Assembly: GCF_001693275.1 (NCBI RefSeq)
Contig: NZ_CP016477.1
Span: forward strand, 1,426,001-1,490,000
Origin: Picosynechococcus sp. PCC 7117
Lineage (GTDB): Bacteria > Cyanobacteriota > Cyanobacteriia > Cyanobacteriales > MRBY01
Length of the DNA stretch: 64,000 nt
Reading direction: 5' to 3'
Positions 1 to 64,000 of this stretch are shown piece after piece. The stretch's first letter is position 1, and every line of letters starts with the position of its first letter. The position numbers were made by a program, and so were the translations under genes. The notes under the pieces are model-generated. The model worked only from the letters and a program-made list of their open reading frames with translations, was not told where the DNA came from and made no database searches.

Positions 1-1
1 A

Positions 2-976
<975 letters not shown>

Positions 977-1000
977 TTGACATTTTCAAAACCAGACAAA

Positions 1001-1039
1001 AAGCCTCCTAATCGCAACGAAAAGGAGGTTTTGTTTTTT
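1001..1039 (+). terminator. Rho-independent terminator of gyrB
   Basis: CCTCCT (1004-1009) pairs perfectly with AGGAGG (1023-1028) across a 13-nt loop and is followed by a T-rich tract, 25 nt after the gyrB stop codon. Confidence 0.8.
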
Positions 1040-1063
1040 CTTAAAAAATTAGCAATTCAGCAA

Positions 1064-2230
1064 TTAATCATGCATTGCTTTCGCGAGTTCAGCCGCAACG
1101 AGGGGACGGGAAAACTGTGGCGGTGGTAATTCTCCACGACGGAGCATTTCCCGAACCTTCGTGCCAGAGAGGTGAATCCGATCTTCAGGGCCACTGGGAC
1201 TGGTTTTCGAGGTCGCCATCTGTTCTGTTTTCTTACAGAAGAAGGCGTGTTCAAATTTCATCGGGGTGATGCCAAGGGCTTGGGGATCAAACTCATCAAA
1301 AATCTTCTGGGCATCGTAGGTGCCGTAGTAATCGCCAACACCGGCATGGTCACGACCAACGATGAAGTGGGTACAACCGTAGTTTTTCCGGATTAGGGCG
1401 TGGAAAATCGCTTCACGGGGGCCAGCGTAACGCATCGCTGAAGGATTAATCGCTAAAATCACGCGCTCTTGGGGGAAATAGTTTTCCAGCATAATTTCAT
1501 AGCAACGCATCCGCACATCAGCCGGGATATCATCGCTCTTGGTTGCGCCAACGAGGGGATGGAGGAATAGACCATCGACGGTTTCGAGGGCACATTTAAT
1601 GATGTATTCGTGGGCACGGTGGATCGGGTTCCGGGTTTGGAAGCCAACCACGGTTTTCCAGCCGCGCGCTTGGAAAGCGGCCCGGGAGGCGGCGGGATCA
1701 ATTTGATATTTGGGGAAAAGGGGGTGATCATCCCGTTCGAGTAACCAGACGGGGCCAGCGAGATTTACAGCACCCTGTTCGTAGACGACCTTGACGCCAG
1801 GATGTTTTTCTTCGTCGGTGCGATAGACGTTGATCGCTTCGTGGGCTTTATTGTAGTGGTATTTTTCGGTCAGTTCGAGGACACCAATAAAGCGACCGTT
1901 GGGACCATCAAGGCGTACCCAATTGCCTTCTTTGAGGGGATCAGCAATTTCTTCGGAAACGGAGAGGGTGACAGGCACAGACCAGGGCAGGCCATTGCTG
2001 AGGTGCATTTCTTCAACTACGAGTTCGTAGTCTTTTTGCTCCATAAAACCCTTGAGGGGACTGAAGCCACCGATGGCAATCATTTCGAGGTCGGACTGGG
2101 CGCGGGCATCGAGGGTGATGCGGGGGAGGCGATCGCCTTGGGCGAGGAATTCTTGCTTCTCAGCGTCGGAGGCGATGCGGTTAATTAATTGGCCACCGTG
2201 GGGCGCAATTAGACCGGATGGGGTACTCAT
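1064..2230 (-). CDS. sat: Sulfate adenylyltransferase (ATP sulfurylase)
   Basis: Makes adenosine 5'-phosphosulfate and pyrophosphate from ATP and sulfate, the entry step of assimilatory sulfate reduction in the cytosol. The 388-residue product has an N-terminal PUA-like domain and the nucleotidyltransferase domain, with the ATP-binding motif [10 protein letters not shown] at 198-207 and GRDHAGVG at 292-299. There is no C-terminal APS kinase domain, so this is the stand-alone homo-oligomeric type found in cyanobacteria and plants, not the CysDN heterodimer. The ATG at 2230 gives the expected N-terminus. It lies 83 nt downstream of dnaG on the same strand, so read-through from dnaG is possible, although that gap also contains AT-rich sequence that could hold its own promoter. 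Confidence 0.95.
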
Positions 2231-2313
2231 AAAATTTAGGATATAAAAGCATGGCTATCTGCAAGCTCTCATGGTATCAGTTTCTGTTCTTTCCATTGTG
2301 GGAATGGGGCGAG

Positions 2314-4248
2314 TTATGTTTCGTAGTGGAGGATCTCCAGGTGGGAAAATTGCCGTTCTTGGGCGATCGCCTTCAGTTTGCGGTCAGCCTGTTCAAATTC
2401 CCGTAGGTAATAGGCAAAATCCGGGTGCTGGGGATCAAGGCCTTGCCATTTCTCTTGACAATAACGGCGATGCTGAGTCCAGTTGACGTGTTCGAGGGTG
2501 GCGATCGCCGCATGGATATTCAAAGTTGCCCGACGCACATCGATTTCGGTGGTTTCGGTGAGGTAGAGCAAAGAACCAAGGCTATGCATCCGTTCGGGGT
2601 GGTGGGTCAAAATATCGAGCATCCGGCCCAACAATTGATTATGGACATGGTTTTGTTTAATTTCTAAGGGCGTTTCAAGGATTTGTTGCCAGAGCCAACG
2701 GTGGTGGGACAGGCTAAACATCACTTCCTTTTCGGCGAGGCGCGCTTCGATGGGGTGACGCTGGGCCGGACTGTGGAGATAGATCCTTAGCAGCAATTCT
2801 TCGGCCTGGGCGAGGGCAATGGTTTGGGACGAAAGGGCGATCGCCTCTGGTTGCACCTCCGGGGTCGCCGTCGGATTCCGGGCTTGGGCTTTGCGGAAAC
2901 GGTTTACCTGGGTTAGGAGGGTCGCTTCCAATTGTTTTTTGTAGTGGGAATCTTCGTGATTAATGAGTTCACTGGCTTTAGCGATGTAGTGGCTCCGAAA
3001 ACTCGGATGATCAATTTTGGCGATCAGGCGAATCATTTGTTTAATCACCCCTTGGAATTGGTCGGCTTGGGTGACATCTTGGCCCAGCAAAATTTGCTCC
3101 AGTTGCCAATCGAGCCAGAGGGGCGCCGTTGTAAGGGCCGTTTGATACTGCGCCGGGCCTTGGTCTGTTTGCAAAAACTCGTCCGCATCCTTGCCCCCAG
3201 GGAGATTGAGGATTCGCACCTGGGCCTGGCCACTGTAAATTAGGGGTTCGATTTCGGTGAGGGTACGTTGGGTGGCTTTGATCCCCGCCTTATCTGCGTC
3301 AAAGTTAAAAATAATTTGCTTAGAATCGGTGTACCGCAGCAGTTGTTTAATCTGCCCCTGGGTAAAGGCAGTGCCGAGGGAAGCCACCGCATTGTCAAAG
3401 CCCGCTGCGTGGAGGGCGATCGCATCGAAATAGCCTTCGACGACCACGGCAGCATCCTGTTTGGCGATCGCCCCCTTTGCTTGGTCGAGGGCAAATAAAG
3501 TCCGGCTCTTGTCAAATAAGGGCGTTTCTGGGGAGTTGAGGTATTTTGGTTCTTCGTTCGTGAGGGTACGGCTGCCAAAGGCGATCGCTCGGCCCTGGAC
3601 ATCGTAGATCGGGATCATCAGGCGATCGCGGAACTGATCATAATGGCCGTTCCCAGACTGGCGTGGTTTAATTAAGCCTGCTTTTTCGACCAAATCGATG
3701 GGATAGCGCTTTTGTTCCACAAGGTAATGGTAGAGAGTATCCCAGCCTCCCGGTGCATAGCCCAGGCCGAAGTTTTGAATCGTTGCTTCCGTTAATCGCC
3801 GTTGCTCGCGGACATAAGCTAAGGCCGTTTGCCCTTCCGGTTGCCGTAGGGAATATTGATAAAAATCATTGGCGATCGCCACAATTTCGTAGAGCTGCTC
3901 CTTGAGGGACAGTTCCCGCTGGATCTCTTGGTGCTGTTCTGGTTCGAGGGTTTTGACCTGGACTTGATACCGTTGGGCCAAGTCCAGCACCACCTGGGCA
4001 AAGGGAGACTTATTGATCTCCATCAAAAACTTGATCGCATTGCCCCCTGCCCCACAGCCAAAACAGTGATAGAACTGCTTCGTCGGACTCACCGTAAAAC
4101 TGGGGGTCTTCTCATCATGGAATGGACAAAGCCCCAGTAAATCCTTGCCCCGCTTTTTGAGCACCACATAATCAGATACCACCTCCGCAATATCAACCTT
4201 GGCGCGAATTTCTTCGATGGTGTCAGGATGAATCGAGGGGTAGGCCAT
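2314..4248 (-). CDS. dnaG: DNA primase DnaG
   Basis: Synthesises RNA primers for lagging-strand replication in complex with the replicative helicase. The 644-residue protein begins with a CHC2 zinc-binding domain (Cys41, His44, Cys62 and Cys65 in CPFHDEKTPSF and HCFGCGAGG), followed by the RNA polymerase core with the TOPRIM signature VVVEGYFDAIAL near residue 270 and the metal-binding NFDADKAG near 315. The C-terminal third is helical and presumably the helicase-binding domain, which is always poorly conserved. Length is normal for the family. It is the first gene of a minus-strand pair with sat. No rpoD or rpsU lies beside it, unlike the enterobacterial macromolecular synthesis operon. Confidence 0.96.
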   Translation of the reverse strand: MAYPSIHPDTIEEIRAKVDIAEVVSDYVVLKKRGKDLLGLCPFHDEKTPSFTVSPTKQFYHCFGCGAGGNAIKFLMEINKSPFAQVVLDLAQRYQVQVKTLEPEQHQEIQRELSLKEQLYEIVAIANDFYQYSLRQPEGQTALAYVREQRRLTEATIQNFGLGYAPGGWDTLYHYLVEQKRYPIDLVEKAGLIKPRQSGNGHYDQFRDRLMIPIYDVQGRAIAFGSRTLTNEEPKYLNSPETPLFDKSRTLFALDQAKGAIAKQDAAVVVEGYFDAIALHAAGFDNAVASLGTAFTQGQIKQLLRYTDSKQIIFNFDADKAGIKATQRTLTEIEPLIYSGQAQVRILNLPGGKDADEFLQTDQGPAQYQTALTTAPLWLDWQLEQILLGQDVTQADQFQGVIKQMIRLIAKIDHPSFRSHYIAKASELINHEDSHYKKQLEATLLTQVNRFRKAQARNPTATPEVQPEAIALSSQTIALAQAEELLLRIYLHSPAQRHPIEARLAEKEVMFSLSHHRWLWQQILETPLEIKQNHVHNQLLGRMLDILTHHPERMHSLGSLLYLTETTEIDVRRATLNIHAAIATLEHVNWTQHRRYCQEKWQGLDPQHPDFAYYLREFEQADRKLKAIAQERQFSHLEILHYET

Positions 4249-4762
4249 GGATTACGTCGCAAAAATCTAAACAGAATGCATCCTTAAAGATAAAAGAAAA
4301 TCTCCGGGGACGCCGCTACAACCAATAAATTGATCTGTCCTTGGCTTTCTCCCCACAAAAAAAGCCCACAAACTGTGAGCTTAGAGAATGTGCAGTTGAT
4401 AAACGAATGTGTAACAGAGAGTTCATGACAAAAACAAGAATCCAGTCCGAATACTCAAGCTTGCTTTTCCGAATCTATTTCAGAAAATCTTGGAGCTGCC
4501 AAAGAACTAGCCTTGATCAAACTCCCCTGTTCAGCACTCTGGAAAATAGCGAATGTTCGTGAGGATTATTGCTTTTGGATATGGATGGACAGACGTAGTT
4601 TGGAACAGCGTTTTCACCTCTTTTTTCTATTGTTTAGATTAAGCTGTTTAATCTGCCAGGAGAAGCGCTTTGCTTCTTGTCTCTAACGATATCACCCAAT
4701 TTGGGAGATCTGGGGGAACGTGATTTTTCTTTGGGCCACTAAAAGTAGGCACTTACAAAAGA
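4249..4762. other. Gene-less 514 bp region with several hairpins
   Basis: No convincing protein gene lies here; a 73-codon plus-strand frame has a Cys-, Ser- and Arg-rich product with no sign of coding selection. Two perfect inverted repeats are visible: AGATTAA/TTAATCT around 4636-4654 and AGAAGC/GCTTCT around 4661-4677. A strong minus-strand terminator lies at the left end (4355-4382), about 380 nt beyond the stop codon of the membrane-protein gene at 4763. The region therefore holds either a very long 3' UTR of that gene or a separate minus-strand small RNA. The dnaG promoter should lie in its first 80 bp. Confidence 0.5.
4355..4382 (-). terminator. Rho-independent terminator, minus strand
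   Basis: Read on the minus strand, AAGCTCACA (4382-4374) and TGTGGGCTT (4370-4362) pair over nine positions with one G-T/A-C type mismatch around a 3-nt loop, followed directly by seven T. No annotated gene ends near it. Confidence 0.7.
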
Positions 4763-5740
4763 TTAAAAAACATAAAAATTCAGCCATAGATCCAGGGCCA
4801 GGAGGGTCAACCCCAAAAGCAGACTGAGATAAAAATAGGTCCGCCAGCGGACAACATTCATCAACAAAATCAGGGTGATGCCATTGAAGAAAGTCCCAGT
4901 CAGGAGAAAGCCAAGGGCAACACCAGGGCTATTATTCCCTAAGATCAGATCGGCGATCGCCGCCATTTGTGTCGGTTGAACGGCGTACAAGATCCCCGCG
5001 CCAAATAGACCCGTCATACCGTGGCTGAGTAATGTTTCTAGGGGGAAAAGGACTTGGCCACAAGCCATCACACCACAGGCGATCAGGAGCCAGACCGACC
5101 ATTCCAGCAGTTCTTGCATAAGGTTTTGGCTCGCCATAAGGGATCGAAATCGGCGAGAAGTGGGCAGAATGGTTAATTTACTCGGTGGCGAAAGGGTGTC
5201 TGGTTGGGTATTGGGAATGCGGTGGGAACTGGGGCGGGCGATCGCCGGATACAAAAAAGTGTCTAGATCTCCCTGTTGATAACTGCGCTGTTGACGCGCC
5301 CCCACAAAAATACTGGCAATTAAAAGCAAAATCCCTAGGCTCAGGCTGCCATAGAACAACAGGAGTCCCCCCCGTCCAGGTAGCTGCTGCCAAAATTTAG
5401 TCAGCACAAAGGGACTCAGGGAAACAGTCCCCAGCCAAAAGGCGATCGCCCCCACCGAGGAGCCGGATTGCCACAGGAGCCGTCGCAGGAGGGGCAGCCC
5501 GCCCACTTGACCCACAGGTAAGATAAAGCCGAGGCCAAGACCAGCCAGTAATTGTAACCAGGCGCTTTGGGGAAGAACTTTTTCCCACCAGGGACGGGGC
5601 GTAAAAATTAAAGCCACCGTCGAGAGACATACCCCCACAAAAAGCCAGGGCCAAAGGATCAGCCATTGGGCGATCATCAGGGTAAACCACTGTTGCAAAG
5701 CGACCATTACCACACCTAAATTCCAGAAAAATTGCTCCAT
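4763..5740 (-). CDS. Multi-pass membrane protein, distantly permease-like
   Basis: I do not recognise this gene securely. The 325-residue product is very hydrophobic, with about eight predicted membrane helices in two bundles. A polar stretch (roughly residues 150-205, with QQGDLDT and SHRIPNTQPD) separates them. Within the first bundle, LLAGLGLGFILPVGQVGGLPLLRR resembles in pattern the Gly/Pro-rich loop of the YraQ/ArsP (DUF318) permease superfamily, which normally has cysteines here (PVCSCG). Those cysteines are absent, so any link is remote. It is divergent from psbY with 171 bp between the starts. The gene could be followed by a long untranslated tail reaching the terminator at 4355-4382. 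Confidence 0.7.
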   Translation of the reverse strand: MEQFFWNLGVVMVALQQWFTLMIAQWLILWPWLFVGVCLSTVALIFTPRPWWEKVLPQSAWLQLLAGLGLGFILPVGQVGGLPLLRRLLWQSGSSVGAIAFWLGTVSLSPFVLTKFWQQLPGRGGLLLFYGSLSLGILLLIASIFVGARQQRSYQQGDLDTFLYPAIARPSSHRIPNTQPDTLSPPSKLTILPTSRRFRSLMASQNLMQELLEWSVWLLIACGVMACGQVLFPLETLLSHGMTGLFGAGILYAVQPTQMAAIADLILGNNSPGVALGFLLTGTFFNGITLILLMNVVRWRTYFYLSLLLGLTLLALDLWLNFYVF

Positions 5741-5911
5741 TTACCCTAACCGATCCCTGGTCTTTTGCTCGATTTTGAGCGGCGATCGCCCTGGTCAGAC
5801 ACCCCCCTGGAGATCTTCTTGCAACCCTTGGAAAAAGGAGCTTAATGGGTTATTAGTATAGAATTGAAAAACTTTGTTTATCATCATTTTTTAACTGAGA
5901 GGAATCAAACC

Positions 5912-6028
5912 ATGGATTGGCGAGTTGTTGTTGTTTTAGCTCCCGTAATCATCGCTGGCTCTTGGGCAATCTTTAACATTGCTGCGGCTGCCCTGAACCA
6001 ACTCCGCAATATGCAAACGAAGAAATAA
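5912..6028 (+). CDS. psbY: Photosystem II protein PsbY
   Basis: A 38-residue single-span thylakoid protein found at the periphery of photosystem II next to cytochrome b559, not essential for oxygen evolution. The product starts MDWRVVVVLAPVIIAGSWA and ends in a basic tail, matching the known cyanobacterial PsbY pattern (MDWR start, one helix, AAA, then NQL). It is short enough to be missed by a length cut-off. The start is fixed by homology and by GAGAGGAA about 10 nt upstream. An AT-rich TAGTATAGAAT about 55 nt upstream could be the -10 region. A strong terminator follows 51 nt after the stop, so it is probably monocistronic. Confidence 0.9.
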   Translation: MDWRVVVVLAPVIIAGSWAIFNIAAAALNQLRNMQTKK

Positions 6029-6078
6029 GTCTTTATCTCTACTGCTTTTCGCGTAAATTACCCTTTGTTTTTGACAGG

Positions 6079-6102
6079 AGCAGCCCCTAGGGGTTGCTTT
6101 TT
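6079..6102 (+). terminator. Rho-independent terminator between psbY and trpC
   Basis: AGCAGCCC (6079-6086) pairs with GGGTTGCT (6091-6098), eight pairs including one G-T, loop CTAG, followed by a T-run to 6102. It ends only 16 nt before the trpC start codon. Confidence 0.82.
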
Positions 6103-6118
6103 CATCCCCAGCAAATCT

Positions 6119-7009
6119 ATGACTGTGCAAATCCGTCGTCTCCACCCCAGCCGTCCCGTTAACGTCAGCATTTTGCAGTACCAAGTGGCGGTGCCCGATG
6201 CCAAACCCCAGCATATCCTGGAAGAAATTGTTTGGCATAAAGAAAAAGAGGTGGAGCAACTACGCGATAAGGTTTCTCTGCTAGAGCTACGCCAGCGGGT
6301 CACAACGGTGCCGCCCGCAAAAGATTTTCTGGGGGCCTTAGTCCACGGCAAGACCCAGCCAGCCCTCATCGCCGAAGTAAAAAAAGCCTCGCCTAGTAAA
6401 GGGGTAATTCGGGAAGATTTTGACCCTGTGGCGATCGCCAAAAGTTATGCCGCCGGGGGAGCCAGTTGCCTCTCAGTCCTCACCGATAACAAGTTTTTCC
6501 AGGGCAGCTTCGAAAACCTGAGCCTCGTGCGCGATGCGGTAGATCTCCCCTTGCTCTGCAAAGAATTTATTATTTATCCCTACCAAATCTTTAAGGCCCG
6601 CAGCCATGGTGCCGACGCGGTTCTCTTGATCGCCGCGATCCTCAGTGACCAAGACCTCGCCTATTTCGTCAAAATTATTCGCAGCTTAGGGATGACCGCC
6701 CTAGTGGAAGTCCATACCCTCGCGGAACTTGATCGCGTCCTCGCCATCGAGGGGGTGAGTCTCGTGGGGATTAATAATCGCAATCTAGAAGATTTTTCTG
6801 TTGATTTGGAAACAACCACCATGTTGCTGGAAAGTCGTCGCGCTGAACTCCAGGCTAAGGGTGTCCGCGTTGTCAGTGAATCGGGCTTACATACGCCCCT
6901 TGATCTCCAGTTTGTCAAAGAAGCTGGAGCCAAGGCGGTATTAATCGGCGAATCCCTTGTGAAACAGCCGGATCCTGGGAAGGCGATCGCCGACTTATTT
7001 CAGTTTTAG
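6119..7009 (+). CDS. trpC: Indole-3-glycerol-phosphate synthase
   Basis: Closes the indole ring from 1-(2-carboxyphenylamino)-1-deoxyribulose 5-phosphate in tryptophan synthesis; a cytosolic TIM barrel. With the ATG at 6119 the protein has 296 residues, the usual cyanobacterial length. The frame is open to an ATG at 6065, but that start would place the psbY terminator inside the coding region. Conserved residues are Glu86/Lys88 in [11 protein letters not shown], Lys148 in LCKEF, Glu197 in VEVHT, Asn219 in GINNRNL and Ser253-Ser255 in VSESG. No other trp genes lie nearby, as is normal for cyanobacteria, where trp genes are scattered. It is convergent with the radical SAM gene, with 10 bp between them. 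Confidence 0.94.
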
Positions 7010-7019
7010 TTAGATCGGG

Positions 7020-8624
7020 CTAAACCTGGAGGGGCACTCCCGCCGTTGCCAGGTGTTTTTTGATGGTGACCTTGGGGATCGCCGTATTCAAATGCTGCCA
7101 GGGTAAGACCTGAGTTGTCGCCCAATCCTGATGCACATAGAAATCTAGGGGGGGAATTTTGCCTTTCAGTTCCTTAAAGGCCCGCTTGTAGCTGCCGAGG
7201 GTATCACCGTAATCCCTGGTTAATTCTAAAAGGCTAGAGAGACGGCGATCGCCCCTGGAAAGCAACCCCTGAATCACAGACCAGTTATAGCTTTCGGGCC
7301 GGAACTCTATCCCCTGGGAGCGGAGATGCTTTTGGAGGAATTGCAGCCGTTTTTTGGCCGCTGGGTTTACTCCAAACCACTGGAAAGGCGTATGGGCTTT
7401 AGGGACAAAAGTGCTGCAACCGAGGGTTAAACGCAAGCCTAGGGCCGCTTTTTTCACAGCCTGCATCATCGCAATGGTTGCTTCTACGTCTTCCATCTCT
7501 TCCCCTGGAATGCCCACCATGCCATAGAATTTAATCCCCTTGAGGCCCCCGGCTTTTGCGTTCACTGCTGCGGTAATAATTTCGTCGTTGGTGAGCTTTT
7601 TATTGACAATCTCCCGGAGCCGTTCCGAACCACTTTCTACGGCGATTGTGATCGAACGGGTATCCCGTGCCGCAAGAGTTTGGGCCAGTTTTTCTGTGAC
7701 GGTATTCGTCCGTACCGAGGCAATACTCAAACGCACATCGGCATACTGGGGTTGGGAAAGGTAGTCTAATAGTTGTTCAAATTCCGGGTGTTGGGTCACG
7801 GAAGCACCGAGCAAACCAAGGCGATCCGTAACTTTAAGGCCCCGCTCAATGGCCGGGATCAAGGACTGCTCTAAATTGGCCGTCCGGAAGGGCAAGGTGA
7901 CATAGCTAGCGAGGCAAAAGCGGCACATCTCTGGGCAACTACGTACCACTTCTACCATGTAGATATTTTCCCAGGCGGCTTTTTCCGTCACCACCGTCGA
8001 GGCCGAGAGAGTGTTACCCCGGTAAGTTTGTTTTTCAACACTTTCAGGAATATCAGGATATTTGGGACGAATGGTTTCGATTTCCCCCGTCTGCTCCCGG
8101 TAAGTCACTTCGTACAGACTAGGCACATAGATCCCCGGCGTTTGGGCGAGGTGACGTAATTTAGTTTGGCGATCGCCTTGGCGCATTCTTTGATACTGAT
8201 CGATAAATTCATCCAGGAGATTTTCCCCGTCTCCCAGGAGGATCACATCAAAAAAGTCCGCAAAGGGTTCTGGGTTAGCACTCAACACCGACCCCCCCCC
8301 AAACACAAGGGGATGCTGTTCGTCACGCTCGGCTGCCCGTAGTGGAATTTTTAGTTTTTCTAACAAGCTAAAGAGATTTGTGTAATCCAGTTCCCAAGAA
8401 AAAGAAAAGCCGACAATTTCTGGCTGAGACGGCAGTTTTTCCTCTAAATCTGTGAATAAACGACGCACATCCACATCGGGCCGTTGGCTAAATTTTGCCC
8501 ATACCAATTGGTAGCCCAAGCTCGTAATCCCCACGGTGTAGGTATTCGGAAAGGCAAAAATCAAGGGGATCGCGTTGGCCGTCGGTGTTACAGGATCAAA
8601 GAGGAGGCGTTCTTGGTCAAACAA
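7020..8624 (-). CDS. B12-binding-like radical SAM protein, function unknown
   Basis: A 534-residue radical S-adenosylmethionine enzyme. The N-terminal 150 residues resemble a cobalamin-binding Rossmann domain (VGITSLGYQ, FGGGSVLSANPEP, LLGDGE) but lack the DxHxxG cobalamin ligand motif. The iron-sulfur cluster motif is CPEMCRFC with Cys230, Cys234 and Cys237, followed by a TIM-barrel core with the SAM-contact segments AVESGSERLR and KFYGMVGIPGEE. The C-terminal part carries FVPKAHTPFQW, typical of the YgiQ/TIGR03960-type uncharacterised families. Family membership is clear but the substrate is not known to me. It is transcribed divergently from nrdA with 280 bp between. Confidence 0.88.
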   Translation of the reverse strand: MFDQERLLFDPVTPTANAIPLIFAFPNTYTVGITSLGYQLVWAKFSQRPDVDVRRLFTDLEEKLPSQPEIVGFSFSWELDYTNLFSLLEKLKIPLRAAERDEQHPLVFGGGSVLSANPEPFADFFDVILLGDGENLLDEFIDQYQRMRQGDRQTKLRHLAQTPGIYVPSLYEVTYREQTGEIETIRPKYPDIPESVEKQTYRGNTLSASTVVTEKAAWENIYMVEVVRSCPEMCRFCLASYVTLPFRTANLEQSLIPAIERGLKVTDRLGLLGASVTQHPEFEQLLDYLSQPQYADVRLSIASVRTNTVTEKLAQTLAARDTRSITIAVESGSERLREIVNKKLTNDEIITAAVNAKAGGLKGIKFYGMVGIPGEEMEDVEATIAMMQAVKKAALGLRLTLGCSTFVPKAHTPFQWFGVNPAAKKRLQFLQKHLRSQGIEFRPESYNWSVIQGLLSRGDRRLSSLLELTRDYGDTLGSYKRAFKELKGKIPPLDFYVHQDWATTQVLPWQHLNTAIPKVTIKKHLATAGVPLQV

Positions 8625-8904
8625 AGTCGTCAGGGTCAGAAAAAGTTTTGTACCCTTGCCATTGTAAGGGAGTCCCCTCAGCGATTGGCGATCGCCGCAA
8701 AGAGGACAGAAAATGGCGGATCTTCTCCTAACGTTTCCTAGCGCAGATACCCTAAATTGACTGAAAATTTCTGTAAAAAAATTATTTGTTTCCTAAGCTT
8801 ATCTAGTGTTAGTATATGCAGGCTTCCTGTTTTTCACCATAAATATGGTGCTATCTCTGAACAGGATTTTTTTGTCACTTCACCCCATTAATCCCGTCTG
8901 CCCT

Positions 8905-11214
8905 ATGGATCTCCGTCAAGATACTGCCCTCTCCAGAAGCACCCCCAGCGCTACGGCTACCTACTCTGCTTCCAGGGCGGTAACACCGACGAAACCCCAG
9001 ACCTATGTGATCAAACGGAGTGGCAAACGGGCTCCCCTCGATGTCACCAGAATTCGCAACGTGGTGCAGTGGGCCTGTCAAGATTTAGAAGCCAACACCA
9101 TCGAACTGGAAGCCGGGCTAAAAACGCGCCTCAAAGATGGGGTTACCACCCGCGAAATTCAAGAAAATTTAATTCAATGTGCCCTGGAGATGTGCAGTCC
9201 CGAAGAACCGGACTGGCGTTATGTGGCTGGGCGTCTCCACATCTGGAGCCTCTGGAAAGATACCCTCGTGGCGCGTGGTTATCAGTATGGTCAATATCCC
9301 CAGCTCGTGGCGGATAAAGTAGCCGCAAAAGCCTACGATGAGCGGCTATTGCAATACAGTGCGGCGGAGCTAGAAATTGCCAATGGCTGGATCAATCCCG
9401 ATTGGGATATGGACTATGACTATGCCGGAGCGGTGCTGCTCACCAAGCGTTATCTGCTGGATGATGAATTGCCCCAGGAAGCCTTTTTAACTTGCGCCCT
9501 TCTCCTTGCTCTCCCGGAAAAACCAGAAAATCGGCTCAAGTGGGCGAAAAAATTCTACGAGGCGATCGCCCAGCGGCAGATTTCCTTAGCAACGCCGATC
9601 CTCGCCAACCTGCGGATTCCCAATGGCTCCCTTTCTTCCTGCTTCATCATTGGCATGGAAGACAACCTCGAAAGTATTTTCCGCGAAATCACCAATGCGG
9701 CCCGGATCTCGAAAAATGGCGGCGGGGTCGGCTGTAATGTTAGTCGGATCCGCGCCACGGGTAGCCGCGTGATGGGCAAGGCCAATGCCTCCGGGGGCGT
9801 TATTCCTTGGATTAAACTCCTCAACGATACGGCGATCGCCGTTAATCAGGGGGGGCGTCGCGCCGGGGCGATTACCGTTTCCCTCGATGTGTGGCATTTA
9901 GATGTGCCAGAATTTCTCGAAATGCAGACCGAGAACGGCGATCAGCGGCGCAAAGCCTACGACGTCTTTCCCCAACTGGTAGTCACCGATGAATTCATGC
10001 GGCGGGTACAACACAAAGAAGCGTGGACTTTGGTGGATCCCTACGAAGTTAAAGAAAATCTCGGCATTGATCTCGCGGCCCTCTGGGGCGAAAAATTCGA
10101 CGCAGCCTACCGTCAAATCGAAGCAAGCCTAGACCAAGACATTAAGCTCTACAAAAAAGTCGATGCCCGGCACCTGTTTAAGGAAATTATGCGATCGCAG
10201 ATCGAAACTGGGATGCCCTACATCGCCTTTAAAGACACCATCAACCGCGCTAACCCGAACCAACACGAGGGCTACATTCCTGGGGTCAATTTGTGCGTCG
10301 AATCTTTTTCCAATGTGGTGCCGGGTCAGCTCGCCCACACCTGCAATCTCGACTCTTTAAACTTGGCGAATATTGAAGCTGATGAATTAGCCGATGCCTG
10401 CGAAGTGGCGGTGCGCATCCTTGATAACACCATCGAAATTACCAACACTCCCTTTGAAGACAGCAGCATCCACAACCAGCGTTACCGCACCATTGGCGTG
10501 GGGGCGATGGGTTTGGCAGATTGGCTCGCGAAAAATAAGCTTTCCTATAAAAATATCGAGGCCATTGATCGCCTCTTTGAAGACATTGGCTACTACTGCA
10601 CCTGCACCTCTGTAAACCTCGCCCAAGAACGGGGCGCTTACCCTGGGTTTCCGGGTAGTGAGTGGAGTAAGGGACATCTGATTGGCGCGAAACCGATTAC
10701 TTGGTATCGAGAAAATGCCCACGCAGTAGACCGCTGGGAACGCCTCAGTGAAGATGTACAAAAGTACGGGATCCGCAATAGCCACATTACGGCGATCGCC
10801 CCCAATACTTCCTCTTCCCTCGTCCAGGGTTGCAGCGCCAGTATTTTGCCGACCTACAGCAAATTTTTCTATGACAAATGGGCAAAAGGCACCGTTCCCA
10901 TTGCGCCACCGTTTATCGGTAAATCTTTCTGGTTCTACCAAGAAAACAAAAGCATGGATCAGCGTCTTGTGGTCAAAGCCGTTGCGACGATGCAAAAGTG
11001 GATCGATACGGGCATCTCGATGGAATTGATTTTCAATCTCAACCAAGGCATTTATTTCCCGAACGAACCAGAACGGGCCTTAAAAGCAAAGGATATTTTT
11101 GAAATCTTGATGCTGGCTTGGGCTGAAGGTTGCAAGGCAATTTACTATATCCGCACCGTACAAAAAGATGATTTTAAAGAGGGATCAGAAGGGTGTGTTG
11201 CCTGCGCGAATTAA
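8905..11214 (+). CDS. nrdA: Ribonucleoside-diphosphate reductase, class I large (alpha) subunit
   Basis: Reduces ribonucleotides to deoxyribonucleotides. I choose the ATG at 8905 (769 residues), because upstream in-frame starts add only a hydrophobic, unrelated stretch and the ATP-cone domain (VIKRSGKRAPLDVTRIR) already follows about 35 residues later. The active-site set is complete: the redox cysteine in GSLSSCF, NLCVES carrying the thiyl-radical cysteine and catalytic Glu, the second redox cysteine in HTCNLDSLN, the tandem tyrosines of the radical path in AIYYIRT, and the C-terminal CVACAN shuttle pair. There is no intein. The small subunit nrdB is not in the window, so the pair is unlinked here. 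Confidence 0.93.
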   Translation: MDLRQDTALSRSTPSATATYSASRAVTPTKPQTYVIKRSGKRAPLDVTRIRNVVQWACQDLEANTIELEAGLKTRLKDGVTTREIQENLIQCALEMCSPEEPDWRYVAGRLHIWSLWKDTLVARGYQYGQYPQLVADKVAAKAYDERLLQYSAAELEIANGWINPDWDMDYDYAGAVLLTKRYLLDDELPQEAFLTCALLLALPEKPENRLKWAKKFYEAIAQRQISLATPILANLRIPNGSLSSCFIIGMEDNLESIFREITNAARISKNGGGVGCNVSRIRATGSRVMGKANASGGVIPWIKLLNDTAIAVNQGGRRAGAITVSLDVWHLDVPEFLEMQTENGDQRRKAYDVFPQLVVTDEFMRRVQHKEAWTLVDPYEVKENLGIDLAALWGEKFDAAYRQIEASLDQDIKLYKKVDARHLFKEIMRSQIETGMPYIAFKDTINRANPNQHEGYIPGVNLCVESFSNVVPGQLAHTCNLDSLNLANIEADELADACEVAVRILDNTIEITNTPFEDSSIHNQRYRTIGVGAMGLADWLAKNKLSYKNIEAIDRLFEDIGYYCTCTSVNLAQERGAYPGFPGSEWSKGHLIGAKPITWYRENAHAVDRWERLSEDVQKYGIRNSHITAIAPNTSSSLVQGCSASILPTYSKFFYDKWAKGTVPIAPPFIGKSFWFYQENKSMDQRLVVKAVATMQKWIDTGISMELIFNLNQGIYFPNEPERALKAKDIFEILMLAWAEGCKAIYYIRTVQKDDFKEGSEGCVACAN

Positions 11215-11365
11215 AAAACCTGTATCGACAACGATGGGCTGATCGGGCACTTTTGCTGACCATTGCGGTTCATTAAGCGCCTAACGGGAAAGGGATCAGG
11301 GGTTTCGGGGAATTTGTTAGGATTAGAGATTACATATTTCTTGTTCCGCAGTTGTTCAAAACCCT

Positions 11366-11833
11366 ATGGCAGACACCAAAAAACCGATCAAAATCATTAG
11401 TGATAATCGTAAAGCCCGTTTCCAGTATGAAATCCTCGAAACCTTAGAGGCCGGGATTCAGCTCCAGGGAACGGAAGTTAAATCGGTGCGGGCGGGCAAG
11501 GTGAACCTAGGGGACGGTTATGTGTTGATTCGCAACAACGAGGCTTGGCTGCTCAATGTGCATATTTCGCCATATACTGCCAGTGGCCAGTACTTTAACC
11601 ATGAACCCAAGCGTGATCGCAAATTGCTGTTGCACCGTAAAGAAATTCGCCGTTTGATTGGTCAACTAGAACAAAAGGGATTGACGCTGATTCCTTTAAA
11701 AATGTATCTCAAGGGCAGCTTAGTAAAAGTCAGTCTGGGGCTTGGCCGTGGGAAAAAGCTCCACGATAAACGCGAAACGATTAAACGTCGCCAGGATAGC
11801 CGGGAAATGGCGCGGGCCTTGAAACGTTATTAA
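11366..11833 (+). CDS. smpB: SsrA-binding protein SmpB
   Basis: Binds tmRNA and brings it to stalled ribosomes for trans-translation. The 155-residue protein has the oligonucleotide-binding barrel with [20 protein letters not shown] and the tmRNA-contacting NVHISPY, and the basic C-terminal tail ([20 protein letters not shown]) that mimics the missing tRNA/mRNA duplex. Length and all blocks are normal. The tmRNA gene itself is not in the window. It lies 151 nt after nrdA. A perfect 7-bp hairpin (AGTTTTC/GAAAACT, 11856-11874) follows the stop codon but lacks a T-run, so I do not call it a terminator. Confidence 0.96.
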
Positions 11834-12128
11834 GCCAAATTGAAGAACCATTGAAAGTTTTCCCAAAGAAAACTCTATGTTGCATCAAATGGGACAGTGA
11901 ATTGTCGGGCGATCGCCCTGGGAAATACCAATATTTTTCGGTCATCCTTTTGCATAATTAGTGGGGTTAAACCCAGTGATAAGGAATCCCAAACAATAAA
12001 GGCGATCGCCAAAACTCAACAAAAGCATTCGTCAAAAGGGTGAATGTATCTTAAGATTGTCAGATAAGAGAATTAATTTTCTTGACAAAATCACGAATAA
12101 AATAAGCAAGTAAGATAGGAGGACATCT

Positions 12129-13202
12129 ATGGCTCTCGTCCCAATGCGTTTGCTCTTAGATCACGCTGCAGAAAATAGTTATGGCATTCCTGCGTTTAAC
12201 GTCAACAACATGGAACAGATTCTGTCCATCATGCAGGCTGCTGATGAGACCGATAGCCCCGTAATTCTCCAAGCGTCCCGTGGTGCCCGTAGTTATGCCG
12301 GGGAAAACTTCCTCCGTCACCTCGTGCTTGCCGCCGTGGAAACCTACCCCCATATCCCCGTTGCGATGCACCAGGATCACGGCAACAGCCCTGCCACCTG
12401 TTATTCTGCGATCCGTAACGGTTTCACCTCTGTGATGATGGACGGTTCCCTCGAAGCCGATGCCAAAACCCCCGCGAGCTTTGACTACAACGTCAGTGTG
12501 ACTGCTGAAGTTGTGAAAGTGGCCCACTCCGTTGGTGCTTCCGTCGAAGGGGAACTCGGTTGCCTTGGCTCCCTCGAAACAGGGATGGGTGAAGCAGAAG
12601 ACGGCCACGGTTTTGAAGGCGCTCTCAGCAAAGAACAACTTCTAACCGATCCCGACGAAGCTGTCGAATTCGTTGAGCGTACCCAAGTAGATGCCCTTGC
12701 TGTAGCGATCGGGACCAGCCACGGTGCTTACAAATTTACCCGGAAGCCCACTGGTGAAATCCTCGCCATTAGCCGGATCGCTGAAATCCACGCGAAACTC
12801 CCCAACACCCACTTGGTAATGCACGGTTCTTCCTCTGTACCCCAAGAGTGGCTCGACATGATCAATGAGTACGGTGGTGCTATTCCTGAAACCTATGGTG
12901 TACCCGTAGAAGAAATTCAAAAGGGTATTAAGAGCGGTGTGCGTAAAGTCAACATCGACACCGACAACCGTCTGGCGATCACTGCGGCAATTCGTGAAGC
13001 AGCGATGAAGGATCCGAAGAACTTCGATCCCCGTCACTTCCTCAAGCCCTCGATCAAGTACATGAAGCAGGTTTGTAGCGATCGCTATCAGCAATTCTGG
13101 TGTGCTGGTAACGCTAGCAAGATCAAGCAAATCCCCTTAGATGAGTTTGCGAAGAAATATGCCAGCGGTGAACTCGCAGCAAAAACGGCAGTTAACGCCT
13201 AA
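12129..13202 (+). CDS. fbaA: Fructose-bisphosphate aldolase, class II
   Basis: Zinc-dependent aldolase that interconverts fructose 1,6-bisphosphate with dihydroxyacetone phosphate and glyceraldehyde 3-phosphate, and in cyanobacteria also forms sedoheptulose 1,7-bisphosphate in the Calvin cycle. The 357-residue product shows the N-terminal [12 protein letters not shown], the zinc/catalytic block [15 protein letters not shown], the metal-binding [10 protein letters not shown] and NIDTDNR phosphate loop of the type B class II enzymes. A strong Shine-Dalgarno AGGAGGA (12117-12123) lies 5 nt before the ATG, and a TTGACA box at 12082 lies upstream, though I see no well-spaced -10. Codon use looks like that of a highly expressed gene. 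It has its own terminator. Confidence 0.94.
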
Positions 13203-13253
13203 GTTGAAACTCCCGCCAGTCTTAGGGTTTATTCCCTAAGCTAGCTTGAATTT

Positions 13254-13290
13254 GAGTCCTGTTCCAGTGGAGATAGGGCTCACTTTTTTT
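13254..13290 (+). terminator. Rho-independent terminator of fbaA
   Basis: GAGTCCT (13254-13260) pairs with AGGGCTC (13275-13281, one G-T) and is followed by ACTTTTTTT. A second perfect hairpin, CTTAGGG/CCCTAAG at 13221-13240, lies just upstream without a T-run. Confidence 0.72.
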
Positions 13291-13466
13291 GCTTAATTCA
13301 GGGAGAGAGCTAGAGAGTTATTACTGAATCTAAATACCACAGTTACTCAATAACCCTCCCCTAGTCCCTCTAGTGGAAGAGCGTTAAAAGATTTGCCCTT
13401 GAGGGAGGTGCTGAAGGCGGAGGGTATTATCTTCGGTGAAAGAGTAACCTTGGGGGAAGAAATAAT

Positions 13467-14870
13467 TTAGTTAAGGGTGCGCACATCGGTGACTTGACCC
13501 GTCACAGCGGCAGCAACAACCATCGCCGGACTCATGAGTAGGGTGCGCCCCGTCGCAGAACCCTGCCGTCCTTTAAAGTTGCGGTTCGAAGAAGAGGCGC
13601 TGATCTGGTTGCCTTCGAGCTTATCGGGGTTCATGGCGAGACACATGGAGCAGCCGGGTTCCCGCCATTCAAAGCCTGCTTCGGTAAAAATTTGGTCAAG
13701 TCCCTCTGCCTCAGCCTGTTGTTTCACTTGCTCAGAACCAGGTACCACAAAGGCTTTTACTCCCGGAGCAACATGATGGCCTTTGGCATATTTAGCGGCT
13801 TCCTGGAGATCGCTCAAGCGACCATTGGTGCAACTGCCGATAAAACAGACATCAATTTTGGTGCCTTGGATCGCTTGGCCTGGTTGAAGCTGCATATATT
13901 TGTAAGCCTCAGCGGCGATCGCCTGTTCATCTTCGGCCATCATTTCTGGGGTTGGCACCGATTCATCAACGCCAATGCCCTGACCCGGCGTAATCCCCCA
14001 GGTGACGGTGGGGGCAATGTCTGCCGCGTCAAAGGTGACCACATCGTCGTATTCGGCGTCGGCTTCACTGCGGAGACTATCCCACCAGGCGATCGCCTTT
14101 TCCCAAGCTTCTCCCTTGGGCGCAAAGGGACGGTCTTTCAAATAGCCATAGGTTACTGAATCGGGGTTGACATAGCCGCAGCGGGCGCCCCCTTCGATGG
14201 ACATATTACAAACCGTCATCCGCTCTTCCATGGACATTTTTTCAAAGGTTGTCCCGGCATATTCATAGGCGTAGCCGACGCCCCCTTTAACGCCCAGCTT
14301 GCGGATAATGTGTAGGATTACATCTTTGGCATAAACTCCGGGCTGGAGATCACCATTTACTTCGATTTTGCGGACTTTTAACTTCGCCAGAGCTAGGGTT
14401 TGGGAAGCGAGCACATCCCGCACTTGGGACGTCCCAATGCCAAAGGCGATCGCCCCAAAAGCGCCGTGGGTAGAAGTGTGGGAATCACCACAGGCAACGG
14501 TCATCCCCGGCTGTGTTAATCCCTGTTCTGGGGCAATCACATGGACAATCCCCTGGCCCCCGGAGCCGACATTATAAAAACGAATTTTGTTAGTAGCCGT
14601 ATTTTTTTCCAGTTCCTGCATCATCGCTTCGGCGAGGGGATCCGCAAAGGGTCGCGCTTGATTTTCCGTCGGGACAATGTGATCCACCGTAGCAACCGTG
14701 CGTTCTGGATACATGACCTGGAGATTGCGGTCTCTGAGCATGGCAAAGGCCTGGGGACTGGTCACTTCATGGATCAGGTGCAGTCCGATAAATAGTTGCG
14801 TTTGGCCGGAGGGTAAAACTTTAACGGTGTGTAAGTCCCAAACCTTATCAAAAAGAGTGCCTTTGCTCAT
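13467..14870 (-). CDS. leuC: 3-isopropylmalate dehydratase large subunit
   Basis: With LeuD, isomerises 2-isopropylmalate to 3-isopropylmalate in leucine synthesis. It is an aconitase-fold [4Fe-4S] enzyme. The 467-residue protein has the conserved N-terminal KVWDLH and DHIVPT blocks, [13 protein letters not shown], and the three cluster cysteines in [10 protein letters not shown] and [11 protein letters not shown]. leuD is not adjacent. The gene lies 49 nt downstream of the receiver-kinase gene on the same strand, so the two may be cotranscribed. leuA is about 4 kb away on the same strand. Confidence 0.96.
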
Positions 14871-14919
14871 AGAACTGAATTGCTCAAGTACGCCAATAAT
14901 ATTCTGTGCAGAGCTTCAA

Positions 14920-16038
14920 TCATACAACTTTTTTTTCCTCGCTTTGGGCAGGGGTTTGGGAGAGGGGCAAGGTGATTGTAAAGGTACTACCTTCCTGGAG
15001 ACGGGAGGTGAGACTAATCTGACCTTGGTGGGCTTCGAGGATCAGTTTTGAAAGGTGTAGCCCCAGACCGCTGCCCCCGTTGTAATGCTTGCCTTGGCGG
15101 AATCGCTCAAAGATTTCTAATTGATCTTCCGGGCTAATGCCGCTCCCCGTGTCGATTACTTGAATTTGCACTTGCTCTTGATCGACTGGGGTCAATTTAA
15201 CGGTGACGTGGCCTTGATCGGTAAATTTAATGGCGTTGCTCACCAGGTTCACTAAAACACGATGCACGGCCAGGCGATCGCCTTCGAGCCACACGGGGAC
15301 TTCGGGGAGTTCCCCCTGGAGTTGCAGTTGTTTTTCCTGGGCGAGGGGACGTAATTCCTCAAGCACATTGGTAATCACGGTCTTGAGATCCACCCGACTA
15401 AAATAGAATGTTTTCCGCTCGGATTCGTAGCGATAAACCTCCAAAATATTGTTCACCATCTCCAACAGGTTGGCATTACTGCGGGACATGGTGCGTAAAA
15501 CCTCTTGCATTGCTTCCGACAGTTCCCCCAAAGCCCCCTGCAAAAGGAGATTGAGCATCCGATCCGCCGCAATCAAGGGGGTACGCATATCGTGGGTCAA
15601 CCGAGAGGCAAAGTCTTCCCGCTGCCGGACAATCATATTTTTCTCATCAACGGTATGTTTAAACCGCAGCAGCGATCGCACCCGGGCAATCAGTTCATCA
15701 ATCTCTACGGGTTTGCGGATAAAATCATCGGCACCAATATCCAAACCTAGGGCAACACTCGGTTGAGCATGGGCGGTGATCAACAGGATGGGAATGTAAG
15801 GGATGTCGGGGTCGTTACGAATGTGCCGTGTAATCTCGAAGCCATCCATGTGGGGCATCATCACATCGAGCAAGATCAGGTGAAAAGGCTGCTGTGCCAC
15901 AAGCTCCAGGGCTTTTTGGCCGTTATTAACCGTCACCAGGTCTAAATCTTCATCTTCTAAAATGCTCTGGATCAACAATAAATTATCCGGCGAATCATCC
16001 ACGACCAGAACGCGATCACGGTTGCTCAGCGAAAACAT
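14920..16038 (-). CDS. Response regulator receiver - histidine kinase protein
   Basis: A soluble 372-residue two-component protein with an inverted hybrid layout: receiver first, kinase second. The receiver has the acidic pair Asp14-Asp15 (VLVVDDSPDN), the phospho-acceptor Asp58 (LILLDVMMPHMDG) and Lys109 (FIRKPV). The HisKA helix carries His149 in RLTHDMRTPL, and the ATPase domain shows the N-box NLVSNAIKF, G1 DTGSGIS and G2 GGSGLGLHLSK. There is no membrane segment or sensory domain, so the receiver probably is the input, fed by another kinase. The H-box with HDMRTP is common in cyanobacterial receiver-kinases. Specific signal unknown. It is divergent from the LOV diguanylate cyclase across 583 bp. 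Confidence 0.92.
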   Translation of the reverse strand: MFSLSNRDRVLVVDDSPDNLLLIQSILEDEDLDLVTVNNGQKALELVAQQPFHLILLDVMMPHMDGFEITRHIRNDPDIPYIPILLITAHAQPSVALGLDIGADDFIRKPVEIDELIARVRSLLRFKHTVDEKNMIVRQREDFASRLTHDMRTPLIAADRMLNLLLQGALGELSEAMQEVLRTMSRSNANLLEMVNNILEVYRYESERKTFYFSRVDLKTVITNVLEELRPLAQEKQLQLQGELPEVPVWLEGDRLAVHRVLVNLVSNAIKFTDQGHVTVKLTPVDQEQVQIQVIDTGSGISPEDQLEIFERFRQGKHYNGGSGLGLHLSKLILEAHQGQISLTSRLQEGSTFTITLPLSQTPAQSEEKKVV

Positions 16039-16621
16039 GGCACATCACCCCAGGTTAATTTCGACTCAACTGCTGGTTGAACAGCGGAATCCCCTATTTT
16101 AAACGTTGAACCCGATGGCGGTTACGGCGTTGCTTCTTTAGCTTCATTATACCCAGGTCATTGCAGGGAAATGGGGCAATTAATAAGTTTAAATACTCAA
16201 TTTCTTTGATAGGGCGATCGCCCCTTTTGGCTCAAGCCCACCAATTATTTAGAAATGATTTTATCTAGTTGATATTGGCGCTCCTCAGTAGTTTAAATTA
16301 TCTCAGTCTGCATTATCCCTTCAAAAAAGAGTCCCCTAGAAAAGCCGTAATCTTAGGCCGATCAATCCTTGATTCTTCCGAGAAAACAAAGGAAATTTGG
16401 TAGGATAGAAAGACTGCTTCTATCTCAGGTTAAGGGTCTACCTCTAGAAAACGGCGATGGGATCAAATTTCTCCCCTAGGCAATTGCTAACAGCCAGTAC
16501 GGAGAAGTCCTCTTTTTGTTGCTTCATTTTTAGCTCTTCTCGCACGTGCCCCCCATAGACAACATCAGAGCAGATTGTGTAACAAAAACAGAAGGAACGT
16601 TGGATTAGGAATAGAGACTTT
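16039..16621. other. Gene-less 583 bp divergent intergenic region
   Basis: It separates the divergent receiver-kinase and LOV-GGDEF genes and should contain both promoters. No ORF with coding character is visible. One perfect inverted repeat, GATAGAA/TTCTATC with a 7-nt spacer at 16404-16424, stands out; it could be an operator or part of a leader hairpin of the + strand gene. One HIP1 site is present at about 16215. Confidence 0.5.
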
Positions 16622-18964
16622 ATGGTTAATGAATCGTCAAATCAAGGGGGGCAACCACCGAGGGGAATCGGCAGTTTTGCGTGGTTAATTGAGGCCTATG
16701 GTCAGGCGATCGCCCTGTTAGAAAATCAAGCGGCCCAGATCGAAACTTTAGAACGTGAAAAAGATCATCTCGCCAACCAATATCGAGAGGCACTCCAGCA
16801 ATACCATCAGCTCAAAGAGCAATACGATCACCAATACAGTCAACAGTACCAAGAATATTTTTCGTTGCCCCTTCCCTGCTACCGTTGGCAAGCCATTGAG
16901 GGAGAGCTTTATTTATCGGACTTTAATCCGGCGGCGGCACGGTTCAATAGCCAAGCACTCCAGCAGCCTTCTTTGAATCTTGGGCAACGCCCCCAGAAAA
17001 TTTTTGCTGCGTTACCTACTCTCTACCACCACTTAGAAAATTGCCTCAAACGGGAGGTCTCAAACAGTCAGCGATTGCAATTTATTCGCTTAAATCTGTA
17101 CCTCCGGGTGGAGTATGTGTTTATTGCTCCGGATCAAATCTTAATGTGTATTCTCGACGAGAGCGAACAACTCCTCACGGAACAACAACTCCGCCAACAG
17201 GTGCGCCAACAGTCGGCGATCGCCAAATTAGGGAGCATCAGCCTCAACACATCAGATCTAGCGAAATTATTTCGTCAAGCGGTGATTTTTGTGGCCCGCA
17301 CCCTGGATGTTCCCTATAGCTGCCTCTATCTGAAACAAAAAAAGACCTCTATTTGTACCCTAGAAGCAGGTTATGGTTGGCCTATCGATCTCATCGGTGC
17401 GGTCACAGTAAGTACGACTCCAGATAGCCACGTTGGCTATACCCTGACCCAACAACAGGCGATCAGCATCGAGGATTTGCGCGTTGAAAGTCGTTTTCGG
17501 GGCGAAACGTTACTGCACAATTATCAAGTAATCAGTGGAATTAGTATGCCCATTGGCCCAGTGGATAACCCCTGGGGAGTACTGGCGGTTTATAGTACCG
17601 AAGAACGTCATTTCAGTGGGGATGAGACTTATTTTCTCCAGGCGATCGCCCATGTTCTGTCTAGTAGTATCGAACGCGATCGCCAGGCAGCGGACATGAA
17701 CCTTTTACACCGCTCGATCAATGTGATCCGCCAGGGAGTGGTAATCACCGATGCCCGGGAAGAAAATAATCCAATTATTTATGTCAACCAAGGTTTTGAA
17801 AAAATTACTGGCTACACCGCAGATGAAATCCTCGGTCGTAACTGCAATTTTCTCCAGGGCCGCGATCGCCGACAGCCTCCCCTCACAGAATTGCGGGCTG
17901 CGATCCTCAAGGGCCAAGAATGTAACGTCACCCTCCGCAACTACCGCAAAAATGGTGAACCCTTTTGGAATGCCCTCCACATTTTTCCGGTACGAGATCC
18001 TGCCGGTTATTTGACCCACTTTATTGGGATCCAAACGGATATTAGCCACGAAAAAGCCGCCGCCGCTAACCTCCAAAAAACTGAAGCGCAATTTCACCAA
18101 ACCTTCCAACTCGCCCCCATTGGCATGGCGATCACTACCTTGGGGGGCCACTATGAACGGGTCAACCAAGCCTGGTGTCGGATCACTGGCTACGATCAAG
18201 AGACCCTCTTAGAAAAAACTTATCTAGAGTTAACCCATCCCGATGATCAAGCCGAAGATGAACGCCTCAATGAGCTCCTGCAGCAAGGCGATCGCCAGGA
18301 ATTTCAGCGGGAAAAACGCTACATCGCCCAAGATGGCCAAAAAATTCACATCCTAGAACAAGTCGCCCTCGTGCGCGATGCCGAAGGCAAACCCCTCCAT
18401 GTAATTCGGCAAATGGTAGACATTGGCGATCGCAAACAAATTGAACAGCGCCTTGTCCAAGAGGCCTTCTACGATCACCTCACCGGCCTCCCCAATCGCT
18501 CCCTCCTAGAAGAGCGCCTCGAGCAAGTCATTAAACAACAACAACGCTATCCCCAACACCACAACGCCCTCTTATTCCTTGACTTAGATTATTTCAAAGC
18601 GATTAATGACCGCCTCGGCCACCTCGTTGGTGACCAGCTCCTACAAGACTTTGCCAAACGCATTTGTCATTGTCTCCGGGATGTGGATACCCTAGCCCGT
18701 TTGGGGGGAGACGAATTTGTCGTGCTCCTTACAGAAATAACCGAGCCCCAGACCGCCTTTGAGATTAGTCAACGGATCCATAAAGCTCTACAAACCCCCT
18801 TTGAACTCGCAGGCCAGTCCCTATTTGTAAAGGTGAGCATTGGTGTCTTACCTAAACTTGATCGCTATCTGACGGCGACGGGCATTTTACGCGACGCAGA
18901 CCTAGCGATGTACCATGCCAAAGCCAAGGGACGCGCCCGTTCAGAAGTCTTTGAATTACCTTGA
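16622..18964 (+). CDS. GAF-LOV-PAS-GGDEF protein, probable blue-light-responsive diguanylate cyclase
   Basis: A 780-residue soluble signalling protein. In order: an N-terminal coiled coil (about 30-80), a PAS-like region (85-180), a GAF domain (about 205-350), a LOV-type PAS domain (about 362-475), a second PAS with PAC (about 485-605) and a GGDEF domain (610-780). The LOV signature is GRNCNFLQG with the flavin-adduct cysteine at 408; the flavin-contacting residues NYRKNG (Asn440), FWN (Asn450) and IGIQ (Gln471) are all present. The cyclase motif GGDEF is intact at 695-699, with an inhibitory I-site RDVD at 686-689 five residues before it. No EAL or HD-GYP domain follows, so it should make rather than break cyclic di-GMP. 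Flavin binding and light control are inferred from motifs. Confidence 0.93.
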   Translation: MVNESSNQGGQPPRGIGSFAWLIEAYGQAIALLENQAAQIETLEREKDHLANQYREALQQYHQLKEQYDHQYSQQYQEYFSLPLPCYRWQAIEGELYLSDFNPAAARFNSQALQQPSLNLGQRPQKIFAALPTLYHHLENCLKREVSNSQRLQFIRLNLYLRVEYVFIAPDQILMCILDESEQLLTEQQLRQQVRQQSAIAKLGSISLNTSDLAKLFRQAVIFVARTLDVPYSCLYLKQKKTSICTLEAGYGWPIDLIGAVTVSTTPDSHVGYTLTQQQAISIEDLRVESRFRGETLLHNYQVISGISMPIGPVDNPWGVLAVYSTEERHFSGDETYFLQAIAHVLSSSIERDRQAADMNLLHRSINVIRQGVVITDAREENNPIIYVNQGFEKITGYTADEILGRNCNFLQGRDRRQPPLTELRAAILKGQECNVTLRNYRKNGEPFWNALHIFPVRDPAGYLTHFIGIQTDISHEKAAAANLQKTEAQFHQTFQLAPIGMAITTLGGHYERVNQAWCRITGYDQETLLEKTYLELTHPDDQAEDERLNELLQQGDRQEFQREKRYIAQDGQKIHILEQVALVRDAEGKPLHVIRQMVDIGDRKQIEQRLVQEAFYDHLTGLPNRSLLEERLEQVIKQQQRYPQHHNALLFLDLDYFKAINDRLGHLVGDQLLQDFAKRICHCLRDVDTLARLGGDEFVVLLTEITEPQTAFEISQRIHKALQTPFELAGQSLFVKVSIGVLPKLDRYLTATGILRDADLAMYHAKAKGRARSEVFELP

Positions 18965-19001
18965 ATTTAGCCCACTTCAGCTAGCCTGAGAGATCACAAC
19001 T

Positions 19002-19028
19002 AAAAAAATCTCCCCCAGACTGGGGGCA
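19002..19028 (-). terminator. Probable rho-independent terminator downstream of leuA
   Basis: Read on the minus strand, CCCCC and GGGGG (19022-19026 and 19012-19016) form a stem with a 5-nt loop and are followed by a run of seven T (19008-19002). It lies about 140 nt beyond the leuA stop. A second AT-rich inverted repeat (GACTTTT/AAAAGTC) lies between them at about 19086-19118. Confidence 0.6.
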
Positions 19029-19166
19029 GGGGGGCTGTGTCAATAAGCTCTGAGGCGCAGTTTAAATCCCACGCATAAAATAAAGAGACTTTTCCCCAAT
19101 TAATTAGAGAAAAAGTCCCCTTGAAAAAGAGCAGGGAAAAAGCACGCGGGTTAGCTGTCGCAGCAA

Positions 19167-20771
19167 CTACAGAGAAGCCTTCGCTGGATTAGCCGACACA
19201 TCTTCCTGAAGAGCTGCATATAAACGATTCAAGGCGCTGATATACGCCCGGGCCGACGCCACCACAATATCTGTATTTGCAGCATGGCCAGAATAAATTC
19301 GTCCCTCGTGCCGCAAACGAATCGTGACTTCACCAATGGCATCAATGCCCGCCGTTACCGACTGCACGGAATATTCAATTAATTCATTGGGCACCTGAAC
19401 GACCCGGTTAATCGCCTTATAGATGGCATCTACAGGCCCGGTACCAATGGCTGCATCGGTTAATTCTTTCCCTCCGGGAGTGCGAATCGTAATGGTGGCT
19501 GTGGGTTGGGCATGGTCACCACAGGAAACCTGCACCAGCTCCAGACGGAATAATTCCGGCGGTTGCTGGGTTTCATCCTTAACGATCGCCTCAAGATCCC
19601 AGTCGGTAATTTCTTTTTTCTTATCAGCCAGATCTTTAAAGCGCAGAAAAGCTTTGTTGAGATCATTGTCAGACAAATCGAACCCTAATTCTGCTAAGCG
19701 GGTACGGAAAGCATTACGACCAGAATGTTTACCCAAGATAATTTGATTATCGGTTAAACCAATGGACTGAGCATCCATGATCTCGTAGGTGAGCTTATTT
19801 TTCAGGACGCCATCCTGGTGAATGCCTGACTCGTGGGCAAAGGCATTCAAACCCACAATCGCTTTATTGGCCTGGACAGAAAGCCCCGTCAAGTTAGATA
19901 CCAAGCGGGATGTTTTGTAGATCTCTTTGGTATTGATGTTGGTCAAAGGTGCTTCTGAGTCAGCAGGCCGACCAAGGAAAGGATTGTAATACTGGCGGCG
20001 CACATGGAGAGCCATCACCAATTCTTCGAGGGCGGCATTCCCGGCCCGTTCGCCAATGCCGTTAATGGTGCATTCCAACTGCCGAGCGCCATTTTTTACG
20101 GCTTCGAGGAAATTGGCCACCGCTAGGCCCAAATCGTTGTGGCCATGGACAGAGATAATTGCGCGGTCAATATTGGGGACGTTTTCTTTGATGCCTTTGA
20201 TCAGAGTGCCAAATTCAGCAGGAGTTGTGTAGCCGACGGTGTCGGGGATATTGACGGTGGTTGCCCCGGCATCAATGACGGCTTCGAGGATTTGATAAAG
20301 GAATTCAGGATCCGAGCGGCCTGCGTCTTCGGGGGAAAATTCCACATCGTTGGTAAAGGTTTTGGCGTAGGCAACCATTTCCGGGGCGATCGCCAACACA
20401 TCCTTGCGGCTTTTGCGGAGTTTGTACTCGAGGTGAATATCGGAGGTGGCGATAAAGGTGTGGATTCGATTTTTGAAAGCTGGCTTCAGGGCATTGCCTG
20501 CCGCTTCAATATCGCCCTTGGTGGCCCGGGCTAGACCACAGATCGTTGGCCCATTTTCTGTGCCGACTTCGGCGGCGATACGTTGCACAGCATCAAAATC
20601 ACCCCGACTCGCCCTGGGGAAACCCGCTTCAATGACATCTACACCAAGTCGCGCCAGGGCACGGGCGATCGCCAGCTTTTCGTCTCCATTTAGGGTTGCC
20701 CCCGGAGATTGTTCACCATCCCGTAATGTTGTGTCGAAAATAATAATGCGATCGTCTTGGTTGTTCATCAT
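19167..20771 (-). CDS. leuA: 2-isopropylmalate synthase
   Basis: Condenses acetyl-CoA with 2-oxoisovalerate, the first committed step of leucine synthesis. The 534-residue protein begins with the metal-binding TIM barrel ([21 protein letters not shown] with the two metal histidines, and [13 protein letters not shown]). It ends with the LeuA dimer regulatory domain that binds leucine (about residues 390-520), so feedback inhibition is expected. Two adjacent ATGs (20771 and 20768) could serve as the start. The closest relative, citramalate synthase, would be shorter or lack these blocks. It is convergent with the LOV-GGDEF gene. Confidence 0.95.
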
Positions 20772-21160
20772 TTCCCGCTCCCTTAGCGTGAAAATAGTCT
20801 AAATAAAAACTCTATGTTGATTGGAATAAAAGTACTGGCTATGCTCCACTTTAAAAGAGTCCATAGCTATCTCCCTAGGATAAACCAATTCCTTAGGAAT
20901 TAGATATTCTGCCGTAAAAAAGGATGGGTGGCGTTTATCCAAGCACGACCCATGGTCAGAGGTAATGGCTTACTGCTCCTGTAGGTAGTTAAAAAAGTCG
21001 GAATATCGGGCGAGAGTTACGGTTGCCAGTCATCCAGAACATTTGCGATTGAGGGTACCCACGTTATTGGAACACAACACTAAATCTTTGGCCTTAATTC
21101 AGTCAAAAATATTGGCGTCATTCAAGGCATTTTTAAAGCATTTATGACTGCCATGATCAA
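20772..21160. other. Gene-less 389 bp region upstream of leuA
   Basis: It lies between leuA and the NYN gene, both on the minus strand, and should hold the leuA promoter. A short perfect inverted repeat AATTCC-TTA-GGAATT (20887-20901) sits about 120 nt upstream of leuA. I see no leader peptide rich in leucine codons and no recognisable riboswitch. Confidence 0.4.
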
Positions 21161-21679
21161 TTAAGGTTCTGTTTTTTCAATTTCGGCCCGCAGATTATTT
21201 AGATCAATATAACAATCCGTGGCATTTCTCAGTTCCCGGGCGATCATTCCTTCCGTCGAAACAACGGTAATGTGGGTATTTTTTGAGCGCAAAAGTTCGA
21301 TCGCCCGTTCAAAATCACCATCGCCACTAAACAAAATAACTTGATCATATTGATCGACTGTATTAAACATATCGACCACAATTTCAATGTCTAAATTTGC
21401 TTTTTGGGAGTAGCGACCGGAAACATCATCATAGTATTCTTTGAGGATTTTTGTGCGTACTGTATAACCCAGACTGATCAAGGCATCGCGGAAACCCCGT
21501 TGATCTTGGGAATCCTTTAGGCCTGTGTACCAAAAGGCATTAATCAGGCGCACGGTGGGATCGCAAGTGAAATAATCTAAAACACGACGGGGGTCAAAAA
21601 ACCAATTATTTTTCTGTTGTGCATAAAACATATTATTCCCATCTACAAAAATAGACAGGCGACGCTGATAAAAGTTCAT
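21161..21679 (-). CDS. NYN domain protein, LabA/DUF88 family
   Basis: A 172-residue single-domain protein of the PIN-like NYN nuclease superfamily. The N-terminal LSIFVDGNNMF carries the first catalytic-type Asp (residue 13), and LFSGDGDFERAI carries the later acidic residues, so the acidic metal site is intact. The family includes LabA of Synechococcus elongatus, which acts in negative feedback on KaiC-dependent transcription, and its paralogue LalA. Which paralogue this is cannot be told from the sequence alone. It is divergent from the helix-hairpin-helix gene across 273 bp. No kai genes are in the window. Confidence 0.88.
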   Translation of the reverse strand: MNFYQRRLSIFVDGNNMFYAQQKNNWFFDPRRVLDYFTCDPTVRLINAFWYTGLKDSQDQRGFRDALISLGYTVRTKILKEYYDDVSGRYSQKANLDIEIVVDMFNTVDQYDQVILFSGDGDFERAIELLRSKNTHITVVSTEGMIARELRNATDCYIDLNNLRAEIEKTEP

Positions 21680-21952
21680 AGCAAAATTGGCCCTAAAATA
21701 ATAGGGTGATTTTTTTAAATATAGGGTTTTAGTTTGGGTTTAAATAAAGGGAAGGAAGTTGTTCCCTCGCAATAAAAATAAAAGAGAAATATAGTGTAGG
21801 TTAGCAGATGGACTAGGCCAGGCATTCCTACGGAATAAAGCATAAAAATAAGTCTATCGGCCTATTGTAAAGGCTAAGGGATCTTTTCGGCAATGCTAAA
21901 AAATAGAGGCGATCGCCTGTAGAGTAAACAAGATTGAGGCCCGCAAAAGACC

Positions 21953-22459
21953 ATGAATTTTCTCCGGAAAAAGCAATTACAGCAACGTCTACGCCAGGAT
22001 CCTTACTACCGCCTTCGTTCCCTCGAAGAAGTCGCCCTCGCTGCGGCCATGGGAATCAAGATCGATGTCAACCAAGCCACCGTCGATGATTGGCTCCGTC
22101 TACCAGGCATTTCCATTCACCAGGGGCGATCGCTCGTGCAGCTCACCAGCCAGGGGGTGCAATTCTATAGCCTCGACGATGTGGCAGCGGCCCTAGGGGT
22201 TCCCCGTCAACGTCTCCAGCCCTTAGCCGCGATCCTCAGTTTTGCCTACTATGCACCAGAGCTAGCCCCAGTACAAATTGATCTAAACCGCGCTGACCTT
22301 GGGGCGCTAGTCGATTTTGGCGTCGAGACTCCCCTGGCCCAACGGATCATTGCAGAGCGGCAACGGGGCCAGTATCGTGATTTTGCAGATTTACAGAGTC
22401 GGTTGCAGCTTTCTGGGGCACAGATCATGCAGTGGTTGCACTTGTTTCGCTTTTCGTGA
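21953..22459 (+). CDS. Helix-hairpin-helix (ComEA-like) DNA-binding protein
   Basis: A 168-residue protein with two helix-hairpin-helix units. The first, around residues 35-75, contains IDVNQATVDDWLRLPGIS; the second, around 105-160, contains IDLNRADLGALVDFGVE followed by RIIAERQRGQYRDFADL. This N-A-(D/S)-x-x-x-L-x-x-(L/F)-P-G-(I/V) pattern is that of the ComEA and PsbU families. There is no signal peptide or membrane anchor, so it is not a classical competence receptor ComEA and not the lumenal PsbU. Binding to DNA is inferred. It precedes a rhomboid gene by 73 nt in the same direction. Confidence 0.78.
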   Translation: MNFLRKKQLQQRLRQDPYYRLRSLEEVALAAAMGIKIDVNQATVDDWLRLPGISIHQGRSLVQLTSQGVQFYSLDDVAAALGVPRQRLQPLAAILSFAYYAPELAPVQIDLNRADLGALVDFGVETPLAQRIIAERQRGQYRDFADLQSRLQLSGAQIMQWLHLFRFS

Positions 22460-22532
22460 ATACAGTCGTCCCATTGATCGCGAAACTTGTTAACGTGGGA
22501 AGGAATATTACAACTAACTTTTCGCCGAATCC

Positions 22533-23141
22533 ATGACCCACCAGCGCGATCCCGAAGCCCAGGCTGTTGCCCAGGAACTAAAGCAGCAAATCATGATTTT
22601 GGGTTTGTTTCTTGCGAGTTTTTGGGGCCTAGAAATTAGTGATCAGTTTGTTTTTCAAAATCTTTGGCGGGGTGGCCTAGATGTATTCGGCATTCTGCCC
22701 CGACAGCTGCTGGGACTCAGGGGAATCTTCTTTGCACCCTTTCTCCATGGTGGTTTTCAGCACCTCGTCACCAACTCAATCCCCTTTGCGCTGTTGGGCT
22801 GGCTCGTGATGCTAGACCGCATCCGTGACTTTTTTACGGTCACCTTAATCACAATGCTTGTCGGTGGTCTGGGGGTATGGCTCATTGGTGCCCAAAATTC
22901 TGTGCATATTGGGGCCAGTATTTTAATTTTTGGGTATTTGGGATTTCTATTGTTTCGGGGCTACTTTCGGCGGGATATCCCGTCCATTGCCGTTTCACTC
23001 TTGGTATTTTTTCTCTATGGTGGGGTGCTTTGGAGTGTTCTGCCGACGACCCCAGGGGTGTCTTGGGAGGGGCATTTATTCGGACTTATCGGCGGGGCGA
23101 TCGCCGCAAAATATCTCAACCCCCGTTCCCTTCGCCGCTAA
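22533..23141 (+). CDS. Rhomboid family intramembrane serine protease
   Basis: A 202-residue six-helix membrane protein. Rhomboid features are the L1-type region and HGGFQHLVTN (His71 to Asn81, with the HxxxN oxyanion pattern), the nucleophile serine at 129 in VHIGASI, and the catalytic histidine at 181 in WEGHLFGLIGG. The usual GxSG is GASI here, so the residue after the nucleophile is isoleucine. Catalysis may still be possible, but the departure is unusual. Substrate unknown. It probably forms an operon with the upstream helix-hairpin-helix gene and is convergent with the next gene, 34 bp away. Confidence 0.88.
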   Translation: MTHQRDPEAQAVAQELKQQIMILGLFLASFWGLEISDQFVFQNLWRGGLDVFGILPRQLLGLRGIFFAPFLHGGFQHLVTNSIPFALLGWLVMLDRIRDFFTVTLITMLVGGLGVWLIGAQNSVHIGASILIFGYLGFLLFRGYFRRDIPSIAVSLLVFFLYGGVLWSVLPTTPGVSWEGHLFGLIGGAIAAKYLNPRSLRR

Positions 23142-23175
23142 TGGATTGCACCAGTTTGTGTTTGCCCTAGTACCG

Positions 23176-23622
23176 TTATTCTGGGTTATTTTCTCCAAGC
23201 ACCTGTTCCGTAACGGTTGCTGATTCTGTCATGTCTAAGGGCGCGTTGGTGTTTTGCCACAGGGCAAAGGCAGAGACGGCCATCAAAACCACCGAGGCGA
23301 TCGCCAAACTGCCCGCCGCCAAATGGTGCTCCCAAGACCACGCTTGCCAAAATTTCCGGGGGAGGGGAGCCATTTGTACGCCCGGTTGCTCTTCTGGGGC
23401 GATCGCCAATGTTCCGCCATCGTTGAGATAAATCAGGCGCAATTGCATCAACCGCAGCAGAGCTTGATCAATATCCTCGCCACTGGCCTTTTCCGTAAGA
23501 AATTCTGCGGTCCAGACTTGAAAATACTGTAAATTCAGCTCCTCTGGCTTCGTTTGGTTTTGGTGAAAATGGAGCCAACGGTAGAGGAGGGTTTCGCAGG
23601 TAGTAAGGCGTTCTTTGATCAT
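23176..23622 (-). CDS. Hypothetical protein with one membrane helix
   Basis: I do not recognise a named family. The ATG at 23622 gives MIKERLTTCETLLYRWLHF, a more natural start than the in-frame ATG at 23664. The product has about 148 residues: a soluble helical N-terminal domain of about 95 residues, one membrane helix (LAAGSLAIASVVLMAVSAFALW) and a short acidic tail. With the cytosolic part first it would be a C-terminally anchored protein. A terminator separates it from moaA upstream, so it probably has its own promoter near 23640-23680. Confidence 0.72.
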   Translation of the reverse strand: MIKERLTTCETLLYRWLHFHQNQTKPEELNLQYFQVWTAEFLTEKASGEDIDQALLRLMQLRLIYLNDGGTLAIAPEEQPGVQMAPLPRKFWQAWSWEHHLAAGSLAIASVVLMAVSAFALWQNTNAPLDMTESATVTEQVLGENNPE

Positions 23623-23681
23623 AGGTTTGGACTGATGCACAAATCGAAATTTATTCGGTAACATTCGCTACAAATATTCTA

Positions 23682-23706
23682 GAAAAAAAAGTCCCCTTTG
23701 GGGAAC
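23682..23706 (-). terminator. Rho-independent terminator of moaA
   Basis: Read on the minus strand: GTTCCCC-AAA-GGGGAC, then a run of eight T. It lies about 65 nt after the moaA stop codon. Confidence 0.82.
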
Positions 23707-23769
23707 CTGATTCACGTTTATTGACGTTTTGTGCCGCGAAATGTAATGAATCCTAGACAATACCGCCCT

Positions 23770-24759
23770 TTAGCCGCCAATTTGCGACATGGTGCGGCCA
23801 TATTGACCCGTGGTGGTTCCCATATCGCGCATTTTGAAATTAATCTCCGGTTTTTGGTCGAGGAGTGCTTTGACCTCCGCCCGAATTTCCCTAGGGGTAA
23901 CCCCAGTCCGGAGTAATGTTTTGAGATCCATTTGTGCTGCTTCATTCAATAGACAAGGCCGGAGCCAACCATCTGCTGAGAGGCGCATCCGGTTACAGCG
24001 ATCGCAAAAACATTCAGACATCTGGGAAATAAACCCAAGCGTCCCCTTTGCCCCGGGAATCTTAAAAATATCTGCGGGGCCATTGCCCTGAACGAATGCC
24101 GTTTCTAAGCCCCATTTTGCCCGGATCCGTTGGCGTAATTCTTCCGAAGGAATCCAGGCTCGTTCATTAAATAATTTGTCGTTGCCAATGGGCATAAACT
24201 CAATAAAGCGCACGTGCCAATGGCGATCGCCTGTCAACGCGGCTAAATCTAATACCTCTCGATCATTGACCCCAGGGATCACCACGACATTGAGCTTGAG
24301 GGGGTCAAAACCAACCCGATGGGCCACTTGAATGCCCTCCCAAGTTTGCTGCCAGCGACTCTTTCCCCGATTGCCAATGATTTGATCAAAGGTCTCAGGA
24401 TTCAAAGAGTCTAGGCTGATATTGAGACGATTCAGACCCGCATCATACAAATCCTGAGCCAGATCCGCTAGTAAATAAGCATTTGTGGTCATCGATAAAT
24501 CTTCTACCCCCGGCAAATGGGCGATCGCCCGGACGAGGGGGACTAACTGGGGGCGTAGGAGAGGCTCTCCCCCCGTGAGGCGAAATTTACGGAATCCCAA
24601 GGGAATAAACACCTGTTCGAGGAGCGTGAGAATTTCCCCATTGCTCAACTGCTCTGAGGTCAGCAAATATTGGAGGCTCGCTTCATCTGGGACGCAGTAA
24701 TGGCAACGAAAATTACATCGATCAATCAAGCTAATGCGGAGATAATCTACCGGATTCAT
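23770..24759 (-). CDS. moaA: GTP 3',8-cyclase MoaA (molybdenum cofactor synthesis)
   Basis: Radical SAM enzyme that makes 3',8-cyclo-GTP, the first step of molybdopterin synthesis. I choose the ATG at 24759 (329 residues, [19 protein letters not shown]), which matches the family; an ATG five codons upstream is also possible. It has both iron-sulfur sites: the N-terminal CNFRCHYC, and the C-terminal [10 protein letters not shown] with a third cysteine in LRPCLLN, which binds GTP. The GGEPLLR motif is present. The C-terminus does not show the usual GG pair as the last residues in the standard context, but it does end in IGG. Other moa genes are not adjacent. It is divergent from guaA. Confidence 0.95.
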
Positions 24760-25047
24760 GCTTACTGCTACCACGACAAATAAAGGACAAGCTCCCTTTG
24801 AGGATACAGAAGATGACGATCCTCTGTCTGGTTCAGATCAGACTTTAAAAAAATATCGATCTGTGTTATTTTGTTCGGAATATTTATTTGCTCTATAAAA
24901 TACCGTTTTTAATCTCTCTTCAGCATTCACAATTTTCCCCAATCTCCACAGCAACCCGGCGATCGCTGGTGCTGGGAAATACGAGGCCTTGGATTTTTCC
25001 CTGGCTTGTTTTATCTGTTAACTTCCACTAGGGATTTTTTGCTGAAC

Positions 25048-26661
25048 GTGACTACGACTCCACTCCAAAAACCGATTGACGCCACCAATACAGGCAATAG
25101 TCTTCAACGCCAAATCATCGTTATCTTAGATTTTGGCTCCCAATACTCTGAACTAATTGCCAGAAGAATTCGCGAAACGGAAGTTTACTCTGAGGTCATT
25201 TCCTATCGCACCAGCGCCGAACAATTGCGGCAACTTAATCCCAGCGGCATCATCCTCTCCGGTGGCCCCAGTTCTGTCTATGACGACTATGCCCCGGCCT
25301 GTGACCCTGAAATTTGGAATCTTGGGATTCCTGTCCTTGGGGTCTGCTACGGGATGCAGCTAATGGTGAAACAACTCGGCGGTACCGTCGAGCGCGCCAA
25401 GCACGCAGAGTATGGCAAAGCATCAATCTTTATCGATGATCCCACCGATCTGCTGACCAATGTGGAGGAAGGCTCCACCATGTGGATGAGCCACGGGGAC
25501 TCCTGTGTGCACCTGCCCGAAGGGTTTGAAATTTTAGCCCATACGGACAATACTCCTTGTGCGGCGATCGCCCACCATGGCCGCCAACTTTACGGGGTGC
25601 AGTTCCACCCAGAAGTGGTTCATTCCCAGGACGGTATGGCCCTGATCCGCAACTTTGTTTATCACATTTGTAAATGTGAACCCACCTGGACCACAGAAGC
25701 CTTCGTTGAAGAAGCAATTCGTGAGATCCGGGCCCGGGTCGGCGATCAACGGGTACTCCTCGCCCTTTCTGGAGGCGTTGATTCTTCTACCTTGGCCTTT
25801 TTGCTCCACCAAGCGATCGGCGATCAACTGACCTGTATGTTCATCGACCAAGGCTTTATGCGGAAAGGGGAACCGGAACGCCTTGTGGAAATCTTTGATG
25901 AGCAATTCCACATTCCCGTCGCCTATATCAACGCCCGCGATCGCTTTATCGACAAGCTCAAAGGGGTTACCGATCCCGAAGAAAAGCGACGCCTTATTGG
26001 CCACGAATTTATCGCCGTCTTCGAGGAAGAATCAAAACGCCTTGGCCCCTTTGATTACCTCGCCCAGGGGACTCTATATCCCGATGTAATCGAATCGGCG
26101 GATACCAACGTTGACCCCAAAACGGGAGAACGGGTCGCGGTCAAAATTAAAAGTCACCACAACGTCGGCGGTTTACCAGAAGATCTGCGCTTTAAATTGG
26201 TTGAACCCCTCCGCAAACTCTTCAAAGATGAAGTGCGTAAGGTAGCAGCCAGCATTGGTTTGCCCGAAGAAATTATTCGCCGTCACCCCTTCCCTGGCCC
26301 TGGCCTCGCGATTCGGATCATTGGCGAAGTCACCGCAGAACGGTTAAATATTCTCCGGGATGCAGACTGGGTTGTGCGGGATGAAATCAAAAAGCAAGGG
26401 GTTTACAGTGATTTTTGGCAAGCCTTTGCGGTCTTACTACCGATTCGTAGTGTGGGTGTGATGGGCGATAAGCGCACCTATGCTCACCCCGTCGTACTGC
26501 GGATGATTACCAGTGAAGATGGGATGACAGCGGATTGGGCTCGTCCCCCCTATGAGCTTTTGGAAACCATTTCTAATCGCATGGTGAATGAGGTGAAAGG
26601 GGTTAACCGCGTTGTCTATGACATCACTTCTAAGCCTCCTGGCACCATCGAGTGGGAGTAA
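25048..26661 (+). CDS. guaA: GMP synthase (glutamine-hydrolysing)
   Basis: Aminates XMP to GMP using ATP and glutamine. The likely start is the GTG at 25048 (537 residues); an in-frame start at 25006 adds 14 hydrophobic residues with no family support. The N-terminal class I glutamine amidotransferase has the nucleophile in LGVCYGMQL and the His/Glu of the triad in GVQFHPEV. The ATP-pyrophosphatase domain has the P-loop SGGVDSS, and the C-terminal dimerisation domain ends with KPPGTIEWE. All parts are full length. It is divergent from moaA and ends in a clear terminator. Confidence 0.95.
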
Positions 26662-26722
26662 CTACACCTCCTTAGCTCCCCTTCAGGAACACCCCTCTAG
26701 CTCCCCTCAAGGGGAAATTGAG

Positions 26723-26755
26723 AGTCCCGCAGGTTAAAACTGTTGGGGCTTTTTT
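26723..26755 (+). terminator. Rho-independent terminator of guaA
   Basis: AGTCCCGCAG (26723-26732) pairs with CTGTTGGGGCT (26740-26750) with a small internal bulge, followed by TTTTTT. Confidence 0.72.
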
Positions 26756-26777
26756 CTTTGGGAGCAACTGATCTTGC

Positions 26778-28091
26778 TTAGGCGGCTCGTGGTAAAGAGA
26801 CGGAAAATGTTGTGCCTTGATCTTTGCTTGCAACGGCGATTTTGCCTTTATGGTTTTTGGCGATCGCCGCCGCAATGGCGAGACCCAGACCTGAACCAGT
26901 GCTACTTTCCCCAGGGTTTGTCCGGGCGGGATCAAGACGATAAAAACGGTCGAAAATATTGGTCAAATTTTCGGCAGGAATACCGATGCCATTATCTTTA
27001 ACCGTCACTTGGAGGGTTTCTCCGGTTGTCCGCCCTGTTTTCTCCTTGAGGGCCATGGTGACGGTAATTTGCTTGGGTTTGTCGCCCCAGTCCCCTGGAA
27101 AAGCATAGGCGATCGCATTGCCGATCAGATTTGTAAAGAGGCGCGCCATTTGATCCCAGTCTCCCAAGATGAGATAGGCTTCTTCGGTGGCATCCCCTTG
27201 AATATCCAACTGCAACTCAATTTTTTCCTGACGGCAGATGGCCCGTTGTTCTTCAATGACCTCCAGCAATAGAGCATCCAGGGGTAATTGTTCAAATTCC
27301 GCTTGAAGTACCCCACTATCACTGCGGGCGAGAAATAAGAGGTCATTCACTAAACGGCCCAACCGTTGGGTGAGTCGCTCGATCACCTTGAGATTTTGTT
27401 GGCGTTGGTCGGGATCTGGGTAGGCGATCGCCATTTGGACATTGGTTTGGATCATCGCAATGGGATTACGCAACTCGTGGGACGCATCCGCCGTAAATTG
27501 CCGCAATTGTTGATAGGAATCCTTGACCGGTTCGATGGCAATGCCAGACAGTAACCAGCCAATCACCGCCCCACAGGTAATCATGATTGCGATCCCCAGG
27601 CTGAGATCAAGGACTAATTTGCGAATCGGTCGCGTCACCTCAAACCAAGGATGGCTCACCCGTAGATAACCCAAAACATAGCGATCCACTTCGAGGCGAT
27701 CGGTAATTTGTCGCAGGAGATAATCATCACCCAGACGTACCGTTTCCCCCCGGGGGTGCCACTCTAGGGGCAAGACTAATGGTTCAGAAAAAGTAGACCA
27801 GAGCAATTCTCCGGCTGGGTTGAAAAATTCAAGGTCAATGCGGTCATCTTCGACGGTGGGGGACTGTTGCCGAAAACTGGCTTCTAAATTGATGTGATAG
27901 CCCACAGGATCATCTGGCTCAATGATCAGCGATCGCTCTACCACTTCCACCACATGCTTTAGGGTGTCATCGATTCGTTCAATCAGGGTATAGCGCACGT
28001 AAAAATAAACCCCCGTCGCGAAAACCAAAAGCAACACTGCGGTGATCGCCGTGTACCAGAGGGCCAGACGATTACGGGTGGTTTGAAACAT
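26778..28091 (-). CDS. Membrane sensor histidine kinase coupled to a PstS-like gene
   Basis: A 437-residue kinase with two membrane helices (about 10-32 and 159-182) that frame a periplasmic domain of about 125 residues. It then has the dimerisation helix with His205 in ASHELRNPIAM and a complete ATPase domain: N-box NLIGNAIAY, G1 DNGIGIPAE, G2 GSGLGLAIA. The domain layout is like that of the RppB/NrsS-type cyanobacterial sensors. No response regulator gene is adjacent. Its ATG overlaps the stop of the PstS-like gene by one base (TAATG), which indicates translational coupling and suggests the two products work together. Confidence 0.9.
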   Translation of the reverse strand: MFQTTRNRLALWYTAITAVLLLVFATGVYFYVRYTLIERIDDTLKHVVEVVERSLIIEPDDPVGYHINLEASFRQQSPTVEDDRIDLEFFNPAGELLWSTFSEPLVLPLEWHPRGETVRLGDDYLLRQITDRLEVDRYVLGYLRVSHPWFEVTRPIRKLVLDLSLGIAIMITCGAVIGWLLSGIAIEPVKDSYQQLRQFTADASHELRNPIAMIQTNVQMAIAYPDPDQRQQNLKVIERLTQRLGRLVNDLLFLARSDSGVLQAEFEQLPLDALLLEVIEEQRAICRQEKIELQLDIQGDATEEAYLILGDWDQMARLFTNLIGNAIAYAFPGDWGDKPKQITVTMALKEKTGRTTGETLQVTVKDNGIGIPAENLTNIFDRFYRLDPARTNPGESSTGSGLGLAIAAAIAKNHKGKIAVASKDQGTTFSVSLPRAA

Positions 28092-29020
28092 TACTGCTGC
28101 GCCGCTTGGATCAACTCTGCTCCCACAGGAGTCCCAACGAAACCAAGGAAAGCCTCCACCTGGGGGGAAGCAGGTTCTTGGTAGGCGTAATAAAGGGTGC
28201 GGGTGTAGGGATAGAGGTCTGATTCTGGGGTTACCCCATCAATGGGCACTGTTCTAACGGTTTGCTGATTGGCGATCTGGCTGTAGGTGGCATAACTGAT
28301 CCCGTCTGCGCCCAGGGTCTGCAAAATCGGCGTGGTAGCGTCCTGTTCCAGATTGGTGAAATTAGGGCCATTCCCGAAGTTTGAGCCGTTGAGTACCGTT
28401 TCTTGGAAAGTTTGGTAAGTACCACTCACTGGAGGGCGATTAATAACCCGAATTGTTCCCGTCGCTTTATCGGTAATCGCTGACCAATCGGTGAGATTCC
28501 CTTGGAAAATGCCCTGTACCTGTTCCCCAGTCAGCCCTGTACTAAAGGGATTTTCCTTGGCGACTACAATGGCGACGGCATCGATGGTAACGGCGATCGC
28601 CTTGAGACCCTGTTGCATTTCTTCCGGCTGGAGGGGGCGGGAGATCGCCGCGAGGTCAATATTTCCCGCCAGCAGATCTTCAAGTCCTTTACTCGACCCA
28701 TTAGCAGTTGTTTCAACACGGGTCTGGGGATATTGCAACTCGAACCGATTTTTTAGGGCGGTATTAATCTGCACCATACTGGTAGAGCCAGAAATTTTTA
28801 CCACCGTCCCTGGGGCCACTGTTGCCGGTGGACTGAAGGGATTATCTGTAGCTTGGGAACCTGGGGCGATCGCCCCATCATTAGTTCCCGTTTCTGCGCC
28901 ATTTGGGGCCAAACCCTGAAAGCCAGAACGATTTAAAAACCACCAACCACCGCCCCCCAGAATGCCTAGGGTAACGATGAGGGCCATCATTAGAGGCAAC
29001 GTATCATTTTTTTGGGCCAT
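28091..29020 (-). CDS. Membrane-anchored PstS-like substrate-binding protein
   Basis: A periplasmic binding protein of the PstS/SphX family (phosphate ABC transporter substrate-binding superfamily). With the ATG at 29020 it has 309 residues: one N-terminal membrane helix (about 8-28), a Gly/Ala/Pro-rich linker to about residue 70, then the binding domain with ISGSTSMVQI, TTANGSSKGL (a phosphate-loop type serine/glycine motif), AISRPLQPEEM and GTYQTFQETVL. ATGs at 29041 and 29101 are alternative starts. The helix lacks a lipobox and a clear cleavage site, so it may stay anchored. No pstCAB genes follow. Instead it is coupled to a sensor kinase, which suggests a sensing role rather than transport. 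The ligand is not proven. Confidence 0.85.
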   Translation of the reverse strand: MAQKNDTLPLMMALIVTLGILGGGGWWFLNRSGFQGLAPNGAETGTNDGAIAPGSQATDNPFSPPATVAPGTVVKISGSTSMVQINTALKNRFELQYPQTRVETTANGSSKGLEDLLAGNIDLAAISRPLQPEEMQQGLKAIAVTIDAVAIVVAKENPFSTGLTGEQVQGIFQGNLTDWSAITDKATGTIRVINRPPVSGTYQTFQETVLNGSNFGNGPNFTNLEQDATTPILQTLGADGISYATYSQIANQQTVRTVPIDGVTPESDLYPYTRTLYYAYQEPASPQVEAFLGFVGTPVGAELIQAAQQ

Positions 29021-29118
29021 GGTTGCTCTTGTTGCGTGCATGGAATTTGCCTTCAGGATACCGTAATCACCCCGAAGGCGCACCGCACAGCAGCTAATCA
29101 ATTTTCCTAGAAACGCAG

Positions 29119-29817
29119 TTAATTATTATTCGGCACGGGGCGGAACGGATAAAGGAAATTCAACAGGGGGAAAAGATTCCGCGATTGTACCCAGAGCTTA
29201 CCCTTGCCACTGAAACGACAAACTAAGCCTTCTCCGCCGAGAATCCCTGTGCGCAGGCTCCGGAAAGATAAACCCCCAATCATTTCCACGTTGTATTGCA
29301 GCGTATCCTCAAAGGCGACAATGTAGCCCGTATCCACCACATAATCCCCCTCTACAGGAATTTCAATGATCGCCCCGTAGGAACTAAACCAAAAATCCCC
29401 TTGGCCCGATGCCCGCAGGAAAAAGATCGATTCCCCCGTAAAGAAACCCTTCAGCCCCTGGAATTTGGTGTCAAGATCCACCGAGGGACTAGAAGCCACA
29501 AAGCCCGAAGACTGCACCATTAAACTTTTAGAACCATCCAAATGGTAGTAGGTCACATCCCCCGGCACCCCTGGCGAGATATAGAGTTCCCCGGCAGTAT
29601 TTCTAGCAGTAAATTCACTGATAAATAGGGATTCTCCACTGAACATCCGCCCGATGCCCTTCATCAAGCCCCCCCGCATCTTCGACTTCATCTCAATGTT
29701 GGCATCCATTGCCGCCATCGCCCCCGCCTCCACAAGCAGGGTTTGGTTGGGCGGTAAGGTCACAATGAGCGAGGCATAGGAGGGATTATTTTCAACGCGA
29801 AATTCAAACTGAGACAT
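29119..29817 (-). CDS. AIM24 / TIGR00266 family protein, copy 1
   Basis: A 232-residue beta-rich protein of the AIM24 family, whose bacterial members have no firmly known function; the yeast namesake is mitochondrial. It begins MSQFEFRVENNPSYASLIV and shows the family blocks LLVEAGAMAAMD, GESLFISEFTA, GDYVVDTGYIVAFE and GGEGLVCRF. There is no signal peptide or membrane span. It is the last of three adjacent paralogues on this strand, 39 nt after copy 2. A 98-nt gap separates it from the PstS-like gene, so all five genes could share a transcript. Confidence 0.88.
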   Translation of the reverse strand: MSQFEFRVENNPSYASLIVTLPPNQTLLVEAGAMAAMDANIEMKSKMRGGLMKGIGRMFSGESLFISEFTARNTAGELYISPGVPGDVTYYHLDGSKSLMVQSSGFVASSPSVDLDTKFQGLKGFFTGESIFFLRASGQGDFWFSSYGAIIEIPVEGDYVVDTGYIVAFEDTLQYNVEMIGGLSFRSLRTGILGGEGLVCRFSGKGKLWVQSRNLFPLLNFLYPFRPVPNNN

Positions 29818-29856
29818 AATTTTTAAGCACTTTCAGCACTGGCTTCAAAGGACAAC

Positions 29857-30534
29857 TTAACGGGGTGGTAATTGGGAACCAACCAGGGAACCAAAGGCTC
29901 CGGGATTGTGGGTTTGGCAGTACAGTTTGCCCTTACCTCGGAAGCGACAGACTAACCCTTCTCCGCCGAGGAATGCCCCAATCCAAGAGGGATTTGCTTT
30001 ACCCACGGTGAAGCTCAGGCTCTTTTCAAAGGCAACGATATGGCCTGTATCCACGACATATTCGCCATCCACATCCACTTCGTAAATGGCCCCAAAGGAC
30101 GTCACCAGCAAAGGCCCTTGGCCACTGATGCTGAGCCAAAAAATAGATTCACCTGAAAAGAAGGATTTAAAGCCTTGCCAACCGAGATCAATGTCCACAT
30201 TGGGGCCAGAGGCAAGGTAGGAAGAGGCTTGGACAACAAATTCATCGCCCCACATTTCGTACAGGAGAAGATCCCCCATCAGCTTGGGGGCAAACCAAAT
30301 TTCACTATTGGGTAAAGGCGCCCGAAAAACGCTCAGAAAGAGGGATTCTCCGGCAAGCATCCGTTTTAGCCCTCCCATGATGCCGCCCCCTTTGCCTTTG
30401 CGGAGGGTCGTGCTGGCATTGATATTGCCGCTCATGGCAACCATGGCACCGGCTTGGGCAATGATTTCTTCCCCAGCGTCGAGGGTGACATGGGCGATCG
30501 CATTATCTGGTTGATGTAAGAGTTTAATTTCCAT
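29857..30534 (-). CDS. AIM24 / TIGR00266 family protein, copy 2
   Basis: A 225-residue paralogue of the neighbouring AIM24 proteins: MEIKLLHQPDNAIAHVTL start, IIAQAGAMVAMSGNI, GESLFLSVFRA, GEYVVDTGHIVAFE and GGEGLVCRFRGKGKLY. Compared with copy 1 it has a glycine-rich insertion KGKGGGIMGGLKRM before the GESLF block. It starts 9 nt after the stop of copy 3, so the two are almost certainly cotranscribed. Function unknown. Confidence 0.88.
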   Translation of the reverse strand: MEIKLLHQPDNAIAHVTLDAGEEIIAQAGAMVAMSGNINASTTLRKGKGGGIMGGLKRMLAGESLFLSVFRAPLPNSEIWFAPKLMGDLLLYEMWGDEFVVQASSYLASGPNVDIDLGWQGFKSFFSGESIFWLSISGQGPLLVTSFGAIYEVDVDGEYVVDTGHIVAFEKSLSFTVGKANPSWIGAFLGGEGLVCRFRGKGKLYCQTHNPGAFGSLVGSQLPPR

Positions 30535-30543
30535 AGCTACCCC

Positions 30544-31206
30544 CTAACGACATTTTGGACGTAAAAAGCCCACAAGACCTGACACACTCCGCGATTGGAG
30601 GTAGATTCGGCCACGGCCTTTGAGTTTATTCACCAGACCTTCGCCAGAGGTGAGGGAACCAAATAAGCCCCCAGACATCCGGATATTCATGGTGATGCCC
30701 GGATCGTAGGCAACGAGGTGGCTGTTATCGACGATAAATTCCCCCGCGATTTGTCTTTCGATGATGCCGCCATAGCACCCGTAAAAGACCCGGCCACTAC
30801 CTGTGAATTGCAGTTTAAAGAGACCTTCCCCCGCGAACCAACTGGCAAAACCAGCCCAACGGATTCCCATTTTTGCGCCGGGGGTATGGGCAATGTAAGC
30901 ACCGGGCTGAAAACAGATCGGCCCTTGGGACAAATCAATGCGGTGGATATCACCCACCATTGACTGGGTTAAAATGACGGTCTGGGGCCGCTGACTTGTG
31001 TTGCGATAAACATTCACAAACAGGGATTCTCCCCCAAATAACCGACGGAGAATCGCCGGGAAAAATCCCCCCGAAAATTCAGTTTTCATTGAGATTCCAG
31101 CATCCATGCTGACCATTGCACCGGATTCGGCTGTGACCTGTTCGCCGGGTTCGAGGGTGACAAATAGACAAGCAAAGGCGGGTTTATAGCGGATTTCGTA
31201 TTTCAC
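30544..31206 (-). CDS. AIM24 / TIGR00266 family protein, copy 3
   Basis: First gene of the AIM24 block. I choose a GTG start at 31206 (220 residues, VKYEIRYKPAFACLFVTL), because it aligns with the starts of the two paralogues; an in-frame ATG at 31251 adds 15 residues with no counterpart. Family blocks: VTAESGAMVSMDAGI, GESLFVNVYRN, GEFIVDNSHLVAYD and SGEGLVNKLKGRGRIY. It is the most diverged of the three: the cysteine of GEGLVCRF is replaced (GEGLVNKL), and VDTGHIVAFE reads VDNSHLVAYD. It is divergent from the DUF2605 gene. Confidence 0.85.
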   Translation of the reverse strand: MKYEIRYKPAFACLFVTLEPGEQVTAESGAMVSMDAGISMKTEFSGGFFPAILRRLFGGESLFVNVYRNTSQRPQTVILTQSMVGDIHRIDLSQGPICFQPGAYIAHTPGAKMGIRWAGFASWFAGEGLFKLQFTGSGRVFYGCYGGIIERQIAGEFIVDNSHLVAYDPGITMNIRMSGGLFGSLTSGEGLVNKLKGRGRIYLQSRSVSGLVGFLRPKCR

Positions 31207-31397
31207 CGTGACTCTACCTGATAAGAGTTTGAATAAACTAGCCCAATACAAGCTAATTCCCCTTATTTTTAGCAGGGCAATGGAAGTGAAGAAATGTTTG
31301 TTAAGGTTGCTTAATATTCAAGGAAATCATCCTCGACAGCGGCGATCGTCTCAAAATGTTAAGATATGTAAAGAAAGTCTCATTTTCAAAAATATCT

Positions 31398-31721
31398 ATG
31401 TTTTCTCCAGAACCCGCCGATGAAAAGCAACTTTTAAAGGCTGTACTGGCCCCGCTTTTGGATGATTTTCTTTATTGGTTTGACCTATCTTTAACGGCCC
31501 TCGAAAAAAAATCCTTAAGTTTTATGGCCCCCGCCGAGCAGGAAGACCTAATCGCCCGCATTCGCCAGGCCCAGGGGGAGGTGATGGCAACCAAGTCTCT
31601 TTTCCAGGCCACCGATGGCAATGCTGGGGTCGATGTTCAGGTGCTGATGCCCTGGCACCAATTGGTTTCTGAATGTTGGCAAGTGGCCCAAAAGCGACGT
31701 CAGTTAGAAGGAGAGGCCTAA
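31398..31721 (+). CDS. DUF2605 family protein
   Basis: A small acidic, helical cytosolic protein of 107 residues from the ATG at 31398 (MFSPEPADEKQLLKAVLAP); the ATG at 31356 would add 14 unrelated residues. The pattern LLDDFLYWFDLSLTALE, then QEDLIARIRQAQGEVMATKSLF and WHQLVSECWQVAQKRR, is that of the cyanobacterial DUF2605 family. Function unknown. It lies 42 nt before the flavoprotein gene in the same direction, so the two are probably cotranscribed. Confidence 0.82.
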   Translation: MFSPEPADEKQLLKAVLAPLLDDFLYWFDLSLTALEKKSLSFMAPAEQEDLIARIRQAQGEVMATKSLFQATDGNAGVDVQVLMPWHQLVSECWQVAQKRRQLEGEA

Positions 31722-31763
31722 TTATTCGATACTGGATTATGCTTGGCCCTACCGTAAACAATC

Positions 31764-32363
31764 ATGCCTGTGACGTTTGAATTGGCTCCTTGGCGATCGC
31801 CCCTAGCCCGGGCCTTACACCGGAATAAAAGTCAGCCCCACCACCGCTTTTTTCAGTTGGCCACCGTAACGCCGACGGGAAAACCCAGGAGTCGCACGGT
31901 GGTTTTTCGGGGGTTCCTCGAAGGAAGCAATGACCTCAAAATTATTACGGATCAGCGCAGTGAAAAAATCAACCACCTCGCTACTTGCCCCGATGCCGAA
32001 ATTGCTTGGTATTTCACCAAAACCCGGGAACAATTCCGCTTTAGTGGTCAGATTAAGCTGGTTACAGCAGCAGCAAGTCCGCCATCACCACTTAATCGCG
32101 CTAGACAGCAGACCTGGCAAGCCCTTTCGGATACGGCCCGGGCTCAATTTCTCTGGCCCCAGCCTGGCGATCGCCGCAGCGAAAATTCAGCTGATTTCCA
32201 GCCAACCGCAGTGAATGATCAAGAGCCTGTTTCTAATTTCGTGCTTCTCCTGTTTCAGGTGACAAAGGTCGATCACCTCGAACTGCGGGGCAATCCCCAA
32301 AATCGCTTTTTGTATGACCTCACAGCCGACGGTACTTGGCAGCAAAAAACAGTTAATCCCTAG
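31764..32363 (+). CDS. Pyridoxamine 5'-phosphate oxidase-like FMN flavoprotein (Npun_F5749 type)
   Basis: A 199-residue split-barrel flavoprotein. It shows FFQLATVTPTGKPRSRTVVFRGF at the N-terminus, the FMN phosphate-contacting RSEKINHL, AWYFTKTREQFRFSG in the central strands, and the conserved ARAQFLWPQPG. This combination is the cyanobacterial and plant pyridoxamine-oxidase-like subgroup (Npun_F5749 type), not PdxH itself, whose C-terminal motif is missing. The natural substrate is not known to me. Its 3' end overlaps the convergent ModA-like gene by 11 bp. Confidence 0.85.
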   Translation: MPVTFELAPWRSPLARALHRNKSQPHHRFFQLATVTPTGKPRSRTVVFRGFLEGSNDLKIITDQRSEKINHLATCPDAEIAWYFTKTREQFRFSGQIKLVTAAASPPSPLNRARQQTWQALSDTARAQFLWPQPGDRRSENSADFQPTAVNDQEPVSNFVLLLFQVTKVDHLELRGNPQNRFLYDLTADGTWQQKTVNP

Positions 32364-33144
32364 GGGGCAGAAAGCCATATTTTTGTAAAATGGCCTGACC
32401 TTTTTGACCCAGAATAAAATCGATAAAAAGTTGCCCTTGGGTTTGCTTGGGTGAGACTTTAATTGGGGCGATCGCATATAAAATTGACCCTGTTAATTCC
32501 GGCGCAAAAGATTCAATCACTCGCAAATTAGGTTGCTGGAAAATATCTGTTTGGTAGACAAACCCCGCCGTTGCCGATTGATTTTGGACATAGGTTAAAA
32601 CTTGCCGCACGTTCTCCCCAAAAACTAATTTTTGGGACTGATCTAGGGTTTGGTAAAGCTGGGGATATTTTTCTAAAAGATTGGCGGCATATCGTCCCGC
32701 TGGTACTGTTTTTGGATTACCCAGGGCAATTTTTTTAACATCCTCACCCGCTAAATCTTCCAAACGATTCAGTTGCGGTTGGCTTTGGTAATTTTGAATC
32801 AGAACGAGTTGATTTTCCGCAAAAATTTGGACTGCCTCTGCTGCGACAAACCCTTTTTGGGCCAAGGATTCAACGGGTTCCAAGGCCGCACTAGCAAAAA
32901 TGTCAATGGGAGCTTGTTGCTCGATTTGCCTTTGCAACGTCCCGGAAGCAGCGGTATTAAATTGAATTGAAATGTCTGGATACTGTGTTTGAAACTCGGT
33001 ACGAATCTCTGCCATGACATCGGTCAAGGAAGCGGCGATCGCCACCACTAAAGTTTGCCCAGAATTACCAAAAGTACAACCATGTAGACTGATAACAAGG
33101 GCAATGCTTAGACCCCAAACAAAATGTGGCAGTTTGAATTTCAT
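32353..33144 (-). CDS. ModA-like substrate-binding lipoprotein
   Basis: A 263-residue binding protein of the molybdate/tungstate ModA superfamily. The signal peptide ends in a lipobox (ISLHGC, Cys23), so it should be lipid-anchored outside the cytoplasmic membrane. The mature part has the ModA blocks VAIAASLTDVMAEIR, FNTAASGTLQRQI, PIDIFASA, and a C-terminal GQAILQKYGFLPP that is typical of ModA. No modB or modC follows. Its ATG overlaps the stop of the upstream MlaE-type permease (ATGA), so the two are translationally coupled. Molybdate is the first guess for the ligand, but the context does not support it strongly. Confidence 0.87.
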   Translation of the reverse strand: MKFKLPHFVWGLSIALVISLHGCTFGNSGQTLVVAIAASLTDVMAEIRTEFQTQYPDISIQFNTAASGTLQRQIEQQAPIDIFASAALEPVESLAQKGFVAAEAVQIFAENQLVLIQNYQSQPQLNRLEDLAGEDVKKIALGNPKTVPAGRYAANLLEKYPQLYQTLDQSQKLVFGENVRQVLTYVQNQSATAGFVYQTDIFQQPNLRVIESFAPELTGSILYAIAPIKVSPKQTQGQLFIDFILGQKGQAILQKYGFLPPRD

Positions 33145-33935
33145 CCCACTAAGGCACTACCTAAACCTTGGAACATCAACCAAGATAGGAAAAAGTTAGC
33201 AATAAAAATCGCTAATAGGGATGTAACAACAGCCGTTGTTGTCGATTGTCCTACGCCCTTGGCTCCCCCAGTTGTTGTCAAGCCCCAACTGCAGCCAATG
33301 ACGGCAATTAAGCCCCCAAAAACAACAGATTTAATCATTGCACTGATAATGTCCCAATATTCTAAAAAACTCTGGGCCGAGTTGATAAAAATTGACTGGG
33401 GAATTTGATATAAATTTATGGCGATGATTAACCCGCCAGCCATCCCCGTGAGGAGCGATAAAACAGTCAATAAAGGCAACATCAAACAGCAGGCCAAGAA
33501 GCGGGGGACGACCAAATAATCAATGGGATCTGTGCGTAAAATATGCAACGCATCGATTTGTTCAGTGACGCGCATGGTGCCAATCTCCGCTGCAAAGGCC
33601 GAGCCGACACGCCCCGCCAAGACCACCGCCGTTAATACAGGGGCTAATTCCCGGGACAAGGAAAGACCCAAAACGCCCCCCACCGCCGTGCCTGCGCCGA
33701 AGTAAATAAATTCCCGCGCCACCTGGATGGTAAATACCATGCCGACAAACCCAGCCGTGACTAGGGCAATGAGGAGGGAATCAGGCCCCACCGCCGCCAT
33801 CTGTTCAATGGTAATGCGTCGGTTGAAACGCCCCCGCAGGAGATGTACGATGACTTGCCCCCCTAGAAGGGTTGCGGCAACTAACCGCTCAAACCATTTC
33901 CCAAGGGAACTTTTTGATCTGCGTTGGCTGGTCAT
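33141..33935 (-). CDS. MlaE-family ABC transporter permease
   Basis: A 264-residue permease with about five or six membrane helices, homologous to MlaE, to TGD1 of chloroplasts and to Synechocystis Slr1045, which act in lipid transport between membranes. Family blocks: MVFTIQVAREF, LSRELAPVLTAVVLAGRVGSAFAAEIGTMRVTEQIDAL, and GGAKGVGQSTTTAVV at the C-terminal side. The ATPase (MlaF) and the MCE-domain protein (MlaD) are not in the window. It lies 95 nt downstream of pilJ. From memory, slr1045 follows the pil chemotaxis genes in Synechocystis too, so the linkage may be conserved. Confidence 0.92.
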   Translation of the reverse strand: MTSQRRSKSSLGKWFERLVAATLLGGQVIVHLLRGRFNRRITIEQMAAVGPDSLLIALVTAGFVGMVFTIQVAREFIYFGAGTAVGGVLGLSLSRELAPVLTAVVLAGRVGSAFAAEIGTMRVTEQIDALHILRTDPIDYLVVPRFLACCLMLPLLTVLSLLTGMAGGLIIAINLYQIPQSIFINSAQSFLEYWDIISAMIKSVVFGGLIAVIGCSWGLTTTGGAKGVGQSTTTAVVTSLLAIFIANFFLSWLMFQGLGSALVG

Positions 33936-34030
33936 AGGTGATCGGATGGGACAACTGAAAATTAAAAAAAAGGCAAAGGGAAAAGGCGATCGCCAAACTT
34001 TATGGGCACTAACACCATTGCCAAACCATA

Positions 34031-36739
34031 TTACGCCTCATCCGTGGATTCTATGCGGAATCGCTCCACAGAAGCCAGGAGATCCCGGGCGATGCCCACC
34101 AACTTTTGTAACGATCCGGCCACCCGTTGAGATTCTCTTGAGGTTTCTTGGGCCGTTAATTCCACCGATTGCATGACCTGGGCCACAGCACGGGAATTTT
34201 CCCGCTGTTCAACGGTATCCGCCGTAATCGAACGCACCAGAGCATCAATACGGTTTGATACCTGAATAATGTCCTCTAGGGATTGCTTCGCTTGTTCAGC
34301 CCGTTTTGTACCGTCAATAACCTGCTGGGTACCCTCCTCCATTGCAATCATTACCGAGCTTGTTTCACTTTGGATTTGTAAAACAATTTGCTCAATTTCC
34401 TTCAGGGCTTTGGCAGAACGGTCTGCCAACTGACGGACTTCATCGGCCACAATCGCAAATCCTTTACCAGACTCCCCTGCCCGGGCCGCCTCAATGGACG
34501 CATTCAATGCCAGGAGGTTTGTCCGGGACGCAATCTGGGAAACCACCGCGACAATTTTAGAAATTTCCTGGGAAGATTCGGCTAGACGTTTTACCTTGCG
34601 GGCTGTTTCGGCCACCGTTTCTCGAATCTGTAAAATCCCCGCCACGGTGTGCTCTACGGATTCTCCCCCCTTGAGGGCCGTACTCGAAGCAGTTCGGGCC
34701 ACCTCCTCCGCTTCCCGGGCATTTTCTGCAACCCGCTGGATCGAATCCGTCATCATCTGTACGGAGTTGAGGGTAACGGCCAATTCTTCAGCTTGGCGGA
34801 GGGCATCGCTGGATAGGCCCCGGGCAAAGGATTCACTATCGGCGGCGTTTTTATTCACCTGGCGCGCCGCTTGTTTAACCTGTTGAACAATTTCCCGGAG
34901 ATTTTGAATGGTGAGGTTAAAGGCGTCGGCGACGGCCCCTAAAACATCGGCTGTGACCTCTGCTTGGACGGTAAAGTCTCCCCGGGCGGCCCCTTCCACA
35001 TCATCAAGGAGGCGGATCACCTGGCGCTGGAGGTCTTCTTTGGACTGTTCCGTTTCTTCGGCCCGCCGCTGGGCCTCACTGGTGGTATTTAAAATAACCC
35101 GGGCCATTTTATTAAAGCCCGTGGCTAAGGCACCAAACTCATCCTCCGCAAAAACCGTTGCTTTGACGTTGAGATTCCCCTGGGAAACCGCGTCGAACTG
35201 GTTTTGTAGGTTGTCAGTGCTACGTTTGATCTGTCGGGTTGTTAACTTCCCAAAAAAGAGGGTCGTACCAAAGCTGGCTGCCCCAGCCAATAAGCTGGTG
35301 AGTAAACCTGTTTTGGCCACGGGCCAGAGGGTTTGGGGCCGTTGTTCGGCTGGGGTGGTTTGAAATACGCCCACTGTCACAATCAAAGTGGCGATCGCCG
35401 ATGCGGCAGCAGCACCAGTCGCAGTGAACAATTGTTTTTTCTGGAGAGGCACATTTTCAAACCAGGCCAAATAACCCTTGGGGTTTTCCGCGACAATTTC
35501 CTGGGGTTTATCAGAAACAGTAAAATCTGTCCCTAGACCGCCAGAGAGACTATCCTCCCCTAGGGTGATAAATAGGCTGTCGTCTTCGGTGAGGCCCAAT
35601 TCTTCGGGAAAATCATCAAAATTAAACTCCCCTGAGGTCGTCGGTGTTTCTAGGGGCGCTTCAAACAGACCTGTATCCGGCATTTTTTGGTCATCATCGA
35701 GAATATCCGAACCGAGATCACCAAAATCATCTAGATCCTGTTCGTTGAGAATGCCAAATTCCTCTAAAAAGCCCCCTTCATCCTGTTTTGGTAGCGCTTC
35801 TGGTTCTTCATCAAATAGTTCTGCCCCAAGGCTACCCAAGCTAATTTCATCGTCAAAATCTGCCGCCTCATCAGGGGAGAGGGAGTCAGGTGCAAAACTT
35901 GGGTGCGCTGGCTCATCAAATGTCAATGCGTCTGCATCGGCTAAAGGAGGATTTTCGAGCCAAGTGGGGGACTCACTTTCAAAGCCGAGTGGTGCAGTAT
36001 CCACTGCATCGAAATGGTCTTGATCTGCTGAAATTCTGCCATTTTCCTGGGTCGGTGACCAATCTAAATCGAAAGGAGACGTATCTTCGCTCCCTAAGAA
36101 ATCTCCGTCTTCTTCTAGGCCAGCCGCACTATCGAATTCAACCAATTCGTCTTCGTTAAATTCAATGAATTCGCCAGCCTCTGCCTCGAAAAAAGGATCA
36201 TTAAGGGACTGATTTAAACCTGGTTCAGGAGAGCGATCGCCGGGGTGGGGCACTAAAAAAGTTTCTTCATCTTCCGGGAAATTTCTCAAGGGCAACTCTG
36301 GTTCTGCCCATTGTTCTGAATAATCATCCGCCGAAATTGGTTGTTCCCCCGCTGCTGTGACAAAGTTTTCTGGGGAGTTGTATTCTGCTGCAACCGGATA
36401 ATCTTCTGGCTGGGTGAAGGTCGGCTGTCCACCGCTGGTTTCCCGGTGACCATTGACTTGATCGCTGTAGGCATTGACCTGGGTCAAACCTTGGCGAGCG
36501 TATTCATGGTAGTCCCGCTGGTTAGTGACATCCAAAACCCGATGGTAGAACGCGGAAGCCCGCCCTAAATCTTGTAAACCAAGGGAAATATGGCCACTTA
36601 AGAGGAGCAAATGGGGATCGTCCGGGTAATCTTTGAGTAACCGATTGGCGATCGCCTCTGCTTCAGGCAAATTATTCTGATAATAGGCCTTCTGGGCCTC
36701 AGCATACTCCTTTGAATAATCAGTGGTGCTGGGCGGCAT
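34031..36739 (-). CDS. pilJ: Methyl-accepting chemotaxis protein PilJ of the type IV pilus system
   Basis: A 902-residue chemoreceptor for type IV pilus motility. A TPR-like domain (about 10-88) is followed by a long acidic, low-complexity stretch (about 95-400, many Asp, Glu, Phe and Pro). Next come two closely spaced membrane helices (about 434-497), HAMP-type repeats (500-620) and the signalling domain, whose hairpin tip [18 protein letters not shown] lies at about 739-757. The TPR plus acidic N-terminus precedes the helices, so it should be cytosolic, leaving little periplasmic sensor. It is the last gene of the pilG-pilH-pilI-pilJ cluster, 140 nt after pilI. The CheA-type partner is elsewhere. 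Confidence 0.92.
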
Positions 36740-36879
36740 CGGGTTCCCTCCTGGACTGGCACATTTTTAGGATTATCTTACTGAGCGCTGCACAAACTTT
36801 TTAACGGATGCAAAACGTATTTTTAATGTAATCTACTTTCTCGCAGATCACAGCACCACCGCAGTAAGTATTAACACCC

Positions 36880-37416
36880 TTATGTTGCCCAACGGGCCGA
36901 TTTTAAAATCGCCACATGGTCTAATAAATGCCAAGATTTACTGGCATCATCACCATCCGTCCAAATCCCCCGGACAAATGGGGCCATAACATCCGACAGA
37001 TCACTAAGCTGAATCTGCAACGTTTCCGCAGCAAGCCACTGCATCCCTTGCATTTCTTCGACGGCTAAACCCAGGAGCATATCTTGGTCCTCTATGGCAA
37101 TCACCGGAATTTCGGCACGGTCTGTCCGTAAGGGGGCACTATCGCCCAAAAATTGCCCCAAATCTGCCACCCAAATAACCTGACCCCGGAGATTAATCAT
37201 CCCTAGCAGCAGTGGCGAAACATTGGGAATCGGAGTGATCCGATCCGGTGATTGTTGCATCACTTCACGGATGCCAAACGCCGGCAGCACAAACCCAGTC
37301 CCTGAAGGAAGCTGAAACTTGAGGTGTAACTCCCCTTCCGGGCTTTCTAAACCCTGTAACTGGGTTTCTAAGGACGTCAGGTTTTGTTGTAAGGAACTGT
37401 CATCAGGTGTAGACAT
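36880..37416 (-). CDS. pilI: CheW-like adaptor PilI
   Basis: A 178-residue CheW-domain protein that links the PilJ receptor to the CheA-type kinase. The CheW fold is visible from FVLPAFGIREVMQ through ITPIPNVSPLLLGMINLRGQVIWVADLG to the C-terminal DGDDASKSWHLLDHVAIL. The short N-terminal extension (residues 1-30) is Gln- and Ser-rich. It lies 60 nt after pilH and 140 nt before pilJ in a conserved cyanobacterial order. Confidence 0.9.
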   Translation of the reverse strand: MSTPDDSSLQQNLTSLETQLQGLESPEGELHLKFQLPSGTGFVLPAFGIREVMQQSPDRITPIPNVSPLLLGMINLRGQVIWVADLGQFLGDSAPLRTDRAEIPVIAIEDQDMLLGLAVEEMQGMQWLAAETLQIQLSDLSDVMAPFVRGIWTDGDDASKSWHLLDHVAILKSARWAT

Positions 37417-37476
37417 AGATCGAAAAAAACAGACAATTCAGGTTTCGCTAAAAACGGCTATTCCCCAGGGCTTAAC

Positions 37477-37872
37477 TTACTTTTTATTGCTGCGTAGGAG
37501 TTGCTTGATGGTGCCAATTAACTCCGCTGGCTGAAAGGGTTTCGCGATATAAGCGTCGGCTCCCTGCTTCATGCCCCAATATCGGTCAAATTCTTCCCCC
37601 TTTGAAGAGCACATCACAATGGGGATATTTTGAATTTTCGGGTCGGATTTGAGACGACGACAGAGTTCGTAGCCGTTCATCCGTGGCATAACAATGTCGA
37701 GCACAATTAAGTTGGGCAGGGTTTCAGCCGCATTTTTAGCCATTTGACTGAGGGTTTCTAACGCCTCAAGACCATCACCAGCAACATCCACTGTCAAGCC
37801 GTTGCCTTTCAGTAATTCTGAAATCATTTCCCGTTGAGAGAGGCTATCCTCAACAACCAAAATTCTACTCAT
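37477..37872 (-). CDS. pilH: CheY-like response regulator PilH
   Basis: A 131-residue stand-alone receiver. The acidic residues Glu8-Asp9 (ILVVEDS), the phospho-acceptor Asp59 (LIVLDIVMPRMNG) and the Lys of IAKPF are intact; the acidic pair is Glu-Asp rather than Asp-Asp, which is common in PilH. CSSKGEEFD carries the switch Ser. In type IV pilus systems the PilG and PilH regulators control the extension and retraction motors. It lies between pilG and pilI. Confidence 0.9.
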   Translation of the reverse strand: MSRILVVEDSLSQREMISELLKGNGLTVDVAGDGLEALETLSQMAKNAAETLPNLIVLDIVMPRMNGYELCRRLKSDPKIQNIPIVMCSSKGEEFDRYWGMKQGADAYIAKPFQPAELIGTIKQLLRSNKK

Positions 37873-38130
37873 TACAAATGTCCTAGCAATAAAATCACCG
37901 GCGTAATAATCACCGTAGCATCAACATTGTCAAAAACATGCCCTGGGACGGACAGACTTTAATTTATCAGGGAGAGGGATTACAAAATGTTTATTTCTTG
38001 AGAAATTTCTGGGGAATTGCGGTGAATCTTGGTATTTAGCAAGGGTGCGATGGGAACTAAGGGTTAGGCCATCGCCATCATAGCTTGTTTTTTCACTCCG
38101 GGGGCGATCGCCTGGGGAGATCTACGCTGG

Positions 38131-39318
38131 CTAATGGTTTGGGAGATATTTTTCTAGCAGGGTTAACAACTCCTGCTGGCCGAAGGGTTTTGTTAAATAA
38201 TCCGTTGCTCCAGCAAAATCTGCCTGAATTCGGTTAATAAACTGCTCTTGTCCCGTCAGCATAATGATAGGAACGTTTTGAAATCGCTTACTGTGACGCA
38301 GCATCATACAAATTTCATGGCCATCTAGGTGAGGCATGGCGATATCACAGAGAATTAAGTGGGGCACCTCAGCAAAGGTCGCTTGAATTGCCTCTAGGGG
38401 ATTTTGGACGAGGTGTACTTGATATCCCTGGGTGCTAAGGATTTGCTCTACGGCCTTCCCGATGGTGAAGTCATCATCAATGCAAAGAATTCGCCAGGTC
38501 TGGTGAGACGACATTTCACTGGGACGTGACAAACTTTGGGGAGGGAGAGGATCTAGAACTTGGAGCCAACCCTTCTGGATATAGGGAAGCAAAGCCCTCG
38601 CAAGGGCAACGAGGTCACGATTGAGGTAACGGGCCAGTTGGCGGAGGGTTGTTTCTCCGGTAGTCCACTGGGCTAATTTTTGGTAGGCGATCGCCGGTAG
38701 CGCGGCGGCAAGTTTTTCGGGTTGGGCCAGCAGTAAACGTTGTTGGGGAAATTGAATCTGGGGATAGAGTTGCTTCCATTTTTGGACTTTTTTAACCGTC
38801 TCGAACAGCAATGAAGTCACTGCATAGGTGCTTAGCTGTGGCCCAAAGGGAGTCCCCAACTGAAAATTAAAGTGACCCTGGTGGAGACTCAGGAGAGCAA
38901 ATAAGGTTTCTTGCACCATTGCCTGGAGGATATGCCGCGCTTGATCAACGGTAATTGTTTGGGTTTCTAAAAGTCGCCACAGGGCTGCATATTCAGGGAT
39001 TGTAGTTTCGGCGATCGCCCCTCGATCAAGATCTTCTAGCTTGTGGGTGAGATGGTAATGGACAAGGTAATCCTGCAAACGGTGCATCTGGGGGGAATAG
39101 TCATCAGTCCCGTAGACAATTTGACCATTCACAAAAAAGACCAACCAGGTGGACAAAGGCAGCGATTGTTGGGAACGCGGCGCTTGTGGGAACTGCCAAC
39201 TCAAATCATCAACGGCCCCCGATGGTCGAGCTTCGATCCACAATTGCCCAGTCCGTTGTCCCAGCTCAAGGAGCTGCAAAATACTACGGAGATCAATTTC
39301 ATTGAGAGTCCCTTGCAT
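38131..39318 (-). CDS. pilG: PatA-type response regulator PilG
   Basis: A 395-residue regulator and the first gene of the pil chemosensory cluster. The N-terminal PATAN/DUF4388 region (MQGTLNEIDLRSILQLLELG) and a middle helical segment occupy about residues 1-265. A C-terminal receiver has Asp-Asp in ILCIDDDFTIG, phospho-acceptor Asp in LILCDIAMPHLDG and Lys in LTKPFG. This layout is that of Synechocystis PilG (TaxP3) and PatA. PATAN-receiver proteins are reported to bind the pilus extension motor PilB or its regulators in phototaxis. It is divergent from hmpF. Confidence 0.9.
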   Translation of the reverse strand: MQGTLNEIDLRSILQLLELGQRTGQLWIEARPSGAVDDLSWQFPQAPRSQQSLPLSTWLVFFVNGQIVYGTDDYSPQMHRLQDYLVHYHLTHKLEDLDRGAIAETTIPEYAALWRLLETQTITVDQARHILQAMVQETLFALLSLHQGHFNFQLGTPFGPQLSTYAVTSLLFETVKKVQKWKQLYPQIQFPQQRLLLAQPEKLAAALPAIAYQKLAQWTTGETTLRQLARYLNRDLVALARALLPYIQKGWLQVLDPLPPQSLSRPSEMSSHQTWRILCIDDDFTIGKAVEQILSTQGYQVHLVQNPLEAIQATFAEVPHLILCDIAMPHLDGHEICMMLRHSKRFQNVPIIMLTGQEQFINRIQADFAGATDYLTKPFGQQELLTLLEKYLPNH

Positions 39319-39747
39319 ACTTTTTTGGGGATCATTGGGATCATAGAAATAGGGCGATCGCCCTTGGATTTAAAGCTTAACTAATCCCAGGCGCAATTCA
39401 CTGTCGCGGACAAGTATCAAGACTAACTGGCCTATCATTTTCCCTTTAGGGTAAGACAAGTCGTTCGTTGCTATGTCAGAAAATCACGAAAAATTACACT
39501 CCTAGCCAAGAAGATTAAGCCAGTACAATGATCTTCTAAAATCATTGAAGGTGAGTCAACTCCAGTCGTAAGTGCCCCTTGACCATGGGTAATCCTAAAA
39601 ATGTTTCGTGATGGCAGTCCTCCGGTCAGTCCCAACCAATGGCGATCGCCTAAAGCTTTAAAGTTAGGTCACCTACGCACTACACTCTATCCATGACTCA
39701 TCACCACTTCGCTCAGGCACTAGCAGTTTCAGGGGGAATACATTCAC
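39319..39747. other. Gene-less 429 bp region between pilG and hmpF
   Basis: A divergent promoter region serving the pil cluster (minus) and hmpF (plus). No coding frame of any quality is visible. A perfect 7-bp inverted repeat, CAATGAT/ATCATTG with an 8-nt loop, lies at 39526-39547, near the middle. HIP1 sites flank the region at about 39355 and 39644. Confidence 0.45.
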
Positions 39748-41475
39748 GTGCTATACCTTGCAGAGGTCAAAAAAACGAAAGGATTCATGGGAAGCAAGAC
39801 CGAAATCAAATTGCTTGCCTGTGAACGTAATGATCGCAGTTGGAGCACGGTGCCTGGGGAAGAATTAGTCCCTGCCGATGAATTGAGTAATTTCAATGAC
39901 GGAACCCTCGTGGTCGTCAATCTTGGCAATAATCGGACGATTCAAGGCTCCCCCGAAATTGCCACAAACCGCCTGTTGACGGTGCTCCAGAACTTTTCTC
40001 GCCTCATGGACAAATCCAAATCCCAAGAGGAAGAAATTGAACAATGGCGGCAGTCCTTGACCTACCAAGCCGATGAACTCAATCGTCGCCAGGAGGAAAT
40101 GAATAGTCGCCTTGACCAAATTGAAGAAACCGAAGCCGAACTGCAAAAGCTCCAAGACGAAAAACTAGCCTTTGAAAAACTCAAGGCCGAGGCCGACGAA
40201 ATTAAAGCAGAATTTGCCCGTAAGCAAACTGAATTAGAGGGTGCCTGGCAGCAGCTCCGGGGAGAACAAGAACGGCTAGCCAATCTCCAGGAAGAAACCG
40301 ATGGGCAGGGATTAAGCTCGGCGATCGCCACAAAAATTCAGCAAATTCTCGTCCAGTGCCAAAGTAATAATGCTCCCACAGACGAAGTACGCACCCAACT
40401 AGGTGAGTTGCTCGACGAACTTACGCAACAGGAAGAACTTTTTCAAACCTTCGCGCAATATCCCCAACAGCTTCAGGAACTAGAGACCCAACTCGCGGCG
40501 ATCGCCACCCAAGTCCAGACCGAAACCACCAACGTTGAAGAGAGGCGCCAAGCCCTAGAAAACGCCAAAACTCAACTCCAGATCCAACGGCAACTTCTAC
40601 AGGCTAAACAAAGCCACCTCAACCAATTAGCTACGTCACGTCAGCGCCAAGAAGATATGCAGGATTTGCTCAATAATCTCGCTGCCGGAATGGGGGGCAT
40701 CGAGCACTATGGAGTGGATTTAGCGGCGATCGAGGCCATGCCCCTCGGAGAACTCGAAACCACCGTCGAGAAACTGCGGGACGATTTAGATAAGCTAGTT
40801 CGCTTTGTCAATGACCAGGAAGAAGAACTCACCCTCCAACATGAGGCGGTAGGAGAAATTAAAGCGTCTTTGGCGACAGTTGAACCAGACAATGTGATGG
40901 AACTCCAAGAGCTCGAAGAAGAACTCAGGGACGAAGAAGAAAAATTAGGGATGCTCAACCAGACTTTAGTGGGTCAGCGACGCACCCTCCGGGAACGCCA
41001 AGGGGCATTACAACAGCATTTACGCATTCTCAAGCGTCGCCAAGGAATTATTGAAGTAGAAGCCGAGCAAAATATTGACCTAAGTCCGGCGATCGCCTAC
41101 CTCGAAGATTATCAGGAGGAAGACGAAACCCAAAAGCAGAAGCTTGAAGCAGAAATTGAGGCGATGCACCATACAATTCAGCAGCTTGAAAATATCCTCA
41201 TGCCCCAGGAACGGGAGTTAGCGCAACAACAAAAGGATCTAGAGCAAAAACAAGCCGAATACGAAGCCAAACAGCGGGAACAGGCGCAATTACAGGGAAA
41301 AATCCAGCTTTATCAAGGGGAGTTACTTCCACTCAAGGACACCTTAGAACAAATTATCCAGTCCCTCCGCACCCTAGAAAATTCAATCCATCAGTTCCTC
41401 AAGGTCAACGAACAACAGCAACAGCTCGCCCAGGAACTCGAACAAACCATGGCCGAGGCGACTCACTCTCCGTAG
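39748..41475 (+). CDS. hmpF: Pilus motility taxis protein HmpF
   Basis: A 575-residue cytosolic coiled-coil protein. It has a small N-terminal globular domain (about 1-85; MLYLAEVKKTKGFMGSKTEI, SWSTVPGEE, VVVNLGNNRTI) followed by nearly continuous heptad-rich Glu/Gln/Lys helix to the end. This matches HmpF, described in Nostoc and Synechocystis as required for pilus assembly or for setting the position of pilus activity in phototaxis. The start is a GTG at 39748, supported by the conserved N-terminal sequence. It is divergent from the pilGHIJ cluster, which fits a shared motility role. Confidence 0.85.
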   Translation: MLYLAEVKKTKGFMGSKTEIKLLACERNDRSWSTVPGEELVPADELSNFNDGTLVVVNLGNNRTIQGSPEIATNRLLTVLQNFSRLMDKSKSQEEEIEQWRQSLTYQADELNRRQEEMNSRLDQIEETEAELQKLQDEKLAFEKLKAEADEIKAEFARKQTELEGAWQQLRGEQERLANLQEETDGQGLSSAIATKIQQILVQCQSNNAPTDEVRTQLGELLDELTQQEELFQTFAQYPQQLQELETQLAAIATQVQTETTNVEERRQALENAKTQLQIQRQLLQAKQSHLNQLATSRQRQEDMQDLLNNLAAGMGGIEHYGVDLAAIEAMPLGELETTVEKLRDDLDKLVRFVNDQEEELTLQHEAVGEIKASLATVEPDNVMELQELEEELRDEEEKLGMLNQTLVGQRRTLRERQGALQQHLRILKRRQGIIEVEAEQNIDLSPAIAYLEDYQEEDETQKQKLEAEIEAMHHTIQQLENILMPQERELAQQQKDLEQKQAEYEAKQREQAQLQGKIQLYQGELLPLKDTLEQIIQSLRTLENSIHQFLKVNEQQQQLAQELEQTMAEATHSP

Positions 41476-41487
41476 GATTAATTAAAT

Positions 41488-42462
41488 TTACACAGATAAA
41501 AGCGCATCACCAGTGGCCAAACCAGCGGCGATCGCCCCTTCGATACCATTTCCCAAACACCAATCTCCACAGGCGATCAGGGGAGAGTCCGTGGCAAAAC
41601 GATAATAGGCTTGGCCATAGTTCGTTGCAGGGAGAGCATAGCGCCAACGCTGGATCTGCCACCATTGGGGTGTCGGTAAGGTAAAAAGATTTTGTAATTC
41701 ATCCAATAGCGTGGTGGCGACGGGGGTTAAATCCGCTGTCTCTAAATAATTTTGGGCAAAATTTCCCGTCGTTTGACAGACTAGGGTGAAATTCCCAGGC
41801 GATCGCTTTTGGCCTTCGTAGCTGATCGTGCGCCATCGGGGATGTTGGCTGAGGCGGAGCGCTTGCCAGGGAAATCTCCAATCAAACTGGTCATAACCAA
41901 CCATGAGAGAGAGGGCTGGCGCATAGAAAATTTCCGCAAGGCGATCGCGCACGGTAATAAAAGAATAAGTGAGTGTGATCACTTGGGGCAGGGGCAGCGC
42001 TAAAACCACCTGCCTCGCGTAGACGGTTTCCCCTTGTTCAAAGGTCAGTCGCCAATGACCTGGACGTTCTTCGAGGTGGATTAGGCGTTGACTTCGATGA
42101 ATCGTTAAATCTTGGGCTAAATATTTGGCGATCGCCGTCATTCCCGCTGGCGCCATCCACCGTTGTTCCCCCGCAAGGGTTTGCCAAATCTCTGGATCAA
42201 GGCGATCGCTCGTTGCCACCGACCAGGGTTTTAAAAGATCAGCTGCAACCAAAGTTTCCGTTAAAGCCGCTGTATGGGCTCCTAAAACCTCCCAGTAGGG
42301 TAGACCATGGTCAAGGGGCTGCGCTGCAATCCGTCTGGTTGCGAGGCGACCACCCACACCACGGGATTTATCGAAAAGTGCGACCTGTTGGCCTGCCTGT
42401 TGAATTTTTCGGCCACAATGAATCCCCGCTAAGCCTGCCCCAATAATCGCCACATCCAACAT
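41488..42462 (-). CDS. FAD-dependent amine oxidase-like oxidoreductase
   Basis: A 324-residue flavoprotein. The ATG at 42462 starts MLDVAIIGAGLAGIHCG, the Rossmann FAD-binding motif; a frame open to 42603 adds 47 unrelated residues. Other features are DKSRGVGGRLATRR (the second FAD contact, as in renalase and amine oxidases), VVLALPLPQVI in the middle and a C-terminal ACGDWCLGNGIEGAIAAGLATGDAL FAD segment. This is the renalase-like NAD(P)/FAD oxidoreductase group that is common in cyanobacteria; the substrate is unknown. It is convergent with hmpF (12 bp apart). Confidence 0.88.
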   Translation of the reverse strand: MLDVAIIGAGLAGIHCGRKIQQAGQQVALFDKSRGVGGRLATRRIAAQPLDHGLPYWEVLGAHTAALTETLVAADLLKPWSVATSDRLDPEIWQTLAGEQRWMAPAGMTAIAKYLAQDLTIHRSQRLIHLEERPGHWRLTFEQGETVYARQVVLALPLPQVITLTYSFITVRDRLAEIFYAPALSLMVGYDQFDWRFPWQALRLSQHPRWRTISYEGQKRSPGNFTLVCQTTGNFAQNYLETADLTPVATTLLDELQNLFTLPTPQWWQIQRWRYALPATNYGQAYYRFATDSPLIACGDWCLGNGIEGAIAAGLATGDALLSV

Positions 42463-42557
42463 TTGATCACATTTCCTGACGTTCTCTGTCCGCGCCCCAT
42501 TGTAAAAAGTTGACCAGCGAAAAGCTAGATTACAATAGGCAGCATCTAAGCGTGGAG

Positions 42558-43361
42558 ATGATGTTTGCTGTGGATGAACTACGGACAGCCCTGGAATTAG
42601 CAACGGATGAGGAACTGCACCACCTCACTCAACTGCTCTTTAGCCGTAAATTTAATCCCCTCGACTATTGGCAAACACCTCAACCCAGCGCCATTCGTAG
42701 TCAAGACCGCGATCGCCAAATTCAGCATATCGAAACCCGCTTCCGTTTTTTAGCCGCCGATGGAGTCACGGTGCTCCGTCGCCAAACCAAAACCCTCACC
42801 TACCGCCAAATCCTGTTTCAGGTGGGGGAATTTCTCGATATTCCCTGTGGGACTGCCCTGGATACCATTGAGCTTGAAGCAGAAATTTTCCTCGCCTTGA
42901 CCAGCCGCGCTTGGGATAAACTCCCCCAAAAAGAACAACGGGCCTTGATTGATCGAGTGAGGCGATCGCTGGCCCAAACGGATTTACCCGAAGCTTTGCC
43001 CGTCCAACTCCAACATAATCCCCTGAGAATTTTCCTTAAAGGGAGTAGCACCTTGGTGATTAGTAGTGTGCTGAAATCATTTTTAATGAAGCAGGTTGCC
43101 CGGCAGTTGGCGCTACATTTTGCGACGGGCCAAGCTCTAAAAACAACCACAACAAGGCTTGGTTCTTTGATGTTGACCCAAACTGCCCTGCGTTATGGCC
43201 TCACCCGTAGTGTGTTGGGGGCTGTTGTCCCGGCTTTGTGGAGTTGGTTTCTTGTCGATCTCGGTTGGCGGGCGATCGCCACTAATTACGGGCGTATTAT
43301 CCCGATGATTGTCACCTTGGCCCAAATTCGCCTCACTAGAGAACCCCTGGTTGTTGCTTAA
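42558..43361 (+). CDS. YaaW-like (UPF0174) protein
   Basis: A 267-residue protein from the ATG at 42558 (another ATG follows directly at 42561; GGAG sits just upstream). The N-terminal VDELRTALELATDEELHHLTQLLFSRKFNPLDY is the mark of the YaaW/UPF0174 family. The C-terminal third is hydrophobic (VVPALWSWFLVDLGWRAIA and the segment after it), so it probably associates with or crosses the membrane. Function unknown in the whole family. It is followed 86 nt later by the subtilisin gene in the same direction. Confidence 0.78.
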   Translation: MMFAVDELRTALELATDEELHHLTQLLFSRKFNPLDYWQTPQPSAIRSQDRDRQIQHIETRFRFLAADGVTVLRRQTKTLTYRQILFQVGEFLDIPCGTALDTIELEAEIFLALTSRAWDKLPQKEQRALIDRVRRSLAQTDLPEALPVQLQHNPLRIFLKGSSTLVISSVLKSFLMKQVARQLALHFATGQALKTTTTRLGSLMLTQTALRYGLTRSVLGAVVPALWSWFLVDLGWRAIATNYGRIIPMIVTLAQIRLTREPLVVA

Positions 43362-43447
43362 AACCCCTGGTTTAACTCTGTATACATTGGCCCGTTTTCA
43401 CAGAAGTTTGAGCTAGGCTGGGGCAATAGATTTGGCAAAACTTCCCC

Positions 43448-45223
43448 ATGCGTAAATTTTTGATTTTGCTGCTGTTCTGTATTGGTCTTGGATTTGGCCT
43501 TTGGCGATCGCCGAGCTTGGCGACCCAAGGGGAATACGATTCTTTAATCTTAGATTTTCGCGAAACCGTAGAAACCAGTGTCGTTGAGCAACAGTTAAAG
43601 GCGATCGCCCAACAATTCAACGTCATCCCCCGGCTTAATAGTGAATTTTCCGCCGCTGACCAGATCTACGTTATCGAGGGTAAGCGAGAAATGCTCCAGT
43701 GGTTGCGCCAATCCGACCCAATCAAAAAAGCAACGGAATACATCGAGCCCAACTACATTTACCGGGCCTATGGGGTGCCAAACGACCCAGATTACCCAAA
43801 GCAATGGAATTTACGCAACATTAATGTCGAAGCCGCCTGGTCAGAAACCCAAGGGGAAGGGATCACCGTGGCGGTTATCGATACTGGGGTTAGCCCTGTG
43901 CCAGATTTAGAACAAACCGCCTTTGTTGGGGGCTACGATTTCGTAGGCGATCGCCCGGAAGCTTTAGATGATGTGGGCCATGGCACCCACGTTGCCGGGA
44001 CAATTGCCCAGTCGACAAACAATAACTACGGTGTTGCGGGCATTGCCTATAAAGCGAAGATTATGCCCATTAAAGTCCTCGCCGCTAATGGTGGGGGAAC
44101 CGTCGCTGACATCGCCGAGGGAATCCGTTTTGCCACCGATCAAGGGGCCGATGTGATTAACCTCAGCCTTGGGGGTGCTGGTGCGAGCCAGTTGATGCAA
44201 GAAGCAATTGACTATGCCTATCGCAAAGACGTGGTGATCATTGCCGCTGCGGGGAATGCCAACAAAAATGCTGCTGCCTATCCAGCCCGTTATCCTAAGG
44301 TGATCGGCATTGCGGCCACCGATGCGGTTGGCAAAAAAGCGCCCTATTCCAATTACGGGGCGGGAATTGATCTTGCGGCTCCTGGGGGCAGTGAAGCGGG
44401 AGGCATTCTCCAGGAAATCCTTAACCCAAAAACAGGGCAACCAGAATTTATCGACTACAAAGGCACCAGTATGGCCGCGCCCCATGTGGCTGGCGTGGCG
44501 GCCATGGTGAAAGCGACTGGTGTGACTAAACCAGCCGAAGTTTTACAGGTCTTGACCCAATCGGCTCAAAAGGTAACCGAAGATCCTTTAAACCACTACG
44601 GTGCCGGGTATCTCAATGCGGGTCAGGCGGTAACAGAAGCCCTTAAAGGCAAAATCACCGTCAAAGATTTCTTCCGCTGGCTCCGGGATAATGGATATCT
44701 GAATCCTCGTTTCTGGATCGATGGGGGCACAGTAGCCCTTTTGCCGAAGTTAGCGATGGTTTTAGGTTCCTATCTCCTCGCTTTTCTGCTGCGGAACTAT
44801 TTGCCCTTTGGCTGGGGTTGGCCCCTCAGTAGTGGCTTAGTGTTCGGCAGTTCGGGGTTATTTTTCCTCAAGGGCATTTATATTTTTGATTTGCCCCAGG
44901 CCCCCTTTCGGCTTCTGGGCAGTTCTCTCCCGGAATTGGGCAATGCCATCAACGGAAATCCTGCTTTAAATCCACTATTCGCGAGTGTTTTGATTCCCTT
45001 TGGGGTGTTGCTCTTGTTTGCTGGCACCGAGGGGGGGAAACGCTTTGGGGTTGGTCTTTGTTTGGGGGTGGCGAGTTGCCTCTGGGTCAGTGCGATCGCC
45101 GCATCGACAGTTTGGGGTTTGGGATCGGGTATTTTAGCCCAGGCATTTTTAGGGATTAATGGACTCCTGTGTGTGGCCCTAGCGAAATTGATGCTGACGG
45201 AACCGTTAAAAACCAGTAACTAG
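43448..45223 (+). CDS. Subtilisin-like (S8) serine protease with C-terminal membrane domain
   Basis: A 591-residue secreted or membrane-bound protease. Signal peptide (1-25, ends SLATQG), a propeptide-like region (28-105), then the S8 domain with the complete triad: Asp145 in AVIDTGV, His178 in GHGTHVAGT and Ser341 in GTSMAAPHVAG, with oxyanion Asn270 in AAAGN. From about residue 415 a region with KDFFRWLRDNGYLNPRFW leads into about five hydrophobic helices to the C-terminus. The membrane tail is not part of the usual bacterial subtilisin. It would fix the protease on the periplasmic face of a membrane. Confidence 0.92.
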   Translation: MRKFLILLLFCIGLGFGLWRSPSLATQGEYDSLILDFRETVETSVVEQQLKAIAQQFNVIPRLNSEFSAADQIYVIEGKREMLQWLRQSDPIKKATEYIEPNYIYRAYGVPNDPDYPKQWNLRNINVEAAWSETQGEGITVAVIDTGVSPVPDLEQTAFVGGYDFVGDRPEALDDVGHGTHVAGTIAQSTNNNYGVAGIAYKAKIMPIKVLAANGGGTVADIAEGIRFATDQGADVINLSLGGAGASQLMQEAIDYAYRKDVVIIAAAGNANKNAAAYPARYPKVIGIAATDAVGKKAPYSNYGAGIDLAAPGGSEAGGILQEILNPKTGQPEFIDYKGTSMAAPHVAGVAAMVKATGVTKPAEVLQVLTQSAQKVTEDPLNHYGAGYLNAGQAVTEALKGKITVKDFFRWLRDNGYLNPRFWIDGGTVALLPKLAMVLGSYLLAFLLRNYLPFGWGWPLSSGLVFGSSGLFFLKGIYIFDLPQAPFRLLGSSLPELGNAINGNPALNPLFASVLIPFGVLLLFAGTEGGKRFGVGLCLGVASCLWVSAIAASTVWGLGSGILAQAFLGINGLLCVALAKLMLTEPLKTSN

Positions 45224-45238
45224 GAAATCTGTCAAAAT

Positions 45239-45481
45239 TTACCACTTTAAAATAGCCGCTTCTGGGCCTTTTTCCTGGCGTGTTTTGGCGTCCTTTTCAA
45301 ACCACTGGATAATTTCTTTGTGGCTCAGGTTTTCGATGGGGCAATCGAGATCTTGGGCAATGATCCCCAGTAATCGTTGGGAAGAAATGGTCAGACGAGC
45401 GAGAAATTTCTCTGGACTACTTAAGAGGGCGGCATCGACATCGAGGGATTCTTCTGGGGTGAGGAAGTTGGGTTGATTCAT
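45239..45481 (-). CDS. Small hypothetical protein
   Basis: I do not recognise a family. From the ATG at 45481 it has 80 residues (MNQPNFLTPEESLDVDAALL), is acidic and helical, and ends in AILKW. A start at 45511 would add 10 residues. Composition is coding-like and lacks membrane helices. It is convergent with the subtilisin gene (15 bp apart) and divergent from futB. Confidence 0.65.
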   Translation of the reverse strand: MNQPNFLTPEESLDVDAALLSSPEKFLARLTISSQRLLGIIAQDLDCPIENLSHKEIIQWFEKDAKTRQEKGPEAAILKW

Positions 45482-45623
45482 AACTAATGGCTTGGGGTTT
45501 GCTGTGGGCAATAGCGATTAATGTTGCCTATTTTATCGTCCTGACGGGGTAACCTTTGGTGCAAATGAGTTGCATTAGTTTTCCCCTTCACTCCACAATG
45601 GGATTTTAGTACCTCTCCTGATT

Positions 45624-47270
45624 GTGAATCCCTTGAAACGTTTACAGCTTAATTTTTGGACTCCGATGACTCTGGCGATCGCCGCTTTGATTGCCCTACC
45701 GATTTTTTCTGTATTGGGGAGTGTTTTCACGGATTCTGGCGAAATTTGGCGTCACCTGGTCGACACGGTGCTGGGGCGTTATGTGTTCAATTCCCTGTGG
45801 TTGATGCTTGGGGTCGGCGTGGGGGTCACAGTTGTCGGGGTGGCCACGGCTTGGTTGGTGACGATGTGTCGCTTTCGGGGCCAAGGTTTTTGGGAGGTAT
45901 TGTTACTCTTGCCCCTCGCCGCTCCAGCTTACCTGTTGGCCTATATTTACACGGATATTTTGGACTACTTCGGCTGGGTGCAGCGGTTTTTGCGACTAAT
46001 ATTCGGTTGGCAATCGGCCCAGGATTATTGGTTTCCGGAGGTTCGGTCTCTGGGGGGGGCAATCATTATGTTGATCTTGGTGCTCTACCCCTATGTTTAC
46101 CTGCTGGCACGGGTGGCTTTTTTAGAGCAGTCCGTCACAACCCTAGAGGCGAGTCGCGCGTTGGGCTGCGGCCCCTGGAAAAGTTTTTGGGCGATCGCCT
46201 TACCCTTAGCTCGGCCAGCGATTACGGCGGGTCTGGCCCTGGCTCTGATGGAAACCTTAAATGATTTTGGCACCGTGCAATATTTTGGCGTCGAAACCTT
46301 CACCACGGGGATCTATCGCACTTGGTTTGGGTTGGGGGCACCCCAGGCAGCAGCGCAACTGGCGGCGGTATTGATGCTGTTTATTGCGGGGCTGTTGGTT
46401 CTCGAAAAATGGTCGCGGCACCAAGCCCAGTATTACCAAACCAGTAATAACTATGACAAACCCCAGGCCTATGAGTTGCAAGGATGGCGGGCTGGTATCG
46501 CCACGCTGACCTGTGGGATTCCGGTTTTTTTTGGGTTTGTTGTGCCCGTCGGTACTCTTTTGGAAATGGCCTTTAATCGTCCCCAGGCGCGGTTTCGGAC
46601 ACAGTTCTGGGAGTTTGCCCAGCATAGTTTCGTCTTAGCGAGTGTGACGGCAATTTTAGCGGTGGCGATCGCCTTGATTTTGGCCTACGGTCAACGATTA
46701 AATCACAGCCTCTGGATGGCCTTGGGTGTGCGGATTGCGTCCCTGGGTTATGCCATTCCCGGCTCGGTAATTGCGGTGGGGATTCTGATTCCCATGGGGA
46801 AACTCGACAATGCGATCGCCAATTTTTTCCAAGCCCAGTTCAATATCTCCACGGGCTTACTCCTGAGTGGCACGATTACCGCCCTGGTTTTTGCCTATTT
46901 AGTGCGCTTTCTGGCAGTGTCCTTTGGGGCCGTCGAAACGAGCCTCGGCAAAATTAAGCCCACCCTAGATGATGCTTCCCGCAGCCTCGGTTATACCCCG
47001 ATTCGTACCCTGGTGAGTGTGCATACTCCCCTGATGTGGAGTGGTTTGTTAACCGCTGCGATGTTGGTGTTTGTGGATGTGATGAAGGAACTCCCGGCGA
47101 CCCTGGTGATTCGTCCCTTTAACTTCGATACCCTGGCCGTGAAGGTTTATCAATACGCTTCCGATGAACGGTTAGTTGAAGCCTCTGTGCCCGCCCTGGC
47201 GATTTTGGCGGTGGGCTTGATTCCGGTGATTTTTCTCAGTTGGCGCATTGCCCACGTCCGCAACGAGTGA
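45624..47270 (+). CDS. futB: Iron(III) ABC transporter permease (FutB-like)
   Basis: A 548-residue permease in which two BPD_transp_1 modules are fused, giving about 12 membrane helices. Both EAA loops for ATPase contact are visible: EASRALGCGPWKSFWAIALP near residue 178 and DDASRSLGYTPIRTLVSVHTP near 455. This fused form is typical of FutB/SfuB/FbpB ferric iron importers. The start is a GTG at 45624. The binding proteins (FutA) and the ATPase (FutC) are not adjacent, as in Synechocystis where the fut genes are scattered. The substrate is inferred from family only. Confidence 0.9.
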   Translation: MNPLKRLQLNFWTPMTLAIAALIALPIFSVLGSVFTDSGEIWRHLVDTVLGRYVFNSLWLMLGVGVGVTVVGVATAWLVTMCRFRGQGFWEVLLLLPLAAPAYLLAYIYTDILDYFGWVQRFLRLIFGWQSAQDYWFPEVRSLGGAIIMLILVLYPYVYLLARVAFLEQSVTTLEASRALGCGPWKSFWAIALPLARPAITAGLALALMETLNDFGTVQYFGVETFTTGIYRTWFGLGAPQAAAQLAAVLMLFIAGLLVLEKWSRHQAQYYQTSNNYDKPQAYELQGWRAGIATLTCGIPVFFGFVVPVGTLLEMAFNRPQARFRTQFWEFAQHSFVLASVTAILAVAIALILAYGQRLNHSLWMALGVRIASLGYAIPGSVIAVGILIPMGKLDNAIANFFQAQFNISTGLLLSGTITALVFAYLVRFLAVSFGAVETSLGKIKPTLDDASRSLGYTPIRTLVSVHTPLMWSGLLTAAMLVFVDVMKELPATLVIRPFNFDTLAVKVYQYASDERLVEASVPALAILAVGLIPVIFLSWRIAHVRNE

Positions 47271-47399
47271 ATGGATAACAAATGTAAGAAATTCGCTACA
47301 AATCTTTAATCGCTGGGTGAGAATGGGTAAAGTGACTTCTAGAAGATTGATTTTATTCATTACAAAAATCATCGTTATCCTAGTCGGCTTTCCAGACAA

Positions 47400-50300
47400 A
47401 TGTTCCAGGATTCCCCCAAGCTGCCGAATTCCCAGTCACATCAAAGTCCGTACAAAGCGCGCTTCAATGTCCGGTATTTATCTTGGGGGTTGGCGATCGC
47501 CGTTGTTGGTGTCGTTGCTGGTGGTATTGTTAGCTTTCGTTGGTTCAGTGAAAAACTGTTACTCGATCTACAGGACAATCTCTTGGGAGTGGCTGAACTC
47601 CAGGCGACCCAAATTGATCAATGGTTATTAGAACGCAAAGGTGATGCCCGGGTGCTTGCCTCAAGGCCCACGACTATTGATGCCCTCAAAGCCTTTGCGA
47701 CGAATGATCCAAATTCTGCCATTGTGCAGCAGCAACAGGCGAATTTAACCCAATTGGCCCTCGATGTGCAAACCAGTTACGATTACCGCCGCATCGTTTT
47801 TTTTAACCGCCAGGGACAAACTGTTTGGCAAACGGGGGTGCAAAATCCCTTACCCCAGGAAATTAATACAGTTTTTAAGGAGGCAGATCACCAAACCAGT
47901 CTTGGGGGAGAAGTGCGCTTGATCGACTTAAATCTCTTAAAAGTCAATAACCAAGACTTCCCTGTTTTTGGTGTTTTAGCCTACATCTATGATGAGCAAA
48001 ATAATTTTATTGGGGCGGCATATTTAGAAAAAGATCCCCAGAATTTTTTATATAGTCTATTAGACCGAGCGGCCAATGCTAGTACCACCGCTGAAACTTT
48101 GTTGGTGCGTCGTGAAGGCAATAATATTCGTTACCTCAATCCCCTACGGTTTGCCAATGAGCCGCCGCTACAGTTGGGACGTTCCCTGGATCAAGATTCT
48201 CTCCTCGCAACCCAAGCAATTCTGCAGTCTCGGCGTTTGGTGCGGGGTACTGATTACCGGGATATCCTCGTTGTGGGGGCTTCCTTTGAAACGACCCAAG
48301 CCCCTTGGATTGTGATTTATAAGGTTAACCTTCGGGAAGCCAACGCTCCCATTCGTCAGTTGGCGATCGCCATTAGTGGTCTATCGGGCTTACTCATTGG
48401 GGTTGTCTTTTGGGTGGGCTACCAAATGCTGCGGTTACATCGCTTTAAGCTAGAGGCGATCGCCAGGGAAGCAGAAATCGAAAAAGCACAGATCCGTGCC
48501 GCCAGTGCCTCCCGTTATTTAACGGCCATTGAAACTGCCATTGATGGTTATGCCGTTTTAGATGATCGGGGCTATTTTCTCGAAGTTAACGTGGCCCTGG
48601 GTGAAATGACAGGCTATGACTGCGATGAATTGCTGCAACGCTCAATTTTTGATCTGCTCATTACCGACGACCTCGATCCCGCACAACTGCTCACAGAATG
48701 GGGCGATCGCCGCAGACTTAAACTCTATCAACAGTGGCGACACAAAAAAGGTCAGATCCGAGAAATGCAACTGAGTTTGACCACTGACCTCAGCGAAGAT
48801 CAAAGCCGATTTTTTATCTTTGTCCAAGACATCACCCAGCAAAGACAAGCCAATGCCGCCCTCGGCGAAAGTGAACAACGTCTCTACCGGGCGATTCAAG
48901 ACGCACCCTTTCCCATTCTGCTCTACGCCAGTGATGGTGAAATTTTGCAGCTCAATCGTACTTGGACGGCATTAACCGGCTATGACATCACGGAAATTCC
49001 TACGATCGCAGCCTGGGCAGCAAAAGCCTACGGTGAAGCATATCTGACGGCCCTACAGGGGATCGAGAAAGTTTATGAGATCCAAAATTCCACCCATGAC
49101 GGTGAATACGCCATCCTGATCAAAGACGGTGACCAACGCATTTGGGATTTTAGTAGTGCTCCCCTTGGTACCTTGCCCGATGGGCGTAAATTGCAAATCA
49201 CCATGGCGATGGATGTTACGGACCGCAAGGCCAATGAAGTCGCCCTCCAAGCCGCCAAAAAACAAGCCGAAGAAGCAAACCGGGCAAAAAGTCTGTTTCT
49301 TGCCAATATGAGCCACGAGCTACGCACACCTTTAAATGGCATTTTGGGTTACACGCAAATTTTGATGTTTGATGAATCCTTGAGTACAGAGCAAAAAAGC
49401 AGCCTCAAAATCATTGAACAATGCGGCCATCATCTCTTGAGTTTGATTGCTGATGTGCTTGACTTTTCTAAAATTGAAGCCCAACGCCTAGAGCTAATTC
49501 CAACGGCGGTGCAATTCCATTACTTTATTCTGGATATTATCCAAACCTGTCAGATCAAGGCCACAGAAAAACAACTCCTCCTCAATTACGATATTGATCC
49601 AGATATTCCCGATTATTTACTGGTCGATGATCAACGTCTCCGGCAAGTGTTACTGAATCTATTGGGCAATGCGATTAAATTTACCCACCAGGGAAGCGTT
49701 GTTTTAGACGTTCAATTAAGCCAGCCCCCGCAGACTCCCCCCAAATCTCCTAAGCATCATTGGCACAGAGTACACTTCGCGGTTCGGGATACAGGCTGCG
49801 GCATTGACCCCGAAAACCATCAGAAAATTTTCTTACCCTTCGAGCAGATAGGCGATCGCCGCAGTCGGCCCCACGGTACAGGTTTAGGATTAGCGATCAG
49901 CCAAAAATTAGTGGCGATGATGGGGGGCGAACTCCAGTTAACGAGTTCTCCGAACAAAGGGAGTTGTTTTTCCTTTGACCTGGAGCTATCGGAGGTGCTT
50001 GTTAGTCCTCCCCTCGTTGCTGATGATCAAGTGACCCGTGATCACCTACAAATTATTGGTTATGTGGGCCGCAGGCAGACCATTCTGATTGTGGATAGCC
50101 GTTGGGTTAATCGTTCTGTGATTAAACACTTCTTGATGCCTTTGGGTTTTAAGATTCTCGAAGCCGAAAACGGAAAAGATGGTTTGATAGTGGCAGAAGC
50201 CCATCCAGTAGATCTCATCATTTCAGAGATGGTGATGCCCCGGATGGACGGTCAAGCCATGGCCCACCAGATTCGTCAACTCGAAAAATTTAGGACAATC

Positions 50301-50459
50301 CCTATCTTCGCCATGTCCGGGGATGTTTTGGATCATGGTTGGCATAATATAAATTCGGATTTTGATGCTTTTTTAGAAAAACCACTGGATTTTTCAAATT
50401 TATTGGAGATGCTTCAGACCCATCTTCATCTCACTTGGGTTTATGAAGGCGATCGCTAA
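47400..50459 (+). CDS. Large hybrid sensor kinase with a degenerate receiver
   Basis: A 1019-residue membrane protein. Two helices (about 28-48 and 318-345) enclose a long extracytoplasmic sensor resembling a double-Cache fold. Then two PAS domains (about 370-490 and 490-605), a kinase core with His in NMSHELRTPLNGILG, N-box LLGNAIKF, G1 DTGCGIDPE and G2 GTGLGLAISQK, and a C-terminal receiver. The kinase is complete. The receiver is not: the acidic pair reads Asp899-Ser900, and the phospho-acceptor position is Glu943 (DLIISEMVMPRMDG), while Lys994 remains. It lies 129 nt after futB in the same direction; cotranscription is possible but a link to iron is only a guess. Confidence 0.9.
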   Translation: MFQDSPKLPNSQSHQSPYKARFNVRYLSWGLAIAVVGVVAGGIVSFRWFSEKLLLDLQDNLLGVAELQATQIDQWLLERKGDARVLASRPTTIDALKAFATNDPNSAIVQQQQANLTQLALDVQTSYDYRRIVFFNRQGQTVWQTGVQNPLPQEINTVFKEADHQTSLGGEVRLIDLNLLKVNNQDFPVFGVLAYIYDEQNNFIGAAYLEKDPQNFLYSLLDRAANASTTAETLLVRREGNNIRYLNPLRFANEPPLQLGRSLDQDSLLATQAILQSRRLVRGTDYRDILVVGASFETTQAPWIVIYKVNLREANAPIRQLAIAISGLSGLLIGVVFWVGYQMLRLHRFKLEAIAREAEIEKAQIRAASASRYLTAIETAIDGYAVLDDRGYFLEVNVALGEMTGYDCDELLQRSIFDLLITDDLDPAQLLTEWGDRRRLKLYQQWRHKKGQIREMQLSLTTDLSEDQSRFFIFVQDITQQRQANAALGESEQRLYRAIQDAPFPILLYASDGEILQLNRTWTALTGYDITEIPTIAAWAAKAYGEAYLTALQGIEKVYEIQNSTHDGEYAILIKDGDQRIWDFSSAPLGTLPDGRKLQITMAMDVTDRKANEVALQAAKKQAEEANRAKSLFLANMSHELRTPLNGILGYTQILMFDESLSTEQKSSLKIIEQCGHHLLSLIADVLDFSKIEAQRLELIPTAVQFHYFILDIIQTCQIKATEKQLLLNYDIDPDIPDYLLVDDQRLRQVLLNLLGNAIKFTHQGSVVLDVQLSQPPQTPPKSPKHHWHRVHFAVRDTGCGIDPENHQKIFLPFEQIGDRRSRPHGTGLGLAISQKLVAMMGGELQLTSSPNKGSCFSFDLELSEVLVSPPLVADDQVTRDHLQIIGYVGRRQTILIVDSRWVNRSVIKHFLMPLGFKILEAENGKDGLIVAEAHPVDLIISEMVMPRMDGQAMAHQIRQLEKFRTIPIFAMSGDVLDHGWHNINSDFDAFLEKPLDFSNLLEMLQTHLHLTWVYEGDR

Positions 50460-50521
50460 ATTGATTTTGATGGTTTGCGTCAGTCCCAGCAACTTACACA
50501 CAATTATTGAGGTAATTTTTT

Positions 50522-51103
50522 ATGGCTCGCACTGAATCCACCATGCTTCCCCTGGGTGCTCCGGCCCCTGATTTTGCCCTACCGGATGTCACCACCGGAA
50601 AAACCGTTAGCCTTGGAGATTTCCGGGGGAAAGCGGGTTTGCTCGTGATTTTTATGTGTCGCCACTGTCCGTTTGTGATCCATGTCCAGGATGAGTTGGC
50701 CCGGTTGGGAGTAGATTTCGTCCCCCAGGAGCTAGGCATTGTCGCCATTAGTGCCAATGATGCAGAGAATTATCCGGATGATGGCCCAGAAAAGCTCAAG
50801 GAAATGGCGGCAGCACTCCAATTAAATTTTCCGATTCTCTATGATGAGTCCCAGGCGATCGCCAAAAGTTATCAAGCGGCCTGTACCCCTGATTTTTTCC
50901 TTTTCGATCAGGACTTAAAGCTGGTTTATCGGGGCCAATTGGACGACGCCCGCCCCGGTAATGACAAGCCCGTAACGGGAGCCGATCTTCGCCAGGCGAT
51001 CGCCGCCGTTTTGGCAAAAGAAACCCCTGATCCGAACCAAAAGCCCAGCCTTGGTTGCAATATCAAATGGAAACCAGGCAATGCCCCCAGTTATTTTGGC
51101 TAA
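50522..51103 (+). CDS. Redoxin / thioredoxin-fold protein with CxxC
   Basis: A 193-residue AhpC/TSA-superfamily protein of the PRX-like type. Key segments: PDFALPDVTTGKTVSLGDFRG, the active-site FMCRHCPFVIHV (Cys at about 46 and 49), AISANDAENYPDDGP, TPDFFLFDQDLKLVYRGQLDD and a conserved tail with SLGCNIKWKPGN. The CRHC pair suggests thiol-disulfide or peroxide reduction in the cytosol; there is no signal peptide. Partner reductant unknown. Its stop codon overlaps the stop of a small minus-strand ORF by four bases. Confidence 0.9.
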   Translation: MARTESTMLPLGAPAPDFALPDVTTGKTVSLGDFRGKAGLLVIFMCRHCPFVIHVQDELARLGVDFVPQELGIVAISANDAENYPDDGPEKLKEMAAALQLNFPILYDESQAIAKSYQAACTPDFFLFDQDLKLVYRGQLDDARPGNDKPVTGADLRQAIAAVLAKETPDPNQKPSLGCNIKWKPGNAPSYFG

Positions 51104-51213
51104 ACCACAGGGGACGACTTGACCGTCAGCCATAGCAAAATGACGAGGGCCAGGACAAGCAGTTTTACTAAAATGTACAGGGTGCCATCTGGAAATAAAT
51201 AGGTGCTTAACAT
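51100..51213 (-). CDS. Candidate 37-residue single-span membrane protein
   Basis: A short frame with a good Shine-Dalgarno, AAGGAGG, four nt before the ATG at 51213. The product begins MLSTYLFPDGTLYILVK, continues with a strongly hydrophobic helix (about residues 12-30) and ends in a short polar tail with SSPVV. It has the size and style of the small single-helix thylakoid proteins (PsbX, PetL, Ndh small subunits), but I cannot match it to any of them. It lies downstream of the DICT kinase on the same strand, 177 nt away, and is convergent with the redoxin, overlapping its stop codon by four bases. Confidence 0.5.
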   Translation of the reverse strand: MLSTYLFPDGTLYILVKLLVLALVILLWLTVKSSPVV

Positions 51214-51390
51214 AAAGCCTCCTTGGGACTTCACTCAGGGATCTCTCGCTCAAATAGGGAGTCTGTGGATTCTGTGGTGTCCCTCTATCTTTATTGTCCT
51301 GCGCCCTTAGTCCTCTGTAGGCCCATGCTGATATTTAGTTGGGAATATTCACAAAGCTTAAGGTGAATTGCTCAGTTTTGTGAGCGTTTG

Positions 51391-53394
51391 TTAGCGACGC
51401 CGGGAACGCTTCGTTTTCGTTTTTGTTTTGCTGGTCTGGTTCGTTTTCGGTGGGCTGGGTTCTTCAAAGACCGGCACCGTAAAGGAAAATTGACTCCCCT
51501 GATTTTTACCCTCGGATTCTGCCCAGATCGCTCCCCCCCAGGCGGTGACAATCTGGCGACAAATCGCTAATCCTAAGCCAGTGCCGCCAGCGCTCCGTCG
51601 CAATGCCCCTTCTTCTTGGTAAAAACGATCAAAGACTGTTTCGAGGCGTTTGGGTTCGATGCCCCGACCATTGTCGATAATGCTCACGGTGAGTTTATGG
51701 GGATCTTCGGCGGTGATGGCGATCGCCACTTGACCCTGCTTGGCATCGCTAAATTTACAGGCATTGTCCAGCAACTTGGCGATCACTTCTACGAGCCATT
51801 CCCCGTCAGCTTGGACGAGGGGCAAATCTGGCGAAACCTGATTGATCAGTTGGGGTAGGGGTTGGCCGCCACTTTGATAACGTTTGGCCCGCACGTGGCT
51901 CATGGCCAGTTCCACACATTCATAGAGCATCAGGGGTTCAATATTCCACTCCACCCGACCACTTTCGAGTTGGGATAGGGTCAGAAAATCCTGGACGAGG
52001 GTGCGCAGACGTTCTGCATCCTGGAGGGCGGTATCTAGCATCACCTGGCGCAATTCCTCCGGCATATCCGGCTCATTGGCAAGGCTTTCTAGGCAGACTT
52101 GAATCGTTGATAAAGGTGTCCGGAGTTCGTGGCCTGTGATCGCCACAAGGTTAGAACGGGTACGGTCGAGGGCTGCTAATTGTTCGTTGAGTTCTTCGAG
52201 GTTGTTGTAGGCTTCGGCCTGAATTAGGGCCACACCGACTTGGATGGCGATCGCCCCCACGAGGGCAATATCTTCCTGTCGCCAATGGATCGCCTCTGGG
52301 TGGCAGTGATGGAGCTCGATCATGCCGATTAGTCGCCCTTGGTAGAGTACCGGCACCAGTAGCCAGGAGACAATGGAACAGGTTTGGGTGAGGGTTTCTA
52401 GCTGGTCTTTGATAAAGTCTGGATCTTGCTCGGTATTATCAATGCCGAGGGCTTCCCCCAGGGAGACCACTTTTTGAAAGAGGGGATTATCCTTCAGGGG
52501 CCAATTGCGACCTTTTACAGAAATTTGATCCCCGTGGAGAAATTCATGCTGGATCTGGGCTTGTTCGTCCGACTCTTTGCAACGGTAAATAATGCAGCGA
52601 CAGACGCCGAGACCTTCTCCTAATTTTTCGACGGCCAATTGCAAGATGTCTTCGGTGTCGAGCGATCGCCGAATGGCCGCTGTGACCGTATTAATTAAAC
52701 GCTCCTTTTGTTCTTTGTTTGCCAGGGAGCGGTTGGCCTTAAGGATTTTGTATTGACCCGCCTGGAGATAGTTCACCAAGCGCTGCACAAAGGGATCGGC
52801 GGTGGAATTAGGCTGATGTTCCGTTAGATCTTGGTGACCATTCTGGAGGTAGGTTTCCTTGGCCGTTTGAATTTTTTCCTGGAGCTCCGGGCGATATTGG
52901 GCAATGCGATCGAGGAGGATTTCCGCTGCTTTTTCGGTAATGTTGCGGTCTTCGGTCCAAATGCCTTCAAAACGACGGGCATTATCGGCGAAGTGATCTC
53001 CCTTTTCAGAATTGTTGTGTTTTTCTCGGCAAAGGAGACAACTGGCAAAATTTTCTCCAATCACCACGAGGTGCCACTCTTCGCTTAGGGCATCATCTGG
53101 CGTAAAGGCAATGCGCTCGTAGGTATCAGAAGCGTTTTCAAATTCTGTTTCTGGGGCCGCGAGGACGTAAACCTGTTGGGATTTATCGGCAATGCGACGA
53201 TAACGGGTTGCTTCCTGGCGGTAGTATCTTTCTTGCTGGAAGCTGGCGATCACCAAGGGGGAATCTTGACCTGCAAGGATTTGATCTTCCATCGCGTGGG
53301 AGAGTGCCGTTAGGGAAGATTTGAAATAGAGTTGCGATCGCCCATGGGGAACGGCTTCAAATAATTGTTTGACAACCGAGGTTTGAATACTCAT
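51391..53394 (-). CDS. DICT-GAF sensor histidine kinase
   Basis: A 667-residue soluble kinase. The N-terminal 130 residues form a DICT sensory domain (SQLYFKSSLTALSHAMEDQIL, VYVLAAPETEF, WHLVVIGENFA) with a Cys pair SCLLC at 119 and 122. A GAF domain follows (about 235-395; LGEGLGVCRCIIYR, WLLVPVLYQGRLIGMIELHH), then a dimerisation helix with His422 in ITGHELRTPLS and a full ATPase domain (LLDNACKFS, DNGRGIEP, GGTGLGLAICRQ). The last 17 residues are Lys/Arg/Thr-rich and unusual. DICT domains are linked to light-responsive kinases and cyclases in cyanobacteria. No cognate regulator is adjacent. Confidence 0.9.
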   Translation of the reverse strand: MSIQTSVVKQLFEAVPHGRSQLYFKSSLTALSHAMEDQILAGQDSPLVIASFQQERYYRQEATRYRRIADKSQQVYVLAAPETEFENASDTYERIAFTPDDALSEEWHLVVIGENFASCLLCREKHNNSEKGDHFADNARRFEGIWTEDRNITEKAAEILLDRIAQYRPELQEKIQTAKETYLQNGHQDLTEHQPNSTADPFVQRLVNYLQAGQYKILKANRSLANKEQKERLINTVTAAIRRSLDTEDILQLAVEKLGEGLGVCRCIIYRCKESDEQAQIQHEFLHGDQISVKGRNWPLKDNPLFQKVVSLGEALGIDNTEQDPDFIKDQLETLTQTCSIVSWLLVPVLYQGRLIGMIELHHCHPEAIHWRQEDIALVGAIAIQVGVALIQAEAYNNLEELNEQLAALDRTRSNLVAITGHELRTPLSTIQVCLESLANEPDMPEELRQVMLDTALQDAERLRTLVQDFLTLSQLESGRVEWNIEPLMLYECVELAMSHVRAKRYQSGGQPLPQLINQVSPDLPLVQADGEWLVEVIAKLLDNACKFSDAKQGQVAIAITAEDPHKLTVSIIDNGRGIEPKRLETVFDRFYQEEGALRRSAGGTGLGLAICRQIVTAWGGAIWAESEGKNQGSQFSFTVPVFEEPSPPKTNQTSKTKTKTKRSRRR

Positions 53395-53540
53395 TAAGAA
53401 ATGCTTTTTCCCGAAAGGAATAGTCGCCTTCTACGAACGATGGACCAGAGGAATTCCCTAGATTATCCTTGATCACCCAATATTGATCAATTTTTCTAGG
53501 GGATTTGGCAACTGAATGAATGGTGACGAGGCGATCGCCA

Positions 53541-54203
53541 TTACGCAGAGCCCAAGGCACGAATCAGGTCAGGGATCGGCTGAGGCTCACGGTCACTGTC
53601 CGTAATCGCTTCAATAATTTGTCGGTTTGCCTGGGGATGATCAAGGGCGGCCACACATAATTCTGCCACCTGCTGCCGGGGAATTCGTCCTTCAAACAGG
53701 GTATCGGCTTGGGCGAGTACCAGGGGCGCTGCGGCTTCGGCATTCAAGCCACCGGGACGGACAATCGTGTAATTGAGGGAACTGTTGATGAGGTAAGCCT
53801 CGGTTTGTTTTTTCCAGAACAGCACCAGACCAAATAGATTCAACGGATGGAAAAATTTAGATACACAAAGGGACGTGACGAGGACAAATTGCTTAACTCC
53901 CTGGGCTACGGCAGCATCGATCAGCGATTTGGTGCCGACATAATCCACTTGAAAAAATGCGGCAGGGTTCAAACTGGGTCGAGCCGCAGCGGCACAAATG
54001 ATGTGGTCACAGTCGGCGATCGCCCCTGGGAGGGATTTTTTATCGAGGAGATCACCAACGACTAATTCTGCGTCCGAGGGCAAAATTTCTTTGCCTTTGT
54101 TGAGATCTCGCACCATGGCCCGCACCGGGATATTTTGAGCAATTAGGGTTTCGACAACGCGCCGTCCCGTTTCCCCCGTCGCCCCGACCACTAAAACTTT
54201 CAT
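53541..54203 (-). CDS. Atypical SDR NAD(P)-binding protein
   Basis: A 220-residue Rossmann-fold protein of the NmrA/NAD(P)-binding group. The ATG at 54203 starts MKVLVVGATGETGRRVVE (GxxGxxG cofactor loop) and has AGGAGG 9 nt upstream; an ATG two codons earlier is less well spaced. Other segments: VRAMVRDLNKG (cofactor selectivity strand), VVGDLLD, VTSLCVSKFFHPLN and YTIVRPGGLN. The family is related to Ycf39/HCF173-like and other plastid reductase-like proteins. No substrate can be named. It is divergent from the DUF1997 gene. Confidence 0.85.
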   Translation of the reverse strand: MKVLVVGATGETGRRVVETLIAQNIPVRAMVRDLNKGKEILPSDAELVVGDLLDKKSLPGAIADCDHIICAAAARPSLNPAAFFQVDYVGTKSLIDAAVAQGVKQFVLVTSLCVSKFFHPLNLFGLVLFWKKQTEAYLINSSLNYTIVRPGGLNAEAAAPLVLAQADTLFEGRIPRQQVAELCVAALDHPQANRQIIEAITDSDREPQPIPDLIRALGSA

Positions 54204-54348
54204 CCTCATTAACCTCCTAAAATCGCTGGCGGAAATTTGCCTTCGATTTATAATTATTACCCTGAATTCCTCGGTCTTGGGGTGCAACTTTACAGAAAAG
54301 CGGGCATGATTTTAGGTACAACAAGTTTATTTCTTGTCTTTTGCTGCT

Positions 54349-55125
54349 ATGAACCCTGCGGAATCGTCTCGTCTATTCACGGCCTTTGGTGACGGTAACC
54401 CCGAAACGCCACCGATGCATTTTGAGACCCACTATCGAGGGATCATGCAAATGTACGCGCCCCTGGAGGAAGTCGCGGCGTACCTAGATCGCCATGGCGG
54501 TTGGTTCCACCGTTGTGCAAAACCGATGCAGGTAGAACCCCTCACCGAGAATGGCTATATTCTGACGGTGGGCAAGTTTGGCAATTTTGGCTATGAAGTA
54601 GAACCAAAACTAGCGGTGGTTTTTGATCCCCCCGTTGAAAATGCCTACAGAATGTACAATGTGCCCCTCCCTGAGGCCCAATCCCAGGGCTATGCCATTG
54701 ATTATGATGCGCTGATGTGCCTCGATCATCTCCCCTGGGAACAGGTACTTGCCAACGATGCCCAGGCACGAAAACTACTCGGCGATCGCCCGATGCCGCC
54801 GGTGATTACCCAGGTGAATTGGGAGCTGCATTTACAGGTGCTGGTTCAGTTTCCCCGGTTTATCTACAAGTTGCCCCAGGGTCTATTGAAAACCACAGGT
54901 GATCGCCTCCTCGCGACCATTGTTTCCCAGGTTTCACCGCGCCTCACCACAAAAGTTCAGCAAGACTTCCACGACTGTTTTAATCTCCCCTTACCCCTCA
55001 AGAGTGGCCGGGGTTGTACCGTCATTTGTCCCCCCGAAGACAATCCAGAAACCCACAAAAAAGAGGACAGTACCCCTGTCCCCCCCGAAAATTTTGCCTG
55101 GACGCTACCTACAGACGGCCAATAA
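54349..55125 (+). CDS. DUF1997 family protein
   Basis: A 258-residue soluble protein from the ATG at 54349 (MNPAESSRLFTAFGDG); a TTG five codons upstream is unlikely. It has the START-like DUF1997 pattern, with the short block AAYLDRHGGWFHRCAKPMQV and GYEVEPKLAVVFDPP, common to cyanobacteria and plants. Function unknown. The C-terminal 30 residues are Pro-, Glu- and Lys-rich. Its last 17 bp overlap the convergent DUF4079 gene. Confidence 0.85.
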   Translation: MNPAESSRLFTAFGDGNPETPPMHFETHYRGIMQMYAPLEEVAAYLDRHGGWFHRCAKPMQVEPLTENGYILTVGKFGNFGYEVEPKLAVVFDPPVENAYRMYNVPLPEAQSQGYAIDYDALMCLDHLPWEQVLANDAQARKLLGDRPMPPVITQVNWELHLQVLVQFPRFIYKLPQGLLKTTGDRLLATIVSQVSPRLTTKVQQDFHDCFNLPLPLKSGRGCTVICPPEDNPETHKKEDSTPVPPENFAWTLPTDGQ

Positions 55126-55579
55126 TTTTCGTCACAATATCCATACCACTCACTGCCTGCCAACCAAACAGAGCCACCAGCAACGTATTCAAGCCAATGT
55201 GGGTTACCCGCGCCAAGTCGTTGCCCCGTTGCATAAAAGGCACTAAAGAGGCTGAGATGGCAATTAAACCGGTCATCCCTAAACCGACAAGGAGGTGGGG
55301 GCCAACGAATAATTTCCCGTTGTTGATGTAGGTGACGGCCATCCCACCAATGGTGCCCAAAACCATAAATGCCAGCAGGGCCGAACCCACCTGGTGGTGC
55401 TTGAAGTTAAATTGTTTTTTTACCAATTCTTTGCGGACTTCTTTATCGGCACTCCGGATGCGGCGGATCTGAATACCGAGGTACATCGCATAAATACAAA
55501 GCCCAAACAAGACCCACATCATAATGGGGTGACCAAACTGGGACCAGACTTTGACGGACTCTGGAATTTCAAAACTCAT
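55109..55579 (-). CDS. DUF4079 family membrane protein
   Basis: A 156-residue protein with four membrane helices. Conserved histidines (His17, FGHPIMMW; His61-His62, FKHHQVGSALL; His94, GPHLLVG; His127, VTHIGLN) are spaced as in cytochrome b561-like heme proteins, so heme binding is plausible but not shown. The family is restricted largely to cyanobacteria and plastids. Its last codons overlap the DUF1997 gene on the other strand by 17 bp. Confidence 0.85.
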   Translation of the reverse strand: MSFEIPESVKVWSQFGHPIMMWVLFGLCIYAMYLGIQIRRIRSADKEVRKELVKKQFNFKHHQVGSALLAFMVLGTIGGMAVTYINNGKLFVGPHLLVGLGMTGLIAISASLVPFMQRGNDLARVTHIGLNTLLVALFGWQAVSGMDIVTKIIGRL

Positions 55580-55737
55580 GGGTGTTTTCTCCTTCGTTCA
55601 GGATGCTGAAATCTTTATAAAACTTAACCGATTCCCCTGGTAAATGGAAATTATCAACTAGAATCTGGGACGGCTTGGGACAGGATCGATCCGGGATACT
55701 TCTACAATAGAAATTAACCTTTATTGTATGTTTCGCG

Positions 55738-57195
55738 ATGACAGCCCCCGTGGACCGCGCCCAGTTATTTCAGGCAATTCGCGCCCAAAATGTGGATCGA
55801 GTGGCCGTCTTGCTCACCCAGGGGGTACCAGTCAATATCTTGGATGGCGATCGCACGAGTCCTTTGATGTATGCCTGCCAAGTTGGGGCTTTGGATCTCG
55901 TTAAACTCTGCCTCACCCACGGCGCAGATTTAGAATTACGAGGAAAATATGGCCTCACGGCGCTGATGGTGGCGGCGGCGGCAGGACAAACGGCAGTCCT
56001 ACATTTTTTGATTGGGGCCGGCGCTAATCCCAATGCCACCAATGAAGATGGCAGTACCGCGCTGATGGTGGCGGCCTATCGGGGGGCGATCGCCACCGTA
56101 GAAATTTTGTTGAAGGCCGGGGCAAAGATTAACCACGAAGATTTTGATGGGGATACGGCGCTGAATTTAGCGATTCAAGGGCAACACCCGGTGGTGGTGC
56201 AGATACTCCTGACCCAGCGGGCTAACCCTTACCAAGGCTTAGGGGCGATGACAGTGGCCGTGTCGGAGCGGGCGATCGCCTGTTTAGAAGTCCTACTCAA
56301 GGCCGGGTTAAATGTGAATCTCCCCAGTAGTGACGGGAAGACCCCCCTCATGCACGCAGTTATTGCGGGTTACGATGAGGTCGTTGACATGCTGTTGGCT
56401 GCTGGGGCGGTGGTCAATGCCACAGATCTCGATGGGGATACGGCCGTTATTTTTGCCGTCGAACAGGGGAATTTGCCCCTCACACAACGTTTGGTTCAGG
56501 CCGGGGCAACCCTGACTCAGCCGGATATTTTGCCTCTCGCGGGGGCTGCTGGCAATCTCGCCTTGGTGCAATATTTGCTTAAGCATCAATTAAATCCCAA
56601 TAGCACCGATGCAGCAGGCGACACAGCCCTCCATTTAGCAACCCTCGAAGGCCACTACGATATTGTCGAATATTTACTCCGCCAAAATGCTGCGGTGAAC
56701 CTAGCCAACCATCAAGGTGATACCCCCCTCCTGGTTGCTGCCTACCAGGGGCAAAGGGCGATCGCCCAACTTCTCCTCGACCAAGGTGCAGACCTCCACT
56801 ACCAAAATGAAGGAGAAAACGCGCTCCTGATCGCTTTTAATCAAGGCAAGCTGGAACTCCTCGAACTTTTCCTCGCTAGAGGGGCAAATCCTGACGAACG
56901 TCTCCCCAGCGGCAAAACCCTCCTCATGGAAGCGGGCGATCGCGGTTATCAAGCAGTGATTGAAGTGCTGTTAAAGGGGGGGGCCGATGCCAATGCCACA
57001 GATCAACATCAAGCCACAGCCTTAATGTGGGCTGCCCACCGGGATCACCATGCCATTGTTCAGTTGCTCCTCGAACGGTGTCCAGATTTAGATCTCAATG
57101 CCCAAAATAAACGGGGCGACACAGCCCTTAAAATTGCCCAGTTTAACCAATGTAAGACCGTTGTGAAGCTCTTAAAGGCTGCTGGGGCGGGATGA
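55738..57195 (+). CDS. Ankyrin repeat protein
   Basis: A 485-residue cytosolic protein made almost wholly of ankyrin repeats, about 13 in tandem. Repeat cores such as GLTALMVAAAAGQ, GSTALMVAAYRGA, GDTALNLAIQG, GKTPLMHAVIAGYD, GDTALHLATLEGHYD and GDTPLLVAAYQGQ are easily seen and spaced about 33 residues apart. There is no enzymatic domain, signal peptide or anchor. It should be a protein-binding scaffold; partners unknown. Its last 24 bp overlap the convergent nucleotidyltransferase gene. Confidence 0.93.
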   Translation: MTAPVDRAQLFQAIRAQNVDRVAVLLTQGVPVNILDGDRTSPLMYACQVGALDLVKLCLTHGADLELRGKYGLTALMVAAAAGQTAVLHFLIGAGANPNATNEDGSTALMVAAYRGAIATVEILLKAGAKINHEDFDGDTALNLAIQGQHPVVVQILLTQRANPYQGLGAMTVAVSERAIACLEVLLKAGLNVNLPSSDGKTPLMHAVIAGYDEVVDMLLAAGAVVNATDLDGDTAVIFAVEQGNLPLTQRLVQAGATLTQPDILPLAGAAGNLALVQYLLKHQLNPNSTDAAGDTALHLATLEGHYDIVEYLLRQNAAVNLANHQGDTPLLVAAYQGQRAIAQLLLDQGADLHYQNEGENALLIAFNQGKLELLELFLARGANPDERLPSGKTLLMEAGDRGYQAVIEVLLKGGADANATDQHQATALMWAAHRDHHAIVQLLLERCPDLDLNAQNKRGDTALKIAQFNQCKTVVKLLKAAGAG

Positions 57196-58401
57196 TGGCG
57201 ATGGGGGAGAGTCTGCCGCCAAGCTAGAGCTATTTAAAAACTTTTCAATTTCTAAGGATTCGACCACGTGGGGATTTTTCACCGGTGCCGTGGGGGGGTG
57301 GGCGTGGCGTACATCTGTAATCCACCAGTCCAGGGCTGCCTTTTGCAGATCAATGGTTGCCCCCGTTTTATCAACACAGTAGCGCCCAAAGACCAATTTA
57401 TCCTTGAGGCGTACCCCTGAGCCCAAGCGAGAATATTCAAAAATTACACTACTTTCGACGGTCGCGCCTGCACAAATCCAACAACTGGGGCCAATCATGG
57501 TCGGGCCAATAATTTTTGCCCCATCTTCAATGCGGGTCATGCCGCCAATGTAGACAGGGCCTTGGATATCGACTTTATCCCAGTTGACGGCCACATTCAG
57601 GCCTGTATAAACCCCTGGTTTGACTTCGATGCCGGGAATGGGCACATTTTTGATCTTGCCCTGGAGCACGCTTTGAATCGCTTGCCAATAGTCAGGGACT
57701 TTACCAATATCCACCCACTCAAAGTCCATATCTAGGGCGTAAAAAGGTGCATTGGCCGCCACAAGCTTCGGAAACAGTTGACCACCAATGTCGAATTCGC
57801 AGTTGGGGGGAATAAAATCGATTACCTCTGGCTCAAAAATATAGATCCCGGTATTGATTTTCGTGCTGAGAGCTTCGGTAACGCTGGGCTTTTCTTGAAA
57901 ACTGAGAATCCGGTCTTCGTCATCTGTGACCACCACGCCATAGCTAGAGACCGCTTCTTTGGGGACAGATTTCGTGATTACGGTGGCGATCGCCCCCTTT
58001 TCGCGATGCCATCGCACCGCTGCTGTGAGGTCTAGATCAATCAGAGCATCACCACAAAGCACCACAAACGTATCGTCAAAAAACGGATGAAAATCTTGGA
58101 TCTTCCGCAACCCCCCGGCGGAACCGAGGGCTGCCCCTTGTAATTCTCCATCTTGGATACTGCCTTCAAAGGAATAGGCCAGATGTACCCCGTAGCGTTG
58201 ACCATCCTTAAAGTAGCCTTCAATTTCGTGGGCGAGGTGGCTCACATTCACCATAATCTGATCAAAGCCATGTTGGGCGAGCAGATCCAGCAAAAATTCC
58301 ATCACGGGTTTTTGCAGAATTGGGATGAGGGGCTTGGGGATGGTGTAGGTAATCGGACGAACCCTGGTTCCTTTACCCGCTGCCAGAATCATGGCTTTCA
58401 T
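57172..58401 (-). CDS. Sugar-1-phosphate nucleotidyltransferase (mannose-1-phosphate guanylyltransferase type)
   Basis: A 409-residue two-domain enzyme. The N-terminal NTP-transferase has AAGKGTRVRPITYTIPKPL, the catalytic and metal site LCGDALIDLDL, GVVVTDDEDRILSFQEKP and DIGKVPDYWQAI. A left-handed beta-helix follows (about 250-355), with repeated hexapeptides (GPVYIGG, GPTMIGPSC, ESSVIFE). It would make an activated sugar, GDP-mannose or a UDP/dTDP sugar, for polysaccharide or glycan synthesis. The exact sugar is not decided by the sequence. The C-terminal Ser/Pro-rich tail is atypical and overlaps the ankyrin gene. Confidence 0.9.
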   Translation of the reverse strand: MKAMILAAGKGTRVRPITYTIPKPLIPILQKPVMEFLLDLLAQHGFDQIMVNVSHLAHEIEGYFKDGQRYGVHLAYSFEGSIQDGELQGAALGSAGGLRKIQDFHPFFDDTFVVLCGDALIDLDLTAAVRWHREKGAIATVITKSVPKEAVSSYGVVVTDDEDRILSFQEKPSVTEALSTKINTGIYIFEPEVIDFIPPNCEFDIGGQLFPKLVAANAPFYALDMDFEWVDIGKVPDYWQAIQSVLQGKIKNVPIPGIEVKPGVYTGLNVAVNWDKVDIQGPVYIGGMTRIEDGAKIIGPTMIGPSCWICAGATVESSVIFEYSRLGSGVRLKDKLVFGRYCVDKTGATIDLQKAALDWWITDVRHAHPPTAPVKNPHVVESLEIEKFLNSSSLAADSPPSPSSRPSSL

Positions 58402-58563
58402 GAATGGTATTGTCCTCGAACAATGACTGTTTTCAGGCTAAATGGCGCAAAGCCTCGGAAGATTGGTCTTTATTTTACCGAAAGGTGTTCCTTTCCCTAA
58501 ATGCCCGCATTTCCCAAAAGATTCAGTTTAGGATGGAGTGACAGTTGTTTCCTGTCTACAGCA

Positions 58564-59655
58564 ATGGCGATTAAACGCAACCAAGGCCATGGTCTCCCGC
58601 CTAAACGTGATCCGGCTTTGGGTAGAGATGCCCTCACCACGAGTCAAGCCCTGCCCGAAGACCAGGAACAATCGGCCAATGAGGATCGCATTCGTCCCCA
58701 ACGTCTGGGAGATTACCTAGGTCAAAGGGATCTGAAGGAAGTGCTAGGTATTGCGATCGCCGCTGCCAAAGCCCGCCGCGAACCCCTCGATCACATGTTG
58801 CTGTATGGCCCCCCTGGGTTAGGGAAGACAACCATGTCCTTGATTTTAGCCGCAGAAATGGGGGTGAATTGTAAAATTACCGCTGCCCCGGCCCTGGAAC
58901 GCCCCCGTGATATCAGTGGCCTCTTGGTGGGCCTAGAGGCTGGCGATATTTTATTTATCGATGAAATTCACCGTCTCAATCGCATGGCCGAAGAATTGCT
59001 CTATCCAGCGATGGAAGATGGCCGCTTAGATGTCACCATTGGCAAAGGAGTCAGTGCCAGAACCCGTAGTATTCCCCTGAAGCCTTTTACTTTGATTGGC
59101 GCAACGACGAAAGTGGGGGCATTAACGTCTCCCCTGCGCGATCGCTTTGGCTTGATTCAACGGTTACGTTTTTATGAGGTCGATGAATTGATTGCCATCG
59201 TCCATCGCAGTGCCTTGATCCTTGAGCAACCCATTACCCCAGAGGGCGCTTTAGAGATTGCCCGTCGAGCACGGGGGACGCCCCGTATTGCCAACCGTCT
59301 GTTACGGCGAATCCGGGATTATGCCCAAGTCAAAGGCTATGGAGAAATTTCCCAAACGGTGGCAGCAACGGCTTTGGATCTGTACAACGTTGATGCTTTG
59401 GGATTGGACTGGACAGATCGTCTAATCCTAGAAACAATGCTCAATCATTTTGGGGGTGGCCCGGTGGGTTTAGAGGCGATCGCCGCGGCTACTGGCGAGG
59501 ACAGTAAGACCATTGAAGAAGTTTACGAGCCTTATTTACTCCAAATTGGTTTTTTAAACCGCACGCCCCGGGGACGGGTAGTGAGCGCAAAAGCGAGACA
59601 GCATCTCGGTTTAATCCCGGTGGAACAAAGCACCCAACTCGACCTTTTACCCTAG
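58564..59655 (+). CDS. ruvB: Holliday junction branch migration helicase RuvB
   Basis: AAA+ motor that drives branch migration with RuvA. I choose the ATG at 58564 (363 residues, [14 protein letters not shown]); an ATG at 58501 adds 21 residues with no family support. Walker [13 protein letters not shown], Walker [13 protein letters not shown], sensor 1 [12 protein letters not shown], the arginine finger region SPLRDRFG and the winged-helix end [13 protein letters not shown] are all present. The N-terminus is about 40 residues longer than in E. coli RuvB, as usual for cyanobacteria. ruvA and ruvC are not adjacent. Confidence 0.95.
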
Positions 59656-59758
59656 TTTTAACGAGTCTTGCGGGTGGCGGCCTCAAAATTTCTTTCTGGA
59701 GAAATCCTTCTAAAATAGGGAAAACACTTGAAATTTGGACGATCAACGCAACTTTATT

Positions 59759-61255
59759 ATGGATTTTTCCCCGGCAACCTCAGCATTAATACTGCTTATT
59801 TTCGCGGCTTTGGGTACGGTTTTGTGGGGCTATCGGCGATCGCAAAAAGCGGGACGCTTAGGGTTATTGGCCTGGGGACAATCCCTCGCGATTACGGTTC
59901 CCTGGTTGGTGCTATTGAGTTGCATTCTTTTAGGGGTGAGCCTGGATCTCATTGGTGTGGTGCTGATTTTGGTGGCTTCGGCGGGAGCCTATATTTATCT
60001 GGGTAATCTACGCCGAGAAGCAGGCCAGGGGGAGATGATTCGCAAACAGGCCCTAGAACGCCTCCAAACTGAGACTCAAGCCACGGAATCCTCGACACAA
60101 GCCCCAGCAGATCCGGCGACCGAACCCGAAATTCAACCCATTAATCCAGAGGATCTCCAAACTATTAAAGGTATTTTTGGCATTGACACATTTTTTGCCA
60201 CAGAAGCAATTCCCTACCAAGAAGGGGCCATTTTCAAGGGAAATTTGCGAGGGGAACCCGAAGAAGCCCACCAAAAGCTGACGGAAAAATTAGGCGATCG
60301 CCTGGGGGATAAATACCGCCTTTTCTTGGTCGAAGATCCAGAAGGAAAACCGGTGATCGTGATCTTACCGAGCAGTAATGATCCAAAAACCACGAGTCTC
60401 GCCCAGAAAAATGTCGCTTTAGTCTTATTTGTTGCCACCCTGGCGACGACCCTAGAAGCGATTGGCGTCCTCAAAGGCTTTGATTTCTTCAGTGATTGGC
60501 AGTGTTATACCGACGTCCTGCCCCTCAGCCTGGGGATGTGGCTCATCTTGGGGGTTCACGAACTAGGCCACTGGGTCACGAGCCGAAAATATAATGTCAA
60601 ACTCAGCATTCCCTTTTTCCTCCCCAACTGGCAGATTGCTTCTTTCGGGGCGATTACCCGCTTTGAATCCCTGCTCCCGAACCGGACAGCACTCTTTGAC
60701 ATCGCCTTTGCTGGCCCAGCGGCGGGCGGGCTGATTTCCCTGCTTCTCCTCCTGGGTGGTTTTGGGCTTTCTAACCCGGACAGTCTATTTAAAGTTCCGA
60801 GTCAATTTTTCCAGGGTTCAGTGTTGGTGGGTACCCTGGCGCGCATTTTCCTGGGCGATGGGTTGCAACAAGCGATTGTGGCGATTCATCCCTTGACGAT
60901 TTTGGGCTGGTTGGGCCTTGTGATCACGGCGTTAAACTTACTCCCCGCAGGTTGTTTAGACGGAGGCCGCATTGTCCAGGCTATTTATGGTCGCAAAACA
61001 GCTCGTCGTACCACTATCGCTACCCTCGTGGTATTGGGGCTAGTGGCTTTGTTTAACCCAGCGAATCCCATTCCCCTCTACTGGGCCTTAATTATTATTT
61101 TTTTACAACGGGAAGCAGAACGCCCCAGCCTCAATGAACTATTAGAACCTAATGATACCCGGGCGATCCTGGGATTGGTCGCTTTATTTTTGATGCTGGT
61201 GACTTTAATTCCCTTGAGTCCCAGCTTGGCGGGACAATTGGGGATCGGCGCCTAA
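59759..61255 (+). CDS. Site-2 protease family membrane metalloprotease, EGY1-like
   Basis: A 498-residue intramembrane zinc protease. Two N-terminal helices, then a soluble domain (about 90-210) with the GNLR motif (FKGNLRGE, at about 161-164) that defines the EGY subgroup, and then the protease core. The metal motif is HELGH (267-271) and the second motif is LLPAGCLDGGR (Asp as third ligand). The start is the ATG at 59759; an upstream TTG is less likely. Arabidopsis EGY1 is needed for chloroplast development; the cyanobacterial substrate is unknown. It lies between ruvB and the DUF6391 gene in one direction. Confidence 0.9.
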   Translation: MDFSPATSALILLIFAALGTVLWGYRRSQKAGRLGLLAWGQSLAITVPWLVLLSCILLGVSLDLIGVVLILVASAGAYIYLGNLRREAGQGEMIRKQALERLQTETQATESSTQAPADPATEPEIQPINPEDLQTIKGIFGIDTFFATEAIPYQEGAIFKGNLRGEPEEAHQKLTEKLGDRLGDKYRLFLVEDPEGKPVIVILPSSNDPKTTSLAQKNVALVLFVATLATTLEAIGVLKGFDFFSDWQCYTDVLPLSLGMWLILGVHELGHWVTSRKYNVKLSIPFFLPNWQIASFGAITRFESLLPNRTALFDIAFAGPAAGGLISLLLLLGGFGLSNPDSLFKVPSQFFQGSVLVGTLARIFLGDGLQQAIVAIHPLTILGWLGLVITALNLLPAGCLDGGRIVQAIYGRKTARRTTIATLVVLGLVALFNPANPIPLYWALIIIFLQREAERPSLNELLEPNDTRAILGLVALFLMLVTLIPLSPSLAGQLGIGA

Positions 61256-61317
61256 TCTCTTGGGGAAAATTCAAGCTTAAATGGACAACATTTTTTCAGC
61301 AAAGGATAGCAACAGCA

Positions 61318-61935
61318 ATGACAGCGCGTAATTTTTCCTGGGATGGTGACTGGTTTTCACCGCAGGCCAGTCAAGATCAAACTTTAATCGAGCAATTGGG
61401 TTTCGTGCCTGGTCTGAGAGAGCTGCTATTTATTCGCCAAGCCCACGCCCTGGAACATGGAACGGTCTGGGTGCTTACGGAATTGGCAGAACGCTATCCA
61501 ACAGCTTGGCGTCACCACTATGCGGAATTAAGTGGGATGTCCACGGGGCAAGGTTTTTATTTATTTGGTGGCGTGGATAAAACTGATCTCTACCGGGCAG
61601 TCAGTACAGCAGGCGATCGCCTCCGGTCTGGGGAATGGAATTTAGCCGTCCATCCCCGCTGCGGCACCAATATTTCTGTCACCCTATTGCTGACTGCTGG
61701 CTTAGCAGGTGGAGCCGCTTGGTTGCTCCCCAAAGATCCCTTCTCTCAACTTCTAGGTATGGGAACTGCTGCCGCTACAGCTTGGGCGATCGCCCCCGAT
61801 CTCGGTAAATATGCCCAACAGCACATCACCACCGCGATTCCCTTCAATCTCACCCTCGAAGAAATCCAAGAAAACACGGACGAGAGTGGAAATCCAAGCC
61901 ATTTTGTCCGATTACGGTGGCAGGACGCGCAATAA
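61318..61935 (+). CDS. DUF6391 family protein
   Basis: A 205-residue protein with the pattern QAHALEHGTVWVLTEL, FYLFGGVDKTDLYRAV, and HPRCGTNISVTLLLTAG, with one or two hydrophobic segments near residues 125-160. Conserved His, Glu and Cys residues (ALEHG, HPRCGTN) look like a metal or redox site, but this is a guess. The family is mostly cyanobacterial. It is 62 nt after the site-2 protease and 99 nt before psaE. Confidence 0.78.
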   Translation: MTARNFSWDGDWFSPQASQDQTLIEQLGFVPGLRELLFIRQAHALEHGTVWVLTELAERYPTAWRHHYAELSGMSTGQGFYLFGGVDKTDLYRAVSTAGDRLRSGEWNLAVHPRCGTNISVTLLLTAGLAGGAAWLLPKDPFSQLLGMGTAAATAWAIAPDLGKYAQQHITTAIPFNLTLEEIQENTDESGNPSHFVRLRWQDAQ

Positions 61936-62022
61936 AACTTAAACACTTCAAGTGCCTGAAAACCCCTATCCGATAGTAGGCTGTTATCTAAGTCTAACTA
62001 CACTCTTTAGTAATCGCTTTAA

Positions 62023-62247
<225 letters not shown>

Positions 62248-62299
62248 GTCTCTCTGTCCCTCTTTTTAAAAACCCATTTTTGATATTAAACACACAACC

Positions 62300-62331
62300 A
62301 ACATCGTCTCTTTGCGAGGCGATGTTTTTAT
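62300..62331 (+). terminator. Rho-independent terminator of psaE
   Basis: AACATCGTCTC (62300-62310) pairs with GAGGCGATGTT (62316-62326) over 11 positions with one G-T, loop of 5 nt, then TTTT. It lies 52 nt after the psaE stop. Confidence 0.85.
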
Positions 62332-62415
62332 ATGCCCCTTCAAATTCCTAGAGGACAATGGGAAAATAGCCACCACAAAGATTAAATTAAACCACTACAA
62401 CAAAGGATTAACCCC

Positions 62416-63861
62416 GTGACTGTTCGCGTTCGTATTGCCCCAAGTCCCACCGGAAATCTCCACATCGGGACAGCTAGAACTGCTGTCTTTAATTGGCTTT
62501 TTGCCCATCACCATGGCGGTACCTTTGTCCTCCGGGTTGAAGATACCGATTTGGAACGGTCTAAGTCCGAATACACCGAAAACATTAAAACGGGTCTCCA
62601 ATGGCTCGGTTTGCACTGGGATGAAGGCCCTTTTTTCCAAACCCAACGGCTGGATCAATACAAAGCAGCAATCCAAACCCTTTTAGATCAAGGTCTTGCC
62701 TATCGTTGTTACTGTACCCCCGCAGAACTTGAGGCGATGCGGGAACAACAAAAAGCGAATAATCAAGCGCCCCGCTATGACAATCGTCACCGCAACTTAA
62801 CGGAGGCGCAGCGAGCTGAATTTGAAGCCCAAGGTCGTAAACCCGTGATTCGCTTCAAAATTGACGATGCCCAGCAAATCGTTTGGCAAGATCTGATTCG
62901 AGGCACCATGACTTGGAAAGGTAGTGATCTCGGTGGTGACATGGTGATTGCCCGCACCCCTGAAGGGAATGAGTCTTTTGGTCAGCCTCTCTATAATCTT
63001 GCGGTGGTGGTTGATGATATTGATATGCAAATCTCCCACGTGATTCGGGGGGAAGACCACATCGCTAATACCGCTAAACAAATTCTTTTATATGAAGCCC
63101 TCGGCGCGGCAGTACCTCAGTTTGCCCACACGCCCTTAATTCTCAATCAAGAGGGACGTAAATTGTCGAAACGGGATGGGGTGACATCTATTGATGATTT
63201 TCGCCAAATGGGATTCCTCCCCCAGGCGATCGCCAACTATATGAGTCTTTTGGGCTGGACGCCGACCGACTCAACCCAAGAAATTTTTACCCTCGAAGAA
63301 GCCGCAAAGGAATTTTCCCTAGAGCGGGTCAATAAAGCTGGCGCAAAATTTGACTGGGATAAGCTTGATTGGATTAACGCCCAGTACCTCCACCAAATGC
63401 CGATCCCTGCCCTGACTGATCTGCTTATCCCTTATTTACAAGCAGCAGGTTACGGAGATTATCTAGGCGATCGCCCCTGGTTAGAGTCCCTCGTCACCCT
63501 CGTTGCGCCCAGCCTCACCCGCTTGGCCGATGTTACCCAAGAAACCCGACTCCTTTTTGGTGACAGCATCACCTTAGACGAAAAAGCCACGGCCCAACTC
63601 CAAACCGAAGGCGTTAAAGCGATTCTCCAGGAAGTCCTCCAAAACATCCAAGCCAGTACTAATTTCACCTCCGATGAAGCAAAAGCACTCATTAACCAAG
63701 TCACCAAAGCCCATGGCGTCAAAAAAGGCGTCGTCATGAAATCCATGCGTGCCGGACTGATGGGCGAACTCCAAGGCCCCGATCTCATGCAATCCTGGGT
63801 ACTCCTCCACCAAAAAGGTTGGGATATCGAAAGACTCAATCAGGCGATCGCCTCGATCTAA
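62416..63861 (+). CDS. gltX: Glutamyl-tRNA synthetase
   Basis: Charges tRNA-Glu, used for protein synthesis, for tetrapyrrole synthesis through glutamyl-tRNA reductase, and in cyanobacteria usually for tRNA-Gln via transamidation. The 481-residue protein starts with GTG at 62416 ([19 protein letters not shown]). Class I signatures: HIGT at about 18 and KLSKRDG at about 252. The anticodon-binding C-terminal half is full length. A terminator follows at 63899-63940. glnS is not seen, as expected. Confidence 0.96.
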
Positions 63862-63873
63862 CCCGCCATTGTG

Positions 63874-63998
63874 GGGATTTGGTTTTCAAATCCAAGAAGA
63901 CCTCTGGTACTCATCAGTGAAATGAGGAAGGAGGTTTTTTAATATCCTCACCTAATCGAGAGTGATAGAAGAACGTAGGGATGTGGTTGTCAAATCCA
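63874..63998. repeat. Two imperfect 21-bp direct repeats after gltX
   Basis: Copy 1 at 63874-63894 and copy 2 at 63978-63998 differ at two of 21 positions (bases 6 and 12). Copy 1 contains a perfect hairpin GGATTTG/CAAATCC with a 5-nt loop; one of the two differences in copy 2 breaks that stem. The second copy runs into the end of the window. Confidence 0.6.
63899..63940 (+). terminator. Rho-independent terminator of gltX
   Basis: GACCTC (63899-63904) pairs with GAGGTT (63931-63936, one G-T), enclosing a second short stem CTCAT/ATGAG (63910-63926), followed by a run of T. It starts 38 nt after the gltX stop. Confidence 0.65.
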
Positions 63999-64000
63999 GA

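Follow-up and report, generated by a model that had tools for sequence, protein, structure and literature searches.

A periplasmic binding protein can present its ligand to the periplasmic domain of a sensor kinase, as in LuxP/LuxQ, where the binding protein belongs to a different class from the one described here and the partnership is fixed; the partnership reported below is confined to one genus. PMC5908839 names LuxP as a signalling binding protein and describes oxyanion-binding periplasmic proteins encoded with a sensor kinase and having a signalling role (AioX/AioS, ArxX and ArrX). These are the closest parallels to a PstS-like gene that adjoins a histidine kinase gene, yet AioX is PhnD-like, unlike the PstS-like protein here. 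PMC6011840 places the binding protein, kinase and response regulator of this system in one cluster, aioXSR, whereas the search around our locus turned up no regulator, and other genomes have the kinase without the binding protein. Taken singly, the two proteins resemble other systems. The binding protein shares its fold and pocket-type sequence stretches with PstS and SphX of pstSCAB operons, but it is anchored, and neither an adjacent permease or ATPase gene nor a Pho-box-like site was found. Its best match in both sequence and structure is Sll0540 of Synechocystis sp. PCC 6803. PMC11221513 enters sll0540 as homologous to PstS in its table on the iron-linked regulator IutR, and PMC3610870 calls a sll0540-like gene of Nodularia a potential high-affinity periplasmic Pi-binding protein. 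The kinase has its best NCBIfam model among the RppB/NrsS-type kinases, but scores under the family cut-off and has no regulator gene nearby.

The gene pair and its products

The pair lies in a window of 64,000 nucleotides, the whole stretch of DNA that we analysed, with the binding-protein gene preceding the kinase gene on the minus strand. Its features are as follows.

25006 to 26661: guaA (GMP synthase), converging on the pair from the kinase side
26778 to 28091, minus strand: sensor histidine kinase, 437 amino acids (PF00512, E = 7.5e-18; PF02518, E = 1e-23)
27477 to 27479, minus strand: codon of the presumed phospho-acceptor His205 (DASHELR), invariant in 25 aligned kinases; HisKA match at residues 196-260
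27618 to 27995, minus strand: periplasmic sensor region of the kinase, residues 33-158, between the hydrophobic segments and conserved in the alignment
28089 to 28093, minus strand: TAATG stop/start overlap, read in the sequence (junction CAGTAATGTTT, one shared base)
28091 to 29020, minus strand: PstS-like, Sll0540-type binding protein, 309 amino acids, ORF from the ATG at 29018-29020 (PF12849, E = 4.9e-33)
28094 to 28819, minus strand: bilobed binding domain, residues 68-309 (conserved STSM, SRP, NR and SGT; 4gd5 alignment)
28820 to 28933, minus strand: variable linker, residues 30-67 (pLDDT below 50 at 31-56; poorly conserved in the alignment)
28934 to 29002, minus strand: N-terminal hydrophobic anchor, residues 7-29 (hydropathy; model helix 7-29, modest confidence)
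29119 to 31251, minus strand: three AIM24 genes upstream of the pair (PF01987 in all three)

The original prediction had the stop of the PstS-like gene and the ATG of the kinase sharing one base, and this is what the sequence holds. The exact overlap is not conserved: among the five known pairs it occurs in this strain and in G002, while the junction is a 2-nt gap in G003 and a 34-nt gap in G004 and G005. Short gene overlaps are not rare in the window (crude gene calling gave 26 pairs of neighbouring ORFs on the same strand, 2 of them overlapping in this way), and translational coupling is therefore something that we infer from the spacing. Scanning the pair for promoters and terminators gave no more sites than in shuffled sequence.

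The N-terminal anchor and linker predicted for the binding protein are borne out by a hydropathy segment at about residues 7-29 that coincides with the model helix; read by eye, the anchor lacks cysteine and shows no clear cleavage motif. The protein scores 115.5 bits against the PBP_like_2 profile (PF12849, cut-off 27) and 122.6 bits against the PstS model TIGR02136 (NCBIfam), which is below the cut-off of 206.6. The best solved match is 9L8J, the structure of Sll0540 (phmmer E = 4.5e-73), with 50-51% identity over the binding domain; Foldseek superposes the two with a Z of 32.1 and an rmsd of 2.1 over 241 aligned residues, the bilobed fold of periplasmic binding proteins, and the next phosphate-binding proteins follow at Z 26.5 and 25.1. 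Given this top similarity among solved structures, in a one-way comparison, and an anchored single-domain layout, we assign the protein on sequence grounds as an ortholog of Sll0540; a copy from the genus Synechocystis (L089) is 50% identical in the alignment. In an alignment of 21 relatives the anion-pocket type stretches STSM, SRP, NR and SGT stand out as strongly conserved, and one divergent copy (L095:5548-6450) is missing several of them. They align with 4gd5, which was solved with bound phosphate, and we presume by analogy with PstS that they hold the phosphate-binding residues. The best 50 structure matches contain no AioX or PhnD entry, a result that excludes nothing.

Hydropathy places two membrane segments in the kinase, near residues 10-32 and 159-183, and the roughly 126 residues between them agree with the periplasmic domain of about 125 that had been proposed. 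The Pfam scan matched HisKA and HATPase_c and no HAMP, and the N-terminal 194 residues are matched in 39 of 40 relatives. RppB, the best NCBIfam model, scores 267.2 bits, below its equivalog cut-off of 400. Identity with SphS or PhoR was considered and set aside, because the best PhoR model reaches 144.6 of the required 334 bits, far under the cut-off, and SphS has, to our knowledge, no periplasmic domain like that of this kinase. For the Synechocystis name of the kinase we take hik11 and hik26 to be leads, and its gene neighbours did not settle the naming. PMC3264485 reports that hik2, hik11 and hik26 segregated incompletely. The structure model has a mean pLDDT of 71, is weak in the sensor region and draws Foldseek matches mostly to catalytic cores, so we make no claim for the fold of the sensor. 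A BLAST search started from a single regulator (E <= 1e-4) found no receiver gene within three genes of the kinase, either here or in the four paired relatives; among 25 loci there was one such gene, for a REC-GGDEF protein. We therefore class the kinase as a conserved orphan.

The prediction that no pstCAB genes lie near the pair also held. The neighbours of the binding-protein gene are AIM24, the kinase and guaA rather than pstC, pstA or pstB, and the pstS of this genome, to which the binding protein is 29% identical, lies about 0.93 Mb away at C1:2384809, beside a gene that we named pstC-like by eye. A tblastn search of the window with the PstC and PstS of this genome gave no match at E <= 0.01, a weak test for distant PstS in that it missed the PstS-like gene as well. 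For Synechococcus sp. PCC 7002, which we take to be of the same genus (Picosynechococcus) as this strain, PMC11358556 assigns A2284-A2286 to PstS, PstC and a permease. Scanned with a crude consensus against mononucleotide shuffles, the region in front of the binding-protein gene reaches a best Pho-box score of 16 out of 24, equal to the mode of the shuffles, compared with 20 for the pstS of this genome; the lack of a Pho-box-like signal is a weak argument against placing the gene in the Pho regulon.

Other binding-protein genes occur in the window and genome. At window positions 32353-33935, a lone SBP_bac_11 (ModA-like) gene has a 4-base overlap with an MlaE-type permease gene, and no modBC was found among the ORFs inspected beside it. 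A second anchored binding protein of this genome, Peripla_BP_6 (L003:199-1599), and the PstS-like one have nearly the same anchor (51% over 39 residues).

Distribution and history of the pair

The sensor region of the kinase is matched in 248 of 291 genomes of the class, usually in one good copy, and at least 15 of the 43 genomes with no match belong to a single family (f34), as counted among 20 of the 43. The search with the binding protein matched 174 of the 291, with about 150 rows listed. From the listed matches to single-domain binding proteins we took 91 genomes by hand, leaving out long fusion ORFs, a weaker paralog type of about 345-370 residues and the 399- and 400-residue ORFs of G300 and G284; 86 genomes had positions for both genes, since G097, G121, G138 and G170 had no kinase match and the kinase match in G145 came without a position. 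The two genes are adjacent in 5 of the 86, namely this genome and G002 to G005, all of one genus. In the other 81 they are apart among the matches listed, with the proviso that in draft genomes they are often on different contigs, so that a pair broken at a contig boundary would go unseen; where unpaired genomes have both genes on one contig, the nearest distance among the matches listed is 105 kb. Distant matches on 16 plasmid records were set aside. The pair is thus not a peculiarity of this strain, as it recurs in four further species of the genus, but its conservation across cyanobacteria is not supported.

Within the genus, the two genes are co-directional neighbours in five of six genomes, this one included, so the pair is operon-like and its adjacency is beyond chance. 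The AIM24 trio is the constant upstream context in all five and is also found in the sixth genome, G001, which has no pair. The pair and its order persist on both sides of the genus, in this strain and G002 and in G003 to G005, although the genes beyond it differ, which may point to a degree of selection on keeping the two together. Identity of the kinase sensor region to that of this strain is 97.6% in the paired G002, 90.5% in the unpaired G001 and 78.6-84.9% in the paired G003 to G005; it tracks kinship, not pairing.

G001 has kept the kinase (89.5% identical overall) away from the binding-protein context, adjoining a gene that we take to be IspF-like. It has no match to the binding protein at E <= 1e-20, and behind its intact AIM24 cluster lie other genes, among which no remnant of the binding-protein gene was found. 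In the kinase tree G001 groups with this strain and G002 (100/99, with a bootstrap that had not quite converged), and in theirs the binding proteins of the five pairs cluster together (100/99); therefore, judging from these trees, the paired state is probably older than the division of the genus and was later lost in G001. A separate origin of the pairing on each side of the genus would be a less simple history.

The binding-protein gene has other company elsewhere. We compared 85 copies (identity at least 38%, length below 400, our window excluded), a set that was not de-duplicated and in which, judging by their lengths, two or more contigs (from G038 and G011) are counted twice. A PspA/IM30-like gene lies directly upstream in 38 of them, an assignment made by BLAST to one gene that had been scanned as PF04012 (E = 6.2e-11). 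A plsC-type acyltransferase gene lies directly downstream in 16, fabD is within three genes in 16, and the kinase is directly downstream in four, all of our own genus. The recurring block, seen in L088, L141, L144, L146, L149 and others, runs fabH-fabD (in some with plsX), PspA/IM30-like gene, binding protein and often plsC, where fabD, fabH and plsX are what we presume these neighbours to be. No kinase is seen beside the Sll0540 ortholog in two Synechocystis neighbourhoods, L150 (Synechocystis salina) and L089 of G012, whereas here one adjoins; G012 is placed in the same genus as G280, whose kinase position equals that of the L150 genome. These PspA, plsC and fabD neighbours lead us to favour an envelope- or phospholipid-linked role of the binding protein over a role with a transporter or with the kinase. 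In this genome the PspA-like protein has a distant match alone (25%, E = 1.1e-5). Within the titles and abstract openings searched, which cover few subscription papers and have bioRxiv outside their scope, we found no description of the pair or of the PspA link.

Kinases of other kinds also occur in these neighbourhoods. Ser/Thr kinase genes lie within three genes of the binding protein on the same strand in seven of the 85 copies and on the other strand in one; a different histidine kinase, 25% identical, is two genes downstream in L135, and in L168 another lies within three genes on the opposite strand. A second PBP_like_2 paralog directly precedes the PstS-like gene in 5 of the 85 copies (loci L081:5323-6342, L083:1234-2292, L085 and L120, with a short match in L082), and such a paralog separates the AIM24 genes from the pair in G004 and, in the form of a 164-residue ORF, in G003. 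L026, L027 and L028 hold long proteins whose N-terminal PBP domain is of the same family as the PstS-like protein, and L098:3626-6667 (the same gene in L024) encodes a long protein in which an N-terminal PBP domain is followed by two DUF4912 matches.

What the pair may do

The original prediction saw in the two genes a receptor in which the anchored binding protein presents a ligand to the kinase. The part of that proposal which stands is an operon-like pair in five of six genomes of the genus with no adjacent transporter genes; conservation across cyanobacteria is not supported. Genuine as the pairing is, it probably does not form a dedicated two-part receptor, because in the other cyanobacteria examined the kinase occurs without this neighbour. 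In its strictest form, with a kinase unable to work without the binding protein, such a receptor seems to us highly improbable: the two genes do overlap, but the kinase is conserved without its partner in one member of the genus and is distant from it across the class, so obligate partnership does not fit. We lean instead, with some confidence, towards a lineage-specific operon of two envelope proteins that work independently in other cyanobacteria. The two genes would have been brought together in an ancestor of the genus and would be co-transcribed. The kinase would sense its signal alone, with its own periplasmic domain, and phosphorylate a response regulator encoded elsewhere, and the binding protein would bind, on the outward side of the membrane, an anion that is probably phosphate. 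Adjacency would then give shared expression, not obligatory ligand presentation.

It is possible, though we hold it to be rather unlikely, that the pair is a genus-specific accessory receptor, in which the loaded, tethered binding protein touches and tunes the sensor of a kinase that is able to sense alone. The adjacency in five of six genomes on both sides of the genus, the predicted tethering of the binding protein to the same membrane as the kinase and the existence of oxyanion receptors built from a binding protein and a kinase (PMC5908839) are all consistent with this; however, G001 retains the kinase with no binding protein, the two genes lie apart in the remaining 81 genomes compared, no sign of sensor change is seen in paired genomes, and there is no response regulator gene nearby, unlike aioXSR. 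Less probable again, and in our view quite doubtful, is that the binding protein is a dispersed subunit feeding the distant PstCAB, as an additional binding subunit of the kind that SphX is stated to be in PMC1906773. Such a role would suit the PstS fold with its phosphate-type pocket stretches, the pstS and pstC-like genes elsewhere in the genome and the potential function given to the Nodularia gene (PMC3610870), but it sits poorly with an anchor that, as we read the sequence, has no evident cleavage motif, with the low identity to the PstS of this genome and with the lack of a Pho-box-like site upstream.

As a lineage-specific operon, the pair gives no evidence for a dedicated PstS-kinase receptor across cyanobacteria. 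The gene overlap has become a bounded question, as the kinase is widespread without the binding protein and the genus contains strains with and without the pair. The link of the binding protein with PspA/IM30-like and phospholipid-synthesis genes is commoner than the kinase pair and apparently undescribed. We raise, tentatively and as the less likely course of events, that in this young lineage a stand-alone kinase captured a tethered PstS-like protein and gained an input for phosphate or another oxyanion, a receptor early in its making. If this is true, the kinase-only sister strain, G001, would be a natural control for a binding-protein-kinase receptor in the making.
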